In this document: positions 1 through 64,000 of the stretch, one piece after another
Numbering within the stretch: the first letter of the stretch is position 1
How the letters are laid out: every line of letters starts with the position of its first letter
From: Planctomycetaceae bacterium
GTDB taxonomy: Bacteria; Planctomycetota; Planctomycetia; Planctomycetales; Planctomycetaceae
Assembly: GCA_021732845.1 (NCBI GenBank)
Contig: JAKFUF010000060.1
Coordinates: 1 to 64,000 of the forward strand
Direction: 5' to 3'
DNA: 64,000 bases
Program-made: the position numbers and the translations under genes
Notes under the pieces: generated by a model
Databases searched by the model: none
Told to the model about the DNA's origin: nothing
What the model saw: the letters and a program-made list of their open reading frames with translations, nothing else

Positions 1-127
1 ATTGAGTCTGCGACGATTTTCGACGCCACAGCACTGATCAAGATCCGATGGCAAAGGACTTATGCCAAAATCCAGCCTCGGATTATTTTGGAAATTCCGA
101 TTTCAATCGCGAGTTGGGGAAGTTGGG

Positions 128-348
128 TTAGGACGGCGGCAAGAATAACTGTCGATTTTTGACGAGCCGCACAGCCAATGAGCCGGAGGGCCTTAGCCGG
201 CCTTAGCCCCCGGTTGGAGGATGATCGGAAGACGCCAACGTCACGAACCGGACGCTAACGCGCGCTAACGCGTGCCGGCTGATGAATCTGCCCTCAATCG
301 GCGTCCATCCCAAGCAACTTCACCATGTTATTGTTGCCGCGATCCTTA
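128..348. repeat. MITE-like dispersed repeat, family A copy 1
   Basis: The left end TTAGGACGGCGGCAAGAATAA (128-148, shown minus one base in any 20-base quote) and the right end TTATTGTTGCCGCGATCCTTA (328-348) are imperfect inverted repeats of each other. The interior holds a second imperfect palindrome around AGCCGGAGGGCCTTAGC and CTAACGCGTGCCGGCT. Nearly the same 200 bp recurs at 55954-56153, and related copies lie at 32239, 40123, 43368, 44458 and 47269. It encodes no protein. The bases before it (1-127) show no recognisable gene: one frame is open but ends inside the repeat. Confidence 0.85.
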
Positions 349-446
349 GCTGGCCCTCGGCCCCACATGACACATCACAGACGTGTGAGCTTGCGTTCGC
401 AATTCACGCTTCAGATACTCGAACGAAGCACGGCTGGCGACAGCCG

Positions 447-529
447 TTGCATGATTTCAGGACACCACCAGCGGATCATGAAGCGAGCATCAGCGAGCCG
501 ATGCCCGATGGTGTCTTGAAATCATGCAA
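447..529. repeat. Long hairpin repeat, family D copy 1
   Basis: The arm TTGCATGATTTCAGGACACC (from 447) pairs with GGTGTCTTGAAATCATGCAA (ending at 529), with few mismatches across about 22 bp. Diverged copies with the same design lie at 32528-32600 and 35453-35533. It sits in the gene-free leader upstream of the RuBisCO-like gene. It could act as a transcript hairpin or be a small mobile repeat; the sequence does not decide which. Confidence 0.7.
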
Positions 530-624
530 TTGAACATGGGAGCGCCCTCGTTGATTGGAGACGGGTGGCCGGAAGTGAGCCACGGCGATGGAGTTCGCCG
601 TGAAGACAACATTGTGATGACAGC

Positions 625-2232
625 ATGCCCTGCAAAGTGATGGAAGAACTGGTCGTTGTCTACCAGATTGGTTGCACCGCCTCGGAAGTCGAAGGCCTGA
701 GCCGCGATGTGGCGTACGAGCAGTCGGTCGAACTGCCGCCGGAACTGATCCAGTCCCCCCACATTCTGGAGAACATTGTCGGGCGCGTGGCTTGCATCGA
801 GCCCGTGGAGGGCTGCGTCGATCTGTTTCGCGTGGAGATTCGCTACGCCGCCGCGCTCGCCGGGAACCAGTTTCCGCAGTTGCTGAACCTGCTGTTCGGC
901 AACATTTCGATGAAGCGGAATGTCCGCGTCGTCGATGTGCATTTTCCGCCCTCTGTGTTGGCTCATTTCCCTGGTCCGCGCTTTGGGATCGAAGGCATCC
1001 GCCAGGTTCTGGGCGTTTTCGACCGGCCGCTGCTGTCGACGGCCCTGAAGCCACAGGGAGCTTCGCTCGCTGAACTTGCCGCCATGGCGGGAGAGTTCGC
1101 GCTGGGCGGGGGCGACATCGTCAAAGACGATCACAATCTGCACGACGCGACGTTCGCGGCGTTTTGCGAGCGGGTGAACCGTTGCCACGAAGCGGTCGCC
1201 GCGGCGAATGCCCGCACCGGCGGCAACACGCTGTACTTCCCGAACATCATGGCTCCGGCCGAAGAACTCGACCGGCAGGTGGAGTTCGTGGTGTCGCGGG
1301 GACTGCCCGGCATCCTCATTGCTCCGTTCCTGATGGGGCCGGACCAGGTGCGGCGGATCTGTCAGAAGCATCCGCTGATTGTCATGGCTCACCCCACGCT
1401 GACCGGGGCCTATTTCCACGACCCCCGGCACGGGTTCGACCCTGGCATTCTGCTCGGCACGCTGTTCCGGCTGATGGGCTGCGACATTTCGATTTATCCG
1501 CATGTGGGCGGGCGGTTCACGTTCACCCAGGACGACTGCCTGAAGATCGCCGATGAACTGCGCAAGCCACACGGCTCGCTGCTGCCGGCGTTTCCCGCGC
1601 CGGCCGGGGGGATGAAGTTCGACACGCTGCCGGCCCTGTGCGATGTGTATGGAACCGATGCGGTGCTGCTCATCGGCGGTGCCTTGATCGGGCATGCCCC
1701 CAGCGTTCGGGAAGGGACGGCGGCCTTCCTCGGTCAGATCCAGCAAAAGTACCCCGGCCGCCGGATTGAGCCACAGGCTGCAGTGGGTCCCGCGGAGTTC
1801 GTCTCGGCGTGTGAATGGCAGGCGCGGGAGATCGTGGCGGCGGTGATGCAGCACCTGCCGTTTCGCGACGATTTTCGCTGGGCCGGCCGCGATCCGCTGG
1901 CCTACAAGGAATCCAGCACGCTGCCGTTCCGTGATGTCACCCGCGTCGAATTGATCGGGAAGACCGGAGAGGCCACGGCCTTCGATCTGCGGTATTTCCA
2001 GATTGAACCGGGTGGCTTTACCAGCCTGGAAAAGCACGCGCACACTCACACGGTCATCGGTGTTCGTGGTGAGGGGATTCTGCGCAACGGCGACAAGCAG
2101 TTTTCGTTGAAGGAACTCGATGTCGCCTACGTACCGCCACTGGCCGTCCATCAACTGCGCAACGAAACCAGCCAGCCCTTCGGGTTCTTCTGCATCGTGG
2201 ACCGGAATCGCGACCGGCCGCAGCCGGTGTAG
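625..2232 (+). CDS. RuBisCO-like protein (form IV) fused to a C-terminal cupin
   Basis: Residues 1-420 follow the RuBisCO large-subunit fold: the strand-1 lysine motif is TALKPQG (K142), the carbamylation-site region is GGGDIVKDDHNL (K167, D168, D169), and MAHPT supplies the active-site histidine (H256). The glutamate that normally follows KDD is histidine (H170) and no loop-6 GKLEG motif is present. It is therefore a RuBisCO-like protein and probably not a CO2-fixing enzyme. Residues 440-525 form a single cupin barrel with the metal-type pattern HAHTHT (H471, H473, H475) and a second-motif histidine H509. The fusion suggests an isomerase, tautomerase or decarboxylase acting on a phosphorylated sugar acid, with the cupin as a second catalytic or sensing module; the substrate is unknown. 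ATG at 640 is an alternative start. surE follows 60 bp downstream on the same strand. Confidence 0.85.
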   Translation: MPCKVMEELVVVYQIGCTASEVEGLSRDVAYEQSVELPPELIQSPHILENIVGRVACIEPVEGCVDLFRVEIRYAAALAGNQFPQLLNLLFGNISMKRNVRVVDVHFPPSVLAHFPGPRFGIEGIRQVLGVFDRPLLSTALKPQGASLAELAAMAGEFALGGGDIVKDDHNLHDATFAAFCERVNRCHEAVAAANARTGGNTLYFPNIMAPAEELDRQVEFVVSRGLPGILIAPFLMGPDQVRRICQKHPLIVMAHPTLTGAYFHDPRHGFDPGILLGTLFRLMGCDISIYPHVGGRFTFTQDDCLKIADELRKPHGSLLPAFPAPAGGMKFDTLPALCDVYGTDAVLLIGGALIGHAPSVREGTAAFLGQIQQKYPGRRIEPQAAVGPAEFVSACEWQAREIVAAVMQHLPFRDDFRWAGRDPLAYKESSTLPFRDVTRVELIGKTGEATAFDLRYFQIEPGGFTSLEKHAHTHTVIGVRGEGILRNGDKQFSLKELDVAYVPPLAVHQLRNETSQPFGFFCIVDRNRDRPQPV

Positions 2233-2292
2233 GCGATGCGTCGCCTCTTCAGTGAGAAATCTTAATCGACGCAAAAGAACAGGCGGCGAATC

Positions 2293-3078
2293 GTGCGGAT
2301 TCTGTTGACCAACGATGACGGCATTTATGCTCCCGGGCTCGATGCCTTGCATGCCGAACTGCAGCGACTGGGAACGGTGGACGTCGTGGCTCCCGCGTTG
2401 GAGCAGAGTGGCGTGAGCCACTCGATCACTTATCTGGAACCGCTGCTGGTCAAGGAGATTTTTCGGGACGGGATGTTGTTTGGCCGTGCGGTGGCTGGCA
2501 GTCCAGCGGACTGCGTGCGGATGGCGATGTTGGAGTTCTGCCGGCCTGCTCCAGACCTGGTTGTCAGTGGCATCAATTCCGGGGCGAACGCCGGTATTAA
2601 TGTGCTGTATTCCGGCACCGTGGCCGCGGCGATTGAGGGAGCCTTTTATGGGGTGACGGCGATTGCCGTCTCGCTCGCGGAGAACCGGCATCCCAATTAT
2701 CGCCTGGCGGCCCGTCACGCCGTGCAGGTGATCGAGCAACTTGTGAGCCACGTTCCCGCGGGGTCACTGTGGAACGTGAATGTCCCCGAGACCCGGCCCG
2801 ACTGGCCGTTGGGCGTCAAGACCCTGCCCATGAGTCTTGAGCGGTATCGCGAAGTGGTCGAACGCCGGATCGATCCACGCGGCCGGTCTTATTATTGGAT
2901 TGGAACCGATCCGGCCGGCGGACACGTCATCGAACCGGGCACGGATGTGGAAGGTTTGAATGAGGGCTACATCACAATCAGCCCGCTGTATTTCGACCTG
3001 AACCATCATCGCCTGCTGAGCGAATTCCGGAATCGGAACTGGTCGCTGAACACCGAACCGGACGATGGCGGGCCATAG
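2293..3078 (+). CDS. surE: 5'/3'-nucleotidase SurE
   Basis: SurE dephosphorylates nucleoside 5'- and 3'-monophosphates in the cytoplasm, using a divalent metal. The 261-residue protein opens with MRILLTNDDG, whose Asp-Asp pair (D8, D9) binds the metal. It carries the family's SGVSHS segment and the SGINSGANAGIN loop with the metal-binding Asn. Length is normal for the family. The start is a GTG at 2293, which puts the diagnostic motif at the very N-terminus as in all SurE proteins. It lies 60 bp after the RuBisCO-like gene and may be cotranscribed with it. Confidence 0.95.
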   Translation: MRILLTNDDGIYAPGLDALHAELQRLGTVDVVAPALEQSGVSHSITYLEPLLVKEIFRDGMLFGRAVAGSPADCVRMAMLEFCRPAPDLVVSGINSGANAGINVLYSGTVAAAIEGAFYGVTAIAVSLAENRHPNYRLAARHAVQVIEQLVSHVPAGSLWNVNVPETRPDWPLGVKTLPMSLERYREVVERRIDPRGRSYYWIGTDPAGGHVIEPGTDVEGLNEGYITISPLYFDLNHHRLLSEFRNRNWSLNTEPDDGGP

Positions 3079-3268
3079 AGACCGCGTCACGATTGCACTG
3101 GCCAAAGCCCTTGGGTAAGTGGAACCTTGGCTTAAATTTGAAATTGCGTTGAAATCAGCGAATAGACTTTTGTGGGACAGGTCACTTAAGAGTTCGGAAT
3201 TGGCCAGGACCTCACGTTTGTCAAAAGAGAATCTCGATGATCACTGACATGCTCATCGGACGGGTCAC

Positions 3269-4672
3269 GTGACTGCCGCCTCTGGGGTTCAGCATCTGCT
3301 GCTGGTGACCGGCCGCCTTGCCGAACCGGCCCTACGGCAGGTGGTCGAGGGCCTGAACGCCAGCCGCCCTGAAGTGCAATGCCAGGTCGCAGTGTTGCCC
3401 ATCAGTGTTGCCGCCCTGATGCATGCCGAGTGGGTCCGCCGGAAGCTTCCGCCACCCGCTGGCGTGGACAGAGTGGTCCTTCCTGGCTGGTGTCAGGGTG
3501 ACGTGGCTCAACTCGCGGTCGACTGGGGGGTGCCGGTGCAACTGGGGCCGAAAGACCTGCAGGATCTGCCGGAGTTTTTCGGCCGCCCTCCCGGCCCGCC
3601 GCCGGATCTTTCCAAATACGACATCGAAATTCTGGCAGAAATCAATCATGCCCCGCGGCTGAGCCACCGGGAGTTGATGGCACAGTGTGAAGAGTTTCGC
3701 CGCCAAGGCGCGGACCTGATCGATCTGGGCTGCATCCCCGGCGAGCCGTGGCTCGGCGTGGCCGCGGCGGTGCGTTTGCTGCGTGAGGCGGGGTTCCGCA
3801 TTTCCATCGACAGCTTCGATCGCACGGAAGTGGAGCGCGCCGTGGCTGCCGGCGCGGAATTGGTTTTGAGCTGCAATCAATCGAACATCGCCTGGGCTGC
3901 CGACCTGCCGGCGGAATTGGTGGCGATCCCCGACAATCCGCATGACCTGGCGGGGCTGGAGGACACAGTTCAGCAGCTCAGCGAGCGGGGAGCGAAGTTT
4001 CGCATCGACGCGATCCTGGAACCGATCGGCTTCGGTTTCGCGGCATCACTCGGCCGTTATCTGGATGTTCGCCGCCGCTGGCCGGAACATTCGTTGATGA
4101 TGGGGATCGGCAACGTCACCGAGTTGACTGAAGTCGACAGTGCCGGGATCAACATGCTGCTGGCGGGCTTCTGCCAGGAGCAGCGGATTCACAGTGTGCT
4201 GACGACCTCCGTCATCCCTTGGTGCCGTACCGCAGTGCAGGAGTTCGACATTGCCCGAAGGATCTGTGCCCACGCCGTCAGGCAGCACGTGCTGCCCAAA
4301 CGCGTCGACCCGCGGCTGGTGACGCTTCGCGACACTCGCGTGCGGGAGCTTGGCCCCGACGCACTGCAGCAGCTTGCCAGCCAGCTCAAGGATCCGAATT
4401 ACCGGATTTTTGTCGAGCAGGGTGAACTGCACATCATGAATCGCGATGGCTACCACCACGGCACCGACCCGTTTGCCTTGTTTGAGAAGCTCGGGGCATT
4501 GGACGCCTCCCATGCGTTCTACATCGGGTATGAACTCTCAAAGGCTGCCACGGCACTCACCCTGGGGAAGTGCTACCGTCAGGACGAAGCCCTCGACTGG
4601 GGATTTTTGACGGTGCCGGAAATCAGCCGCAAACATCGGGAGGGTTTGAAGGATGACGTGGCCACGCCGTAA
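3269..4672 (+). CDS. Dihydropteroate synthase-like protein (DUF6513 type)
   Basis: The 467-residue protein has an N-terminal alpha/beta domain (about 1-110) followed by a TIM-barrel region. Recognisable dihydropteroate-synthase-like elements are EINHAP, GADLIDLGCIPGEPW, FRISIDSFD and the ILEPIGFGF strand. True folate enzymes are shorter and lack the N-terminal extension. Relatives in planctomycetes and methylotrophs are linked to tetrahydromethanopterin-dependent C1 metabolism; that is family knowledge recalled here and no other C1 gene lies nearby. The start is GTG at 3269. The 190-bp gap before it contains no other gene. The C-terminal 90 residues (about 380-467) look like a separate small domain (SKAATALTLGKCYRQDEALDWG). 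Confidence 0.75.
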   Translation: MTAASGVQHLLLVTGRLAEPALRQVVEGLNASRPEVQCQVAVLPISVAALMHAEWVRRKLPPPAGVDRVVLPGWCQGDVAQLAVDWGVPVQLGPKDLQDLPEFFGRPPGPPPDLSKYDIEILAEINHAPRLSHRELMAQCEEFRRQGADLIDLGCIPGEPWLGVAAAVRLLREAGFRISIDSFDRTEVERAVAAGAELVLSCNQSNIAWAADLPAELVAIPDNPHDLAGLEDTVQQLSERGAKFRIDAILEPIGFGFAASLGRYLDVRRRWPEHSLMMGIGNVTELTEVDSAGINMLLAGFCQEQRIHSVLTTSVIPWCRTAVQEFDIARRICAHAVRQHVLPKRVDPRLVTLRDTRVRELGPDALQQLASQLKDPNYRIFVEQGELHIMNRDGYHHGTDPFALFEKLGALDASHAFYIGYELSKAATALTLGKCYRQDEALDWGFLTVPEISRKHREGLKDDVATP

Positions 4673-4796
4673 TGGCTGTGGCAAAATTGAGCAATTGTTG
4701 GAACGGTTTGACGGCAGGAAAATGTCCGCCGTACAATAACCACCGAGCCGTGCAGCGCGCGACGGCGAGGAGTCGTGGCGTCGTGAGGGATCTCCG

Positions 4797-5750
4797 GTGG
4801 CTCGCAAACTGATTATCGACTTGGATCCTGGAATCGGCGATGCCCTCGCGGCAGTCGTGGCTCTCCTCGACCCCGAACTGGATGTGCTGGCGCTGACGGC
4901 GACCAGTGGCTGTGTCTCTGGTGCGGCGGCGACGCGCAACCTCCAATCCATCGTGGCCCAGGTCGACCCTCCGCGCTGGCCGCGCATCGGACAGGCCTCG
5001 GATGAGGACATCGGTCGCGAGCGGATCGTCCCCCCCTCCTATGCCAGCCTCGACTTCCTCAATGGCCCCGAGGGGCTGGGGGGGTGTGACTTCAACGTCG
5101 CCGAACTACACCACTTGCGCGACTCCGCAAAACTGCTGATCGAGACGGTCAAAGCCAACCCGCATGAAGTCACCCTGCTGACACTGGGACCCTTGACCAA
5201 TGTCGCGGCGGCAATGGACCGGGATCCGGAATTTTTGAGCCTTCTGGACGGCCTGGTCTGCCTGGCAGGCAGCATTGCCGAAGGCGGCGACGTGACGTCA
5301 GCGGCCGAATTCAATGTCTTCACCAGCCCCGAAGCGGCGCGCACGGTGCTTCGCGCGCAGGATCCCAAGATCATCATCCCGCTGGACGTGACCAACCGCG
5401 CGGTCTTGACCTACGACGCCTTCAACCGGCTGATGGAGGGGCCGCTGAAGTGCGGCGAGTTCCTGCAGAAGCTGCTGCCCTACTCGGTCCGGGCGCATCA
5501 TCAACACCTGGGGGTGGAAGGGCTGTTCCTGCGGGAGGTGACCGCACTCGTCGCCGTCACCCGGCCGCAACTGTTCCGCATGCAGCGGATGGCGGTCGAC
5601 GTGGAGACCCAGGGCGATGTGGCCCGCGGAGCCACGCTGTTCGACCGCCGCCGCTTCTTCCAGTGTCCTACCAACGCGACGGTGGCCATGGAAGTCGACG
5701 TGCAGGCCGTGCAGGATCACCTCACCCGGTTGCTGCGCGACCGGGGTTGA
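4797..5750 (+). CDS. Nucleoside hydrolase family protein, active site degenerate
   Basis: The N-terminus reads DLDPGIGDALA, the signature of the inosine/uridine nucleoside hydrolase fold, normally DTDPGxDDA. The segments LLTLGPLTNVA and AAEFNVFTSPEAA (ribose-binding Asn) are conserved. Two catalytic positions are changed: the third aspartate of the motif is Gly14, and the late His-Asp pair that ligates calcium and ribose is replaced (FLREVTALVAV). The 317-residue length is normal. It may hydrolyse an unusual nucleoside, act on another N-riboside, or be non-catalytic. It starts at GTG 4797, 124 bp after the preceding gene, and closes the metabolic group that begins with the RuBisCO-like gene. 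Confidence 0.8.
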   Translation: MARKLIIDLDPGIGDALAAVVALLDPELDVLALTATSGCVSGAAATRNLQSIVAQVDPPRWPRIGQASDEDIGRERIVPPSYASLDFLNGPEGLGGCDFNVAELHHLRDSAKLLIETVKANPHEVTLLTLGPLTNVAAAMDRDPEFLSLLDGLVCLAGSIAEGGDVTSAAEFNVFTSPEAARTVLRAQDPKIIIPLDVTNRAVLTYDAFNRLMEGPLKCGEFLQKLLPYSVRAHHQHLGVEGLFLREVTALVAVTRPQLFRMQRMAVDVETQGDVARGATLFDRRRFFQCPTNATVAMEVDVQAVQDHLTRLLRDRG

Positions 5751-5877
5751 CCTAGCTAGTCTGCATTCGTGCGGCGGGCCAGTCACGCTGTGCGTTGCGA
5801 ACCTGTGTGCTTCACTGGTCGGCGTTGTGAAAGTGAGGGCAAAAGGCCGCGCCTTCGAAGTCGCAAGAAATGACGCA

Positions 5878-6264
5878 TTAACTCACCCGCCATTTGCCGC
5901 CCGCTGGCTGCATTGAAGTCGCCAGCCAGTTTTCCGAGGTGCTGGGGGTGAGGATCGGAATCACCGGGATGTTGCGGCGGAGGGCCGCTTCGATCTCGAG
6001 CCGCAAAAAATCCGCCGGGTCGTCCAGCCGGCGGGTTCCATCTTCGGGCTGGCAGTTGAGCCACGAGTTGCCGACAAGGGCCAAAAGAACGTCGCACCGG
6101 GCGATGGCGGTGTCGATGTGCCGCCGAAAGTCCACGCCCAGCGGAATGTTGTCGATGTCAAAGAAGACCGAATTGGGGCCAAACTGCTGGACAAGTTTTT
6201 CGGCCAGCATCGTGGCGACATAGCCAGTGTCTGCACGGCGGTAGGAGATAAAGATGTTGGGCAC
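5878..6264 (-). CDS. Short TIR-domain protein
   Basis: The sequence begins FISYRRADTGYVA and continues with VFFDIDNIPLGVDF, CDVLLALVG and DFLRLEIEAALRRNIPVIPI, the classical bacterial TIR order. The Glu in RLEI matches the candidate NADase glutamate of this family. After the PVIPIL strand the expected TIR C-terminus is missing and replaced by about 22 unrelated residues, so the 128-residue protein may be truncated or out of frame at its end. No partner domain is fused, unlike most planctomycete TIR proteins. A nucleotidyltransferase gene lies 134 bp upstream on the same strand. Confidence 0.8.
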   Translation of the reverse strand: MPNIFISYRRADTGYVATMLAEKLVQQFGPNSVFFDIDNIPLGVDFRRHIDTAIARCDVLLALVGNSWLNCQPEDGTRRLDDPADFLRLEIEAALRRNIPVIPILTPSTSENWLATSMQPAGGKWRVS

Positions 6265-6398
6265 TGCACGTGCCTCTCAAAGCAAAACATCAACGATCTC
6301 AAATCATCGAATCGACCACATTGACCGTCAAGTGTCCCTCAAGCGAGGAAGGGAGTACAAAGCTGCCGTCGGAGCATCGTAAGACTGTGTTTGGGATT

Positions 6399-6998
6399 CT
6401 ACCCATTGGGCGAATCGAGCAGTTCCTGCAGTCGCGCGGCCAGAGTGGGCGGATAGCGGCGGGTCCACGTCGAGTCCAGCAATCCGACGTCGATCATGTC
6501 GATCAGATGCATCTGATCCTTTCGCCGAAATGAATTCAACTTCATGCGGACGAGCGCTTCCAACGTCAACGTGGAATGACTCTGGATGGCAATGGCTTCA
6601 GCCACGTCGGGGGCGGGTGTGATGTGGTCTGCCTCAACGAATTCACCAGCGAACAAGACATGGACGGCATCACGTGCCTTGGCACCGGCACTGTCCAGAA
6701 ACATCTCCATGCCGCCCGCGTGCCGGTGAACAAATCCTGCGGATTCCATGGCGGCTTTGGCGGCCTCCCAATCCGTGCGGCGCAACAGGATGTCCACATC
6801 CCGCGTCGTCCGCACCGCCGCCTCGTCGGCCTGGGCGACCCACGCACGGACGGCATTGCCGCCGATGATGGCATAGGGAACCCCCGCCTGTTCCAGCGTG
6901 CGGGCCGTCAGTTCAAGCCGCTCCTGGATCTTTTCCACGGCCCGATTCATGCGCTGCCAGAGCGCATCCCCCGTCAGGTGAAATGGAATGGAACTCAT
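6399..6998 (-). CDS. Nucleotidyltransferase-fold protein
   Basis: This 199-residue protein has a nucleotidyltransferase core: YAIIGGNAVRAW (glycine-rich start of the active-site helix) followed by TRDVDILL, which supplies the paired metal-binding aspartates. Such stand-alone domains resemble AbiEii/MNT-type toxins and also housekeeping-like nucleotidyltransferases; the sequence alone does not decide. The N-terminal 35 residues are helical. It is on the same strand as the TIR gene downstream and may be cotranscribed with it. Confidence 0.7.
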   Translation of the reverse strand: MSSIPFHLTGDALWQRMNRAVEKIQERLELTARTLEQAGVPYAIIGGNAVRAWVAQADEAAVRTTRDVDILLRRTDWEAAKAAMESAGFVHRHAGGMEMFLDSAGAKARDAVHVLFAGEFVEADHITPAPDVAEAIAIQSHSTLTLEALVRMKLNSFRRKDQMHLIDMIDVGLLDSTWTRRYPPTLAARLQELLDSPNG

Positions 6999-7161
6999 GG
7001 TCGAAAACTGAATATGAAAGTGCGCAAACAGATGCAGCTTGTGGGTGATGTTTCCCAGCTTCTTCGAGAATCTCTGTGCTTGGCATCATACCGCATTTGA
7101 GAAACCGATGTGGGGAATCAGCGTGCACCGTTCACCGACTTCATAGCGGCAGGGCGCGAGC

Positions 7162-7443
7162 CCTTGTTGATACACACAAGTCGGCGACACCGAAAAACTC
7201 GGTCTTGGTCAGCAGGACGACGCGGTGGGAGGGCGAGGCTCCCGCCGAGCCGCGAGCAACAAGTGGCGTGGTTTTTGCCGCGAATCAGGCTCAATTTGTC
7301 GGAGAATCAAGCAAGAAATCAACACACACCGTTCACCGCGGCTCAGCAGGAGCTTCGCCCTCCCGCAACGTCGCCCTGCGGATCGGTACCGTTCAATTCA
7401 CCGCGTCATCAGCGTTTCTGCCGACTTGTGTGTATCAACAAGG
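7162..7443. repeat. Nested inverted-repeat element (MITE-like)
   Basis: The outer arms are a perfect 24-bp inverted repeat: 7162-7185 (TTGTTGATACACACAAGTCGG core) and its complement at 7420-7443. Inside them a second imperfect pair sits at about 7225-7254 (GGGAGGGCGAGGCTCCCGCC) and 7337-7364 (CAGGAGCTTCGCCCTCCC). No credible gene is present between 7000 and 7536. The structure is that of a small non-autonomous mobile element or a large transcript hairpin. Confidence 0.75.
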
Positions 7444-7536
7444 ACGCGAGCCCTCCGGTGATGATCTATGGGAAGCGGTCGAATTCAATTACCGGACGGC
7501 TTGCGCCGTGCCGCTAAATTGGTGTGGCACCCATTT

Positions 7537-10014
7537 CTAATGCACCAGCACAAAATCCCGGCTGTTGAAGATCGCCCACATCAGATCCTGAATGGCAGAG
7601 GTGCGGTCCGTCCCGTAACTCTGGACATGGAGTTTCGCCACCTCGATCTCTTTCGCCGTGGGGCGGCGGCAGAGGGACCATAGGTACAGGTCTTCGATCA
7701 GCGGGTCGTCGGTGGGGTGTTTGGCGAGGAGTTGAGCCACGCGGCTGTTGGGAGCGGTGACGCGGCGGAGGATGGAGTTGCCGTTGATCAGGTGCAGGGC
7801 CTGGAGCATGTTGGAGTCGTTGTCGCGCTCGCACTCGCACGCTTCCATCCGCTGTGGCTTGCCAAACAGGGCCAGGAACTCACTGGTGACCTCTGCATCA
7901 GGGAGCTGAGCCGCGCTGAAGTTGGCGGGGGCTCCGCCGAATTGCTCCTGCACGCCGGTCGCCTGCACCAGTGAGTCGAGCAGCGCCTCTGCCGGAATGC
8001 GGCGGGGCACGCAGTGCGAAAAGTTCATCGTGTCATGCCGGTTCATTTCGGTCGGCATGCTGCTGCGTTGGTAGGTGCGGGAGGTCACAATTGTCCGCAT
8101 CAGGTGCCGCAGGTCGAAGCGGTGAGCCACGAAGTCTTTGGTCAAAGCGTCGAGCAGTTCCGGATTGACGGCGGGGTTGGTGGTCCGCAGGTCGTCCACG
8201 GGGTCGATGATGCCGCGGTGAAAGAAGTAGCTCCAGAAGCGGTTGGCAAGGCTCTTGGCGAACATTGGGTTCTCGGGTGCGGTGAGCCACGCGGCGAAGG
8301 CGACGCGGCGGTCGGTTTCCGGCGGCAGGGCCGGTTCAATCCCGCCCAAAAACCTAGGTGGCTGTGGCTTGCCGGTTCGTGGGTTCGTGCTGAAGCCCGC
8401 CGCCAGTTGCAGCACAACCGCACGCGGGTTCTGAACACCCACGAGCCGTGGGTCGTTCTTGGTTGAGACCTGGTTGAAGATGGTGTGCAGCCCGAAGTAG
8501 TCGGCCTGGGTCCAGTTCTCCATCGGATGCGGATGGCAGCGGGCGCAGAGCATGCGGACACCGCAGAAGACCTGAGCCACGCGTTCGAGGGTCTCGTTGG
8601 TGTCCTTGCTGGTGGCGAAGTAGGTGCTGGCGGGATCATCGGCGGCACCACCGCGGGCCGTTAAGACTTTGCGGGCGAACTCGTCGATCGGCATGTTCTC
8701 AGCCACGGCGCTGCGCAGCCACTCACGGAAGGCATAGACCGCCGGCTCGTTGGTGCGTTGGCGGGAGTTCTGGAAGAGGTCGCCCCACTTGAGGGACCAC
8801 TGGTCCACGAACTCGGGCCGCTCAAAGAGGGCGTCGATCTCCGCCGTCCGCTTGTTGGGGTTGGCGTCGGCGAGGAACCGGCGGACCTCATCGGCGGTGG
8901 GTTGCACGCCGATCAAGTCGAGGTGCACCCGCCGCAGGAACTCTTCGTCTGAAGCCAGTTCGGAGGGCGCGACCTTCAATGCGTTGAGCTTGTTGGTGAC
9001 ATGCAGGTCGATGAAATGGTCCTGTGGGACAGGCGTGGGGACGAAGCTGGGGTTGCGCTTCAGGACAATCAATTGGGCGGCGGCGAACTTCCGTTCGAAC
9101 CGAGCCACGACGGCCGATTCGCCAAACTCGCGGGCGGTGACCAGCCCCGCGTCGTCGACGTCGGCGATGCCCTCGGTGTTGATGGTGAAGATCGCCAGCT
9201 TGGTGACATCCCGCGTCGTGCCGTTGTTGTAGTGGGCGATGAGCTGCAGGTGATGCATCATCCCGGGCGTGAGCACGAACCGCTCAGGTGAAATGGTGAC
9301 ATGGTCAATCTCGACCGGGTCGGTGGTGTCCGAGCGGGCACCCTCTTCGACCCACTTCTTGAGGATCTCGTACGACAGTGTCTTGCGAGAAAACCGAATG
9401 CTGCCGCGATGCGGGACATCGCCCACGGGCTTGGCCAGCAGCAGGCTTTCGGTCGGTTTCACGAGGCTCACCCGGCGGCCGAAGGCGTCGCCAAAAATCG
9501 CCTGATAATCGGCCGTGGCGTCGGCTCCGCGCAGCGACAGCTTGAAGCCGCCCTTGCCCAGCGAATACCCGTGGCACGCCCCCATGTTGCAGCCCCCACG
9601 CGACAGCACGGGCATCACCTCATGCACAAAACTGTACGGTGGCTCAGCCGTCGGCAGCTCAACCTGCACCGGCACCTCAACCGTCTGCCCCGCCGATTCC
9701 ACGACCACCTTCGCCTGCCCAGACTTGAGCGGCCGGACCCAGCCGTTTTCGACTGTGACCACCGACTCATCGGTGCTGTGAAACTTCGCCTTCTCGGTCA
9801 GATCCAAGGCGATACCGTCAGCCGTCTGGCCGTGCACGACCAGTGAATGAGGCTGCCGCGGGTGGATCAGCTTGAGCGCGGCGGGGACCACGGAGAGGCC
9901 GCCAGCGGGAACGAGCTGGACGACGGGCGTCGTATCCGGTGCTTCGGCATGCAGCGACGTGGAAAGCAGGGCGGCCACGAACAGCAGTTGGCAGCAGCGG
10001 GAGTGGGAAAGCAT
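7537..10014 (-). CDS. Secreted DUF1549/DUF1553 protein with Ig-like domains
   Basis: The N-terminus chosen at 10014 gives a signal peptide (SHSRCCQLLFVAALLSTSLHA). It is followed by a bacterial Ig-like (BIG2) domain, the motif CNMGACHG, a second Ig-like region near residues 250-330, then DUF1549 (VHLDLIGVQPTADEVRRFL, CGVRMLCARCHPHP) and DUF1553 to the end. This family is planctomycete-specific and exported. The Cys-x-x-Cys-His-like motifs suggest haem or metal binding, but the biochemical role is unknown. An in-frame start 51 bp earlier (10065) is possible but would bury the signal peptide. The usual DUF1501 partner is not adjacent; one lies at 16.1 kb on the other strand. Confidence 0.9.
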   Translation of the reverse strand: MLSHSRCCQLLFVAALLSTSLHAEAPDTTPVVQLVPAGGLSVVPAALKLIHPRQPHSLVVHGQTADGIALDLTEKAKFHSTDESVVTVENGWVRPLKSGQAKVVVESAGQTVEVPVQVELPTAEPPYSFVHEVMPVLSRGGCNMGACHGYSLGKGGFKLSLRGADATADYQAIFGDAFGRRVSLVKPTESLLLAKPVGDVPHRGSIRFSRKTLSYEILKKWVEEGARSDTTDPVEIDHVTISPERFVLTPGMMHHLQLIAHYNNGTTRDVTKLAIFTINTEGIADVDDAGLVTAREFGESAVVARFERKFAAAQLIVLKRNPSFVPTPVPQDHFIDLHVTNKLNALKVAPSELASDEEFLRRVHLDLIGVQPTADEVRRFLADANPNKRTAEIDALFERPEFVDQWSLKWGDLFQNSRQRTNEPAVYAFREWLRSAVAENMPIDEFARKVLTARGGAADDPASTYFATSKDTNETLERVAQVFCGVRMLCARCHPHPMENWTQADYFGLHTIFNQVSTKNDPRLVGVQNPRAVVLQLAAGFSTNPRTGKPQPPRFLGGIEPALPPETDRRVAFAAWLTAPENPMFAKSLANRFWSYFFHRGIIDPVDDLRTTNPAVNPELLDALTKDFVAHRFDLRHLMRTIVTSRTYQRSSMPTEMNRHDTMNFSHCVPRRIPAEALLDSLVQATGVQEQFGGAPANFSAAQLPDAEVTSEFLALFGKPQRMEACECERDNDSNMLQALHLINGNSILRRVTAPNSRVAQLLAKHPTDDPLIEDLYLWSLCRRPTAKEIEVAKLHVQSYGTDRTSAIQDLMWAIFNSRDFVLVH

Positions 10015-10169
10015 GTCCGTTTGCCTTGGGGGTCTACTGGATATTTGAGAATATTCGACTGGCATCCAGCCGATAAGGTGATAAGATCAAGTTGGATCTG
10101 AACCCCGGGACTTTCCAGGTAGTAGGATCCCCCAGGGGAGGTTCGCAAGAGCCTCCCCCATTTTTTTAT

Positions 10170-10964
10170 TCACAATCGAACTACGCCTCGTCCTGACGGA
10201 TCCTTCATTGACGCTTGAGTGCAGAGAACTGGCAGGAGACGCTGAAAATAGGCGTTTCCACCACTCTTTCTCATATAACTGGATGGATCGATGCTCTGCT
10301 TCAACAGAAAAGCGGAGCAATCCGCAGCTTGGATTAAGTAGGACTCACGTGAATCTCGCATCACGGGATCTTCAATAAGTACTTGAATGGGCTGGTTGAT
10401 GACGACAGTGCCGCCGGCCAGGCTGAGGCTCAGTGGGTTCGTTGAACGCATGCGTGCCAGGAATTGTTTGAGCTTGCCACCGTCGGTATTGTCTGGAAAG
10501 ACAATACCACGTTCATGCTGATGATTCGGACCAGGAAAATTTCGATAACGAATGGTGTTGTCGAATCGCTGAAACAGGCTGTACCACGCCCAGCGAAACA
10601 CCTCTTCCTTGTCTGGAACCTTTCCAAGCTTATCGACGACGACGTTGATAATGCGAATATCGGATAGTGTGGCAAGTTTGTCGGCAAATTGTCGAACAAT
10701 CGCGAGCCGCTCATGCTTTTTCAACTGACGCAATGATGGGTCGAGCTTTCCAGGCTTGTTCACCATCTCAGCAGCATGGATCTCGGCTTCTAGGAATACC
10801 CCATATCGCTGTCTCAGCCATCGGCGAAAAGCAAGCAATTCATTGATCGTGTCCAGCCAGCGCAGTTCATGGACGACAACACCGGAGAGACAGAAGTACC
10901 GACAAGGTGAACCGTCAGCCGGCATGCCGCAATCCCCACTTTCGTCTGCATACATCAAGTACAT
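10170..10964 (-). CDS. DUF3800 domain protein
   Basis: The 264-residue protein opens with MYLMYADESGD, the conserved acidic signature of DUF3800. It later shows EIHAAEM, a central IIVN-type strand (RIINVVVDK), PDNTDGGKL and the late AADCSAFLLKQ motif. The conserved acids suggest a metal-dependent nuclease-like fold, but the family function is not established and some members accompany mobile or defence elements. It stands alone on the minus strand between two large secreted-protein genes. Confidence 0.8.
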   Translation of the reverse strand: MYLMYADESGDCGMPADGSPCRYFCLSGVVVHELRWLDTINELLAFRRWLRQRYGVFLEAEIHAAEMVNKPGKLDPSLRQLKKHERLAIVRQFADKLATLSDIRIINVVVDKLGKVPDKEEVFRWAWYSLFQRFDNTIRYRNFPGPNHQHERGIVFPDNTDGGKLKQFLARMRSTNPLSLSLAGGTVVINQPIQVLIEDPVMRDSRESYLIQAADCSAFLLKQSIDPSSYMRKSGGNAYFQRLLPVLCTQASMKDPSGRGVVRL

Positions 10965-11020
10965 GGTATCGCCCGCCCCAGTAGAGCAGTCAGGTGATTG
11001 AGCTTCGCCTGAACGTCGTC

Positions 11021-13597
11021 CTACGTCGCTGGCTTGGATAACTTGATACTCACTTCCACCTCCGCCGACTTCACAGGTTGATTCGCTGTCAGCGGGTCAC
11101 CAGGGCCGGTGGCGGTTAGTTTCAACCCGTCAATCTGTGGCATCGCGAAGTTGGCGGGGATTTTGAATTCGATTTCAAAGTTGGTCTGGTCGGCGGCGAC
11201 AGCGGTGTTCGCCGGCGCGGTGACGCCCGGCGGCAGGCCGGTCAGGGCGACGGTGACGGCACCCGCGTAACCTGCCAGCCGGTCGATCTTGGCCATCAGT
11301 TTGACGCTTGTGGCCGTCTTTCCGTCGTAAGCGGCTTCCAGCGTGTTGGCGGCCATGATCGAGAGCGGATTGCGAACGGGGAGGCGGCGCACGGGCGCAT
11401 AGACGGTTCGCAAGACGGTGTTCCGTTCCGGGTTGAGCAACTCCGCGCGAATCGACAAGTCGCAATGACTCTCGGGGAGTACCGAAGGGATGATCACTGC
11501 CAAATCGGTTTTGTAGATCGCCTTCGACTCGGCCTCTTTCAGGCTGGTCTCCGCCGCGGTCTTCTTGGCCAGCAGATCCTGCACCTTGACGTCCGCGGCG
11601 GTCTTGGCGTCACCCTGAGCCACGGCAGCCTGTTGGGCGGCATCCGCATGTTGCTTCACGAGGGACGCAAGCGCATCGCCGGCAGCTTTGACGGCGGGAT
11701 CGACCGGCAGTTCGAGCGGTTTTTCCTGGCGGATGGCGAATGGCAGCGAGGGCTGCCCGTTCTGCAGTGGCACGCTCTGGGAAGTCACCAGTGTCAGCCG
11801 CACAGGGCCGAACATTGAGGCAGGACGGACGACAACGAGCGGCATCACCGGTTTGGAAGCCAGGGCCAGATGTGGCGGGGCATCGGTCGCCCAGGCCACG
11901 ACGAAGGGTGAACTCGCCTTCGGTGCCGAGGCGAGCGCGAACTCGCTGCGCAGCCACGCCGGCGTCCGATCGTCTGGCGCGAATGCGGCCCGCAGTGGCT
12001 TGAGGAGCGCCCCATCGGCGGACTGCGCCAGGACCTTGGTGAAGTGCCGGGTCTCGCTGTTGCCGGTGTTGACCAGCGTCAGCAATGCTCCGCTCGCACC
12101 CGCGGGGATATCTGTTCCCAGGGCCGCGAAACCGGGTGGAAGGTCGGGAATGTGGAGTTTGATCGCGCCATCATAATTTTGCCGAGTCGTGAAGACCTCC
12201 AGCACCTGGGCATCGTCAGGAGCCACATTGATCACATCGGATTTCACGGTCGCTTCAAAGTCGCGCACGGGTTGATCGGCGGAGGTGATGACCAGGCGAT
12301 ACACATCCTGATCGGAGTGGCTGTCGGTGCCGCCGTCCAGAGCGTTCCGCAGGATGATCTCCAGCATGTCCATCGCTGCGGGAACGGTGAACTCCAGCCG
12401 CGGATCGATGGTGTTGGGACCGTCGTCCATGGTCGCCAGCACGCCGCCCTGGGCATTTCGCAGTTCCAGCACCGCATCAATCCGCGAACCGATCCGCTCG
12501 GCCTGGACTTCGAGAATCAACTTCTGGCCGGGCGTGACCGGCAATAGGAAGCGGTCCTTCTGGCCTCCGGGAGATCCCTTGCCGCCATCCAGTCGCCCGC
12601 TGACCGCGAAGGGCGGAGGCGGCAGCCGGAGTGGCTTGTCGACAGAGCTGATCTGCAGGAGTTCAGGCAAAGAGCTGACAATGACCGTTGTTGGCAGGCC
12701 ACCGTTGTCGGCGTGAAGCGGACGCCAGACGGGTGCGAGGTCGGCGTCCGTCGGCACCTGGAACGGCAGCACGCTGTTCCCATTGCCAAACAGTTGCAGC
12801 GATGTTGAGTGTCCGCGGGTGACAGCGGGTGGAAACGCGAGGTCGGTGTATTGCCAGTGGCCGATTTTCAGCCGGAAGAAACTCGGCCCCGGCGGTGCAT
12901 ATTGGACGTCATGAATTTCAACGGTGTAGGTGTCATCGCTCGGCAGTTTGAGGGACAGCCGGCAGTCGCCCGCCAACAGCGTCTGGGGCATCGACCAGCC
13001 AATCTGCCGGCGGTGAGAATCGTAGACATGCAGCACCGGCCGCAACTTGCTCCCAAGTCGCCGCGCTTCAACTTCGACCAGAACCTCCTGGGTGGCCTTG
13101 CCGGTGAAGGCGGCAACACTCACGCCCGAGCCGGGCACGGATCCGTGCAGGGCCACAGGCAGGGCGGCTGGTGTGGCCGCCACAGCGTTCGTGACAGCCG
13201 TTTGCGGGAAACGGTCGAGACCCACAAGGATGCTGTTTGAAATCCCTTCGGCCGTTCCGATCCGCAGGACACCCATGCCGGGCTGCGTGTTCACGGGCAG
13301 AGGAACAGTGAGGATCGTCCGTGTGGCGGTACTCTGTGGCTCAAGCGTGGCTTCCAGCGACTGGCCATTGAGCCACACGCGCGGCGCGGGCAGCAGGTCG
13401 ACTCCATCGACGGTGACCACCGTCGTGCCACCAATCTGCAAGCCACGCACGTTGACGTTGCGAATTTCGGGCGGCCGCGCGTGAAGAGGGAGTGGACCAA
13501 GCGCGGCCGTGCAGGCCACCACAATCAGGGCCACACGCGCCCACGAAATGGAAAGGCGACTGTAAACGCGACCGGAATCGAGGTCCGACATCAGCAT
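11021..13597 (-). CDS. Large secreted protein with pre-peptidase-like domains
   Basis: After a signal peptide (ALIVVACTAALGPLPLHA) come an IPT/TIG-like start (PEIRNVNVRGLQIGGTTVVTVDG) and then beta-rich regions typical of bacterial pre-peptidase C-terminal domains (for example RFLLPVTPGQKLILEVQAERIGS and DVYRLVIT). Near residues 645-695 an Ala/Lys-rich coiled coil interrupts the beta domains. No protease or other catalytic motif was found. Planctomycetes carry many such proteins, usually near DUF1549/1501 genes; a cell-surface or periplasmic binding role is likely. Start codons at 13600 (GTG), 13597 and 13591 are all possible. Confidence 0.75.
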   Translation of the reverse strand: MLMSDLDSGRVYSRLSISWARVALIVVACTAALGPLPLHARPPEIRNVNVRGLQIGGTTVVTVDGVDLLPAPRVWLNGQSLEATLEPQSTATRTILTVPLPVNTQPGMGVLRIGTAEGISNSILVGLDRFPQTAVTNAVAATPAALPVALHGSVPGSGVSVAAFTGKATQEVLVEVEARRLGSKLRPVLHVYDSHRRQIGWSMPQTLLAGDCRLSLKLPSDDTYTVEIHDVQYAPPGPSFFRLKIGHWQYTDLAFPPAVTRGHSTSLQLFGNGNSVLPFQVPTDADLAPVWRPLHADNGGLPTTVIVSSLPELLQISSVDKPLRLPPPPFAVSGRLDGGKGSPGGQKDRFLLPVTPGQKLILEVQAERIGSRIDAVLELRNAQGGVLATMDDGPNTIDPRLEFTVPAAMDMLEIILRNALDGGTDSHSDQDVYRLVITSADQPVRDFEATVKSDVINVAPDDAQVLEVFTTRQNYDGAIKLHIPDLPPGFAALGTDIPAGASGALLTLVNTGNSETRHFTKVLAQSADGALLKPLRAAFAPDDRTPAWLRSEFALASAPKASSPFVVAWATDAPPHLALASKPVMPLVVVRPASMFGPVRLTLVTSQSVPLQNGQPSLPFAIRQEKPLELPVDPAVKAAGDALASLVKQHADAAQQAAVAQGDAKTAADVKVQDLLAKKTAAETSLKEAESKAIYKTDLAVIIPSVLPESHCDLSIRAELLNPERNTVLRTVYAPVRRLPVRNPLSIMAANTLEAAYDGKTATSVKLMAKIDRLAGYAGAVTVALTGLPPGVTAPANTAVAADQTNFEIEFKIPANFAMPQIDGLKLTATGPGDPLTANQPVKSAEVEVSIKLSKPAT

Positions 13598-13754
13598 CAC
13601 CTGTGGCTCAACCTGCTCCGACGCCGCTCGCAGCGCTGCGAAAACGCATCAGTGAAGCTTTAAGTGATACTCGCCAGCGGAACCAAAGGCAACAGGATTG
13701 GATCGCCAATCGCCAAGTACATCGGGCAAGACGCCGGCGCGGCCATTCACGGTG

Positions 13755-14213
13755 TCACGGAGCAGGAGCCTGGCCTTCCGGAGCTTTCTCTGGTGCTTTC
13801 ACGACCACCAGTTTGTGATTCTCGACATCGTACTGATATTGCGCGTGAAATGGCAGGACCGGGAGCTGGATGTTGTACTCCTTGATGATCCGCCGCATGA
13901 ACTCGTCGTGATCCTTCGGGTAGCGGCCTTCGGTCGCGTAGAAGAGGTTGACGGAGTGCTCGATGCCCAGCTTGGACACCTGCTCCATCATCGGCCCGTA
14001 GGCCTGCGCCCCGTACAGCAGCGGGTCGTCGGCCTTGACCTTGGAATCGCTGATTTCCTGCTTGGCGTTGGGATCGAACACGCCGATATCCTGGGTCTTC
14101 TTCCCGATGATGCCCTTGTCCTTCTTCTTGGTGTCGCCACAGCCGCTGAAGAGCGCAACCAGCGAGCAGATGACACACAAGCAAACGAGCTTTTGAAGGT
14201 TGGCGTGAGACAT
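13755..14213 (-). CDS. Lipoprotein of unknown function
   Basis: The ATG at 14213 opens a classical lipoprotein signal: a basic start, the hydrophobic stretch LVCLCVICSLVALF and the lipobox SGC, with the cysteine followed by a lysine-rich linker (GDTKKKDK). The mature part (about 120 residues) contains NLFYATEGRYPKDHDEFMRRI, a segment resembling pilin-like or secretion-associated small proteins in planctomycetes. The C-terminus is proline-rich. A longer reading frame upstream is open but has no plausible signal. Function unknown. Confidence 0.75.
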   Translation of the reverse strand: MSHANLQKLVCLCVICSLVALFSGCGDTKKKDKGIIGKKTQDIGVFDPNAKQEISDSKVKADDPLLYGAQAYGPMMEQVSKLGIEHSVNLFYATEGRYPKDHDEFMRRIIKEYNIQLPVLPFHAQYQYDVENHKLVVVKAPEKAPEGQAPAP

Positions 14214-14357
14214 CGGGCGTTGTCCGAAAGGGGGACGGAGCGGGGTTGGACGTGGATTGTATCCGGTTGGCACGCGAGCGTCGTGCGTATCACTTGCCTC
14301 GGACCCACACAGGGACCGAGCCATGTCGGCAGGGTTCATCACACGACACTCTTCAGT

Positions 14358-15185
14358 TCATGACCCTGGGTTAATCCCCGCACGGCGGAGCTGTTCCCGC
14401 AAGGCATCAATTTCGGAGCGGGCAATTGTCAACTTCTGTTCAGCCTCGGCCCGTTGCCGCTCGGCGTCCAGTCGCTTCTTCTGCGCCTCCTCACGTTCTC
14501 GTTCCACCTTTGCCCTTTGGCGTTCCTCAGTTGCCAGTTTTCGTTCTGTCTCTTCGCCCTTTCGAGCAGTTTCTGCCAGTTCCTGTTCGGTGGCGGCAAG
14601 TTCCTGTTCAATCTCGGCGAGTTCCTTGAACAGGGTTCCATCGGCCCGATAGACCTTCAAGCCCTCCAGCCCGATCTCAAAACGGATCCGCATTCTGGGG
14701 CTGACGAAGCCAGCTTCAGTGTCGGCCTCCTGCAACCGCGCACCGTCCCGTACCCAGACGTGCAGGGTCTCGGCTGCCGGATTGTATAGATAGTACTCCT
14801 CCACCCGATGTCGTTCGTAGAAGTGGAACTTCTCCTCCATTTCCTGGACCGAGTTGCTTGGTGAAAGGATTTCGAAGACCACTTGCGGCGCGATGTTGTT
14901 TTCCCGCCACTGGATGTAGGAACCGCGGTAGTCCTTGCCGCAGCCAAAGACGACCATGACATCCGGCGCGCGGTAGATCTGGTTCTTACCTTTCACAGGA
15001 TACCAGTTCATGTTGCCAATCACGACCACGTTCGGATCGGTGGCATACTGGCTGGTTAGATTGGCGTAGAGCAGGGTAATCCAGGCAAATTGCGCGGAAT
15101 TGTCACCCATCTCGACTCCGTCATCATCGGGATACACAATGCCGTCTTCGACATAGCACCCCCGCGGGTCGGCTGCCGTTGACAT
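14358..15185 (-). CDS. Uma2-family (DUF820) protein with C-terminal coiled coil
   Basis: Residues 1-190 form a PD-(D/E)xK nuclease-like fold of the Uma2 family: RAPDVMVVFG supplies the acidic position and VVFEILSPSNS the E-x-hydrophobic motif. Residues 195-270 are an extended charged coiled coil (repeated EQELA, RQRAEAEQK). Uma2 proteins are very abundant in cyanobacteria and planctomycetes and are thought to be nucleases, but their role is unproven. The gene is single and followed by the lipoprotein gene on the same strand, with 144 bp between. Confidence 0.85.
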   Translation of the reverse strand: MSTAADPRGCYVEDGIVYPDDDGVEMGDNSAQFAWITLLYANLTSQYATDPNVVVIGNMNWYPVKGKNQIYRAPDVMVVFGCGKDYRGSYIQWRENNIAPQVVFEILSPSNSVQEMEEKFHFYERHRVEEYYLYNPAAETLHVWVRDGARLQEADTEAGFVSPRMRIRFEIGLEGLKVYRADGTLFKELAEIEQELAATEQELAETARKGEETERKLATEERQRAKVEREREEAQKKRLDAERQRAEAEQKLTIARSEIDALREQLRRAGINPGS

Positions 15186-15416
15186 TCGGGTGACTCGCTA
15201 GAAATTCATCTGCGCCGAGATTGGTGCCCGCTCAGCCAAGCACCCCTTGCTGGATTCTATCATGGGTCACAGGATGTACATACTTCGTTTCAGTCCTGCG
15301 TGATGATTTGATTGGCCAGCTTTTGACTCCGCAATGGTTGGCGAATGCGTTAAACTGCACGCGATGATTCGCGGCTTCGCCCGCGAAACGATTTTGAACC
15401 GTGTTGAGCCACCATT

Positions 15417-16013
15417 ATGCAGACGATTGAAGCTGTCTCCGGCCGTGCCGTGCCGCTGTTTCTCGACGACATCGACACCGACCGCATCATCCCCGCACGC
15501 TACCTGCGCTGCGTGACTTTTGAAGGTCTGGGCGAGCACGTCTTCGAAGACGACCGCAAGCAAGACCCGAACCATCCGTTCGACAAGCCCCAGTTTCAGG
15601 GGGCGACGGTGCTGGTCGCCGGCCGCAACTTCGGCTGTGGCTCATCCCGCGAACATGCCCCGCAGGCGCTGATGCGGTGGGGTGTGCGGGCGGTCGTTGC
15701 CGAATCCTATGCCGAAATCTTCTTCGGCAACTGCACCGCCAACGGTATCCCCTGCGTCACCGCCGACCGCGCCCACCTGCAGCAACTGGCCGAAGCTGTG
15801 GCTGCCAACCCGCAGCAGACTGTCACCGTCGACCTGATGAAGCTGACCGTCGAGAGCGGCGCGCTCAAGTTTCCGTGCAAGATGCAGGAAGGTGCCCGGC
15901 AGTCGCTCACGACCGGCAACTGGGATTTTCTGGCACAACTCGTCGACGCTGCCCCACAGATCCGTGAAACAGCGGAGCGGCTGCCGTACATGACGGGGTT
16001 TGCGAAGGTGTGA
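15417..16013 (+). CDS. leuD: 3-isopropylmalate dehydratase small subunit
   Basis: LeuD with LeuC isomerises 2- and 3-isopropylmalate in leucine synthesis. The 198-residue sequence has the family landmarks DDIDTDRIIPARYL near the N-terminus, GRNFGCGSSREHAP in the middle and a normal C-terminus (GNWDFLAQL). The ATG at 15417 follows a TGAGCCAC octamer. The large subunit leuC is not adjacent and is not in the window, which is unusual because the two are commonly paired. The next gene, 78 bp downstream, is unrelated. Confidence 0.95.
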   Translation: MQTIEAVSGRAVPLFLDDIDTDRIIPARYLRCVTFEGLGEHVFEDDRKQDPNHPFDKPQFQGATVLVAGRNFGCGSSREHAPQALMRWGVRAVVAESYAEIFFGNCTANGIPCVTADRAHLQQLAEAVAANPQQTVTVDLMKLTVESGALKFPCKMQEGARQSLTTGNWDFLAQLVDAAPQIRETAERLPYMTGFAKV

Positions 16014-16091
16014 GGCCAAACAAGTTGAGCCGGGTTGCGTCAGCTCTGTCGCGTCCGGCTTCGCCCTTGCCGAGTTAAGGGGATCGCAGCC

Positions 16092-17507
16092 ATGAGTCAG
16101 TTTGATCGGCACCTTCCGGACATCGACCGCCGGGCGTTTCTCGGAGCATACGCAGGCGGTCTCGGCGGACTGGCTTTGAGCCAACTGTTGGCCCGCACGG
16201 CAAAAGCGGGTCAAGCTTCGGGGAGCGCCCGCTCGCCGCATTTTCAGCCCAAGGCCAAGGCTGTGATCTGCCTGTTTCAGCACGGCGGTCCGAGCCAGAT
16301 GGATCTGTTCGACCCCAAGCCGGAACTGACGAAGCAGGACGGCAAACCCCATCCGGGCGACCTCGAGACGCATTTCGACAAGCAAAAGGGAAATTTGCTG
16401 GCCTCGCCTTTCCAGTTCGCGAAGGCGGGCCGGTGCGGGATGGAACTGTCGGAGGTGCTGCCCTGGACCAAGCAGATTGCCGACGACATTCTGCTGGTGC
16501 GGTCGATGAACACGGAATCGGTCGACCACGAAGCCGCGCTGCGGATCTTTCATACGGGCAAACTCTTTGCCGGCCGCCCGACACTGGGCTCGTGGATCCT
16601 CTACGGTCTGGGCAGCGAACGCCAGGAACTGCCCGCCTATGTCGTCCTCTCCGATCCGGGCGGACTGCCGATTGACGGCACCAAGAACTGGTCGTCGGGC
16701 TTCCTGCCGGCTCAGTTTCAAGGGACGCCGTTTCGCGCCCAGGGTTCGCCGGTGCTGCATCTCAACGCTCCCGCCGGAATCACCGTGGCTCAGCGCCGCC
16801 AGCAGTTGAACTTCCTGCAGCAGTTGAACGAAACGCACCTGCAGCGCGATCCCGAGAACACCGAACTCCAGGCCCGCATCCGCAACTTTGAACTCGCCGC
16901 CCGAATGCAGCTCGCGGTGCCGGAAGTCCTCGACATCAAGGGCGAAACCGAGGAGACGCAGAAGCTGTACGGGCTCGACAAGCCGGAAACGAAGGAGTAC
17001 GGGACGCGGTGCCTGCTGGCCCGCCGGCTGGTCGAACGCGGCGTGCGGTTTGTCCAGTTGTTTTTGAACGGACAGCCGTGGGACACGCACAGCAGCAATG
17101 CGGAAAGTCTGCGAAAACTGTGTCGGATGAGCGACCAGCCCGCCGCCGCCCTGGTGATGGACCTGAAGCGGCGGGGCCTGCTGGACGACACCATCGTGAT
17201 GTGGACCGGAGAGTTCGGCCGCCTGCCCGTCTCCCAAGGCAAGGACGGCCGCGATCACAACCGCCACGCCTTCTCGCTGTGGCTCGCGGGTGGGGGCTTT
17301 AAAGCCGGCCACGTGCATGGGGCGACCGACGAGTTCGGCTATCGTTCCGAGGTTGATCCGATCCGCGTCTGTGACCTGCATGCCACGCTGCTCGAGGCCC
17401 TGGGGCTTGACCACACGCAACTGACGTATCCGCACGAAGGTCGCGACGATGCGCTGACGGACGAACCGGTGACGCACGCCCGCGTGGCCGATGAACTTTT
17501 CGCATGA
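16092..17507 (+). CDS. DUF1501 protein, Tat-exported
   Basis: The N-terminus carries a twin-arginine signal (DIDRRAFLGAYAGGLGGLALS). The body has DUF1501 landmarks: AKAVICLFQHGGPSQMDLFDPKP, DDILLVRSMNTE, LLARRLVERGVRFVQLF and TIVMWTGEFGRLP, with RDHNRHAFSLWLAGGGFK near the end. The fold is related to sulfatases and alkaline phosphatases. In planctomycetes this gene is normally paired with a DUF1549/DUF1553 gene, which is missing beside it here. The start at 16092 is chosen because the 19 residues upstream would precede the Tat motif without a reason. Confidence 0.92.
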   Translation: MSQFDRHLPDIDRRAFLGAYAGGLGGLALSQLLARTAKAGQASGSARSPHFQPKAKAVICLFQHGGPSQMDLFDPKPELTKQDGKPHPGDLETHFDKQKGNLLASPFQFAKAGRCGMELSEVLPWTKQIADDILLVRSMNTESVDHEAALRIFHTGKLFAGRPTLGSWILYGLGSERQELPAYVVLSDPGGLPIDGTKNWSSGFLPAQFQGTPFRAQGSPVLHLNAPAGITVAQRRQQLNFLQQLNETHLQRDPENTELQARIRNFELAARMQLAVPEVLDIKGETEETQKLYGLDKPETKEYGTRCLLARRLVERGVRFVQLFLNGQPWDTHSSNAESLRKLCRMSDQPAAALVMDLKRRGLLDDTIVMWTGEFGRLPVSQGKDGRDHNRHAFSLWLAGGGFKAGHVHGATDEFGYRSEVDPIRVCDLHATLLEALGLDHTQLTYPHEGRDDALTDEPVTHARVADELFA

Positions 17508-17519
17508 TGTGAATGACAA

Positions 17520-19001
17520 ATGTTCCGCGCCGCATTCTCTGTCATTGCGATCATGTTGGGCATGGCTGGGCTGGGGGCTCATGCTGATGAGAACGGGGGA
17601 CAATCCGGATTCGAGGAGCACCGCGTCGAGTTTCACAACCGTGACGTGAAGCTTTCTGGAAGCCTGCTCCTGTCGAGAAGCGAAGTCTCTGTTCCGGCCG
17701 TCGTGTTTGTCCATGGCGCGGGCCGACAAACGCGGGAGTCGTACCGGGAACTGTGCGAATTTTTCGCGAGCCAGGGTATTGCCGCATTGATCTACGACAA
17801 GCGTGGAACAGGACAGTCCGGCGGCACGTACGAGAGTTCTGAACCCTACGAGAATCTGATCAATGACGCTCTGTCCGCCGTCGCCCTCCTGAAGCAGCGT
17901 CCCGAGGTTGCCGGTTCAAAGACAGGCATCTGGGGGCTCAGTCAGGGCGCCTACATCAGCGCCGCGGCGGCCTCCCGAACGGCGGACATTCGATTCGTGA
18001 TTGTCGTGGGGGCGGAAGTCGCCGACGGAATGATGTTTTACTACCGTGACAACCTGTTCCGGAGGTATGGGCTTTCGGACAGACTGCGCGATGTGGCAGA
18101 GAAATTGCATCTCGTTGACCAGGACATGCAGCGAACATTTCAAGCTGGCTCCCGCCTCTCTTCCTTTGCGGCCCGAACCTATCCTGCACCGGACAAATAC
18201 GCACACCCCGCCTGGAGCGGTGTGAACCAGCCGGTCCTGGCATTGTGGGGCCAACTGGATCAGCATGTTCCGGTCGGCGAAAGCATTGCGGGTTTAAAGA
18301 ATTCGCTGTTGCAGGCAAACAATGACAACTGGACGATCATCACTCTGCCGCGGACAAATCATGATCTGAAAATCTCTGAAACGGGAGCGATTCAGAGCAA
18401 GTCGCATGGCTATCCGCCGGGGGCATTGCGAACGATGACCGACTGGGCCTGGCAAGCGATCGATCACCCCACAGAAATCGGCAAAATGAAGCAGGAGGGC
18501 ATCGCCCCAGAGGCAGGAATACTTCCCAGGTTGGCAAGTTACGAACGCCTGCGATGGTATGGCAACGGACCAGTACAGGCCGCACTGTGGATCCTCTTTC
18601 TCATCAGCTTTGGGGCAATTATGATCGCCAGTGCCCGGTCCGGTGCGACCCGCCTGCTCCGCGGTCAGAAGGGGATGGCATTGCCGGCGTCCACCAGGGT
18701 TGTGAACTTCATACGCGCGATCGGCGCCCTTAATCTCCTGATTTTGGGCACGTTCTCAATCACCGCGTTGTTGGTGGTTGACCAACTGCACCCGAGCTGT
18801 CCCTCCTTGCTGCTGTTCGTTCCACTCTTGGGGACGGTCTCCACCCTGGTGACCGCCGCCCTGCTGATGGTGCTTGCCAGGACTCCCCGCATCCTCGACT
18901 GGACGGCAGCGAGAAGGGTTCGCTTTGCGTACGATGTTCTTTGCCTGGTGCTGTTTGTCCCGTACATGTTTTACTGGAACCTGATCGGGTTTCGATTTTG
19001 A
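17520..19001 (+). CDS. Alpha/beta hydrolase with C-terminal membrane domain
   Basis: A signal peptide (residues 1-22) is followed by an alpha/beta-hydrolase fold. The oxyanion region is VVFVHGAGRQT, the lid-side motif is YDKRGTGQSGG, the nucleophile elbow is GLSQG, and LWGQLDQHVP and TNHDL carry the acid and the catalytic histidine. From about residue 350 onward there are four hydrophobic segments that look like transmembrane helices. The combination suggests an exported, membrane-anchored esterase or peptidase. It starts 12 bp after the DUF1501 gene, so cotranscription is likely. Confidence 0.8.
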   Translation: MFRAAFSVIAIMLGMAGLGAHADENGGQSGFEEHRVEFHNRDVKLSGSLLLSRSEVSVPAVVFVHGAGRQTRESYRELCEFFASQGIAALIYDKRGTGQSGGTYESSEPYENLINDALSAVALLKQRPEVAGSKTGIWGLSQGAYISAAAASRTADIRFVIVVGAEVADGMMFYYRDNLFRRYGLSDRLRDVAEKLHLVDQDMQRTFQAGSRLSSFAARTYPAPDKYAHPAWSGVNQPVLALWGQLDQHVPVGESIAGLKNSLLQANNDNWTIITLPRTNHDLKISETGAIQSKSHGYPPGALRTMTDWAWQAIDHPTEIGKMKQEGIAPEAGILPRLASYERLRWYGNGPVQAALWILFLISFGAIMIASARSGATRLLRGQKGMALPASTRVVNFIRAIGALNLLILGTFSITALLVVDQLHPSCPSLLLFVPLLGTVSTLVTAALLMVLARTPRILDWTAARRVRFAYDVLCLVLFVPYMFYWNLIGFRF

Positions 19002-19103
19002 CAGCCGCATGCGCATTGGCGTTCAGGCTTGTGCAAACAGCGAGAACCGGTCCTCAGGTTCAAGATCAGCGAAGAGGCATTTACACTCGAAATCGGGTCT
19101 CCC

Positions 19104-19586
19104 ATGTTTGAGCACGAACGCGCCGTTAACGCCCAGTTGATTCACATTTGCACCATGTTGGCGGCGGATGTGGCCGATGAGGACATGACGGTGCAACCGT
19201 TTCCGGGGTGCAACCATCCCGCCTGGCAACTGGGCCATCTGGCGCTCGTGTCCGATTCGCTCCTGAAGCTGCTGGGGAAGGAAAAACGCCTGCCGCCGGA
19301 ATGGGAGACGCTGTTCGGCCGAGAGTCACTGCCTTCGACCGACCGCAGCCAGTACCCTAGCAAAGAGATCCTCCTGAACGCATTGACGGAAGGTTACGCC
19401 GTGGCGCGGGACGCCGCGGCCGCGGCCGACGCCGTCCGCATGCAGCGCCCCAATCCCTTGAGATTTCTCGCCCAGTTGAACACCGTCGGCGACCTGATCG
19501 CCAACCTGCTCACCGGACATTTCGGGATGCACGTGGGACAACTGTCGATCTGGCGGCGTGCCCGCGGATTGCCGTTCAATTTCTGA
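19104..19586 (+). CDS. DinB-family protein
   Basis: The 160-residue four-helix-bundle protein shows the DinB/YfiT metal triad pattern: NHPAWQLGHLA in the second helix and LTGHFGMHVGQLSIWRR near the C-terminus. Members bind a divalent metal; several act as thiol-dependent transferases, and this one is not assignable. The ATG at 19104 begins the family core (FEHERAVNAQLIH). An upstream GTG at 19029 would add 25 residues without homology. Confidence 0.8.
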   Translation: MFEHERAVNAQLIHICTMLAADVADEDMTVQPFPGCNHPAWQLGHLALVSDSLLKLLGKEKRLPPEWETLFGRESLPSTDRSQYPSKEILLNALTEGYAVARDAAAAADAVRMQRPNPLRFLAQLNTVGDLIANLLTGHFGMHVGQLSIWRRARGLPFNF

Positions 19587-19664
19587 GGCGGTAACCCACC
19601 GTCGGCAGTTCAAAATCGCGCAGGGCCATTTGGCTCCACAAACAGCCAGGTTCAGGAGTGAGCG

Positions 19665-20087
19665 ATGCCAGTCTACAAAGGCAGTACACCGCTGATTGCG
19701 TATGACGGATTCACAGAAAGCGGGGACTTCAAGCACGTGCCCATCGAACAACTCAAGGTGCTCGATGGTCTGCAATACGATGAAGAGGACTTCGTGGCGT
19801 CTATGGAAGAGCCACTTTCCTTGCTCGTTACGAAATCCAGTGGAATCAGGCTGTCCTTGGGTGAAGGCAACGGTTTGTTGACGGCAGTGACGCAATTCGA
19901 AACTGCGAGAGAACTGAATGAACAGGAACTCGCTCAATTGAAAGCGGAATATGACGGCCAGATGTCTGATGGCATCGGGGAAAACCTGCTCAGCGAACTA
20001 AAAAATCGATCAGACGTGCCTTTCAAACTGGACGTGTATGGATTGTATGAGGACACCATGGGTTCCGGCCTCAAAATGGTGACATGA
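19665..20087 (+). CDS. Hypothetical protein
   Basis: The gene encodes 140 residues, acidic overall, with no signal peptide or membrane segment. A candidate ribosome-binding site (CAGGAGTGAG) lies just before the ATG. No family was recognised. The gene follows dinB by 79 bp and precedes the cupin gene by 100 bp, all on the plus strand. It has ordinary codon use for the window, so it is likely real. Confidence 0.6.
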   Translation: MPVYKGSTPLIAYDGFTESGDFKHVPIEQLKVLDGLQYDEEDFVASMEEPLSLLVTKSSGIRLSLGEGNGLLTAVTQFETARELNEQELAQLKAEYDGQMSDGIGENLLSELKNRSDVPFKLDVYGLYEDTMGSGLKMVT

Positions 20088-20187
20088 CGCATCGAATGGC
20101 AGGAATTGTTGACGCCATCAGGGCACTCCGCTGGCGTGGTAGCATAGTTGTAGATGGGATTCTCTTTCAGCCATCAACGGAGGAGAC

Positions 20188-20583
20188 GTGAGTCACTTTG
20201 CCACCATGCTGCTGCCCGTCAATCCCACAGTGGTGGCTCCGGACGGTTCATCCGTGCGTGTGCTGTTGCCGCTGGCTGCCGGGAGCATGGCGCACTTTGA
20301 ACTGGCGGCGGGCAGCACGGCCAAAGCGGTCACACATCGAACCGTGGAAGAGGTCTGGTACGTGATTTCCGGTCGCGGCGAGATGTGGCGGAGGCAGGGT
20401 GAACGGGAGGAAGTTGTAGCCCTCGAACCGGGTGTCTGCCTCACGATTCCGGTCGGGACGCACTTTCAGTTCCGTGCTTCTGCAACTCTGCCCATTGCGG
20501 CTGTCGCTGTAACGTTGCCGCCCTGGCCTGGGAACGATGAGGCAGTGTTTGTCTCTGGGCCTTGGGAACCATCGGTCGCGTAG
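20188..20583 (+). CDS. Single-domain cupin protein
   Basis: The 131-residue protein is a beta-barrel cupin: the first motif is VTHRTVEEVWYVISGRGEMW and the second is PGVCLTIPVGTHFQFR. The first motif has one histidine plus the conserved glutamate and the second motif retains its histidine, so metal binding is plausible. The start codon is GTG at 20188, preceded by GGAGGAGAC. Substrate and role are unknown. Confidence 0.8.
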   Translation: MSHFATMLLPVNPTVVAPDGSSVRVLLPLAAGSMAHFELAAGSTAKAVTHRTVEEVWYVISGRGEMWRRQGEREEVVALEPGVCLTIPVGTHFQFRASATLPIAAVAVTLPPWPGNDEAVFVSGPWEPSVA

Positions 20584-20705
20584 GCAACTGGCTTGGGACT
20601 TGGAACGCGGCTCAGCGCGAAAGAAGGGCTTGCACCACCCTTTGGCGTTCCGCTGCAATATGAATTAGAGTGGACTCGGTGATCCAAACGCATGAGGAGG
20701 CAACG

Positions 20706-20951
20706 ATGTCATCCTTGGTGACTTACGACGATGTGCTGCGGACAGCCCAGTCACTCAGCGAAGCTGAGCGTGTGCGACTTGTCGAAGAGTTGATGAGTTC
20801 GCTGAACTCAGCTGATGCCACGGTGTTGGACGACGCTTGGCTGGCCGAGATTGACCGCCGGTCGAAGGAGCTGGACGCAGGAAAAGTGCAGACGATTCCA
20901 TGGACAGAAGTCAAGCAGCGTGCGCGGGAGCGCGCGAAGCTCTCCCGTTGA
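20706..20951 (+). CDS. Addiction-module protein (putative antitoxin)
   Basis: The protein is 81 residues long, with the core LSEAERVRLVEELMSSL and the C-terminal DAWLAEIDRRSKELDAGKVQTIPWTEV. This is the pattern of the small addiction-module family that partners ParE/RelE toxins. A good ribosome-binding site (GAGGAGG) precedes ATG 20706. The toxin gene follows after 40 bp. It probably binds and neutralises the toxin. Confidence 0.88.
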   Translation: MSSLVTYDDVLRTAQSLSEAERVRLVEELMSSLNSADATVLDDAWLAEIDRRSKELDAGKVQTIPWTEVKQRARERAKLSR

Positions 20952-20991
20952 AATGAGCCGTTTTCAGAAAAACGAGGTCGGGTAGTGGCAC

Positions 20992-21288
20992 ATGCCTGAA
21001 TTGACATTCCATCCTGCGGCCGCCGCTGAATACGAAGAGGCTTTGCACTGGTATGCCGAACGCAGTGGAGAAATTGCGGAGGAATTTGAACAGGCTGTTT
21101 CCCGCGCTCTTCAGGAGATCTCGAATTTCCCAGAGCGGTGGCCGCTGTTGGACGACGGCCACCGCATCATGATCGTGGCGACGAAGTTTCCCTATCAGTT
21201 GATTTACCGCGAAATCGGCAACGAATTGACCGTCATCGCTCTGGCCCATCATCGCCGAAGACCGGGGTATTGGCAGGGACGAGAATGA
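20992..21288 (+). CDS. ParE/RelE-family toxin
   Basis: This 98-residue protein has the ParE/RelE order: LTFHPAAAAEYEEALHWY at the N-terminus, then ALQEISNFPERWP, FPYQLIYREIGNEL and the conserved end LAHHRRRPGYWQGR. ParE members poison DNA gyrase; RelE members cut mRNA. The ending and helix spacing fit ParE better. It is encoded directly after its probable antitoxin. Confidence 0.88.
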   Translation: MPELTFHPAAAAEYEEALHWYAERSGEIAEEFEQAVSRALQEISNFPERWPLLDDGHRIMIVATKFPYQLIYREIGNELTVIALAHHRRRPGYWQGRE

Positions 21289-21357
21289 GCCACGCGGAAT
21301 CTATTCTGCTCCGCCGCCGCGCGCGGCAGTCCTGTGTGGTTGAGCTGCGCCACAAGA

Positions 21358-24300
21358 TTAATTGCCGCCAGCCTCCTCCAACAGCATCTTCACTTCTGGC
21401 AGCTCACGGACAACATCGAATTCGTTGTCCTTCGCGAACCGCTCCACATCTTTCCAACCTGCGTCCACGGCCGCCTTCAGGCATTCGACACAGGCCGTCT
21501 GCCAGCGGGTCAGCGCGGCCGTGACTTCAGCACTGTGCGCGATCTTCTCCACCCCTTCGCGAACTTCGGCCTGCTTTTTCCGGTTGAGATCGCCAATCAA
21601 CGCCGAATAGCCCCGTGCTGTGACGTACAGCAAGTTCGTATCGCTTCCGGCCCGCTCCCGCAAAGCCTGGGCCGCCTTGGCGGCCTCTTCCAGGTGCGGG
21701 AGCCACGTGACAGGTTGCATCTCGGCATCATCGCGCTGAGCCTTGAAACGCACGGCCAGCCACTGGGGCAGCGTTTCTGGTGGTAGTTTGAGCGTGGCCT
21801 CCAGGCTTTCAGTGACCGGAATGGCGGTTTCGCAGGCGGTGATCTCGGTATCAAGTTGCTTCAATTCTCCGGCAAAGGCGGACATGCCCGATCTTTCGTT
21901 GAACTTCCGCAGCACATCGCGGGCTGCCTCAAAATAGACTTTTGCCGATCGGTAATTGGATCCTGCCGTGCAAACGAGCCCCTGCTTGTAGGTCGCCACC
22001 ATCAGGTCGCGCTGCGCGGAGGCGTCCGCCGGTGCGGCGGCAGCGAGCTTCGCACGAATCCGTAGGCAGGCATCAAATGCGGAGGACGCCGCCGCTCGTT
22101 TCTGGCTTGGTTCCTGCGGCGGCTGAGCCAGGGCTTCACGAAGGTACAAATCACCAAACTTCTCATAAACCACGGAAAGGTCACGCTGTGCCCGGGCATC
22201 GGATGGAGACTTTCCTGCCAGCTTTTGAGCGAGACCCAGTGCCTGCTCATAGGTGGCCCGCGCCGTCTCGGTGTTGTTGTCGCGAAGCTGCAGGTCACCC
22301 ATCCGGTTCAGGGAAACGCACAAGTCGCGCTGGGCCTGCATGTCCTCGGGTGCCGCGCTGGCCAGCGCCTGTCGGATCTCCAAAGACCTCTGGTACGCCT
22401 CGCGGGCGTTGTCGAGTTGCCCTTCCCTCAGTTCCAGATCGCCCAGCCGATCGAGGCACACCGACAGGTCCCGCTGTGCCATGGCATCACCGGGTGTCTG
22501 TTGAAGCTGCTTTTGCCGGAGCTCCAGGCTTTCTTGGACGAATCCGCGGGCCTTCTTGCCATCCCCCGCCGCCAGCGCGATGTCGCCCATGCGGTCCAGC
22601 GTAATCGCCAGATCCCGTTGTCGCCCGGCATCGGTGGGGGCGACCGCGGCGAGTTGCCGGTCGATTCGCAGGCTCTGCTCATAGGATTTGGCTGCCGCGT
22701 CGTGTTGTCCCAGGGTCCGTTGCACATCACCCAGGGCCACCAGCGTCGTGGAGAGGCTGCGGGCAGCTTCCTGATCAGCGGGCGTTTCGTTCGCCAATTG
22801 TTGGCGGATGCTCAGACTCTTCACAAAGGCGGAGCGGGCACGTTCGGCATCGCCGGCCTGTACCAGAAAATCTCCAAGTTTGTGCCACGAGAACGCCAAA
22901 TCTTCGCGAACTTCCGCGTCGCTAGGATTCTCACCCACCAACTCCGAGCGGATTTGCATGCCTTCATTGTAGGCCTGCCACGCTCCGTCCAGATCACCCG
23001 TCTGCATCAACAGATCGGCCAGGTTGTTGAGGCTGATGGCCAGGTCGTCCTGAGCCTGCCTCGTGCCTGACTGAGCCACGAGTTTCCGGGAGACTTCGAG
23101 ACAGCGAAGATAGCCTTTTCGGGCGGACTCCAGCATCCCACGCTGCAGGTCTGCGGTTGCCATGCGAGTCAAGGCGACGGCGAGATCGCGCTGGACGGTC
23201 AGGCTCTGCGGCGCGGAGCCGGCCAGGGCCTCCATCATTCGCAGTGCTTCGGCATACGACTTGGTGGCGGTGTCCAGGTCACCCGTCTGCAGTTGCACGT
23301 CGCCCAGGCGCAGCCACGAGTTGGCGAGGCCGCGCTGGGCCTCGCGGTCCTGAGGGTTGGCGGCAGCGAGCTTCTCGCGGATCCGGTGAGCTTCTCCGAA
23401 CAGTTTCGCCGCCAGCTTGAGCGCGTCGCGGTCTTCCGCGGCTGTCACCAGCTGGCTCCTCAGAGCATCCAGCCCGCTGTTGTCTGCCACGGTGCCGGTA
23501 CCAAACCGCTGGACGATCGTGCCCAGATCAGTCAGAGCCACGGCGGTCGTAAAGTCCACCGTAGCTCCGCCCACAAAGGCCGTGGCGATCTTGTCGAGCT
23601 TGGTCAGCGCCGTGCGGAGCATCTGCCGCCGCACCTCTCCGCCGCTGGGAAACGCCTCCAGACTGTGATTCAGGTCGAAGACGATGCCGTTGAGCGTCTG
23701 CAGTGCCAGTTCGCTCTGGCTGCGAGCCGTGGCTGCGTTTTCCCTGGCGATCTTTGATTGCCGCTGCGCTTCCGCTTCGCTGGCGACGGCGAGTTTCCGC
23801 TGTTTGTCGGCTTCATTCCTCTGCGCGACTGCCAGTTCGGCCGCGGTTCGTTCCCTCGTATTCGCCTGTTGCAGGGCGTGATTGTCCCGCAGAATGACGA
23901 CCGTCAATCCGATCAACGCAATCGACGCCACCAGCACGGTCGCCGCGCCGCTGACCACCAGGGTCCGGTGCTTGCGCGACCAGCGCGCGACCCGCACGGA
24001 GACGGGGTCGGGACTGGCGGAGACCGGTTCATCGGCCAGCCAGTGTTCCACATCGGCGGCCATGTCCAGCAGCGACTGATACCGATCCTCGGGCTTCACC
24101 GCCATCCCTTTGAGGCAGATCGCCTGCAGTGGTGGCGGAACGCGCGGGTCGATCTCTGAAGGCGGGCGAAACTTACCCTGCTGAATTTCCCGCAGCCGCG
24201 TCAGAAGGTCGGTTTCGCGCGTCCAGTGCGCGAACGGCGGCTGGCCTGTGAGGATGTGATACAGCGTTCCCCCCAGACTGTAGACATCAGTAACGGGACC

Positions 24301-25437
24301 GAGTTCGTCGATCTTTCCCGCCGCCTGTTCGGGGCTCATGTATTGCGGCGTGCCCATCGCCGCGCCGGCCATTGTGGGATCAATGCCCGACCCGGACCCA
24401 ACCACCTGCAGCACGCCGCTGCCACTCTGGCTGGGCGGTGTGAGCGGGGACTGCACATTACCGCCGGGCACATCCCGCCCGCAGGCCTTGGCCAGCCCCC
24501 AGTCGACCACCAGCGTCTCGCCATATTTTCCGAGCATGATGTTGCCCGGCTTCAGGTCGCGGTGCAGCACGCCACGGCTGTGGGCATAGGCCACGGCCTG
24601 GCACACGTCGATGAACCGGCCCAGCAGTTCGCGCATCTGCAGGTTGCGGCTGGCCTGGTCAGAGGTTTGATTCTCAGCCTGTGGATGATGATACCGCTCG
24701 ATCGCCTCCTTGAGGCTGTCTCCCTGAATGAACCGCATCGCATAGAATGGACGACCATCGGCATACGCTCCCAGGCCATAGACGGGGACGATTCCCGGAT
24801 GCTCGAGCCCGCCGGTAATCTCTGCCTCCAGCACGAACCGGCCGCGGCTTTGCAGTTCGTCGGCGTACTGTGGCTTGATCTCCTTCAGGGCCACATCGCG
24901 GCCCAGCTCGGTGTCGCGGGCCACATACACCCTTCCGAGTCCACCCTCGGCATGGGGTCGGACGATGCGAAACCGTGGCTCTCCAGCGCTTTGGGCTCTG
25001 GACTCGACGTCGAAAACATTCAATGTTCCCGACAGGTTGCCCGGCACGAATGTTTCCAGGATCTCGATGGCATTCGTGGGAATCTCGGTCGCCATCGGAT
25101 CCGCCGTCGGCGTAGTCCATTGCGACAGGCTGTCGGCAACATCGGCGTCGCGGGCGGCGACAATCGACAGCATCTGCTGGACCAGCGTGCCGCTGGCGAT
25201 TCGTGCGAGGCTCTTTTCCGTGCCGTGCCCGCCCTGCCGAAAATACTCCTCAACCAGCGGGCTGAGCAACAGCAGGTCCGCGTGGCTCAAATGGCCAAGC
25301 CTCTTCAAATGCTCGGGAAGCGGAATCGACTTGTCCGCTGACCAGGCCTGCACGCCCGCCATGAACTGGTCGGCGGCGATGAGATCCAACTTGAGGGCCA
25401 GAATGCCAAACAACAAGTTGCGATCCGCCTCTGCCAT
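21358..25437 (-). CDS. Giant Ser/Thr protein kinase with TPR array
   Basis: The 1359-residue protein has an N-terminal helical region (1-150) and a Hanks-type kinase domain (about 155-475): glycine loop GGLGRVYVA, invariant lysine VALKEIK (K185), catalytic HRDLKPGNIM (D294), metal site VVDWGLAK (D312, DWG instead of DFG) and GTPQYMSPEQA. One transmembrane helix follows (LVVSGAATVLVASIALIGLTVVIL, near residue 500), then a coiled coil and a long run of tetratricopeptide-like repeats (about 640-1170, recurring LGDLxLxxGDxxxA-type units). Planctomycetes have many such kinases; targets are unknown. The kinase end faces the cytoplasm and the TPR part is predicted to lie across the membrane. Confidence 0.92.
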   Translation of the reverse strand: MAEADRNLLFGILALKLDLIAADQFMAGVQAWSADKSIPLPEHLKRLGHLSHADLLLLSPLVEEYFRQGGHGTEKSLARIASGTLVQQMLSIVAARDADVADSLSQWTTPTADPMATEIPTNAIEILETFVPGNLSGTLNVFDVESRAQSAGEPRFRIVRPHAEGGLGRVYVARDTELGRDVALKEIKPQYADELQSRGRFVLEAEITGGLEHPGIVPVYGLGAYADGRPFYAMRFIQGDSLKEAIERYHHPQAENQTSDQASRNLQMRELLGRFIDVCQAVAYAHSRGVLHRDLKPGNIMLGKYGETLVVDWGLAKACGRDVPGGNVQSPLTPPSQSGSGVLQVVGSGSGIDPTMAGAAMGTPQYMSPEQAAGKIDELGPVTDVYSLGGTLYHILTGQPPFAHWTRETDLLTRLREIQQGKFRPPSEIDPRVPPPLQAICLKGMAVKPEDRYQSLLDMAADVEHWLADEPVSASPDPVSVRVARWSRKHRTLVVSGAATVLVASIALIGLTVVILRDNHALQQANTRERTAAELAVAQRNEADKQRKLAVASEAEAQRQSKIARENAATARSQSELALQTLNGIVFDLNHSLEAFPSGGEVRRQMLRTALTKLDKIATAFVGGATVDFTTAVALTDLGTIVQRFGTGTVADNSGLDALRSQLVTAAEDRDALKLAAKLFGEAHRIREKLAAANPQDREAQRGLANSWLRLGDVQLQTGDLDTATKSYAEALRMMEALAGSAPQSLTVQRDLAVALTRMATADLQRGMLESARKGYLRCLEVSRKLVAQSGTRQAQDDLAISLNNLADLLMQTGDLDGAWQAYNEGMQIRSELVGENPSDAEVREDLAFSWHKLGDFLVQAGDAERARSAFVKSLSIRQQLANETPADQEAARSLSTTLVALGDVQRTLGQHDAAAKSYEQSLRIDRQLAAVAPTDAGRQRDLAITLDRMGDIALAAGDGKKARGFVQESLELRQKQLQQTPGDAMAQRDLSVCLDRLGDLELREGQLDNAREAYQRSLEIRQALASAAPEDMQAQRDLCVSLNRMGDLQLRDNNTETARATYEQALGLAQKLAGKSPSDARAQRDLSVVYEKFGDLYLREALAQPPQEPSQKRAAASSAFDACLRIRAKLAAAAPADASAQRDLMVATYKQGLVCTAGSNYRSAKVYFEAARDVLRKFNERSGMSAFAGELKQLDTEITACETAIPVTESLEATLKLPPETLPQWLAVRFKAQRDDAEMQPVTWLPHLEEAAKAAQALRERAGSDTNLLYVTARGYSALIGDLNRKKQAEVREGVEKIAHSAEVTAALTRWQTACVECLKAAVDAGWKDVERFAKDNEFDVVRELPEVKMLLEEAGGN

Positions 25438-25585
25438 GTTCTGACCCGCCGTGTGTGTTCACTTTCGTCCGTGCGGTGCCTCACCCGCCTTGAACACGGT
25501 TCATGTTATCAAACAGCGACATGCGGAGGCATGGGGGCGGGGCGTCGTCTCGGGCCTGGCCAGTTTTTGAAGATGGCGAAGCGCG

Positions 25586-25684
25586 AATCAGCCGGAGGAC
25601 GTTAGGCCCCGGTTTTCGTCTCGCTGCAAACCGGCGATCACACGACGTTTGGGAACCGGACGCTCACGCGTTCCGGCTGATTTG
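25586..25684. repeat. Core palindrome of repeat family A
   Basis: AATCAGCCGGAGGACGTTAG at the left and its approximate complement CTCACGCGTTCCGGCTGATT at the right bracket a GGTT..AACC inner pair. It matches only the central hairpin of the family A element; the terminal repeats are missing. It lies between the two kinase genes. Confidence 0.7.
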
Positions 25685-25752
25685 TTGACGACCGGCCAGC
25701 CGTCGGCGTCATGCCAGCCCGCCATTTCTTCAGAACGGGGGCACGGGTCCAT

Positions 25753-28700
25753 TCACTCTTTGGCACCCGTCAACTGCAGAAACCGCGGATCATCGGCGAT
25801 GGAGGCCAGGTCGGGGTCAGCCGTGGCTCGGCTGGCCGGCTGGCCCAACGCGATCGCCTGCGACAGAAAATTGAGGGCCTCCGTTCGCGCCACCCTGGCG
25901 TACGCTTCATTGGTGCGATACGCCTGTGCGGCCAGCGCCTGCACGCAGGCGGCGACATACTGCGAATCGGCATCGTTCGGGTTTCGACCCAGACACGTGT
26001 TGATGTCCGTGACGGCCTGGGGGATCTGTCCCAGGCGGGCGAACGCGATCGCCCGGTAGCGCCGCGCCTGCACAAATTCCGGTTCCGCTTGCAGGGCGTT
26101 GTCAAAGCAGACAATTGCCTCCCGAAGTTCCCCCTCCTTCATCGAGAGCATCCCCTGACCATACCAGGCTTGTGGATGGTGCGGGCTTTTCTCCAGAATC
26201 TCATCAAAGACGCGGCGGGAAATCAGCGGTGCGCGGTGAGCCACGGCAAACGCGTAAGTCCAGCGGATCTGGGCTCCCGTAACATCGGCGGGGTGGCGGC
26301 TGCGGTCCAGGACTTCTGTAAACAACAAGTCGGCTTCCGCGTGGCGTTCCAGGCCTTCCAATGCCATCGCGCGTCCGGCATCGACGACGGGATCCTGGCG
26401 GCCGAGGGATTTGGCCTTGTCAAAATCCGCAAGGGCCGCGGAGTATTGCCGCAGTTCCAGCCGGATCAGGCCGCGATTGAACCAGGGTGAAATGAACTCG
26501 GGCGCATGCCGGATGGCGTCGGTGTAGTCAGCCACGGCGGCAGACTTCTTCCCCTGCTTCTCAAGCAGCCAGCCACGGTTGAAGTAGGCCCAAGGCGACT
26601 CGTTCCACAGGCCGATGCAGGTTCCCAAATCCGACGTCGCCAATACGGTCTCGCCTAGTTCCTGGTTGCAGAGCGCCCGTTCGAAGTACGACCAGTAGTG
26701 CCGTGGCGAAAGCTGAGTCGCCTCTGACAGCAGGCGGACCCCTTCACGATAGCCCGCCGGTGTCTGCAGCCGGGTGTATGCCGATCCCAGCATGTACAGG
26801 TCATGAGCGGTCTCTGCCCGGATCGACTCCGCGACGATGCGCCAATGCTCGGCCTCTTTGGGGCGGTGGGACAGATCCAGATAGCGTGCCCGTTCCATGG
26901 CCAGGGCACGCAACGGCGGAAGACCCTCGATCCGTTCGGCCTTCTCCAGCAGTGCCATGGCCCCAGGCACCTCGGTGTCTCCGCTCAACCGCACCTTTGT
27001 CGAGGCCATGACCATCAACAATTCACGGACCTCTTCCGCGAGTGACCGGCGTTCCTGTTCATTGACCATCTGCCATTCGGCAGACGCCTGCCATTGGTTG
27101 CTGGCAAGAACCCCATACAGGTTCAGGTTCGCTTCAGACGCGGCAATTCCAGAGCGCTGCTTTTCCTCATTCGGAATGACCGTCTTCATCAAACACAATG
27201 CGCCTTGTGTGCCCATGTGAAAGTTGCGTATACGTTCTTCGCTTTGGGCCGCGGTCAGCGCGCCTTGTGTGACGCCGAGATGCTTCAGCGTGAAATGCAA
27301 CGCCAGCAGTCCAGGGATGAACAGCAGCACCGCCACCAAGCCCACATACCCGGCACTGGTCAGTCGGGGATGCCGCCGGCACCACTTTCGCATCCGCTCG
27401 GACGTGCTCAATTCCGGCGCGAACCGCAGCGGCCGGTCACTGAGGAACCGTGACAGGTCTTCCGTCAGTTGGGCGACCGAGGCATATCGGTCGAGCGGAT
27501 TTCTCGCCAGGCATTTGCGGACGATGCTTTCCAGGCTCCAGGGAACCGGGAATGGACAAGATTGCTTGAGCGACGGCGGGACTGAACCCTCGCGCAGCAT
27601 CGCCTCCAGTTGATCCACGTCACCCGTCAGCCGGGCCGCGGGGACATTGGGGTTTTCTCCCGTCAGCATTTCGAACAGGACCAGCCCCAGGGCGAACAGG
27701 TCCGAGCGCTCGTCGACCTTCGCCGCCGAAGCGGCGTCGCGCTTGGCCACCGCGCGGAGATGCTCGGGGGCCATGTAGGCCAGCGTGCCGCCGACCGATT
27801 CGACACCACTTGCCGAAATCTGCGAGACATTGAAGTCGAGCAGCAGTGGCTGCCCTTCCGCGCTGATCAGGATGTTGGAAGGCTTGATGTCGCGGTGCAG
27901 GACCGAGCGGTCGTGCGCGTGCTGCAAACCCTCCGACAGCCGGCAGACGAGCCACACGCAGGCATGCAGGTAAGACATGCCATCGAGCGCGGTGCGGGCA
28001 ATGGCGGGTGAGGTGGTGTCAGTTTGCAGGATCCCATTCGGCGCGCCGGCGCGTGGCTTGCGGCCGGCGCGGAACTCTGGTGCCGGTCCCGAAACGCGGT
28101 CCAGAGACGCGATGAACTGCCGCCCCGTGGCTGGCACGCCGCGGCCCCACACATCTCGCAGCACTTCTGACAGGGCCGCGCCACCCAGGTAGGGCATGCA
28201 CACCGCCCGCACGCCGGTCTGCTCGTCTTCGTGAACCGAGTAGATCGGCACCACATGGGTGTGCTGCAACTGAGCCAGCGTCTGTGGCTCAGTTCCCTCA
28301 ATGGCCGAAATTTTGAGCACCACCTCGCGGCCAGCCAGATTCTGCTGCTTCGCCAGGAAGACGCGGGCGAAGGCACCGCTGCCTAACTGATGCCGCAGCT
28401 TGAAGCCGTAGACTTCGTCATTGACGTCGGGAAGCGCCAGCGCGGCGGGCGCCGTGCCCGTCAGCCGCGAGGGGCGCTGGTGGCTGCCCATGGTCCGCAG
28501 CAGGGCTGCCTCGCCTTGTGGCGGCAGGATCGACTCGTTCAACGACAAGTGACTGTGCTGCCGCGCGATCTGGTCGAACAGGCTGGAACTGTCATGACTG
28601 CCGCGGCTGCCGGAGGCGAGGCTGTCATCCGCGGACGATCCCCCCGACCGGTCTTCCAGCCAGCCCTGCAGCAGCTCCGAAGGCGCAGAGCGGTCGGCGT

Positions 28701-28803
28701 CGGCAGAGTCTTCGAACGGATGTGACAACAGGTCAAGGTTCATGCTGTCCGCCCCATCGCGGTCGTTCAGCATGAACTGTGAGGGCGAGGCGGACGAAGG
28801 CAT
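25753..28803 (-). CDS. Large Ser/Thr protein kinase with C-terminal TPRs
   Basis: The kinase domain contains LGSGAFARVFLA, the lysine in VVLKIS, HRDIKPSNIL, LLLDFNVSQ (DFN instead of DFG) and GTLAYMAPEHL. A transmembrane helix (YVGLVAVLLFIPGLLALHF) follows, and the C-terminal third holds TPR units (for example SPWFNRGLIRLELRQYSAAL). ATG 28803 is preferred because it begins one base after the stop codon of the upstream LEPR-XLL gene, implying translational coupling; an ATG at 28863 would overlap that gene by 59 bases. The kinase insert between the glycine loop and HRD is long and low in complexity. Confidence 0.9.
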   Translation of the reverse strand: MPSSASPSQFMLNDRDGADSMNLDLLSHPFEDSADADRSAPSELLQGWLEDRSGGSSADDSLASGSRGSHDSSSLFDQIARQHSHLSLNESILPPQGEAALLRTMGSHQRPSRLTGTAPAALALPDVNDEVYGFKLRHQLGSGAFARVFLAKQQNLAGREVVLKISAIEGTEPQTLAQLQHTHVVPIYSVHEDEQTGVRAVCMPYLGGAALSEVLRDVWGRGVPATGRQFIASLDRVSGPAPEFRAGRKPRAGAPNGILQTDTTSPAIARTALDGMSYLHACVWLVCRLSEGLQHAHDRSVLHRDIKPSNILISAEGQPLLLDFNVSQISASGVESVGGTLAYMAPEHLRAVAKRDAASAAKVDERSDLFALGLVLFEMLTGENPNVPAARLTGDVDQLEAMLREGSVPPSLKQSCPFPVPWSLESIVRKCLARNPLDRYASVAQLTEDLSRFLSDRPLRFAPELSTSERMRKWCRRHPRLTSAGYVGLVAVLLFIPGLLALHFTLKHLGVTQGALTAAQSEERIRNFHMGTQGALCLMKTVIPNEEKQRSGIAASEANLNLYGVLASNQWQASAEWQMVNEQERRSLAEEVRELLMVMASTKVRLSGDTEVPGAMALLEKAERIEGLPPLRALAMERARYLDLSHRPKEAEHWRIVAESIRAETAHDLYMLGSAYTRLQTPAGYREGVRLLSEATQLSPRHYWSYFERALCNQELGETVLATSDLGTCIGLWNESPWAYFNRGWLLEKQGKKSAAVADYTDAIRHAPEFISPWFNRGLIRLELRQYSAALADFDKAKSLGRQDPVVDAGRAMALEGLERHAEADLLFTEVLDRSRHPADVTGAQIRWTYAFAVAHRAPLISRRVFDEILEKSPHHPQAWYGQGMLSMKEGELREAIVCFDNALQAEPEFVQARRYRAIAFARLGQIPQAVTDINTCLGRNPNDADSQYVAACVQALAAQAYRTNEAYARVARTEALNFLSQAIALGQPASRATADPDLASIADDPRFLQLTGAKE

Positions 28804-28804
28804 G

Positions 28805-31800
28805 TCAGACCCGGGAGGAAACGGGATCAGCTTCTGAAGCGGACTGTCGGCCTGTGCGGGCACCGGTCAGCGTGCGCGACCTCACCCACTGTGGCAGGCG
28901 GCGGCCCCAGCGAGAGTTGACGGCAATCGCCCCCATTCCCAGTGCGCAGGCCCCCTGCAACAACCAGCGGTCCCGCAGGCTGAGAGTCGGCGGGGAGGCC
29001 GATTCCAACTGGCCTTCCAGATCCACTGCCGGGAACTCGGCAAAACCCCGGTCGACTTCCGTGGCCACGACCAGCGGAGCCACGTGAACGAACGATTCAC
29101 CACCCCGGCGGCGCTGAGTGACTGGAGCCGGCGTGGGCGAAGCGGCTTTGGTGGTGTTCGCGTCGGGTGGTTTCGCCGAATCGTCCGCCGTCTTGTCCAT
29201 CGGTTCGCCGTCGGTGGGTGTGGCGGTCTCTTCGGCTGTCTTTTCGATGGCTTCGCCCATGTCCGGTAGGGCGTCCGACATCGAATCAGGGTCCTCGTTG
29301 TCGGGAACGTCGGGTCCAGGTTCTGGCATCGGTGTGGGTCCAGGTGCCGGAGACTTCTTCGGCAGCGTGGCATCCCCGCTCCCGCGGCCGGTCACCGGTC
29401 CATCGGCGAGTTCCCCCAATCCTGTGATGTCGTAGGTCGAGTCTGGCTCACCGTCGAGCTTGGCAATCGTGCTGACGCGGACGAACGGCGAAGCCTGTCC
29501 GGAGAAACCTGTTGTCACTGTGTTCACACCAGTTCCGAGGCTGAATGGCAGCACCACCCGGTTGGTCACCGTCGTCTCGCTGGCCAGAATCGGCGCGACA
29601 AATGGCGCTGGCGGCGGTTGCAGGGACAGCACCGGCGCAGGCGGGACGGGGTCGCTCACCGGGGGCACGAACGGCGGCGGAGAAGGTTGAGGGGGAGGAA
29701 CGACCGCGCTGGCCAGCCGCAAACCCACGCCTGGGGCCGGCCCGGACAACAGCGGCGGAGGGTTGTCGTTCAACCCCAGAATCTGGATGAGCAGGCTGTA
29801 GGTGACCGTCGGGGCATCGCCCGTGAGCCAGTTGCCCACCTTGATGTCGTAGACGCCCGCGTTGAGCTGCACCAGCAGCGTGCGTCCGTTGTTGGACACG
29901 GCAGCGGGGATTGTATTTCCGTTCGCGTCGAACAGGGTCAGAGCGACGCCCGAGGGCAGCGTTCCGCTCAGCAAGAAGGCGAAGTTCTGGTGGTGGACCA
30001 CCGTGAACCGAAAGTAGTCGGCGGTATCGCCGCTCAGGACATCGACCGCGCGCTGCACCGCCACGCCGGTCGACAGCTCTTGTGGGAACAGCGGCCCCAG
30101 GTCCTGGGGTGTCGCCGGGCTTTCCGACTGCCCGTCATAGGTCCGCACCAGCGGGTTGCCCGTCAGACCGGTGGCGACGGCAAACGCCACCACGTAGTCG
30201 CCCGAGGGCGCATTGCCCACCAGCAACTGGCCAGCCACATCGGTGAGCCCCAGGCTGCCGCTCAAGTGGAGTTCGTAAGCGCCGTCGGCCAGCCGGTCGA
30301 ACAACACGAACTGGGCTGTCAGTGAAGGCACATCATAGTCCGTCAGGCGGAGGTAGTACTTCTGCCCGAGCGAGTCTTCAATGAAGATGCTGTCCAGGGC
30401 GCTGCTCCCCGTGGCTGCATAGGCGGCCGCGAACAGGCTTGGCAGATCGACGTATTGCGAGAATGTGACAGTCAGCGTCGTGGGAACGGCCGTCAGAATG
30501 TCATTCGCCGCGATCGACGCCGCGATGATCTCCGGAGGGTTCGGGATCTCCACAAGCTGCAGGTTGAGCACATAGGCCCCACCCACGCTGGCATTCAGGC
30601 CGCTGTGGGAGGTCTCAGGATCCAGATAGCCGCTGAACGGACTGTAGGCCTGGCCTTCCAGCGGCGACTGTGTGTTCCATCCCGCTGAAACGGCCAGATA
30701 GTAGTCGCCTGCCGTCAGTCCGACCGTCAACAGCGAGTCGAAACTGAGCGGTGTGGACCCATCCGTCGCCAGCACCGGGTTGAGCGTGTGGTTGTTTCCG
30801 GCCACCAGCACGAGGTGTCCCGTGTTCGTGTCCAGCCGGAACAGGCTCAGCCCCACATCCAGGATCGAGCCGATGCGGCCCGCGAACGCCTCGATCTTCA
30901 GCCCCTGGGGTGTCGACGAGGTGATGGCAAAGTGGTACAGGTCCACATCGTTGCCCGGGCTCTCGGTGTTCCCCATGAAGTCGTAGTAGGGGTCGTCGCC
31001 GATGAAGCCAGCAACCTGGATCAGGTTTCCAGATCCCACCGTGGCCAGTTCGATGGCCGTGGTCGGCGTGTCGTCGCCGCCGATGGGTTCGCTCATCTCC
31101 GCGGTCACGACGACGCTGATCGGTCCCAGCGGCGTGCCATTCAGGTCGTTGACCAGCACGGTGTAGGTGCCGGCGGGCAGAACGATCGGCGAGTACACCT
31201 GCAGCTCGTTGACCGCTGCATTAAAATTGACGACGGGAAACAGCTCGTTGGCGTTGGAGTCGAAGAGCTGGACCGACGACACGTCGACATCGGGAGAATT
31301 GAACGTGATCCGGAACGCCACGGCAGAAGCATCCACGGCCAGTGGCACAACCGTCAGCGGCGGGATGTTCAGGCCAGTTGCCGCGATGGTCAGATCGTAG
31401 CTTCCCGTCTCTCCGGCGATGCCGCTGTCTGCCAGCAAGGGGTTGAAATACAGGTTGCCCGCGCCGCTGATGGCGACATGATACGTCCCCGCCGCCAGTT
31501 GCCGGACGATCTGACCCGGGTTGCCGGTTGTGGCCGCGGCCTGTTGCAGCAGGCGGTTGCCATTCGGGGTCAGGTTGTCAAACGGGTCATAGCCGGCGTC
31601 GTTGTACAGCCCCACGACTCCGCTGGAGACCGTCAATGTCACCTCGGCGGCATCGGCGAGGGTGAAGTCGAACCAGTCGACATCGGTGCCGGTGCCGATG
31701 GTTCCACTGGCCTCCAGGACCAAACCGTCCGCCGCGCCCAGGGGAGTTCCCGCTGTCAGGACGTTGTTCGGCTCGGTCTCCATCACCGCGGAGAGCACGC

Positions 31801-31867
31801 AGCGCACTTCCAGAGCTTCAATGCGCGGAGTCAGGCGGCTGCGGCGGTCGTTGCGGTTGCGGTGCAT
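28805..31867 (-). CDS. LEPR-XLL-type secreted protein with pre-peptidase domains
   Basis: The N-terminus, LTPRIEALEVRCVLSA, is the planctomycete LEPR-XLL export-associated motif. About 1000 residues follow with several pre-peptidase C-terminal-type beta domains (repeated patterns such as DVDWFDFTLADAAEVTLTVS and AGTYHVAISGAG, and DTADYFRFTVVHHQNFAFLLSG). A long Pro/Ala-rich and then acidic linker precedes a short hydrophobic stretch (LLQGACALGMGAIAV) and a basic tail, suggesting a C-terminal anchor. No catalytic site was seen. It heads a likely two-gene operon with the downstream kinase. Confidence 0.85.
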   Translation of the reverse strand: MHRNRNDRRSRLTPRIEALEVRCVLSAVMETEPNNVLTAGTPLGAADGLVLEASGTIGTGTDVDWFDFTLADAAEVTLTVSSGVVGLYNDAGYDPFDNLTPNGNRLLQQAAATTGNPGQIVRQLAAGTYHVAISGAGNLYFNPLLADSGIAGETGSYDLTIAATGLNIPPLTVVPLAVDASAVAFRITFNSPDVDVSSVQLFDSNANELFPVVNFNAAVNELQVYSPIVLPAGTYTVLVNDLNGTPLGPISVVVTAEMSEPIGGDDTPTTAIELATVGSGNLIQVAGFIGDDPYYDFMGNTESPGNDVDLYHFAITSSTPQGLKIEAFAGRIGSILDVGLSLFRLDTNTGHLVLVAGNNHTLNPVLATDGSTPLSFDSLLTVGLTAGDYYLAVSAGWNTQSPLEGQAYSPFSGYLDPETSHSGLNASVGGAYVLNLQLVEIPNPPEIIAASIAANDILTAVPTTLTVTFSQYVDLPSLFAAAYAATGSSALDSIFIEDSLGQKYYLRLTDYDVPSLTAQFVLFDRLADGAYELHLSGSLGLTDVAGQLLVGNAPSGDYVVAFAVATGLTGNPLVRTYDGQSESPATPQDLGPLFPQELSTGVAVQRAVDVLSGDTADYFRFTVVHHQNFAFLLSGTLPSGVALTLFDANGNTIPAAVSNNGRTLLVQLNAGVYDIKVGNWLTGDAPTVTYSLLIQILGLNDNPPPLLSGPAPGVGLRLASAVVPPPQPSPPPFVPPVSDPVPPAPVLSLQPPPAPFVAPILASETTVTNRVVLPFSLGTGVNTVTTGFSGQASPFVRVSTIAKLDGEPDSTYDITGLGELADGPVTGRGSGDATLPKKSPAPGPTPMPEPGPDVPDNEDPDSMSDALPDMGEAIEKTAEETATPTDGEPMDKTADDSAKPPDANTTKAASPTPAPVTQRRRGGESFVHVAPLVVATEVDRGFAEFPAVDLEGQLESASPPTLSLRDRWLLQGACALGMGAIAVNSRWGRRLPQWVRSRTLTGARTGRQSASEADPVSSRV

Positions 31868-31882
31868 GGCAGACTCGGATCG

Positions 31883-31930
31883 GCTTTCAGTGATGCTGTC
31901 ATGGAAAGCATGACAGCATCACCTGAAAGC
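31883..31930. promoter_or_regulatory. 48-bp near-perfect palindrome upstream of the LEPR-XLL gene
   Basis: The inner stem TGATGCTGTCATG/CATGACAGCATCA is 13 bp with a GAAAG loop (31891-31921). The outer arms GCTTTCAG (31883-31890) and CTGAAAGC (31923-31930) extend it with a single bulged C. It lies 16-63 bp upstream of the minus-strand start codon at 31867. It could be a protein-binding operator or a leader-RNA hairpin. It is not followed by a T-run and is therefore unlikely to be a terminator. Confidence 0.75.
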
Positions 31931-32091
31931 TAAGTCCGCCATGGATCGAGTCAAAAACTCTGTGCCACTCCGAGCCGGCTTTGATGTTGATTTTCGGAAA
32001 CCCAGGCGGACTCTGCCGTCTTTGCAGATTCTCGGGAGCGAAAGAGCTGTTCCGATTGATCCCGGGATCTGGGCAGTTTCAAAATCAGCCG

Positions 32092-32122
32092 GAACGCGTT
32101 AGCGCGCGTTAGCGTCCGGTTC
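32092..32122. repeat. Half palindrome of repeat family A
   Basis: AATCAGCCGGAACGCGTTAG followed by GCGTCCGGTT matches the right-hand core of family A in inverted orientation. It is the first of several repeats in the gene-free island 31931-33029. Confidence 0.6.
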
Positions 32123-32238
32123 TTGGGTTTGGGTGATCACCGCTTTTCAGGATCGACGGTTCAACAACTGTCGTGCTTAGGGCCGCATCATCAATGAGAG
32201 AGAACTTTATGTCGGTGCATTGATGACGGGACAGACTG

Positions 32239-32357
32239 AGGACCGCGGCAAGAATAACTGTCGACTTTTGACAAGCCGTACAGCCAATGAGCCGGAGGGC
32301 CTTAGCCCCCGGTTGGAGGATAATCGGAAGACGCCAACGCCACGAACCGGACGCTAA
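32239..32357. repeat. MITE-like repeat family A, partial copy
   Basis: The left end GGACCGCGGCAAGAATAACT and the core AGCCGGAGGGCCTTAGCC...CGGACGCTAAGG are present. The right end is lost and runs into another sequence that again contains AAGAATAACT near 32370. Confidence 0.75.
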
Positions 32358-32425
32358 GGGTCGGAGAAAGAATAACTATCGCATTCTTGGAACGATTTAC
32401 TCTCCCGGGCGACGATGCCAAAAGA

Positions 32426-32728
32426 TCATCCCGGAGGGATGAAAGCTCTTAGCCGGGGGTTGAGCGAAGCGACACCCCCGGTTAGGAACCAGGAAAAGAT
32501 CCGATCCCGGAGGGATCGCAGCATGCCTTGCGTGATTCCGGGACACCGCCAGTGGAGCCAGAGCGAATGGCTTCACGATAGGTGTTCCGGAATCTCGCAA
32601 TTTGATACAGCGAGGAACGGTGCTGGCACCCCTGCCGGGGTGCGTTCGTCACGATCGCTTTTCCGGGGGTGTCGCTTCGCTACCGCTCGCTCAACCCCCG
32701 GCTAAGAGCTTTCATCCCTCCGGGATGA
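32426..32728. repeat. Long inverted repeat enclosing a family D hairpin
   Basis: The left arm 32426-32482 (TCATCCCGGAGGGATGAAAG, CGACACCCCCGG) is the complement of the right arm 32663-32728 (CCGGGGGTGTCG, CTTTCATCCCTCCGGGATGA). Inside sits family D copy 2 (32528-32600: TTGCGTGATTCCGGGACACC paired with GGTGTTCCGGAATCTCGCAA). No gene was seen in this 1.1-kb island. Confidence 0.8.
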
Positions 32729-32805
32729 CCTGTTTGTATCGTCGTCCGCGAAGGTAATTCGTTCTGAAAATGCGTCCGTTATTCTTGCTCCGAGCCTTAA
32801 GCTTG

Positions 32806-32908
32806 TAACCCGAAGCGTAAGCAAGAGCGTGCGTTGCTGTGGACTTCCAACCGCGTGAGGTCGCGGCGGCGCGCTGTGCGAACCTTCCCTCGCTTACGCA
32901 TCGGGTTA
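32806..32908. repeat. Short inverted-repeat element
   Basis: TAACCCGAAGCGTAAGCAAG (32806-32825) pairs with CTCGCTTACGCATCGGGTTA at the right end with two or three mismatches. The interior is GC-rich. It is followed by another relic of the family A right end (TTGTTGCCGCGATCCTGAG, about 32938). Confidence 0.65.
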
Positions 32909-33029
32909 TAAGAGTGACACTCAATCGTGACCGTAATTGTTGCCGCGATCCTGAGCACGGCCAGAACCGGGGCCTAACGGCCTCCGGCTGATTCAAGTGC
33001 CCTCGTCTGAACCAACGATCCAGCCCTGC

Positions 33030-33707
33030 TCACTGAGCAAAAATCGCGGACTCCGTGCTCGCGTTTTTCAGCACCTTCTGCCCAAGCTGACGGCGCAGGT
33101 CCTGCTGCACGACCTCGGCCGGCTGCGTGCCATCCACGACCACCACCAACTCCTTGCGGCGGAACAGCTCCAAGATCGGCTGCGTCTTCGTGTGGAAATC
33201 CTGAATCCGCGCATTGACGGCCGCGGGCGTGTCGTCGGCGCGGGACACGAGTTCCGAGCCACAGACATCGCAGGTATTGGCCACCGCCGGGCGGTGAAAC
33301 ATCAGGTTGTAGTCCACGCCGCATTTGGGACAGAGCCGCCGGTTCAAAATCCTTTCCCGCACCACTTCATCGGGAACATTGATCAGCAGCACGGCGTCGA
33401 TGTCATAGGACTCCAGAAAAAACGCCGCCTGTCGCAGATTGCGGGGAAACCCGTCCAGAATGAAACCGTAGTTCCAGTCATGCATCTCCATCCGCTGCCT
33501 GACCACCTCTTCCACGTCGTCGTCGGGCACCAGTTGCCCCTCGGCCATGATCCGCTTGATCCGGGCTCCGAGCTTCGTGTGGCTCTGAATGTGCCAGCGA
33601 AAAATGTCGCCGACGCTGATGTGCACCAGGTCGAGCGCCTCCTTCAACAGCTTCGCCTGAGTGCCTTTGCCGCAGCCCTGCACGCCCATGATGATGTACT
33701 TGTGCAT
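33030..33707 (-). CDS. adk: Adenylate kinase family protein
   Basis: The 225-residue protein begins with a P-loop (MGVQGCGKGTQAKLL) and continues with HISVGDIFR, GFILDGFPRN, and a zinc-type lid with two Cys pairs (CPKCGVDYN, CDVCGSEL) and the DDTPAAVNARI motif. It interconverts AMP, ADP and ATP. The first P-loop residue pattern (GVQGCGKGT) is slightly divergent from GxPGAGKGT, so a related nucleoside monophosphate kinase cannot be excluded. It stands alone between a repeat island and the phage block. Confidence 0.9.
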   Translation of the reverse strand: MHKYIIMGVQGCGKGTQAKLLKEALDLVHISVGDIFRWHIQSHTKLGARIKRIMAEGQLVPDDDVEEVVRQRMEMHDWNYGFILDGFPRNLRQAAFFLESYDIDAVLLINVPDEVVRERILNRRLCPKCGVDYNLMFHRPAVANTCDVCGSELVSRADDTPAAVNARIQDFHTKTQPILELFRRKELVVVVDGTQPAEVVQQDLRRQLGQKVLKNASTESAIFAQ

Positions 33708-33920
33708 CGTTCCTCCACGCCCGCCGATCCAAGGTAAGCCGCTGCTCCCGTGCAGAGTGTAGAAGAACCGGCCTGGCGTGGGCAGGCTGTGGAAACAGCT
33801 CCACGGTCAGGCAGGCGTGTGGACACACGCCTGTCACCCCCGTGGCTGGGAGCCACAGGCATTTCTGGCGAGATGACCGCGCGGAGCCCTGCGCGGCCGC
33901 ACAGCCACGCCGCAAGATTT

Positions 33921-33990
33921 CAATTATTTGGTAAAAAAACAATAAAGGTATTGTAAAAACACTATTGACGACGCCTCGTCGTTCGTAATA
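33921..33990 (+). promoter_or_regulatory. AT-rich putative promoter/operator before the phage block
   Basis: In a GC-rich window this stretch is strikingly AT-rich (TTATTTGGTAAAAAAACAAT and on). It includes the inverted repeat ACAATA-AAGG-TATTGT (33939-33954) and a TATTGAC-like segment. It precedes the first phage-like gene by about 150 bp. The stretch 33708-34141 otherwise holds no supported gene. Confidence 0.4.
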
Positions 33991-34141
33991 ATGGTGTACA
34001 TCCATGGCCGGCCAGTTCGACACTGCCCGCGGCCGATTTCTGGTGCGAAGACGCGAACGGCGATTGCGGTTCATCGTCTGTCGGCGCCAGGCCGCGCCCT
34101 GAGTTCTTGGTTCCTCCTTCCGTCCGATTCGGGAGATCTTC

Positions 34142-35338
34142 ATGCCGCAATACACTCTCAACTCTCCCGCGCCGCCATTCCTGGCGGTGGGTCACACGCG
34201 GCGGTTGCCGGAGCTGCCGGATCTTGCGCCGCCGTGCTTCTCGCCCGCCGATCAACTGGCGGAACCCACATTGCCGCGCACGCGCGTTGTAAAAGATGTC
34301 CTGCGGGTCGGCCGCTGGAAGACCGGAGCCACGATGGCCGGGCCAACCTTCTGGGAGGTCAAGCCACAGACACTGCGGACACTGGCCGACCAGTATCGCC
34401 TCGCCCAGTCGCGGGGCATTTCCCACAACCTTGTGAAGGGCCACGGCGATCCGCACAGCGGCGCGGTGCATGCCGACGACCTGGTATCTCCGCTCGACCA
34501 GGTGTTCGTCGCGAACGACACCCTGTGGGTCAGTGCGTATGTCACCCCCGCCGAGGCCCGCACGCTGTGCAACCCCGCCCAGAAAGTCAGCGTGCGGGTC
34601 ATGGAACACTGGCTGGACGGGGCCGGCCGCAGTTATCCGCTGATGCTGCTGCATGTTGCCCTGGTTGACGAGCCTGTCGTCGACAGCCAGGGTCCGTTCC
34701 GCCAACTCGGCCTTTCCGCCACTGCCAAACCTGCTTCCTCTCACCCATTTTCCATTGGAGATCTTGCGATGCCCATCGACCTGCCGCGGCTGCGTGCCGT
34801 GGTCAACACCCTGCTGGCCTACTGGGACCTCTCGCTCCCCGAGTCGACGACCGAAGCCACCTTCGCGGACGATCTCGACGCCCTCGTCCAGCAAGTCGTG
34901 GCTCAGGAAACCGACACCCCCGCCGACGAGGCTGCCGACGCTCAACCAGAGGCGAACGACTTGAGCCACACCGTGGCGGGCCTGACTCAGCAACTGCGCG
35001 ACCTGGCACAAACGGTCGCGGCCTTGCGGCAGACTCCGCCAGCGACCAGCAGCCCCACCGAAGCCGATGCCAGCGGACGAGGTGCGTTCGACACGAGACT
35101 CAACTCGCTCGCCATGGCCGGAAACATCGACGCCAAAACGCTCACGAAACTGAAGCGTGTCGGCGAGGCTCATGGCTGGGATCTGGCGCTGCTCGAACCG
35201 TTCCAGGACGTGCGGATGATCGACATGAGCCGCGTGGCTCAGAGCCTCGCGACCAACACGCCCCCCACGGTCCCTGGCGCACTTGCCCGCAAGTCGCCTG
35301 AAGAACTCTTGGCGGCGGTCAAGGCTTTGGGCGGCTGA
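34142..35338 (+). CDS. Phage prohead protease/scaffold-like protein
   Basis: The N-terminal half (about residues 45-190) resembles Mu-type head maturation proteases: DVLRVGRWKTG, HNLVKGHGDPHSG and YPLMLLHVALVDEPVVDSQGPF, the last being the segment ending the protease domain in such proteins. The C-terminal half is acidic, rich in Ala/Gln/Thr and predicted coiled coil (LSHTVAGLTQQLRDLAQTVA), as expected of an internal scaffold. Together it would cleave and shape the capsid shell. It is the first gene of the phage-derived cluster. Confidence 0.65.
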   Translation: MPQYTLNSPAPPFLAVGHTRRLPELPDLAPPCFSPADQLAEPTLPRTRVVKDVLRVGRWKTGATMAGPTFWEVKPQTLRTLADQYRLAQSRGISHNLVKGHGDPHSGAVHADDLVSPLDQVFVANDTLWVSAYVTPAEARTLCNPAQKVSVRVMEHWLDGAGRSYPLMLLHVALVDEPVVDSQGPFRQLGLSATAKPASSHPFSIGDLAMPIDLPRLRAVVNTLLAYWDLSLPESTTEATFADDLDALVQQVVAQETDTPADEAADAQPEANDLSHTVAGLTQQLRDLAQTVAALRQTPPATSSPTEADASGRGAFDTRLNSLAMAGNIDAKTLTKLKRVGEAHGWDLALLEPFQDVRMIDMSRVAQSLATNTPPTVPGALARKSPEELLAAVKALGG

Positions 35339-35452
35339 GCATTCCTTGAAGTGAAATCTTGGCTCGAACGTTTCATGGGGCAGACCCGTGAAACGCCCGC
35401 GCCATGCGAGGCAGCGAGTCCACCCGACCGCTGCAAATTCGACTAAATCGCC

Positions 35453-35533
35453 TTGCGTGATTCCGGGACACCGCCTGCGGAGCTGGAACGAGCGGCAGCG
35501 AGTGGCTCCGCGATAGGTGCTGGAATCACGCAA
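35453..35533. repeat. Long hairpin repeat, family D copy 3
   Basis: TTGCGTGATTCCGGGACACC at the left pairs with GGTGCTGGAATCACGCAA at the right. The interior forms a second stem (GCGGAGC...GGCTCCGC). It lies in the 386-bp gap between the protease/scaffold and decoration genes; a weaker hairpin (CGTTTCATGGG/CCCGTGAAACG) is at 35369-35395. Confidence 0.7.
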
Positions 35534-35724
35534 ATCTAAACCAGTGCGATCCTGCGGGATGCGCCGGCTGTTGATTGCCGGCAGTGCGTTCTGCTGTCCA
35601 TGCCCGACTGTTCCGCCTTCCCAGTCGGTGTGTTGCCACGGCAGTTCCGCGCCCGCGATCCGGCCGGCGCGTCCCCACAAGACACTCACATTTCTTCAAC
35701 CACAACTTCAACGGAGTTCTCACG

Positions 35725-36333
35725 ATGAACAGTCTGCCCGGCCAGCGGGACGGCCGAACGATGTCGCCCCGTCAGTGCCTTTTGTCCTATGAGCGGGTCC
35801 TTTACATCACCGGGGTGATTCACAGCGGCAAGGCGTACGATGGAGCAAACACCAGCTACGAGGATGAACTGCGTGCCGGCACACCCATGGGCCGCGTCAC
35901 CACGACCAAAACCTGGGTGCCCTGCAAACGCACTGTCGTCAACGGGACTGCGGGAGCGGTGACCAGCGTCGTCGTTCGTGACGCCCGGGCGTTCAAGGCC
36001 GGCGATGTGATCACCATCGGCGGTGATACGGGGATCACCATTTCCGCCATCAACTATGGCACCAACACCTTCACCATCGCCTCGACGACCGTGGCCGACG
36101 GCGACGTGGTGATTGCCGAAGACGGTTCGGCCACCTGCCGGGCCATCCTCGGCGAATACGTGAAACTCAAGAGCCTGGACGACGGCGTGCTCCGCGACCG
36201 GACCACCAGCCGGCTGATCATCGCCGGCTTCGTGGACGACACCAAAATCCTGGGCGACCTCACCGCCATCCGCGCCGACACCAACGCCTGCCTGCGTGGC
36301 ATCCTCTGGGGCGACCAGCAGGGAGCGAGTTGA
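35725..36333 (+). CDS. Putative phage head decoration protein
   Basis: The 202-residue protein sits between the protease/scaffold and capsid genes, the usual place for decoration proteins. Its body has beta-strand repeats such as VTSVVVRDARAFKAGDVITIGG and ITISAINYGTNTFTIAST, a pattern shared with capsid-stabilising decoration proteins. The ATG at 35725 is chosen over an upstream in-frame start because of position and composition. Function is inferred from context and shape, not from a firm family match. Confidence 0.55.
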   Translation: MNSLPGQRDGRTMSPRQCLLSYERVLYITGVIHSGKAYDGANTSYEDELRAGTPMGRVTTTKTWVPCKRTVVNGTAGAVTSVVVRDARAFKAGDVITIGGDTGITISAINYGTNTFTIASTTVADGDVVIAEDGSATCRAILGEYVKLKSLDDGVLRDRTTSRLIIAGFVDDTKILGDLTAIRADTNACLRGILWGDQQGAS

Positions 36334-36336
36334 AGC

Positions 36337-36454
36337 ACAAATGACAAATGACAAATGACAAATGACAAATGACAAATGCGATGACTACGTACACACCGTC
36401 ACCAACCAAACGACCAATTTGTCATTAGTCATTAGTCATTAGTCATTAGTCATT
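36337..36454. repeat. Paired heptamer arrays (ACAAATG)n and (GTCATTA)n
   Basis: Six exact tandem copies of ACAAATG run from 36337 to 36378, and nearly five copies of GTCATTA run from 36421 to 36454. The two arrays are close to reverse complements of each other. The rest of the 356-bp gap up to the capsid gene holds no supported gene. Confidence 0.85.
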
Positions 36455-36689
36455 CCCTCAAGACCGCGACGGCAATGCAGCAGTCGCCCGATCCACCTCC
36501 GTGGTCCGCAAGCCCCCTCAGTCTGATCCCGAACACCATTGCCCTTAAAGCAATGTTAGCCGCCCCCGCCATGGGCGCTCATTGATACCGCCCTCGTGAG
36601 GGCTGGCTTGGCAGTTCGCTTCCGCCCTGCGGGGGCTTGCGATCCGCGGAACCATTTTCATCCACCAACATTCACTGCGAGGATCACTC

Positions 36690-37772
36690 ATGCCCGACAA
36701 GACTCTCGAACAACTTCTCGACCCGGATGTGCTGACCGAGCGCTATGTGCAGCTCGGCCAGGGACACAACTTCCCGCTGACGCAGGCGTTCTTCGCCAAT
36801 CCGCGGCAGGTGCGGTCCAGCGAGTTCAGCTTTCTTTACTATCCGGCCATGTCGGAACCGGCACCGATGAATGTCCGCGGCGGCGCGGCGCATGTGCTGA
36901 CGGCTGGCGGAGCCACGCGGAAATTCGCCAGTTGTTATCACCTCTTCAACAAGATCCCCGTGGATGGCGACGCCGTCGTCGCCATTCGCAACCCCGACAA
37001 CCGCGAGTTGCAGTCGCGGGGCATTGAATCGGTGTCGCAGGTCTTCGACGACTTCGGCCTGCGGCATCAGATCGCCAAGGAGCTGATCCTGGCGAAATCG
37101 CTGACGGCAGGCGTGGTCTATCTCAACCCTGCCGGTGCCGTGCTGGAGAGTTCGTCCGGGGCCTCGGTCACGGTCGATCTCAACGTGGCTGCGACGCACA
37201 AGGGCAATCTGGATGGCAAGATCTCCGCGCTGTGGTCGGAGGCCTCCACCAAGATTGCCGGGCAGCTCGAAACCATCGTCCGCGCTGCCGTCCGGGCCAA
37301 TGTCGAGCGTCCCACGGACATCTGGGTCAACGCCGTCAACAAGGCGTATCTGCGTGACAACACGGAGTTCAAGACCTGGGCGCAGTACAACAACCGGGCC
37401 ACCGATGTTGTGCTGCAGGGCGACATCATCGAGAACCTGTGGGGCTTCCGCTGGCACTTCCTCAGCGGGGCTTACACGGCTCCCGATGGCAGCGTGAAGG
37501 ACTATCTGCCGGCCAGCATCGCGGTCATCACGCCCCCGCCCGACAGCGGCTGGCGGCGGGCCACCAACGGCCTGACGCTTGTGCCTCGGACCGTGGGTGT
37601 GGCTCCCGACTGGCGTGCGGCCCTCAACAGTCTCGACGAGAAGTTCGGCGCTTATTCGTATGCCGAAGTCTCGCACAACCCGACGCTCATGCACCTCTAC
37701 ATGGGCGACGTGTTCGGCTTCCACTATGCCGAGCCCGGCGCGATCTGGATCGCCACGGCGTTCCCCTCGTAG
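36690..37772 (+). CDS. Phage major capsid protein
   Basis: The 360-residue protein follows the protease and decoration genes and has the length and character of a major capsid protein of the gpE type: LLDPDVLTERYVQLGQGHNFPLTQAFF, a central basic-acidic mix, and a long C-terminal region with VVLQGDIIENLWGFRW and GDVFGFHYAEPGAIWIATAF. No cleaved N-terminal propeptide is obvious. A firm family assignment needs a profile search. Confidence 0.7.
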   Translation: MPDKTLEQLLDPDVLTERYVQLGQGHNFPLTQAFFANPRQVRSSEFSFLYYPAMSEPAPMNVRGGAAHVLTAGGATRKFASCYHLFNKIPVDGDAVVAIRNPDNRELQSRGIESVSQVFDDFGLRHQIAKELILAKSLTAGVVYLNPAGAVLESSSGASVTVDLNVAATHKGNLDGKISALWSEASTKIAGQLETIVRAAVRANVERPTDIWVNAVNKAYLRDNTEFKTWAQYNNRATDVVLQGDIIENLWGFRWHFLSGAYTAPDGSVKDYLPASIAVITPPPDSGWRRATNGLTLVPRTVGVAPDWRAALNSLDEKFGAYSYAEVSHNPTLMHLYMGDVFGFHYAEPGAIWIATAFPS

Positions 37773-37786
37773 CTCCGTAATGTCCC

Positions 37787-37976
37787 AATGACCAATGAAA
37801 CAATGATCAATGAGGGGCGTTGCTACGCCACCGTCCCAAGGCAGCGTTGTGTAACCGGCAGCACAAGCAGATTGTGTGCTCCGCATCTCAAGAGAGCCAA
37901 CCCTCGCCCTCACAGTGTGTGGCGTGTCCCGCCCGCCCATTGGTCATTGTTTCATTGGTCATTATCTCATTCTTTC
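37787..37976. repeat. Inverted short arrays of the GTCATT type
   Basis: AATGACCAATGAAACAATGA at 37787 is complemented by TTCATTGGTCATTATCTCATT near 37955-37975 with a near-identical copy (CATTGGTCATTGTTTCATT) before it. The second array ends about 14 bp before the GTG start of the next gene. Confidence 0.65.
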
Positions 37977-37989
37977 CCCCAGGTGTCCC

Positions 37990-38424
37990 GTGCCCAACTA
38001 TTGCACACTCCTGCAACTGCAGAGCCGGCTGACGGAGGCTGGCCTGCGCTTTGTGGCCGACCGGAACAAGTCCGGCGGCGTGTCATCGGACGAATCCGCC
38101 GATTATCTCGACACGGCGCTGGCCTATGCCAGCAATCTGATCGATGCCGCGCTGTGTGGGATTGTGCCACCGGCTGTCGCCCGGGCGGCTGGAAACGCGT
38201 GGCTCGCCGACCGCGCCGTGGACCTGGCCGCCCATCGCGCCGCGAGCCACGGCGGACGTGAGCCACCGGCGGCCTTGTCCGATGCCTGTCGGCAGGCGTT
38301 CCAACTCCTCGAACGCGTGCAGCAACGCCAGCAGTGCATCCCCGGCCTGATCATTCCGCAGCCCAGGACCGACTGCCAGCTCCCATGCGCTGCTCCCCGC
38401 GTTGTAAACCCGTCTGAAGACTGA
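37990..38424 (+). CDS. Mu gp36-like (DUF1320) head-tail connector
   Basis: The GTG at 37990 yields a 144-residue protein beginning PNYCTLLQLQSRLTEAG and continuing with SADYLDTALAYASNLIDAAL, the pattern of gp36-type proteins in which a helix follows a conserved acidic pair. The preceding in-frame open stretch is repeat DNA and is not coding. It is expected to join the head to the tail. Confidence 0.6.
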   Translation: MPNYCTLLQLQSRLTEAGLRFVADRNKSGGVSSDESADYLDTALAYASNLIDAALCGIVPPAVARAAGNAWLADRAVDLAAHRAASHGGREPPAALSDACRQAFQLLERVQQRQQCIPGLIIPQPRTDCQLPCAAPRVVNPSED

Positions 38425-38440
38425 CTGAATCCTGCTTCAA

Positions 38441-38477
38441 ACCATTGGTCATTACTTCATTGGTCATTGAGTCATTC
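38441..38477. repeat. CATTGGTCATT repeats before a phage gene
   Basis: ACCATTGGTCATTACTTCATTGG and TCATTGAGTCATTCC lie directly before ATG 38483. Similar arrays precede other genes of the cluster at 36421, 37941 and 47493. Confidence 0.6.
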
Positions 38478-38482
38478 CGTTC

Positions 38483-38974
38483 ATGCCTACACTCACTGAT
38501 GCCCGTAACGCGCTCTGGGACGCCATCGACAACTGGCCGGGGCTGGAGTCCGAGTCCACGACCACCGGCCGCGCATTTCAACAGACGTTTCGCTTTAACG
38601 ATGATTCGGACCTCGGCACGGCGATTCAGCCCGCCCTCGGTGACCTGCCCGCCATGGCCATTCTGCCGGTTTCATCCGCGCCCGAGTGGTTTTCGCACGA
38701 GCTGCAGCAGTGGCCGCTGTTGTTTGAGTTCCGCTTGTGGACGGCCGATTGGTCCTTGCCTGAAGCAGAGGCACTGCTGGAAGCCACGGTCCGGGCGATT
38801 TATCAGGCTGGCGAGATTGCGGGCGTGAGCTATGTGAAGGCCACAACCGGGTATCACCCACGACAGCTCGGTCCGCTGACGTTCGAGTTTGTTCGCGCCG
38901 GCGACCGCGGCCCGAAGGTCACGCTGGCGCGATTCACTCTGGGGCTGAGAGTGATGATTGATCCGTTCGCCTGA
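38483..38974 (+). CDS. Phage neck/tail-completion-like protein
   Basis: The gene encodes 163 residues between the gp36-like gene and the tail tube gene, where tail-terminator or completion proteins usually reside. It is soluble, mixed alpha/beta (ATVRAIYQAGEIAGVSYV, LTFEFVRAGDRGPKVTLARF). No family was recognised, so the role rests on position. Confidence 0.5.
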   Translation: MPTLTDARNALWDAIDNWPGLESESTTTGRAFQQTFRFNDDSDLGTAIQPALGDLPAMAILPVSSAPEWFSHELQQWPLLFEFRLWTADWSLPEAEALLEATVRAIYQAGEIAGVSYVKATTGYHPRQLGPLTFEFVRAGDRGPKVTLARFTLGLRVMIDPFA

Positions 38975-39022
38975 CGGGCGAGGCAAACGTTGTTGTCAGT
39001 TTGCGATGAGATTCAATCAGAC

Positions 39023-39100
39023 AATTGAGCCGGCACGCTTTAGCCTCCGGTTAGTACATCGGTCAAACCGGACGCTAACGCGTGCCGGCTGATGAATTTG
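39023..39100. repeat. Core palindrome of repeat family A
   Basis: GAGCCGGCACGCTTTAGCCT at the left and GACGCTAACGCGTGCCGGCT at the right form an imperfect hairpin bracketing GGTT...AACC. Terminal repeats are missing. It lies between the neck-like and tail tube genes. Confidence 0.7.
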
Positions 39101-39153
39101 CCGATGCTCGTACGCTGGCCCCATCACATTATTCCCTACAGTTGACACACATT

Positions 39154-40092
39154 ATGCCCACACCCATCCATGGCGAGCGAAGTCATCTCACGCTGGCGAG
39201 CGAAACAACCTGGGGCGTCACGCCCGGATCGCCCGTCTATGTGCATGTCCCCGTGACAAACTATACGGTCACGGTCACCCGCGAGCGGAGAAACGCCGCG
39301 GCGTTTCTGGGCGTCCGCGAGCGACGCCACGGGCGAAGTTTGCACCACCAATGCGCCGGCCGGCTGGATTGTCCCTTGTATGGCTGGTATCCGTCTGGCC
39401 TCTCGATGAGTCTCGCCGAATATCTGTTGGGCTGGGCGTTCGCTGCACCGGACGAGACGGAACTGCCCAGCAAGCTGGCGGAGTGGGCCGAGGGGCCGAA
39501 TGTCGCCAATGTCCGGCAAAACGGTCTCCGGGTTCAGGCGGCCACGCTGAGCGGCACGGCCGAGTCGGGGACGATCTCGCTGGAACTGGAACTGATCGGA
39601 CCGGCGGAAGCGGCACTGGCCTCGGCCCAGACGTTGCCTGCCAATCGGCACCGAATGGTGGACTTCGAGTTTCCCGATGTCAGCGTGACCCTCGACGAAA
39701 GCGCACTGCCAATCGCCGCGTTCCGCCTGCGAATCGAAAACAGTCTGCGGCCCACATTCCTCAACGCCGCCACGATGGCGCATCTGTCCGCCGGCCCGCG
39801 AATCGTGAGTCTGCAACTGACGCCGATCAAATCGGCGGACACCTACAGTGCGTGGCAACGGGCGACAACCGATCTGGAGAAGGCCGGGCAGATCGTGCTT
39901 CGTGGCTTGCATAATGGCAGCGGCCCCTCTGGAGCGATGACCGTCGCCACGCTGGACTTTCCGCGACTGGCGTTTGTGAACGCCGACGCGCCGCGACCGC
40001 TGGCCGATCTCTACCGGCAGCCACTGCGCTTTGAAGTGCTGAAGCCGGATGACACCGACCCGGATCTGACGATCACCTGGTCAACGGCGTGA
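39154..40092 (+). CDS. Phage tail tube-like protein
   Basis: The 312-residue beta-rich protein opens LTLASETTWGVTPGSPVYVHVP and ends FEVLKPDDTDPDLTITWSTA. That N-terminal GETTWG-like segment, the middle TISLELELIG strand and the LPAF-type beta hairpins resemble phage tail tube proteins. The start at 39154 excludes an upstream stretch that belongs to repeat DNA. Tail type (long contractile or not) cannot be told. Confidence 0.6.
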   Translation: MPTPIHGERSHLTLASETTWGVTPGSPVYVHVPVTNYTVTVTRERRNAAAFLGVRERRHGRSLHHQCAGRLDCPLYGWYPSGLSMSLAEYLLGWAFAAPDETELPSKLAEWAEGPNVANVRQNGLRVQAATLSGTAESGTISLELELIGPAEAALASAQTLPANRHRMVDFEFPDVSVTLDESALPIAAFRLRIENSLRPTFLNAATMAHLSAGPRIVSLQLTPIKSADTYSAWQRATTDLEKAGQIVLRGLHNGSGPSGAMTVATLDFPRLAFVNADAPRPLADLYRQPLRFEVLKPDDTDPDLTITWSTA

Positions 40093-40122
40093 CATCTCAA
40101 CGTTTGATGCAACGTCCCGAGG

Positions 40123-40325
40123 TTAGGACCGCGGCAAGAATAACTGTCGATTTTTGACGAGCCGCACAGCCAATGAGCCGGAGGGCCTTAGCCCCCGGTT
40201 GGAGGATGATCGGAAGACGCCAACGCCACGAACCGGACGCTAACGCGTGCCGGCTGATGGACTCGTTCACATCGGCCAGCCATCTAGCAAGCAAAATGCC
40301 CCTGTTATTGTTGCTGCGATCCTTA
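40123..40325. repeat. MITE-like repeat family A, full copy
   Basis: Left TTAGGACCGCGGCAAGAATA and right TATTGTTGCTGCGATCCTTA are inverted repeats with two or three mismatches; the central hairpin and the CGGACGCTAACGCGTGCCGG signature are intact. It begins 31 bp after the tail tube stop codon and ends 9 bp before the next start codon. Confidence 0.88.
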
Positions 40326-40333
40326 TTGACATC

Positions 40334-40699
40334 ATGAACAATCGACCCCGCCGAACTTCTCGTTCGAAGACTCGCAAACCCCGAGCGCCCGCGAAGCGGG
40401 CAACCGCCCCGCGTGTCACGACCGTCCGTCCCGACAAAAGTCTCGGCACCATCGGCCCGCTGTTGGACGGCTTCCGCAAATCCACCACTGATTTGACGCA
40501 GTTGGGGCGCGAGCTGCAGCAGGTCACCCAGCAGGCGACCCAGGCATTGCAGCAGGCGGTCGACGCATTGGCCGATGAAGTGCGTCGCAGTGAACAGGCC
40601 CGCAGCACCATCGAGCTGTTGCAGCGGCAGATTCAACAACTGACAGCCGATCCAGGGTACAGCATCACCCGCGCGTCCCGTGCGGGGTCGCAACGCTGA
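40334..40699 (+). CDS. Small coiled-coil protein of the phage cluster
   Basis: The protein is 121 residues: a basic Arg/Lys/Pro-rich N-terminus (about 30 residues) followed by a Gln-rich coiled coil (LQQVTQQATQALQQAVDALA). It occupies the position of a tail assembly or tape-measure gene but is far shorter than any tape measure. The ATG at 40334 follows a family A repeat immediately. Role unknown. Confidence 0.5.
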   Translation: MNNRPRRTSRSKTRKPRAPAKRATAPRVTTVRPDKSLGTIGPLLDGFRKSTTDLTQLGRELQQVTQQATQALQQAVDALADEVRRSEQARSTIELLQRQIQQLTADPGYSITRASRAGSQR

Positions 40700-40718
40700 G
40701 GAGAGACGAGCCGCCATC

Positions 40719-42593
40719 ATGCTTCACTTTCAAGTCCAAGTCACACCATTCGGCGACTACACCACGCTCGATCTCACCGTTTGGCGGATCGCGCGGCTCA
40801 AGACGCGGTTTAGCTACGGGCACCCGGCGATCGCCAGTTGGACGATGTTCCATCCCCAGCACACGCTGCCATTGGGAATCCGCCAGTTCATCCGTTTGTG
40901 GGACGATGCCGATCCTTCGCAGTCCGAGAGTAATCCACACTACGAAGGCTTTATTGAAGAGGTCAGTCCCGGTGCCGAATCCGGCGAAGTTCGATACGTG
41001 GCTTATGACCCAACGCGAAAGGCGACGGCCGAATTGTGCGTCATGTCCGCCGCCTGGGACACGGGCAGCATTGGCGAGGCACCTCCCACAGAGGGTTTTG
41101 GAACTTATCCACGCCTGGTGTTCAACAGCAAGATTGACAACGACGATGACTATGCGTTCGAACGGGCGCACGACTACTCCCTGGCGGAGATCATCAGCAC
41201 AATTCTTGAGGACCAATATCATCCCTTGTATTGGTCGAATGCCGCCCCGGGCGATGGCAGTTCCGAAGGAAATGGGCTGGCCTACGAAGCTGATGATCTC
41301 ACACTGCTCAGCTTTCGCCCGCAAGAGAAACTGGTCTTCGAATCGGAGAGCGTCCGCTCTGCTTTAGAACGGTTGCTGCAGTGGGAGCCAGCCTATCGAC
41401 TGTTGTGGCAGCCCGGCACGCGGCAATGGCGGTTCTTTGATGTGACCCAGGCCGAAGCCACGACGCTGACTTTGAATGACATTGAGCCTCCCGTTGTTCT
41501 CAGCCTGGAACTGCACCGGTCGCTGGAGGGCCGGTATACCGCCGTCAAGATTTATGGCCCGGAAAAGACTACCGATATCACGTTGCAGGTCAGTACTGGC
41601 GGTCTGACGGTCATCCCCAGCGGGATCCTGCTGCAAAACGACATTGGCACCTGCTGCAATGTCGATGGCTTGAATCAATGGCAGATCACCAACGCCAGCC
41701 GGCGGCGCATCGCGCGGCTGCTGAACCAGGCCATCGCGGTGCAATACAGCGACTATTACTACGCCACGACACGCTCGCCCGTGCTGCTGGGCTACTGGCC
41801 AATGACGAGCGCTGGCAACGCCGGCTGGCGTGTCATCCAGGGCTGGACCCTGGACAGCAAGACTGGAGTCATCCGGTTTCCCAACAGTTATGTCTATCGC
41901 TTCAACCCGAGCCCGGCGTCGGGGCAGCCACAGCACGAGAATCCGACCGATGTTCGCTTTGTCTGCTCGTATTACGACGAGCCACTGAGCGTGCGGTATC
42001 CCGACGTGGGGTTCAGTGGCTCAGCGTACACCGTGGCCGGCCTGCAGAATGAATTGAAGCTCTATGACGAGATGCTGGCGGTCGGCTACGAGTATGGCAC
42101 TCCAGTCACCACGCCGAACCGCATGGCGCAGTTTCAGATCCTGGCGCAGCGGATCCACGCGATGCGCCGGGACCTGATCCATGCCGGTGGCTGCACCCTC
42201 GACGGGCTCGATTATCGCTTTCAGCGTCTGAACCGCCGTGTCAATTTCGCGGGTGTCGACGCCGATGGTGCGGCAGTGACCACGGGATGGGAGGCGATCG
42301 GCGCGCTTGTGACCGATGTGGAGTACGACTTCGAACAACAACTGACTACCGTGCAGTTTTCCAGCGATCAATTGGAAATGATTGGCATGGATCCGGAACA
42401 GATGAAGGAGCGGCTGCGGATTCGCGCGTTGGAGCTGCGAACCTGGTCCCAGGTGAGCTACGGCACCGCGCTCCGCAACCGGCTCTCCTCGGATGCCACC
42501 GGCTTCCACTTTGTGGGGGACACCCTGCAATCCACGATCACTGTCAACGCCGGGAAAGCGTGGGTTGACCCGGAGACCGGCGAGCTTGGATAG
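40719..42593 (+). CDS. Phage tail or baseplate-like protein
   Basis: A good ribosome-binding site (GAGGAGAG) lies upstream of ATG 40719. The 624-residue protein has a beta-rich N-terminus (QVTPFGDYTTLDLTVWRIARL), a middle region with DIEPPVVLSLELHRSLEGRYTAVKIYG like the domain of phage baseplate or late control proteins, and an acidic C-terminus. The gene position after the tube protein fits a tail-tip or baseplate role. No catalytic motif was recognised. Confidence 0.55.
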   Translation: MLHFQVQVTPFGDYTTLDLTVWRIARLKTRFSYGHPAIASWTMFHPQHTLPLGIRQFIRLWDDADPSQSESNPHYEGFIEEVSPGAESGEVRYVAYDPTRKATAELCVMSAAWDTGSIGEAPPTEGFGTYPRLVFNSKIDNDDDYAFERAHDYSLAEIISTILEDQYHPLYWSNAAPGDGSSEGNGLAYEADDLTLLSFRPQEKLVFESESVRSALERLLQWEPAYRLLWQPGTRQWRFFDVTQAEATTLTLNDIEPPVVLSLELHRSLEGRYTAVKIYGPEKTTDITLQVSTGGLTVIPSGILLQNDIGTCCNVDGLNQWQITNASRRRIARLLNQAIAVQYSDYYYATTRSPVLLGYWPMTSAGNAGWRVIQGWTLDSKTGVIRFPNSYVYRFNPSPASGQPQHENPTDVRFVCSYYDEPLSVRYPDVGFSGSAYTVAGLQNELKLYDEMLAVGYEYGTPVTTPNRMAQFQILAQRIHAMRRDLIHAGGCTLDGLDYRFQRLNRRVNFAGVDADGAAVTTGWEAIGALVTDVEYDFEQQLTTVQFSSDQLEMIGMDPEQMKERLRIRALELRTWSQVSYGTALRNRLSSDATGFHFVGDTLQSTITVNAGKAWVDPETGELG

Positions 42594-42601
42594 CGACTAA
42601 T

Positions 42602-42676
42602 CAGCCGGCACGCGTTAGCGTCCGGTTCAGGTGTACGTCAAACCAGACGCCAACACGTGCTAACGCGTGCCGGCTC
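42602..42676. repeat. Core palindrome of repeat family A
   Basis: TCAGCCGGCACGCGTTAGCGTC and TGCTAACGCGTGCCGGCTCA form an inverted pair without the terminal repeats. It begins 9 bp after a stop codon and precedes the next gene. Confidence 0.7.
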
Positions 42677-42716
42677 ATTAAGTGATGCCCTTACTTCAAC
42701 CGATCCGACGGCAGCC

Positions 42717-43370
42717 ATGCATCCCAACTTCTCCTCCAACAAGCATCGGCGCGACCAGGCGCGGCAGCAGCGGCATGTCGACATTCAACGCCTCTGGCGA
42801 CGGCTGACCGTGGCCCCTCAGGGATTTGTCGGCAACCCGCCAACTGTTGTCACCCCGCCACAGTGCGGCACGCTGCAAGTGCGGGCGGCCGGTTCGGGCA
42901 GCGAAGACGGGTCGGGAGATGTCAGTTGGGGCGATCCCACGTTGATCAGCTCCGCGGAGGCGAGCGCGGCCCATTGTTTGCTTCCCAGCTTAGGTGGCAT
43001 GTCGTCGAGGTTAATCTCGAATACCCATGGCTTCGACATTCCCGACGCCGCAACGATCGGCGGAATCTATGTCCGCGTCTGGCGCAGCCGCGACGTTCAC
43101 GCCCCTGTTATTGATGAGTCCGTGTGGCTCACCAAAAACGGCGTCACAGGAGTCGGAGCGCCGCGCTGGTCGGATGAGATCTGGCCGGTGACAGAAGACT
43201 TCGCGGTCTACGGTGACGCGGACGATTTGTGGGAGGCCCCCTGGACAGCGGACGAGATCAACGCCCCAACGTTCGGCGCGATGCTGCGGGCGCAGTCACC
43301 CAGTGGCAGCGCCTTCGTGACGGCATATGTGGACATGATTGAGATCTCGGTGTGCTACTCGGTGTCGTAA
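42717..43370 (+). CDS. Phage-cluster protein with an HVDIQRLW N-terminal module
   Basis: The protein is 217 residues long. Its first 50 residues (RDQARQQRHVDIQRLWRRLT... GFVGNPPT) resemble the N-terminus of the gene at 43569, so the two share a docking or assembly module. The remainder is beta-rich and would fit a tail fibre or surface protein. The stop codon TAA at 43368-43370 is the first three bases of a family A terminal repeat, so the present C-terminus may be set by that insertion. Confidence 0.55.
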   Translation: MHPNFSSNKHRRDQARQQRHVDIQRLWRRLTVAPQGFVGNPPTVVTPPQCGTLQVRAAGSGSEDGSGDVSWGDPTLISSAEASAAHCLLPSLGGMSSRLISNTHGFDIPDAATIGGIYVRVWRSRDVHAPVIDESVWLTKNGVTGVGAPRWSDEIWPVTEDFAVYGDADDLWEAPWTADEINAPTFGAMLRAQSPSGSAFVTAYVDMIEISVCYSVS

Positions 43371-43505
43371 GGACCGCGGCAAGAATAACTGTCGACTTGT
43401 GACAAGCCGTACAGCCAATGAGCCGGAGGGCCTTAGCCCCCGGTTGGAGGATAATCGGAAGACGCCAGCGCCACGAACCGGACGCCAACGCGTGCCGGCT
43501 GATGG
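43368..43505. repeat. MITE-like repeat family A, left part; supplies a stop codon
   Basis: TAAGGACCGCGGCAAGAATA begins at 43368, and its TAA ends the preceding gene. The central palindrome is present up to GTGCCGGCTGATGG; the right terminal repeat has been lost. Confidence 0.85.
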
Positions 43506-43568
43506 CTTGTAGCCGCGTAAGAGAGTCGCAAAAGACTTCGCACCCCTTGAAACCATCCAAGGACCGTT

Positions 43569-44228
43569 ATGCCACTTCCCTATGTTCCCAGTGATGCGGC
43601 GCGAGATCGTTTTGCCGAACAGCTCGCACAGCAACACCATGTCGATATTCAGCGTCTGTGGAAGCGAACGGGACAGACGCCACAAGAGTTTGCCGGCTAC
43701 CCTTGGACCGGTCCGCCGGTGCCCCTTGGTTCCGGCTCGACCAGCAGCAGTTCCACCAGTTCCTCGTCCAGCTCGTCCTCCAGCAGCAGTTCGAGTAGCT
43801 CCTCCAGCGGCGCGTCCAGTTCCTCAAGTTCCATGTCTTCGAGCGGCGGGGAGTGTGGCTCGGAATTCTGTGCGGGGCATCAGCCCTGCACGCTGATCCT
43901 GTCAGCACGTGACGACCTGGATCGCTGCCCGTGCCTGGACTGTCTGGAGACAACATTGACCTGGTCCGAGGGCCGGTGGAACGGAACGCTGGAGTCCTGT
44001 GGGCAGACGTGGCTCTTTGAGTTCTTCTGCGTGGGCGGCGAACAATATGCAATGGCGGTCTCCACCAATCCCGGCTGCTTCTCGACGATGAAGGTCGCCT
44101 ATCTCATCGAATACAACCCGCTGCGCGTGCATTATGTGCTGTCGATCCCCAGAAGCTGCTGCGGCGAGGGCGCGGGCACGGCGCAGATTCAACTTGTGGT
44201 GCATGAGGGACAATGGACATGCACTTGA
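43569..44228 (+). CDS. Phage-cluster protein with poly-serine linker
   Basis: The 219-residue protein shares the N-terminal module (HHVDIQRLWKRTGQTPQEFAG) with its neighbour. Then comes an extreme serine stretch (about residues 57-90, nearly all Ser), encoded by a degenerate TCN/AGY microsatellite-like tract. The C-terminal globular part has ten or so cysteines (GSEFCAGHQPCTLIL, RCPCLDCLETT, SIPRSCCGEG) and could be disulphide-rich or metal-binding. A surface or fibre-like role is plausible. Confidence 0.6.
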   Translation: MPLPYVPSDAARDRFAEQLAQQHHVDIQRLWKRTGQTPQEFAGYPWTGPPVPLGSGSTSSSSTSSSSSSSSSSSSSSSSSGASSSSSSMSSSGGECGSEFCAGHQPCTLILSARDDLDRCPCLDCLETTLTWSEGRWNGTLESCGQTWLFEFFCVGGEQYAMAVSTNPGCFSTMKVAYLIEYNPLRVHYVLSIPRSCCGEGAGTAQIQLVVHEGQWTCT

Positions 44229-44461
44229 ATGCCGCACCAACAGATGAAGAGCAGTTTCCCTGCGAATTTCGCGGACCGGTGCTGCGGATCGAACTCTGCA
44301 AGCTGTGTGGCTCACGCGGCAAGCCGGTCGAAGTCCACCGCTGTTTCTGGTTTGGCGAATGCACGATTCACGCAGCCGGACTCCGCCCCGCGCCTTCGGC
44401 GCCGAAGCTGCCAGTCTGTGTCGGTTGTGAACACCGGACGAGCGGGCCGTGGCAGATTTAG
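44213..44461 (+). CDS. Small cysteine-rich protein of the phage cluster
   Basis: The 82-residue protein overlaps the previous gene by 16 bases. It has spaced Cys residues (LCKLCGSRG, RCFWFGECTIHA, PVCVGCEH), suggesting a zinc ribbon-like fold. Its stop codon TAG at 44459-44461 lies inside the first bases of a family A terminal repeat, as for the gene before. Function unknown. Confidence 0.55.
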   Translation: MDMHLNAAPTDEEQFPCEFRGPVLRIELCKLCGSRGKPVEVHRCFWFGECTIHAAGLRPAPSAPKLPVCVGCEHRTSGPWQI

Positions 44462-44668
44462 GACCGCAGCAAGAATAACTGTCGACTTTTGACAAGCCGT
44501 ACAGCAAATGAGCCGGAGGGCCTTAGCCCCCGGTTGGAGGATCATCGGCAGACGCCAGCGCCACGAACCGGACGCTAACGCGCGCTAACGCGTGCCGGCT
44601 GATGAATCTGCCTTCAGTCAGCATCCATCCCAATCAACTTCACCATGTTGTTATTGCCGCGATCCTTA
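44458..44668. repeat. MITE-like repeat family A, full copy; supplies a stop codon
   Basis: The left end TTTAGGACCGCAGCAAGAAT begins at the stop codon of the Cys-rich gene, and the right end TTATTGCCGCGATCCTTA finishes at 44668. The interior signature is CGGACGCTAACGCGCGCTAACGCG. It is the only recognisable content of the 312-bp gap before the glycosyltransferase gene. Confidence 0.88.
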
Positions 44669-44773
44669 GCGGCACGGCCCGAGCCGTCCGGTTAATGGGC
44701 GGGGCCACACGGTCGGTCACCGGAGGGCTTGCGCCCTGCCGCTACCACGTATTCCCTCAGATGGGCTGTTGCC

Positions 44774-47263
44774 ATGCATACTTATCGTCCCGGCGAAGCA
44801 GAACTCTGGGTGGCCGGATACCCGTCCGCTTACGGCGGTGCCGACACCGAGTTGGACCACCTGATCGACCTGTGGCGGTTGTTCGGTGTCGAGGTGCATT
44901 TGGTCCCCAACGGCGAGCCTGACCGGGCGATCCGCGCCCATTGCGACCGCCGGGGATGCATCACTCATACTGACCGCCGCGGAATCTTCCGCGACAAACT
45001 CGTCGTCTCGCTGTGCAATGGAGAGTTCTTAAACCGGCTTCCGGCCATTTGTGCGGAAGGCCGGCCGCGGCAGGTCGTCTGGATCAACTGCATGACCTGG
45101 ACGTTTCCCCAGGAGTTGGAGTGTCACAAAGCGGGGCTCATCGACCGGCACGCCTTTCAGTCGGACTATCAGCGCCGCTGCCTGCTTCCGCCGCTCAGCG
45201 CCACCGGAATGCCGGTTCAGGAACTGGCAGGTTACCGTCCCTACTGTTCGCCGCAGAACGCGCTTCAGAAGTTGAACTATGAGTATCGCGCACCTGCCGA
45301 CTATTTCGGCATGGGCCGCATTTCCCGCGACGATGCGGCGAAGTATCCCGACGACATGTGGCGGCTGTTCGCCAAAGTGACCAGTCCCTTGCCAACGAAG
45401 ACCTACATCCTCGGCTTTGGTTCGCAGGCGATGGGGAAGACCGGAAAGATCCCGCCCTGCAACTGGCTCGACTACATGGTCTGGTCGCCCGGTTCCCTTC
45501 CGGTCTCTGAGTTCTATCCACGCATTCATGTGCTGCTGCACCGCACCGGCGGTTCGCGGGAGAACTGGCCCCGCGCGGTGATTGAGGCCATGGCCAGCGG
45601 AGTGGCGGTCATCGCAGAACGGGATTATGGGCTTCCCGAGCTGATGACAGATGGCGAGAATGGATTTCTCTGTGGCAGCTCTGATGAGATGAGTTATCGT
45701 GCGTCTCAACTGGCCTTTGATGAGCCACTGCGCAAGCGGATTGTCGAGGCGGCCCACGAGCGGTTTCTCACAGAGCACAAAGACGCTGAACGCTCGATGT
45801 CCCCCTGGCGTGAGCTGCTGGAAGCGGTGTCGCTGCCCGACCGCGCGACAACAGTCCCGCCGCGGACAGAACGCGTGTCGTTGATCATCGCGTCGCGCAA
45901 TCAGGGACGTTATTTGCATGAAGCGCTGGATTCCGCGCTGGCTCAAAGCGTGGCCTGCGAGGTGATCGCCGTCGACGACTGTTCCATTGACGATTCACCC
46001 AGCATCATCCGCGAATACCTCGACCGCGGCGCGCAGCTTGTGCAGCAAAATCCCCATGCCGGAGTGTGTGCCGCACGCAACGCCGGTGCCGCGCTCGCCA
46101 CGGGAGACTATCTCGTGTTTTTGGATGGCGACGACGTGTTGCCGATCGATTTTGTGCAACGGCACCTGGAGGCCATGGCCAACGCTCCTCTGGCACCGTT
46201 TGTCTATGGTCCGGCCGCGGCCTTTGGCGATGCCTGCCATGCCTCGTACTGGGAAGCGCCGGCTCACGACGTCGGCCGGCTCTGGGAGCAAAACTACGTC
46301 AACACCTCGGCGCTGTGGCGACGAACTGCGTTCGAAGCGGTGGGCGGATGGCGCGACGGCGTCAAGACGATGTGGGACTGGGACCTCGCCTTGCGAGCCA
46401 CGCGCTGGGGGACGCCACGGCCGAGTGCCGCCTGTCTGCACTACCGGCAGCACGCCGATTCGTGGTCGCACCAGGTGTGTGAAAAGACAGCCGAAGACCG
46501 CAGCGCGTTGATGCCTGGTGTCCGCCGCCTGAATGCGAAGTTGTCCATCGGATGCATCATCAGCGGACGCCTGCCGGGGTTGTTTCCAAAGTGGCTCTCG
46601 CAACTCGCCCAGTCGGTCAAGTTGATGACATTGTCAGAGGCACCGGAACTACTCTTGCTGGACAACTCCCGGAATGAACAACTGACGAACACAATGCAAA
46701 CCGAACTAGCGCGTTACCACGGCACGTTCGGAAGCGTGCGCATCATCCCCTATCCGGTGCGCTTCGGCTGGGAGTCTGAACAGCAGCGCCGCGACGCGGT
46801 GGCTGGGTTCATGGCCACCGCATGCAACCGCCTGCGTGCCGAACTGCACGGCGACATCCATTGGCTGGTGGAAGACGATGTGCTCGTGCCGCTGCAGGGT
46901 GGCGACCGCCTGTGGCAGGCCGTCACTGCCGGCTGGCGTCCGCCGCATGCCGTGGCGGGGACCTACCGCAATCGTCACGTTCCCTCGCAGTTTGTGGGTG
47001 GCTGGTGGCGCGAAAGTCACCCCGAAGAGATCACGATGTTCCCCGATCAACAACCTGTTGCCGTCGACTTTACGGGAACCGGATGTCTGATGTACTGGCC
47101 GAGCCGGACTCCCAGGGAATGGCGCAGCCACTGGAAAAAGGTGCCAGCCCACGACTGGGCCTGGGGCATGGACCTTAAAGCAAGCGGCGGCACGTTGCTG
47201 ATGCTTCCCGCAGTGCCCTGCGGCCACGCCCGCACGCTGCATGACATTATCCCATGCGCCTAA
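44774..47263 (+). CDS. Three-domain glycosyltransferase in the phage cluster
   Basis: Residues 1-360 look like a GT-B-type domain ending in ENWPRAVIEAMASGVAVIAE and LPELMTDGENGFLCG, the donor-binding signature of family 4-like enzymes. Residues 375-560 are a classical GT-A family 2 domain: VSLIIASRNQGRYLHEALDS, VIAVDDCSIDDSPSII and YLVFLDGDDVLPIDFV. Residues 595-800 form a third GT-A-like unit with HWLVEDDVLVPL and a conserved GYWWR-type region. The ATG at 44774 is preferred to a TTG at 44729. It could glycosylate virion proteins or host surface. It sits between a family A repeat and the terminase. Confidence 0.85.
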   Translation: MHTYRPGEAELWVAGYPSAYGGADTELDHLIDLWRLFGVEVHLVPNGEPDRAIRAHCDRRGCITHTDRRGIFRDKLVVSLCNGEFLNRLPAICAEGRPRQVVWINCMTWTFPQELECHKAGLIDRHAFQSDYQRRCLLPPLSATGMPVQELAGYRPYCSPQNALQKLNYEYRAPADYFGMGRISRDDAAKYPDDMWRLFAKVTSPLPTKTYILGFGSQAMGKTGKIPPCNWLDYMVWSPGSLPVSEFYPRIHVLLHRTGGSRENWPRAVIEAMASGVAVIAERDYGLPELMTDGENGFLCGSSDEMSYRASQLAFDEPLRKRIVEAAHERFLTEHKDAERSMSPWRELLEAVSLPDRATTVPPRTERVSLIIASRNQGRYLHEALDSALAQSVACEVIAVDDCSIDDSPSIIREYLDRGAQLVQQNPHAGVCAARNAGAALATGDYLVFLDGDDVLPIDFVQRHLEAMANAPLAPFVYGPAAAFGDACHASYWEAPAHDVGRLWEQNYVNTSALWRRTAFEAVGGWRDGVKTMWDWDLALRATRWGTPRPSAACLHYRQHADSWSHQVCEKTAEDRSALMPGVRRLNAKLSIGCIISGRLPGLFPKWLSQLAQSVKLMTLSEAPELLLLDNSRNEQLTNTMQTELARYHGTFGSVRIIPYPVRFGWESEQQRRDAVAGFMATACNRLRAELHGDIHWLVEDDVLVPLQGGDRLWQAVTAGWRPPHAVAGTYRNRHVPSQFVGGWWRESHPEEITMFPDQQPVAVDFTGTGCLMYWPSRTPREWRSHWKKVPAHDWAWGMDLKASGGTLLMLPAVPCGHARTLHDIIPCA

Positions 47264-47268
47264 CTAAC

Positions 47269-47472
47269 TAAGGAACGCAGAAAGACTAACTGTTCGATTT
47301 CGATTCGTTGGCCCGCCAATGAGCCGGAGGGCCTTAGCCCCCGGTTAGAGGATAATCGCAAGACGCCAGCGCCATGAGCCGGGACGCTAACGCGTCCCGG
47401 CTCATGGACTCGTCCACATCGGCCAGCCAACTCGCGAGCAAAATGCCCCTGTTGTTGTTGCAGCGATCCTAA
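47269..47472. repeat. MITE-like repeat family A, diverged full copy
   Basis: Left TAAGGAACGCAGAAAGACTAA (first 20 bases quoted only in part) and right TTGTTGTTGCAGCGATCCTAA are degraded inverted repeats; the core AGCCGGAGGGCCTTAGCCC is intact. It starts six bases after the glycosyltransferase stop codon. Confidence 0.8.
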
Positions 47473-47492
47473 AACGGCTCACCCAACAAAAC

Positions 47493-47526
47493 ATTGGTCA
47501 TTGATTCATTGGTCATTGAGTCATTC
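47493..47526. repeat. CATTGGTCATT repeats before the terminase gene
   Basis: CATTGGTCATTGATTCATTGG and TCATTGAGTCATTCCC lie 39-72 bp before ATG 47565, repeating the pattern found before other phage genes. Confidence 0.6.
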
Positions 47527-47564
47527 CCCTCCAATCCTAGATCCATTTAGGACCGTTCCCTCCC

Positions 47565-49010
47565 ATGCCTCGACGACAGAAGCCACCACAGGAACTCAGC
47601 GAAGACGACAGTAAAGCCGATAAAGAATCGCGCCTGTCGCTCGACGCCTATCTCAGGCATGTTGTGATCGACAGCCGGCCTGAGCCACGCCCTTGGTGCC
47701 AATGTATTGAAGAGTGGCAGCGTGACGTGATTGGTCCCATGGTTCCTGCCGTCGAGAAAGTCGCCGGGTTGCAGCCGGACTACGCGGGGCCGCGGTCCTT
47801 TTTTTATGTGCTGCCGCGGGGGCACGACAAAACCGGGATGATTGGCCGGCTGTGCAGTTGGGCGATCGCCTATGCGCGGCATCCGCTCCTGGCGATCGCC
47901 GCCGCAGCCGATCTCGACCAGGCGCGGCTCATTCTGCAATCGATGAAAAGTGAACTCTCGCTGAATCCGTGGCTCAAGCAGCACCTCATCTGCAAGTCCT
48001 TTGAAATTGAAGGACCAGGCGGGACGTTGCAGGTGATTTCCGCCGACGCCGGCAGCAGCAGCGGGCTCAAGGCCGACATTATTGTTTGCGACGAACTCAC
48101 CATGTGGAGGAGCCGCGCGCTGTTTGACATCTTGTATTCGGGCCGCGAGAAGCGGCCCGACAGCGTGTTTGCGATCATCACCAATGCCGGGTTCAAACAG
48201 TCCTGGCAGCACCAACTCCTGGAGAAGGCCCGTAATAACACCCGGCACTGGAAGGTTTATGAAGCACCGGTTGGCCAGACACTCGCGACCTGGATGTCGA
48301 CGGAGGGGATCGAGTCGCTGCGCGAATCATTGGATCGCGGCGTGGCCCGCCGCGTTCTCGACAACATCTGGACCGATACGATCGATCGACCGTTGTTGGA
48401 GTGGGATCTGATCGCGCAGTGTCACGCCGACTGCCTGTGGCCTGACGGCCGCGTGCCCGAGGGCCAGCATCCAGAACTGTATGTGGGGATTGATGTCGGC
48501 CGCAGCAAGGACCGAACGGTCATCTGGACACTGGAACGGGTGGGAGATGTGTTATGGACACGCGAAGTCAAGGTCATGGCCAATGTCGAATTTGACGAAC
48601 AGGAATCCGCGATTTTCACTCGGATGACCAAAAACGTGATGGCCACGCGAATCGACAAGGGCGGGATCGGCTCGCATATGGCCGAACACCTGGTGTCGCG
48701 GCACTCCAACCAGGCTGAAGGAGTCCAGTTGAATGCCGCAAAGCAGGGGCAGCTCGCACTGGCACTCAAGATAGCGTTCCAGTCACGACGGATTCGCATC
48801 CCCAATGACCCGGACCTGAACGCGGACCTGCAGCTTGTCGAGGAGGTGGGCTGTGGCTCAAACGGCCTGCCGATGCTGAAGACGAACCATGGTGAGACCG
48901 GCCACGCCGACCGCTTTTGGGCCGCCGCCCTCGCACTGTATGGAGTGCCCTATGAGCCGCAGCGGGTGCTTTATCCGCCACGTGGTTTTCCATCGAAAGC
49001 GGCAGGATGA
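47565..49010 (+). CDS. Phage terminase large subunit
   Basis: The 481-residue protein has an ATPase domain with a deviant Walker A, LPRGHDKTGM (residues 83-92; the glycine before the lysine is Asp), Walker B DIIVCDEL (residues 171-178) and the coupling motif region IITNAGF. The C-terminal nuclease domain has YVGIDVGRSKDRTV as the first acidic site and NHGETGHADRFWAAALA near the end. It packages DNA into the prohead. Terminase and portal are here last in the cluster rather than first. Confidence 0.85.
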   Translation: MPRRQKPPQELSEDDSKADKESRLSLDAYLRHVVIDSRPEPRPWCQCIEEWQRDVIGPMVPAVEKVAGLQPDYAGPRSFFYVLPRGHDKTGMIGRLCSWAIAYARHPLLAIAAAADLDQARLILQSMKSELSLNPWLKQHLICKSFEIEGPGGTLQVISADAGSSSGLKADIIVCDELTMWRSRALFDILYSGREKRPDSVFAIITNAGFKQSWQHQLLEKARNNTRHWKVYEAPVGQTLATWMSTEGIESLRESLDRGVARRVLDNIWTDTIDRPLLEWDLIAQCHADCLWPDGRVPEGQHPELYVGIDVGRSKDRTVIWTLERVGDVLWTREVKVMANVEFDEQESAIFTRMTKNVMATRIDKGGIGSHMAEHLVSRHSNQAEGVQLNAAKQGQLALALKIAFQSRRIRIPNDPDLNADLQLVEEVGCGSNGLPMLKTNHGETGHADRFWAAALALYGVPYEPQRVLYPPRGFPSKAAG

Positions 49011-49101
49011 CGCACGCTGTCGAGGGATGTCACCGGCGGTGTCGAGAACGCAGAACTATCCATGAATCTCCATTCTCAGATTTGACGTTTCCAACAAAAG
49101 C

Positions 49102-49257
49102 GAATTTCAAATCTCAAATCTCAGATTTCACAGGCTGTGCGACCACATCGAACGATCGGCCACGCCTCCGTAGCGAAGTACGTAACTCTCGCCCGGAAGG
49201 CCTGATGTCGCGAAAGGGTATTTTACTGTGAAATTTGAAATCTGAGATTTGAAATTC
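49102..49257. repeat. Inverted arrays of AAATCTCAAATCTCAG type
   Basis: GAATTTCAAATCTCAAATCT at the left (from 49102) and its complement AGATTTGAAATTC at the right (to 49257) bracket about 90 bp. The same AT-rich motif recurs at 55908-55934/56180-56203 and 62183-62220. Confidence 0.6.
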
Positions 49258-49290
49258 CAATTAACTCACCTCCTACTGAAAGTGACTCAC

Positions 49291-50583
49291 ATGCGCTGGT
49301 GGACACAACTTCGCAACACGTTTTCCAAACCTTTGCCCACTGGCAGCGTCGCCAGTACCGCGCTGTTGGGGATGATGAAGCCCGAGGCGCATGATGTGCC
49401 GGCGCTGGCCAGGGAAATGCGCAACGACTATCAGGTGCGGCTGGCCGAACTCGTGCTGGCCGCCAATGTCCGCGCGGCTCCGACGCGCGTCATCGTGAAT
49501 GGCGCGGCGGGGATGGGCGATGCGCGGGCGACGCAGTTGGCGGCGAGGCTGCACCAGTTGTGGCGGGAGGCCTTGCCGGCAATGCTCGGTGCATTGGGTG
49601 ACGGACGTGTGGCGTTCGAAAAGATCTGGGGGTTCGACCCAGCGCTGCAATTGACGACTGTCCGCAAGCTGGAACCACTGCCGGCGGAGCAGACGAAACT
49701 CAAGTTGAACGCCGGAGGGGCCTTTGCCGGGATCGAACTCCGCACAACTGAACGATCGGCGGCGTGGATCACGTCCTCCGGCGAACCAGCCGTGAGATCT
49801 GGCTGGCGGGACGAGGGCTCGGTGCGGCTGCTGCCGGCCGAGAAGACGTGGTGGCTCGCCGTCGACGCCACGCCGCTTGAGCCACATGGCCGCAGCCGGT
49901 TTCTCGGTGCTCCATATACCGTATGGAAGGAACACAGCGAGGCGATCCGGCTGCGTAAGTTGTTTCTCAAGCGGTTCGTCGTTCGTGGCGGCGTGGCTCA
50001 CGTCCCACCCACTTCGACCAATCTGCAGGGCGAGGTCGTCGACAACTTTGAAGCCACCGCCGAAACCATCGACCAACGCGTCTCGGGCGGGACGGTGTTG
50101 TTTCCCAACACGCGCGACTCGCGGGGCAACTACGAGTATAACTACACCGAGCCCCCGCAGACGCTCGACCCGGCACCGATCGACAACGTGATCGACGGCC
50201 TGGATGCCGAACTGCTGCGGGCGTTCGGCATTCCCGAGAAGACGGTAATCGAGGGCCAGGCGGTAGGCTCCTACGCACTGGCTTCGCAGCAGATGCTGAT
50301 TCTGTATGCCGTTGTTGAAGACCTGCTGACACAATTCGCCCAGTCGTTCCAGCGGTATGTGATCGACAAGGTCGTGGCCGCAAACTACGAATCCGCCACC
50401 GCGCCAAAGCTCATGCTGCATGTGCCCTCCTTGGGAGATTCACCCACCGCCAACTTGGTGGAGTTGACCAAGGCGTTGCTGACCGCCACCCCAACGCCAA
50501 CGACGGAGCTGGTCGACATGAAGCAGTTATTGCAGGCGGCCGGCGTGCCGGTGAAGCACCAAGGTGTGTCCCCTGGGCAATGA
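49291..50583 (+). CDS. Phage portal protein (DUF935/Mu gp29-like)
   Basis: The 430-residue protein starts MRWWTQLRNTFSKPLP and shows MNDYQVRLAELVLA-like helix, ALGDGRVAFEKIWGFD, KHSEAIRLRKLFLKRFVVRGG-type stem and GQAVGSYALASQQMLILYA. These match the DUF935 portals of Mu-like phages. The portal forms the DNA channel of the head. The ATG at 49291 is preferred over 49249, which is in repeat DNA. Its stop codon abuts a relic of the family A right end (TGTTGCCGCGATCCTTG). Confidence 0.75.
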   Translation: MRWWTQLRNTFSKPLPTGSVASTALLGMMKPEAHDVPALAREMRNDYQVRLAELVLAANVRAAPTRVIVNGAAGMGDARATQLAARLHQLWREALPAMLGALGDGRVAFEKIWGFDPALQLTTVRKLEPLPAEQTKLKLNAGGAFAGIELRTTERSAAWITSSGEPAVRSGWRDEGSVRLLPAEKTWWLAVDATPLEPHGRSRFLGAPYTVWKEHSEAIRLRKLFLKRFVVRGGVAHVPPTSTNLQGEVVDNFEATAETIDQRVSGGTVLFPNTRDSRGNYEYNYTEPPQTLDPAPIDNVIDGLDAELLRAFGIPEKTVIEGQAVGSYALASQQMLILYAVVEDLLTQFAQSFQRYVIDKVVAANYESATAPKLMLHVPSLGDSPTANLVELTKALLTATPTPTTELVDMKQLLQAAGVPVKHQGVSPGQ

Positions 50584-50686
50584 TGTTGCCGCGATCCTTG
50601 TCGGCATCGCAAACGATTGCGATTTCGGCATCCGGGACGGTATTGTCGAAAATCTCGCCAAGCCACACTCATTCCACGAGTATTCC

Positions 50687-51622
50687 ATGGACGCCTCAAT
50701 CATCGATCGTTCCCGGGGCACGCTGATTGGGCTGGCCGTGGGCGATGCCCTGGGCGCGGCGGTGGAGTTTCAGGCACCAGGTCGCTTTAAGCCGGTCACC
50801 GGCTACCGCGGCGGCGGGCCGCATGGTCTGGCGGCGGGAGAATGGACGGACGACACCAGCATGACCCTGGCTCTGGCCGACAGCATCGCCCAGGTCGGCT
50901 GGGATCTGAATGATCAGCTCACGCGCTACGTGCAGTGGTTCAGGGCCGGAGCGTACTCCGTGACGGGACGGTGCTTCGACATCGGTCTCACCACCCGCGG
51001 GGCACTGGTTCACTTTTCCCAGAACAACAACGCCCTGACCTCGGGCGACACCTCCGAACGGGCGAGCGGGAACGGCTCGATCATGCGGCTGGCCCCCGTG
51101 CCGATTCACTTTGCCGGTCTCTATCCGCACAACATCGCGGACCTTGTCCAGAAGGCGGAAGAGTCGAGTCTCACAACCCACGCCAGCGAACAGTGCCGTT
51201 CCGCCTGCCGGTATCTGGCGCTGGTGCTCGCGGCCTTGATCCAGGGTGAGCCACGGGCAAGCGTGCTGTCCCCGACGTGGGCACCACTGCGGAAACTCCG
51301 CGAACTCAAGCCACTGCATCCGCTCATCGACGCCGTGGCTCAGGGCAGCTTTCGCGACCGCCAGCCACCCGAGATTCAGGGATCGGGCTGGGTCGTCAAA
51401 AGCCTGGAGGCCGCCCTCTGGGCCTTTCACTCCGCCAACACCTTCGAGGAAGCAGTGCTGAAGGCCGTCAACCTCGGCGACGACGCCGACACCACCGGTG
51501 CGGTGTGTGGCCAACTGGCGGGTGCCCACTGGGGTGAGAACGAGATTCCCCGCGCCTTGCGAACTGGTCTGGCCCGCATGGACATGCTGGATGGCGCATT
51601 GGCGGGAATCATTCGGGGCTGA
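50687..51622 (+). CDS. ADP-ribosylglycohydrolase family protein
   Basis: The 311-residue protein opens with RGTLIGLAVGDALGAAVEF and has EWTDDTSMTLALADSI (metal-binding Asp-Asp), SGNGSIMRLAPVPI and GDDADTTGAVCGQLAGA, all hallmark DraG/ARH motifs. It removes ADP-ribose from proteins or other substrates. It lies between the phage block and the kdp genes and could be host or phage cargo. Confidence 0.93.
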   Translation: MDASIIDRSRGTLIGLAVGDALGAAVEFQAPGRFKPVTGYRGGGPHGLAAGEWTDDTSMTLALADSIAQVGWDLNDQLTRYVQWFRAGAYSVTGRCFDIGLTTRGALVHFSQNNNALTSGDTSERASGNGSIMRLAPVPIHFAGLYPHNIADLVQKAEESSLTTHASEQCRSACRYLALVLAALIQGEPRASVLSPTWAPLRKLRELKPLHPLIDAVAQGSFRDRQPPEIQGSGWVVKSLEAALWAFHSANTFEEAVLKAVNLGDDADTTGAVCGQLAGAHWGENEIPRALRTGLARMDMLDGALAGIIRG

Positions 51623-51836
51623 TCGCCTGATCGCGGCAACAAGAGTGCAATCCCCCCCCTCAGACATGAGCGCCCGCTTCGGACCTCCTCTGGTTGACGG
51701 CATCCCTCCTGAACCGCGGAAGTCGCGGCCTGCGCGGTCGTTTTCAAACCGCTGCGCCACCCACGGATCTTGATAAAGAATTGATAACCACCCGTCCGTT
51801 CTTAACGCAAATTTAGCGCGACACCGGATCTAATTC

Positions 51837-51857
51837 CCTCAATGGAACTCATTGAGG
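51837..51857 (+). promoter_or_regulatory. Leader hairpin overlapping the first kdp ribosome-binding site
   Basis: CCTCAATG-GAACT-CATTGAGG is an 8-bp perfect inverted repeat. Its 3' arm covers the first bases of AGGAGG (51855-51860), the ribosome-binding site of the ATG at 51869. Folding would partly hide that site. Confidence 0.55.
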
Positions 51858-51868
51858 AGGAATCCGAC

Positions 51869-51961
51869 ATGGACCTTGTGTGGCTCGCGGCCGGGGCGGC
51901 CTTTTTCTTCGGCTCGTGCGGACTGGTGCGTTTTCTCGACAGCCTGCGGGCGGAGGACTGA
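51869..51961 (+). CDS. 30-residue membrane peptide preceding kdpF
   Basis: It translates to 30 residues with one hydrophobic helix (LVWLAAGAAFFFGSCGLVRFL). An AGGAGG ribosome-binding site lies 8 bp upstream and the stop is two bases before the start of kdpF. Small peptides of this kind often precede kdpF in other bacteria, but the function is unproven. Confidence 0.75.
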   Translation: MDLVWLAAGAAFFFGSCGLVRFLDSLRAED

Positions 51962-51963
51962 CC

Positions 51964-52056
51964 ATGGACTGGGCAACGATGCTCGCGTTCGTCGTGGCGG
52001 TGCTGCTGGGGATCTACCTCGCCGCCGCCCTGCTCGTGCCGGAGAAGTTTTCATGA
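51964..52056 (+). CDS. kdpF: KdpF, small subunit of the potassium-transporting ATPase
   Basis: The 30-residue single-span peptide, DWATMLAFVVAVLLGIYLAA followed by ALLVPEKF, has the KdpF pattern. It stabilises the KdpABC complex. Its stop overlaps the kdpA start codon (ATGA). Confidence 0.88.
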   Translation: MDWATMLAFVVAVLLGIYLAAALLVPEKFS

Positions 52057-53801
52057 CCACCAACGCCGTTCTGCAATTGAGCCTCGCGCTGGGGCTGCTC
52101 CTGGCGTGTGTGAAACCCCTGGGCTGGCATATGGCCCAGGTTTACTCCGGCCAGGCACCTTTTTTCGAACGCTTCTTCGGGCCGTTCGAACGCTGGTTGT
52201 ACCGCGCCGCGGGCCTTGGCAAGTGCCTGGAAATGAGTTGGCGGCAGTATGCCTTTGCTGTCATTTCGCTGAGCCTTCTGAGCTTTGTGGCCGTGTATGC
52301 GCTGCAGCGAGTCCAGGGTTGGCTGCCGCTGAATCCGGCGGGCCTGCCGGCTGTGTCGCCCGACTCGTCATTCAACACCGCCGTCAGCTTCACGACCAAC
52401 ACCAACTGGCAGGGATACGGCGGCGAAGCCACGATGAGCGACCTCACGCAGATGCTCGCGCTGACTGTGCAGAACTTTGTTTCGGCGGCGGCAGGCATGG
52501 CGGTGCTGGTCGCCCTGATCCGTGGCTTCACGCGGAGCACCACCAACACCATCGGCAACTTTTGGGTCGATGTGGTGCGCGGCACACTGTATATCCTGCT
52601 CCCGCTGTCGACCGTTCTGGCGGTGGCTCTCGTGTCGCAGGGCGTGGTGCAATCCTTCAGCGCCCCTCACCAAGTCACGCTCCTGGAACCAGCAGTCGGC
52701 GTAGACGGGAACCTTGAAAACACGCAATCCATCGCCGTTGGTCCGGTCGCCTCGCAGGTGGCGATCAAGCAGCTCGGCACCAACGGCGGCGGCTACTTCA
52801 ATGCGAACTCGGCCCATCCCCTGGAGAATCCAACCCCGCTGTCCAACCTGCTGCAACTGCTGGCGATCCTGCTGATCCCCGCCGCCCTGTGTCACACCTT
52901 CGGAGAGATGGTGGGCGACAGGCGGCAGGGGTGGGCGCTGCTGGCGGCGATGAGCGTCGTCTTCGTCCCGCTGCTGGTGCTGGTTGTCGTCGCCGAGCAG
53001 CAGGGCAACCCGGTCCTGCAGAACCTGGGCGTCGGCCTGGCCGCTTCGGACGTGCAGTCCGGTGGCAACATGGAAGGCAAGGAAACGCGGTTCGGCATCG
53101 TGAACTCATCGCTGTGGGCCGTCGCCACCACGGCCGCCTCCAACGGCTCGGTGAACTCGATGCACGACTCATACACGCCGCTCGGTGGATTGGTGCCGAT
53201 GTGGCTGATGCAGTTGGGCGAGGTGATCTTTGGCGGCGTCGGCTCTGGCCTCTATGGCTTGCTGATCTTCGCCATTGTCACGGTGTTTCTCTCTGGATTG
53301 ATGGTCGGCCGGACCCCCGAGTATCTGGGCAAGAAGATCGGCGCGTTCGAGATGAAGATGGCCGCGCTGGCGATCCTCGCCCCGTGTGCGATGGTCCTGC
53401 TCGGTGCGGCCATCGCCGTCGTTTCACCCGCGGGAACGGCCAGCATCTTCAACCCTGGTCCGCATGGTTTCAGCGAAGTCCTGTACGCCTTCTCGTCCGC
53501 GTCGAACAACAACGGCAGTGCCTTCGCGGGGTTGGGAGCCAACACGCCGTTCTACAATGGAATGTTGGCGCTCACCATGCTTGTCGGACGCTTCTGGGTG
53601 ATGCTCCCCGTGCTGGCGATTGCCGGCTCGCTGGCCGCCAAGAAAACTGTTCCCGCCGGCGCGGGGACGCTGCCCACGCACACACCGTTGTTCGTCGGAC
53701 TGCTGGTGGCCGTGGTGGTCGTCGTGGGGGCCTTGAGCTTCCTGCCGGCCTTGGCGCTGGGGCCGATTGTCGAACATTTGTCACTGCCGAAGTCGAGCTG
53801 A
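52053..53801 (+). CDS. kdpA: Potassium-transporting ATPase subunit A
   Basis: KdpA (582 residues) is the K+-selective channel-like subunit. The four selectivity-filter regions are visible: TNTNWQGYGGE, GTNGGGYFNANSAHPLENP, TTAASNGSVNSMHDS and SASNNNGSAFAGL. About ten membrane segments are predicted. The ATG at 52053 overlaps the kdpF stop; a longer upstream frame includes the two small genes and is not the true start. It works with KdpB, KdpC and KdpF at the cytoplasmic membrane. Confidence 0.97.
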   Translation: MTTNAVLQLSLALGLLLACVKPLGWHMAQVYSGQAPFFERFFGPFERWLYRAAGLGKCLEMSWRQYAFAVISLSLLSFVAVYALQRVQGWLPLNPAGLPAVSPDSSFNTAVSFTTNTNWQGYGGEATMSDLTQMLALTVQNFVSAAAGMAVLVALIRGFTRSTTNTIGNFWVDVVRGTLYILLPLSTVLAVALVSQGVVQSFSAPHQVTLLEPAVGVDGNLENTQSIAVGPVASQVAIKQLGTNGGGYFNANSAHPLENPTPLSNLLQLLAILLIPAALCHTFGEMVGDRRQGWALLAAMSVVFVPLLVLVVVAEQQGNPVLQNLGVGLAASDVQSGGNMEGKETRFGIVNSSLWAVATTAASNGSVNSMHDSYTPLGGLVPMWLMQLGEVIFGGVGSGLYGLLIFAIVTVFLSGLMVGRTPEYLGKKIGAFEMKMAALAILAPCAMVLLGAAIAVVSPAGTASIFNPGPHGFSEVLYAFSSASNNNGSAFAGLGANTPFYNGMLALTMLVGRFWVMLPVLAIAGSLAAKKTVPAGAGTLPTHTPLFVGLLVAVVVVVGALSFLPALALGPIVEHLSLPKSS

Positions 53802-53830
53802 ACGGCAGTTCTTAGATACGGAAACTCGTC

Positions 53831-55903
53831 ATGACCAAAACGTCCACGCACCTCCTTGACACCAAGATCCTCGGCCAGGCGGTGGCGGCTTCCTTTCAGA
53901 AGCTCGACCCGCGAGTGCAGCTCCGCAATCCGGTGATGTTCGCCGTTTATCTCGGCAGCATTCTCACCACGATTCTGTGGGTCCAGTCGCTCGGTGAGGC
54001 GGCAGGCACCACGGGCGAATCGTCGGGCTTCGTGCTGGGCATCGCCGCGTGGCTGTGGTTCACCGTCCTCTTTGCCAACTTCGCCGAGGCGATCGCCGAA
54101 GGGCATGGCAAAGCCCAGGCCGCTTCGTTGAAAAGCAGTCGTATGACAGTGGCCGCCCAGCGCTTGTCGAATTTGAAGGGAAGGGTGACCGAGGAGGTCC
54201 CGGCCACCGACCTCAAGCTGGGTGACCTCGTGCTGGTCAAGGCCGGCGAGACAATTCCTGCCGACGGAGAAGTGATCGAAGGGGTGGCGTCGGTCGATGA
54301 GAGCGCCATCACCGGCGAGAGTGCCCCGGTCGTGCGGGAGAGTGGCGGCGACCGTAGCTCCGTCACCGGCGGGACGCGCGTGATCAGCGACTGGCTGATC
54401 GTCGAGGTGAAAACACTCCCGGGCCAGAGCTTTCTGGATCGGATGATCGCGATGGTGGAAGGAGCCAAACGTCAAAAGACCCCGAATGAGATCGCCCTGG
54501 CGATTCTGCTGGCGGCGCTCACGCTGATCTTCCTGCTGGTGGTGGCCACGCTACTGCCCTACTCGGTGTTCAGCGTGCAGGTTTCGGGACAGGGCCGGCC
54601 GATCAGCCTGACCGTGCTCGTGGCGCTGTTCGTGTGCCTCGCACCCACGACCATTGGGGCACTGCTTTCGGCGATTGGGATCGCGGGGATGAACCGCCTC
54701 AGCCGGGCCAATGTCCTGGCGATGTCGGGACGGGCGGTCGAAGCCGCGGGAGATGTGGATGTTCTGCTGCTCGACAAGACCGGCACGATTACCCTTGGAA
54801 ACCGCCAGGCAACCCGCTTCATCCCCACGGCCGGCATTGAAGAACGTGCGTTGGCGGAGGCGGCGCATCTCGCATCACTGGCCGACGAGACCGCCGAAGG
54901 CCGCAGCATCGCCGTCCTGGCGAAAAAGCAGTTCGGCCTGCGTGGACGGGATCTCGAACAGGACCAGCCGACGTTCGTGCCGTTCTCGGCCCGGACCCGC
55001 ATGAGCGGAGTGACCATCGACGGCCGGGCGATTCGCAAGGGGGCCGCCGAGGCCGTGGAAACCCATGTGCGAACTCTCGGCGGATTCCTCCCCGAAGATG
55101 TGCGAACGGCTGTCCAACAAATCGCCCGGGGAGGTGGCACACCGTTGGTGGTGAGCGAGGATGCGAAGGTGCTGGGCGTGATTGAACTCAAGGACATCGT
55201 GAAAGGCGGCATCAAGGAGCGGTTCGCGGAACTGCGGCAGATGGGGATCAAGACGGTGATGATCACCGGCGACAATCCGCTGACCGCCGCCGCCATCGCC
55301 GCCGAGGCCGGTGTGGATGATTTCCTCGCCGAGGCGACACCCGAAGCCAAGCTGATGCTGATTCGGGACTATCAGAAGGGCGGACGGCTTGTCGCCATGA
55401 CCGGCGACGGAACCAACGATGCCCCGGCTCTCGCCCAGGCGGATGTGGCGGTCGCCATGAACAGCGGAACGCAGGCGGCGAAGGAGGCTGGCAACATGGT
55501 CGATCTCGACTCCAATCCGACAAAGCTCATCGAGATCGTGAACATCGGCAAACAACTGCTGATGACCCGTGGCTCACTTACGACCTTCAGCATCGCGAAC
55601 GATGTCGCCAAATATTTCGCCATCCTCCCCGCCGCCTTCGCGGCAACTTATCCAGCCCTGAAAGCGTTGGACCTGATGCACCTGTCATCTCCCGCCAGCG
55701 CCATCCTGTCCGCAGTGATCTTCAACGCTCTGATCATCATCGCGCTGGTGCCCCTGGCGCTGAAGGGCGTGTCTTACCGGCCAGTGGGCGCGGCTCAGCT
55801 CCTGCGGAACAATCTGCTGATCTACGGCTTGGGAGGCCTCGTTGTGCCGTTCGTCGGCATCAAGGTAATCGACATGCTGCTGGCGGCGGTGAACCTAGCC
55901 TGA
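53831..55903 (+). CDS. kdpB: Potassium-transporting ATPase subunit B
   Basis: KdpB (690 residues) is the P-type ATPase that energises K+ uptake. It has TGES (actuator), [10 protein letters not shown] with phospho-acceptor D315, and [22 protein letters not shown]. Membrane helices lie where expected. It starts 30 bp after kdpA. In most bacteria kdpC follows within a few bases, but here the spacing is 466 bp because of repeats. Confidence 0.98.
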
Positions 55904-55953
55904 TGATATCTCAGATCTCAGATCTCAGATTTCATAAGGCGTGTACTCCCACT

Positions 55954-56153
55954 TGGGACGGCGGCAAGAATAACTGTCGAATTTTGACGAGCCGCACAGC
56001 CAATGAGCCGGAGGGCCTTAGCCCCCGGTTGGAGGATGATCGGAAGACGCCAACGCCACGAACCGGACGCTAACGCGTGCCGGCTGATGAATCTGCACTC
56101 AATCGGCGTCCATCCCAAGCAACTTCACCATGTTATTGTTGCCGCGATCCTTG
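55954..56153. repeat. MITE-like repeat family A, copy inside the kdp operon
   Basis: GGACGGCGGCAAGAATAACT at the left and TTATTGTTGCCGCGATCCTT at the right are terminal inverted repeats; the interior is almost identical to the copy at 128-348. It is inserted between kdpB and kdpC. AT-rich arrays (CTCAGATCTCAGATCTCAGA at 55910 and TGAGATTTGAGATTTGAGAC at 56182) flank it as an outer inverted pair. Confidence 0.88.
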
Positions 56154-56223
56154 AGGTCGACATTTTAGTAACTGTGACATATGAGATTTGAGATTTGAGA
56201 CTCAGTCAGTAGTTTCAATCAGA

Positions 56224-56341
56224 CCCGCCGAGCTTGTCTCGGTGGTGAACGGGCCTGTGCGCTACGTCACAACTCTTCGCCGCTTTCGCCCAAATACGTA
56301 GTGCAAAGGCCCGAATCCACCGAGGCAAGCTCGGTGGGGGT
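56224..56341. repeat. Second inverted repeat between kdpB and kdpC
   Basis: The arm CCCGCCGAGCTTGTCTCGG (from 56224) pairs with CCGAGGCAAGCTCGGTGGGG (to 56341) with few mismatches. The interior of about 55 bp carries CTACGTCAC and ATACGTAGTG. The combination with the repeat before it fills the 466-bp gap without any gene. Confidence 0.75.
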
Positions 56342-56369
56342 TCGCTGATATCCATAAAGGAACCAACAA

Positions 56370-56945
56370 ATGCTTCATCAACTTCGTGCGGCGACCGTGA
56401 TGTTCGCTGCTTTGACTGTACTGACCGGCGTCGTCTATCCACTTTTCATCAGTGTGGTTGCCCAGGTCGCCTTTCCCCGGCAGGCGAACGGCAGCCTGAT
56501 TCAGGTCGATCAACGGACAGTCGGATCGGAACTCATCGGCCAGTCGTTTACCAAGCCTGAATATTTCTGGGGCCGGTTGTCGGCGACCGGTCCGGTTCCC
56601 TACAACGCCGCCGCCTCCGGTGGCTCAAACTTTGGGCCGTTGCATCCAGATCTAAAGCAGGCCGCCGAAACCAGGATTGCCGCGCTTCAGACCGGGGGAT
56701 TGCGAACGAAAGGCATCCCGGTCGATTTGGTGACCGCCTCCGGCAGTGGCCTCGATCCACACATTTCTCCAGCGGCGGCCGAGGCCCAGGTGGCGCGGGT
56801 CGTTGCAGCGAGAAGGATGTCGGAAGACACTGTGCGAAAGCTCGTGAGGGACCACACGGAGGGGCGTCAATTGGGTATCCTCGGTGAGCCACGGGTGAAT
56901 GTCCTGCGGCTCAATCTGGCTCTCGACCAGCACTCCAGGCAGTGA
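56370..56945 (+). CDS. kdpC: Potassium-transporting ATPase subunit C
   Basis: KdpC (191 residues) has an N-terminal membrane helix ([21 protein letters not shown]). The family motifs [49 protein letters not shown] and [24 protein letters not shown] follow. It is required for assembly and ATP binding of the Kdp complex. A plausible ribosome-binding site (AAAGGAACC) lies 8 bp before the ATG. It overlaps the start of kdpD. Confidence 0.97.
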
Positions 56946-59641
56946 GCCACATGATGGACGCCCGACCGAATCCCGATGAGTTGCTGGTGCAAGTGCAGGC
57001 GGCCGAGACCCAGGCCAAGCGTGGTTCGCTGAAGGTGTTTTTTGGCTATGCGGCCGGCGTGGGCAAGACGTACTGCATGCTGGAAAACGCGCGGCGGGCG
57101 CAGGCTGATGGCCGGGACGTGGTGGTTGGCTATGTTGAGCCACATGGGCGGGCGGAAACGGAAGCCCTGCTGACCGGCCTTGAGGCGCTGCCATTGCGCA
57201 TCGTGGAGTACCGCGGAGTGGCGCTGCGGGAGCTGGATGTCGACGCGGCGCTGGCGCGGCGGCCGGGCCTGCTGCTCGTCGATGAGTTGGCCCACACCAA
57301 TGCGGCCGGAAGCCGGCACGAGAAGCGCTGGCAGGATGTCGAAGAATTGATGGAGGCCGGCATCAATGTCTGGACCACGCTCAATGTGCAGCACATCGAG
57401 AGTCTGAATGATGTGATTGGTCAGATCACGGGGGTGGTCATCCGCGAGACGGTGCCCGACCGCGTGTTCGACCTGGCCGACGATCTGGAACTGGTGGACA
57501 TCACTCCGGAAGAACTCCTGGCGCGGCTCAAGGCCGGAAAGATCTACGTGCCGGAACAGGTGCAGCGGGCGATCCAGAGTTTCTTCCAAAAAGGAAACCT
57601 CACCGCCCTGCGGGAGTTGTCGCTGCGTCAGGCGGCACAGCGGATCCACACGGAGGTTGAGTCCGCGCGGCGGGAGAAAGCCGCGGTTCCCCCGTGGGCC
57701 ACGGCCGAGCGGCTGCTGGTGTGCGTGGGGCCGAGCCCCACGACGGCGCGCGTCATCCGCACGGCCCGGAGGATGGCGGCCGCCCTCGACGCCCCGTGGC
57801 TCGCCGTGTCGGTCGATCTGACGGGCGCGCCACCCAGCAGTCCCGCGAAGCAGCAGGTGGCACGGCATTTCAATCTCGCCGAGCGACTGGGTGCCGAGAC
57901 TGTGACGCTGGCGGGTCAGAACGTCGCGGAGACGATGCTGGATTATGCCCGCTCCCGCAACGTGACCAAAGTGTTGATCGGCAAGACCAACCGGTCCCGG
58001 TGGCGCCGGCTCCTCTTCGGCACCGTGGTGGACGAAGTGCTGGAACAGAGCGGCGAGATTGATGTCTATGTCATTCATGGGGACGAAGAGAAGTCACTCG
58101 CGGCGGCGACTCGTCTGCCCGCGGCGACCACCGACAAGCTGCCCTATTTCAAATCCGCCGCGCTGGTCGCCGTGACTGGTGGCGTGGCTTGTGGACTGCG
58201 GATGCTGCATGTCGCGGACGCCGAGGCGAATACCGTCATGCTGTTTTTGGCGGCTGTCGCCTGGGCCGCCTTTCGCCACGGTCGCGGCCCCGCGATTCTG
58301 GCCAGCGTGCTGGCGGTGGCGGTCTTCGATTTTTTCTTCGTTCCGCCCTACCAGACCTTTGCCGTCGCCGATGCGCAGTATCTGGTCACGTTTGCCGTCA
58401 TGCTGGCCATCGGCCTGGTGATCAGCACGCTGACTTCGCGGCTCCGAGCGCAGGTGGAGAGCACCCGCCGAAGGGAACGGCAGACGTCGGCCCTGTACGA
58501 GTTGGGCAAGAAGCTCAGCTCGCTCTATGGCGACGCGTTTCTTGCCAACGCCGCCGGAGAGAAGATCGGAGAAATGCTCGGCGGCGAGGTGGCCATCTAT
58601 CTGCAGCGGAGTTCGGGAACGCCAGAGTTGGTCTTCGGACAACAGTCTTCGATTGCGACCCATGCGGTCAGCCTGCCGGTCGCCCAATGGGTGATCCAGC
58701 ACGACCAGATGGCTGGGGCGGGAACAAACACGCTGCCCAACGCCATCGCGCTGGTCCTGCCGTTGGTGGGGTCGCAGCAGACTCTCGGCGCGCTGGCCGT
58801 GCGGGTGCCGGAGAACCAGCGGCTGCTCGAACCGGACGTGCGGCGGCTGCTCGAAGCCTGTGCCAGTCAGTTGGCTCTGGCCCTGGAGCGGGATCAGTTG
58901 GCCATTGAGGCGGCCGACGCCCGGGTTCAGGCGGAGGCCGAACAGGTGCGGAGCAGCCTGCTCAGCAGCGTCTCTCACGACCTGAGGACACCGCTGGCGG
59001 CCATTGCCGGCGCGAGCGGCAGCCTGCTCGAAGCGGAAAATCTCGACGAGACCACCCGCCGCCAGTTGCTCGAGACCGTGGCTGACGAAGCCGTCCGCCT
59101 GAACCGTCTGCTCGAAAACATCCTGCAGATGTCGAAGCTGGAGGCCAGCGCGGCCGCGCCCAACCGGCAGTGGCACGTGTTGGAAGAGATCGTGGGGTCG
59201 GCATTGCATCGCGTGCGGCAGGAGATTCAACACCACGAAGTCGTGGTTTGCGTGCCGGTGGATCTTCCGCTTGTGTTCGTGGACGGACTGCTGCTGGAAC
59301 AACTGGTTGTCAATCTGTTGGAGAACGCCGCCCGCCACACACCCGCGGGCAGCCACGTTTGGATCAACGCCGCCATTGATGGCCCGACGCTGCGGATCGC
59401 CGTGGATGACGATGGGCCGGGCATCCCTGCCGGTGCGGAAGAACGGATTTTCGCCAAGTTCTTTCGCGCCTCGCCCACGGCGGACGCCGGACGCGGCAGC
59501 GGACTGGGGCTGGCCATTTGCCGGGCGATTGTTCAGGTGCATGGGGGCAGCATTGTTGCGTCCAATCGTCCGGGCGGCGGCGGGGAATTCGTGGCGCGCC
59601 TCCCCTTGGGGATGGATCCGCCACACGTCGTGGTAGAATAA
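56942..59641 (+). CDS. kdpD: Sensor histidine kinase KdpD
   Basis: KdpD (899 residues) senses K+ limitation. It has the N-terminal KdpD domain with Walker [13 protein letters not shown], a USP-like domain (residues 255-380), four membrane helices (about 400-500), a GAF-like region, then HisKA with H679 ([18 protein letters not shown]) and HATPase_c ([33 protein letters not shown]). GTG 56942 overlaps the kdpC stop; ATG 56951 or 56954 are alternatives. It signals to KdpE directly downstream. Confidence 0.97.
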
Positions 59642-59645
59642 ACAC

Positions 59646-60341
59646 ATGGCACCCGGCGACCATCACGTTTTGGTGATCGAAGACGAACTCCCCATCCGGC
59701 GGTTCCTGCGGGCGTCGCTGGCGAGCGCGGGCTATCGGGTCAGCGAGGCCGAGTCTGGCGAAGAGGCATTTAAAATGGCGGCCCGCCAGCCGCCAGACCT
59801 GGTGATTCTCGACCTGGGACTTCCCGACGTGGACGGCCAGGACGTTCTTGAGCGACTGCGGGAGTGGTACACCCAGCCTATTCTCGTGCTGTCGGCGCGT
59901 GACCAAGAGTCGCAAAAAATCCGGGCTCTTGATCATGGAGCCGACGACTATGTCACCAAGCCGTTCGGCGTCGGTGAACTGCTGGCCCGCATCCGCACGG
60001 CATTGCGGCATTCCCGCCGCACCGGTCCGGAAGCCACGTCGTTCACCGTGGGCGATCTGCGTGTCGACCTGACGGCCCGCCTGGTGTACCGCGGGGAAAC
60101 CGAGGTGCATCTCACGCCGCTGGAGTACAAGCTCCTGGTGACGATGCTCAAGCATGGCGGCAAGGTGCTGACGCACCGGTTCCTGCTGCGGGAAGTCTGG
60201 GGACCCGGGAACTCCCAGGAGAACCACTATCTCCGCGTCTTCGTGGCCGGCCTGCGCCGGAAGCTCGAGACCGATCCCGCCCGACCGAGATACATCCTCA
60301 CCGAGCAGGGCGTGGGCTACCGGTTCGCGGCGGAAGCCTGA
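59646..60341 (+). CDS. kdpE: Response regulator KdpE
   Basis: KdpE (231 residues) is an OmpR-type regulator: receiver domain with VIEDELPIRRF, phospho-acceptor aspartate D56 (LVILDLGLPD) and LSARDQESQKI, then a winged-helix domain (LTPLEYKLLVTMLKHGGKVLTHRFLL, RVFVAGLRRKLETDP). It activates kdpFABC. It begins 4 bp after kdpD. Confidence 0.97.
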   Translation: MAPGDHHVLVIEDELPIRRFLRASLASAGYRVSEAESGEEAFKMAARQPPDLVILDLGLPDVDGQDVLERLREWYTQPILVLSARDQESQKIRALDHGADDYVTKPFGVGELLARIRTALRHSRRTGPEATSFTVGDLRVDLTARLVYRGETEVHLTPLEYKLLVTMLKHGGKVLTHRFLLREVWGPGNSQENHYLRVFVAGLRRKLETDPARPRYILTEQGVGYRFAAEA

Positions 60342-60475
60342 CAAGTCTGCGCTGCGGGAGGTTCTAATCCATCTTGCACCTCAAGCCGACGTCGCTTTCC
60401 CTCCGTCGGGAACGCCAGTCGAAGGGGCGGAAGTTTCAATTTCCTGCCGGTCTGTCAATCGAGGGAAACCCCTGA

Positions 60476-60495
60476 GAAAAAACGGGTATTTTTTC
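60476..60495. terminator. Possible transcription terminator after kdpE
   Basis: GAAAAAA-CGGGTA-TTTTTTC is a perfect 7-bp inverted repeat with a 6-base loop, ending in a T-run. The stem is A/T-only at the base, so termination would be weak. No gene was seen in 60342-60725. Confidence 0.35.
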
Positions 60496-60725
60496 ACGAA
60501 CTCGTGCTTGCTCTTCTGAACGCTGTTGGGCAAAATGCGACTCTGCTTCGGTGCTGTGTAATTCAGGGCAGCGAATTCACCGCAGCGAAAACAACACGGT
60601 CCCTTGGGGACGAAGAGTCCAGTTGCTCTTCATAACAGATCGAACCCGCAGTGCCAGGGATTGCATTGCCAATTCAGTCACCCCAACCACTTCCAACCGT
60701 GCAACTCAAACAGGGGAACAACCTG

Positions 60726-60926
60726 ATGAAGGTCATCTCGCGCAATGAAAACGAGGGGCTGGTCATCGGCGAGGACATCCATGTCACCGTCCTTGAGATC
60801 CACCAAGACCATGTCCTGCTCGCCTTCGAATGCCCGCGCATGACGCCTTCCTACTGGGAACAATACCTCTTCCTTGAAGCCGACGAGTCCGACCTCGAAC
60901 TCGAACTGGCCTCCGAGTATCGTTGA
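60726..60926 (+). CDS. csrA: CsrA-family carbon storage regulator
   Basis: The 66-residue protein has the CsrA core: KVISRNENEGLVIGEDIHVTVLEI, HVLLAFECPR and a helix at the C-terminus. It binds GGA-containing mRNA leaders and controls translation in many bacteria. The length and order match; several conserved residues are changed (for example NENEGL instead of RxGExI), so the RNA target may differ. The ATG at 60726 is preceded by GGGGAACAACCTG. No flagellar genes are near. Confidence 0.85.
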   Translation: MKVISRNENEGLVIGEDIHVTVLEIHQDHVLLAFECPRMTPSYWEQYLFLEADESDLELELASEYR

Positions 60927-60968
60927 CCCGGTCAACATGCAGGTATCGTTGACCTGGTCAACATGCAG
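60918..60968. repeat. Tandem duplication of a GTTGACCxGGTCAAC palindrome at the csrA stop
   Basis: TATCGTTGACCCGGTCAACA plus CATGCAG (60918-60942) recurs with one mismatch as TATCGTTGACCTGGTCAACA plus CATGCAG (60944-60968). The first copy contains the last codons and the stop of csrA. Each half has an inverted GTTGACC/GGTCAAC stem. Bases 60969-61287 show no gene. Confidence 0.8.
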
Positions 60969-61287
60969 ATCGGGCTTCACAGCCCGTTCTCAGGCGATTC
61001 GCAGCCCTCGGTTGTCCCACGGCGTGGGAAGACCGTGCCGCATGGCATGTTCGCGCGGCGCAGCCTGTGGCTTTGCCCCACAACTCGGCGCGCCGCCGCA
61101 CCGCAGATTGTGACCTAAATGATATCAAATCTTAGGTCGCAAATCTCGCAGTAAAGTTTCCGCAGGCACTCCCATCTTTGGGGAGACCGTGAAACCGAAC
61201 TTTTGCCGCGTGCTCCCATTCCTCAACGGCGGATTTGCGGTCCTTCATCAGGAACGTCGGACCGCTGTTCAACGGTGACCAGCGCGC

Positions 61288-62058
61288 TTAATGCGTCAGT
61301 TCGCGATCCCACTCATCCAGCAGCGGCCAATCGACGGCACACGTGCCGAAGTCGGCCATGTGCTGATAGCCGTCGAGCCGGTCGACGGTCGACTGCAGCA
61401 GCTTGCGGTCGTTGCGAAACGCCGGGCCGTGGCTCGGCAACAGCCACTTCACATCGCTGTCGCGGATCCGTGTCAGGGATTTGATGAAGTCGGCAATGTC
61501 TGAACCGTGGTGGGCATCAATGTTGCCGACGCAGCCATCGCGGAAGATGTTGTCGCCAGAGAACAGCAGCTCACCGCAGCGGAAGGCCAGTTGCCCTTCG
61601 GTGTGCCCCGGCGTGTGCCACACCGTCAGCTCCAGATCGCCGACCTTGAGGATGTCGCCCTCACTGACAGTCTTGTCGATCTTGATCCTGGGAAGGTCAA
61701 TGGAAATTCCCTGGGCGGGGATCTCCGCATAAGTGAGAATCCGATCGCCCGCCGCCAGGGCTTCCGCGGCCAGCGGATGCCCGACCATCACCGCGCCGGG
61801 CAGCAGCTCACGCGCCCGCTTCATCCCCTGCACATGATCCACATCGGCATGCGTGACCACCAGGTACTTGCATTTGGCCAGGGGAAAGTCCATGTCGCGG
61901 ATGATGTCGATGATGTCCGTGACGGTGTCTTCGTAGCCGATGTCGATCAGCAGCCACTCGCCCTGGGAATGGACGAGATAGACGCAGCACCCCAGCCGGC
62001 GGCGCGCCTGCCGGTTCATTTCAATGACGTTGGGGAATAGTTCGCGCCGCTCCAGCAT
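61288..62058 (-). CDS. Metallo-beta-lactamase-fold hydrolase
   Basis: The 256-residue protein has [14 protein letters not shown] (first metal ligands, HxDxDH variant of HxHxDH), [12 protein letters not shown] and FSGDNIF with later LLPSHGPAF, the MBL-fold metal-binding set. It resembles glyoxalase-II or lactonase-type enzymes but no substrate can be assigned; note Asp rather than His in the second position of the first motif. It stands alone on the minus strand. Confidence 0.85.
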
Positions 62059-62179
62059 GCTGACTCCGTGGTAGGGTGAGATGAACCAGCGATTCTACCC
62101 GGCCCGGACGAAAGAGGAAACCGCTCGGGTGCGCAACGGCGATACATGGTGTCGCCCGCGCAGGGATAATTACAGACAA

Positions 62180-62221
62180 ATTATTTTCAGATTTCAGATA
62201 TTTCAGATTTCAAATTTCACA
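62180..62221. repeat. TTTCAGATTTCAAATTTCAC-type AT-rich repeat
   Basis: ATTTTCAGATTTCAGATATTTC and CAGATTTCAAATTTCACAG resemble the AT-rich arrays at 49102-49257 and 55908-56203. The gap 62059-62303 holds no other content. Confidence 0.5.
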
Positions 62222-62303
62222 GTGTTTGGATGCGTTGCCAATCTGTGTGTTCTGAAAGGGATCACAGCACGCGCGTTTTGTTGTGGTTGCAGCCGTGGCC
62301 GTC

Positions 62304-64000
62304 TCAGTCCACGAACAAAAACTCATTGCTGTTGAGCAGCAGGCGGCAGGTGTTGGGCAGGCCATGCTCGCGCGCGTGCCCTTCCAGCAGTTTGGCCTCG
62401 TCTGCCGTGGGGGCGCGGCCCAAGGTCAACTCGACCGCCCGGCGAACCTGGCTGGACATCCCCTCGGCCTCGCGCTGCACGCGCTCGGCCAGGTGCCGTG
62501 ACTGGCGGATGATGAACCGGTTGTTGAGCAGCGAAAGCGCCTGCAGCGCGGTGAGCGTCGTGTTCCGCTTGGGTGTCATCAGCGACGGGTCGGCGGCGTC
62601 CAGGCAGTCGAAAAACGGATCGGGCACACTGCGGACGATGAAGCGGTAAACGCCGCGTCGAAAACTTGCCGGACTGTCGACATCGAAATGTTCATAATCG
62701 TAAACGGGAGAATGGTCGTCCTTGAACACAAACTGCTGCACGGACGGGCCGCCAGCCGTCGGGTCGAGCTTCCCCGTGACATGCAGGATGCTGTCCCGCA
62801 CCGCCTCGGCCTCCAGCCGCTGCCGATTGGCCCGCCACAAAAACTGGTTGCCAGAGTCGATCGTTTCGCGCTCGGGGTCACCGGTGGAGACCTGTTGATA
62901 GGTGCGGCTGGTCAGCAACTGCCGGTGGAGCCGCTTCAACGATTCGCCATGTTCTTGAAAATCGGCGGCGAGCCAGTCGAGCAGTTCCGGATGCGTGGGC
63001 CGCTGGCCCATGTGTCCAAAATCGTTGGGCGAGTCGACCAGTCCGCGGCCGAAGTGGTACTGCCAGACGCGGTTGACGATCGACCGCCGCAGCAGACCGT
63101 TGCGGTGGTCGGTGAGCCACAGGGCCAGGCCGCCACGCCGCCGGCCATCTTCATCGCGCGCCTGAGGCACCGCTGGCAGTTCTGCCCCCAGCCCCAGAAT
63201 GTGTCGCATTGCCCCCGCCGCCATTTCCGTACCGGGGTTCTTGTCTTCGCCACGGTTCAAGAAATAGACCGGCCGTGGCTCACTCGCCGCCGAGAAATAG
63301 CCGACGGCATTGAACCCGTGCGAAGCGGCATAGACGTGCTTCTGGGGGGGCAGTGCTGTCTGCAAGCGGTCGATCTCCGCACGTTCGGCGGCCTGGGTTT
63401 TCAGGGAGGCCAGAGTCACTGCGTCGAGCGACGCCCGCACCAACTGCTCGCGGCGTTGAGTCAGGACGGCGAGTTCCTGCTGCGCGGCGGTCTGTCGTCC
63501 CAGTGCCGTCAGCCAATCGGCCATGCTGGTATTGAGCGCCTGGCGGCTGGTGTAGCCATCGACCAGATGCCGCGTGCTCCACCGACCGCCCTCAATCGAA
63601 TCGAGGGCCGTCACCGTGGCTCCGGCGGCGACGTTGGTGCCATTGGAATCCGCCTGGAGTTCGGCCAGGGCAAACACATGGTCATTCATGCGTTCCCACA
63701 GCCGCGTGGCCGTCACGCGGATGTATCGTGCCGATTGTCCGTTCGCTTTCAGTTCGACAGCCACGTCTCCGGGGTTCGTGACATCGGCCGACGTATGGTC
63801 GGCCAGCGTCTGCCGGTCTTTGAAAGTTGGGTCATTGGCCAGCTCCACGCGATACCGCAATGGGAAGCCAAAACCGGGCGTATCCGTAAAATCGGTGGGG
63901 CGGGCGGGCAGCAGCCGCACAGTTTCCAGCGGCAGGCTGCGGCCAAGGTCGACCTGGACCCATTTCGCCACATCACGTCCGGCCTCAATGCCACTGTGAT
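62304..64000 (-). CDS. Discoidin/DUF1553 protein (5' end beyond the window)
   Basis: The visible part begins in mid-domain (HSGIEAGRDVAKWVQVDLG, typical of a discoidin-like F5/8C domain at the right edge) and continues with YIRVTATRLWERMNDHVFALAELQ. A coiled segment follows, then DUF1553 to the end: RGGLALWLTDHRNGLLRRSIVNRVWQ, THPELLDWLAADFQ, LNNRFIIRQSRHLA and TCRLLLNSNEFLFVD. The start and any DUF1549 part lie outside the window. Exported planctomycete family with unknown chemistry. Confidence 0.9.
   Translation of the reverse strand, partial: HSGIEAGRDVAKWVQVDLGRSLPLETVRLLPARPTDFTDTPGFGFPLRYRVELANDPTFKDRQTLADHTSADVTNPGDVAVELKANGQSARYIRVTATRLWERMNDHVFALAELQADSNGTNVAAGATVTALDSIEGGRWSTRHLVDGYTSRQALNTSMADWLTALGRQTAAQQELAVLTQRREQLVRASLDAVTLASLKTQAAERAEIDRLQTALPPQKHVYAASHGFNAVGYFSAASEPRPVYFLNRGEDKNPGTEMAAGAMRHILGLGAELPAVPQARDEDGRRRGGLALWLTDHRNGLLRRSIVNRVWQYHFGRGLVDSPNDFGHMGQRPTHPELLDWLAADFQEHGESLKRLHRQLLTSRTYQQVSTGDPERETIDSGNQFLWRANRQRLEAEAVRDSILHVTGKLDPTAGGPSVQQFVFKDDHSPVYDYEHFDVDSPASFRRGVYRFIVRSVPDPFFDCLDAADPSLMTPKRNTTLTALQALSLLNNRFIIRQSRHLAERVQREAEGMSSQVRRAVELTLGRAPTADEAKLLEGHAREHGLPNTCRLLLNSNEFLFVD

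Follow-up and report, generated by a model that had tools for sequence, protein, structure and literature searches.

The fused gene and its surroundings

The window, i.e. the whole 64,000-nucleotide stretch of planctomycete DNA that was analysed, carries near its start an open reading frame in which a RuBisCO-like protein (RLP) domain is followed by a cupin domain. The fusion gene, its parts and other features of the window are listed below.

625..2232, + strand: RLP-cupin fusion gene; open frame of 535 amino acids (aa), aligned over its full length with fused homologues at 41-54% identity
625..1785, + strand: RuBisCO-like domain, aa 1-387, predicted 5-methylthioribulose-1-P 1,3-isomerase; Pfam RuBisCO_large, best PDB match 3qfw, tree placement
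1048..1059, + strand: KPQG motif with K142 (presumed Rubisco Lys175 position); K142, P143 and G145 invariant in 68 fused rows and 3qfw, KGxG in MtnW
1123..1134, + strand: KDDH motif, K167-H170 (presumed Rubisco KDDE position); KDD invariant in fused rows, E as last residue in MtnW
1786..1848, + strand: predicted disordered linker, aa 388-408; pLDDT <50 throughout
1849..2229, + strand: cupin domain, aa 409-535, predicted 1-methylthioxylulose-5-P methylsulfurylase; Pfam Cupin_2, PDB 3ibm and 3jzv
2029..2049, + strand: cupin motif 1 (E469, H471, H473, H475), putative metal site; invariant in 86/86 rows
2149..2154, + strand: cupin motif 2 (H509-Q510); invariant in 86/86 rows
2191..2193, + strand: C523, candidate redox-active cysteine; Cys in 86/86 rows including 3jzv
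2293-3078, + strand: SurE, downstream of the fusion
3269-4672, + strand: DUF6513 and dihydropteroate-synthase-like protein; TIGR00284 156 bits, below the cut-off of 256.65
4797-5750, + strand: inosine-uridine nucleoside hydrolase, downstream of the fusion
39082-40092, + strand: phage tail tube protein (PF18906)
47565-49010, + strand: terminase RNaseH-like domain (PF17289)

The list of open reading frames gives an ATG start at 625, with an alternative start possible at 640. Both domains exceed their Pfam gathering scores (RuBisCO_large at aa 121-382, E 3e-26; Cupin_2 at aa 457-524, E 3e-9). An AlphaFold2 model, for which 38 fused homologues served as the input alignment, contains two confident domains with a mean pLDDT of 90.7, and aa 388-408 is its sole stretch below 50; in fused homologues the inter-domain stretch measures 23-69 aa (median 37). 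Because fused homologues align over the full length, the join between the domains is not a frameshift or an assembly error. The fusion of a RuBisCO-like protein with a cupin, proposed in a preliminary description of this DNA, is confirmed by the single frame, the two Pfam domains and these homologues. An overlapping minus-strand frame (490-2751, 753 aa) was rejected as an antisense artefact of GC-rich coding sequence. In the host genome, a 9.25 Mb draft (262 contigs, 95.7% complete), the fusion gene occurs once; the nearest fused relatives of this host belong to the Planctomycetota.

The DUF6513 protein downstream is presumably of a kind associated with tetrahydromethanopterin-dependent C1 genes. 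Among the fusion loci compared, neither this gene nor SurE nor the nucleoside hydrolase was found beside other fusions, whose neighbours vary by lineage (exonuclease, PriA, Clp-type ATPase, fumarase subunit, PPIase, FabH). A conserved operon was rejected because the neighbours differ among lineages; mtnA lies about 12-21 kb from the fusion in three genomes (G321, G283, G231), with no operon. A comparison of gene neighbourhoods, as proposed in the preliminary description, shows that the context of the fusion is not conserved; some planctomycetes have one half only. The phage tail tube and terminase genes suggest that an integrated phage, or what is left of one, lies within the window.

Kinship and active-site residues of the two halves

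The RLP half is best matched by 3qfw, an RLP of R. palustris, with 39% identity (E 2e-75 by sequence, 4e-38 by fold). Among solved structures, 3qfw scores 258 bits and the next family 163; in a further comparison, 3qfw reaches 251 bits and MtnW-type proteins 151-157. The first two ranks of the fold search also favour the R. palustris/R. rubrum isomerase-type RLPs, to which the RLP half is closer than to MtnW, Photo RLP or Rubisco. In a quick tree the RLP half groups with 3qfw, apart from MtnW (SH-aLRT 97). On curated models the window protein reaches 174 bits for NCBIfam MtnW, well under the cut-off of 513.6, and 77 bits for the apionate RLP OiaX (cut-off 700); its score for type III Rubisco is likewise far under the cut-off.

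Both active-site lysines noted earlier are present as K142 and K167, which we take, by motif and established Rubisco numbering, to occupy the positions of Lys175 and Lys201; on the same basis the third Rubisco lysine (loop 6) presumably has no counterpart in the window protein. K142, K167, D169, H170, H256, GGRF and AGG are identical to 3qfw, and the signature KPxG, KDDH, GGRF, PAGG is common to both proteins, whereas MtnW has KGxG, KDDE, YGSV and PSAG. The KDDH that had been singled out as a variant of KDDE does stand at residues 167-170, but it is no oddity, since 3qfw also has KDDH and the fused rows have H (51) or Q (17) as the fourth residue, where MtnW has E. By kinship and signature, the RLP half is very likely of the isomerase type (DeepYkr), with a predicted 5-methylthioribulose-1-P 1,3-isomerase activity.

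The cupin half matches 3ibm (E 3e-28), 3jzv, which is Rru_A2000 (E 2e-25), and 3kgz (E 4e-22) in the PDB, and the next cupin follows at 7e-8. An alignment of 86 rows was assembled from fused, separate and PDB sequences, the three structures named above among them, and Y427, R440, Y457, F458, G464, E469, H471, H473, H475, H509, Q510, C523, R529 and D530 are invariant in all of them. The three histidines of the first motif and the one of the second, correctly read in the preliminary description, correspond to H471/H473/H475 and H509; their invariance marks the three-plus-one pattern as normal for the methylsulfurylase cupin family. C523 is a candidate redox-active cysteine; although the retrieval pattern favours Cys in the loci that it found, 3jzv, 3kgz and 3ibm have this residue too, as do loci found by another search. 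Judged from these alignments, the cupin half is very likely a specific relative of Rru_A2000 and a predicted 1-methylthioxylulose-5-P methylsulfurylase.

Predicted function and competing explanations

Both kinships lead to one known pathway. In R. rubrum, the DeepYkr RLP Rru_A1998 converts 5-methylthioribulose-1-P to 1-methylthioxylulose-5-P, in a 3:1 ratio with the ribulose epimer; from this product Rru_A2000 forms 1-deoxy-D-xylulose-5-P (DXP) and methanethiol as a glutathione adduct (PMC4958253, PMC5893883). O-acetylhomoserine (OAH) sulfhydrylase makes methionine from the methanethiol, and the route is known as the MTA-isoprenoid shunt (PMC4958253, PMC5893883). In R. palustris, RLP1 (RPA2169) and the cupin RPA2170 have consecutive locus numbers, and the same roles are backed by knockouts and enzyme assays (PMC5893883). 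The structure 3qfw would be that of RLP1, since 2qyg represents RLP2, the other RLP of R. palustris. The window RLP domain is tied to the group of Rru_A1998 and RPA2169 through 3qfw, which it matches best in both sequence and fold and with which it shares KPxG, KDDH, GGRF and PAGG, but the proteins of that group are stand-alone while this domain is fused, at 39% identity to 3qfw. Similarly, the cupin domain has every invariant residue of Rru_A2000 and RPA2170 and can be aligned across its entire length, but those cupins are encoded by stand-alone genes beside or near the RLP gene, and the identity is moderate.

As each half is closest to the enzymes of consecutive steps, the window protein most likely serves the MTA-isoprenoid shunt as a bifunctional enzyme, and this prediction from sequence is held with high confidence. 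Methylthioadenosine (MTA), a methionine-derived waste product of polyamine and related metabolism, would first be turned into 5-methylthioribose-1-P, from which MtnA would make 5-methylthioribulose-1-P. The RLP domain would then shift the carbonyl (1,3-isomerisation) to give 1-methylthio-D-xylulose-5-P, and the tethered, metal-dependent cupin would cut the C-S bond with a thiol, yielding the isoprenoid precursor DXP and a methylthio adduct. From this adduct methanethiol would be released, which OAH sulfhydrylase could turn back into methionine. The order of the domains, isomerase half and then methylsulfurylase half, is the order of the pathway. Tethering might help to draw off the 3:1 product mixture of the isomerase; this benefit, both catalytic activities and the thiol used are what we infer for the window protein. 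The suggestion in the preliminary description that two consecutive reactions take place on a thio-sugar phosphate is supported by these kinships.

Several observations count against a shunt enzyme, namely the moderate identity (39% for the RLP), a host without a clear MtnP, a neighbourhood that is not conserved and planctomycetes with only one half, and three other explanations were weighed. It is very improbable that the fusion contains an MtnW-type RLP of universal methionine salvage. MtnW, the enolase acting on DK-MTP-1-P, shares with the window protein the superfamily, the overall fold and a tie to MTA salvage; it is the next nearest solved family, its model gives 174 bits, and MtnD of the same route is also a cupin-fold enzyme. 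Nevertheless, the score is far under the cut-off, the diagnostic residues of the active site differ, MtnW has no cupin fusion, and the cupin here is much nearer to Rru_A2000. In addition, the MtnD (acireductone dioxygenase, ARD) family is unmatched in the fused protein and in all 14 fusion genomes searched, while the same search recovers this family in B. subtilis and other controls; with MtnD absent from all 14, the oxygen-dependent salvage route appears incomplete in these organisms.

An isomerase joined to a non-catalytic cupin with a regulatory or product-sensing role, as the preliminary description allowed, can be considered just as improbable. AraC_binding-type cupins do sense sugars, and the window protein has a weak match to them (20.7 bits, below the cut-off), but the fused protein has no DNA-binding or signalling domain, its nearest solved cupin of known function is the enzyme of the next step, and 86/86 rows keep the residues of the catalytic family, namely all four histidines, the glutamate and the cysteine. 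Only slightly less remote is a role for the fusion on another phosphorylated keto-sugar, e.g. in apionate or nucleoside catabolism. SurE and the nucleoside hydrolase, on the same strand just downstream, hint at nucleotide breakdown, yet both are absent beside other fusions; the OiaX score, a small fraction of its cut-off, likewise disfavours the sugar-acid substrate that had been offered earlier.

Beyond the predicted shunt activity, it is conceivable, though rather unlikely, that the RLP domain also takes 5-deoxyribulose-1-P. This compound would come from 5'-deoxyadenosine, a radical-SAM by-product, via the same upstream enzymes, and the 1,3-carbonyl shift would give DXP directly without the cupin. 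If so, the fusion would salvage two SAM by-products to DXP, with both domains needed for MTA and only the first for 5'-deoxyadenosine, and the RLP-only planctomycetes (families f18 and f20) would also be explained. A literature search for RLP acceptance of 5-deoxyribulose-1-P gave no papers.

Methionine-salvage enzymes are likewise fused in MtnBD of Tetrahymena, although that fusion joins other enzymes and reactions, in the oxygen-dependent branch of a eukaryote (PMC3698126). A form IV RLP of Candidatus Scalindua profunda, scal00245, was described as nearest to RLPs of Magnetobacterium and Planctomyces limnophilus, and its function was called unknown (PMC3655542). That paper mentions no cupin, whereas the Scalindua and Magnetobacterium loci examined here are RLP-cupin fusions; one apparent member of the fused group has thus been published as of unknown function. 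No description of an RLP-cupin fusion was found in the open-licence literature, which was the scope of the search; someone may already have noted the architecture in subscription papers or sequence-database annotations. It is the architecture that appears to be undescribed; the chemistry and both steps are already known.

The predicted shunt activity would provide a specific, testable function for form IV RLPs in uncultured lineages, including Planctomycetota, anammox Scalindua, magnetotactic Nitrospirota, Fibrobacterota and KSB1. The fusion is independent evidence that isomerase and methylsulfurylase operate as a pair, and would offer synthesis of DXP without Dxs by a single polypeptide. It further suggests that environmental phyla salvage MTA without oxygen and release methanethiol in the process, for which the literature search found no earlier report.

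Pathway genes, distribution and history of the fusion

The host encodes MtnA (G000:C153:13050-14024; 444.6 bits, cut-off 279), and among genomes with the fusion 46 of 49 score above the MtnA cut-off, compared with 8 of 14 control genomes; within the Planctomycetota MtnA is weak evidence, since relatives without an RLP match also have it. OAH sulfhydrylase (682 bits), for the use of methanethiol, and Dxr (445 bits), for the use of DXP, are present in the host as well. For MTA phosphorylase, the best host candidate is a phosphorylase-family protein with 98 bits (MtnP cut-off 274.85), and our guess is that a broad purine nucleoside phosphorylase could replace MtnP. MtnP exceeds the cut-off in 20 of the 49 fusion genomes and falls below it in 29, six of these by 1-11 bits.

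Dxs is found in the host and in 41/49 fusion genomes, and seven fusion genomes, including both KSB1 carriers, have Dxr without detectable Dxs. About ten further KSB1 genomes also have Dxr without Dxs and lack the fusion (82 genomes, with at most six candidates scored per genome), so that in this phylum the absence of Dxs is not accounted for by the fusion. The fusion as a replacement for Dxs was rejected, because the host has Dxs and these KSB1 genomes lack the fusion. As a separate observation, KSB1-related genomes with Dxr and no recognisable Dxs, mostly without the fusion, are G509-G511, G513, G515-G520, G398 and G402. On host contig C127, Dxs (G000:C127:11952-13781) and the high-scoring OAH sulfhydrylase (15700-16965) are about 2 kb apart; this proximity is not seen in the relatives checked and may be chance.

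A search for the same architecture, suggested in the preliminary description, was carried out on one genome per species using patterns drawn from seven planctomycete fusions. It returned 78 loci, 61 of which have both domains in a single frame, always with the RLP first; the patterns favour fused sequences, so neither this ratio nor the counts per taxon measure prevalence. Fused loci span at least 11 phyla, with 20 in Planctomycetota (including Scalindua and Brocadiaceae), 16 in Pseudomonadota (mostly labelled Gammaproteobacteria), 8 in Nitrospirota (including Magnetobacterium) and 5 in Fibrobacterota. Others occur in KSB1, Firestonebacteria, FCPU426, Hydrogenedentota, Sumerlaeota, Thermodesulfobacteriota and Elusimicrobiota; since the genomes are mostly metagenome bins, individual taxon labels may be in error. 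An extra N-terminus of 220-280 residues in two loci (L119/L120) was rejected as an over-extended frame. Adjacent but separate RLP and cupin genes are found in Gemmatimonadota (L137, overlapping genes), Actinomycetota (L135/L136) and at L133. Together with RPA2169/RPA2170, these pairs indicate that separately encoded homologues are often adjacent and act in sequence, rather than being unrelated in context, the pattern which the preliminary description had set against its own reading.

Fused sequences cluster strongly in quick maximum-likelihood trees, where fused and non-fused labels change three times for the RLP (about 31 when shuffled) and twice for the cupin (about 17 when shuffled; few columns). 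In the RLP tree, whose backbone support is moderate, the fused sequences exclude 3qfw, L133 and L137 but enclose two lineages of planctomycetes that have only the RLP. As far as these trees indicate, the pattern is consistent with a single ancient fusion and at least two later losses of the cupin domain. The RLP-only planctomycetes (f18 and f20; L009-L013, L015, L017-L027) are nested in the fused clade, mostly keep the active-site residues and have no cupin match; perhaps they lost the cupin secondarily and use a different substrate. Other planctomycetes (G118, G134, G149, G164, G178, G001, G005; L061-L064) are cupin-only, with no RLP match and with a methylsulfurylase-family cupin at 45-48% identity.
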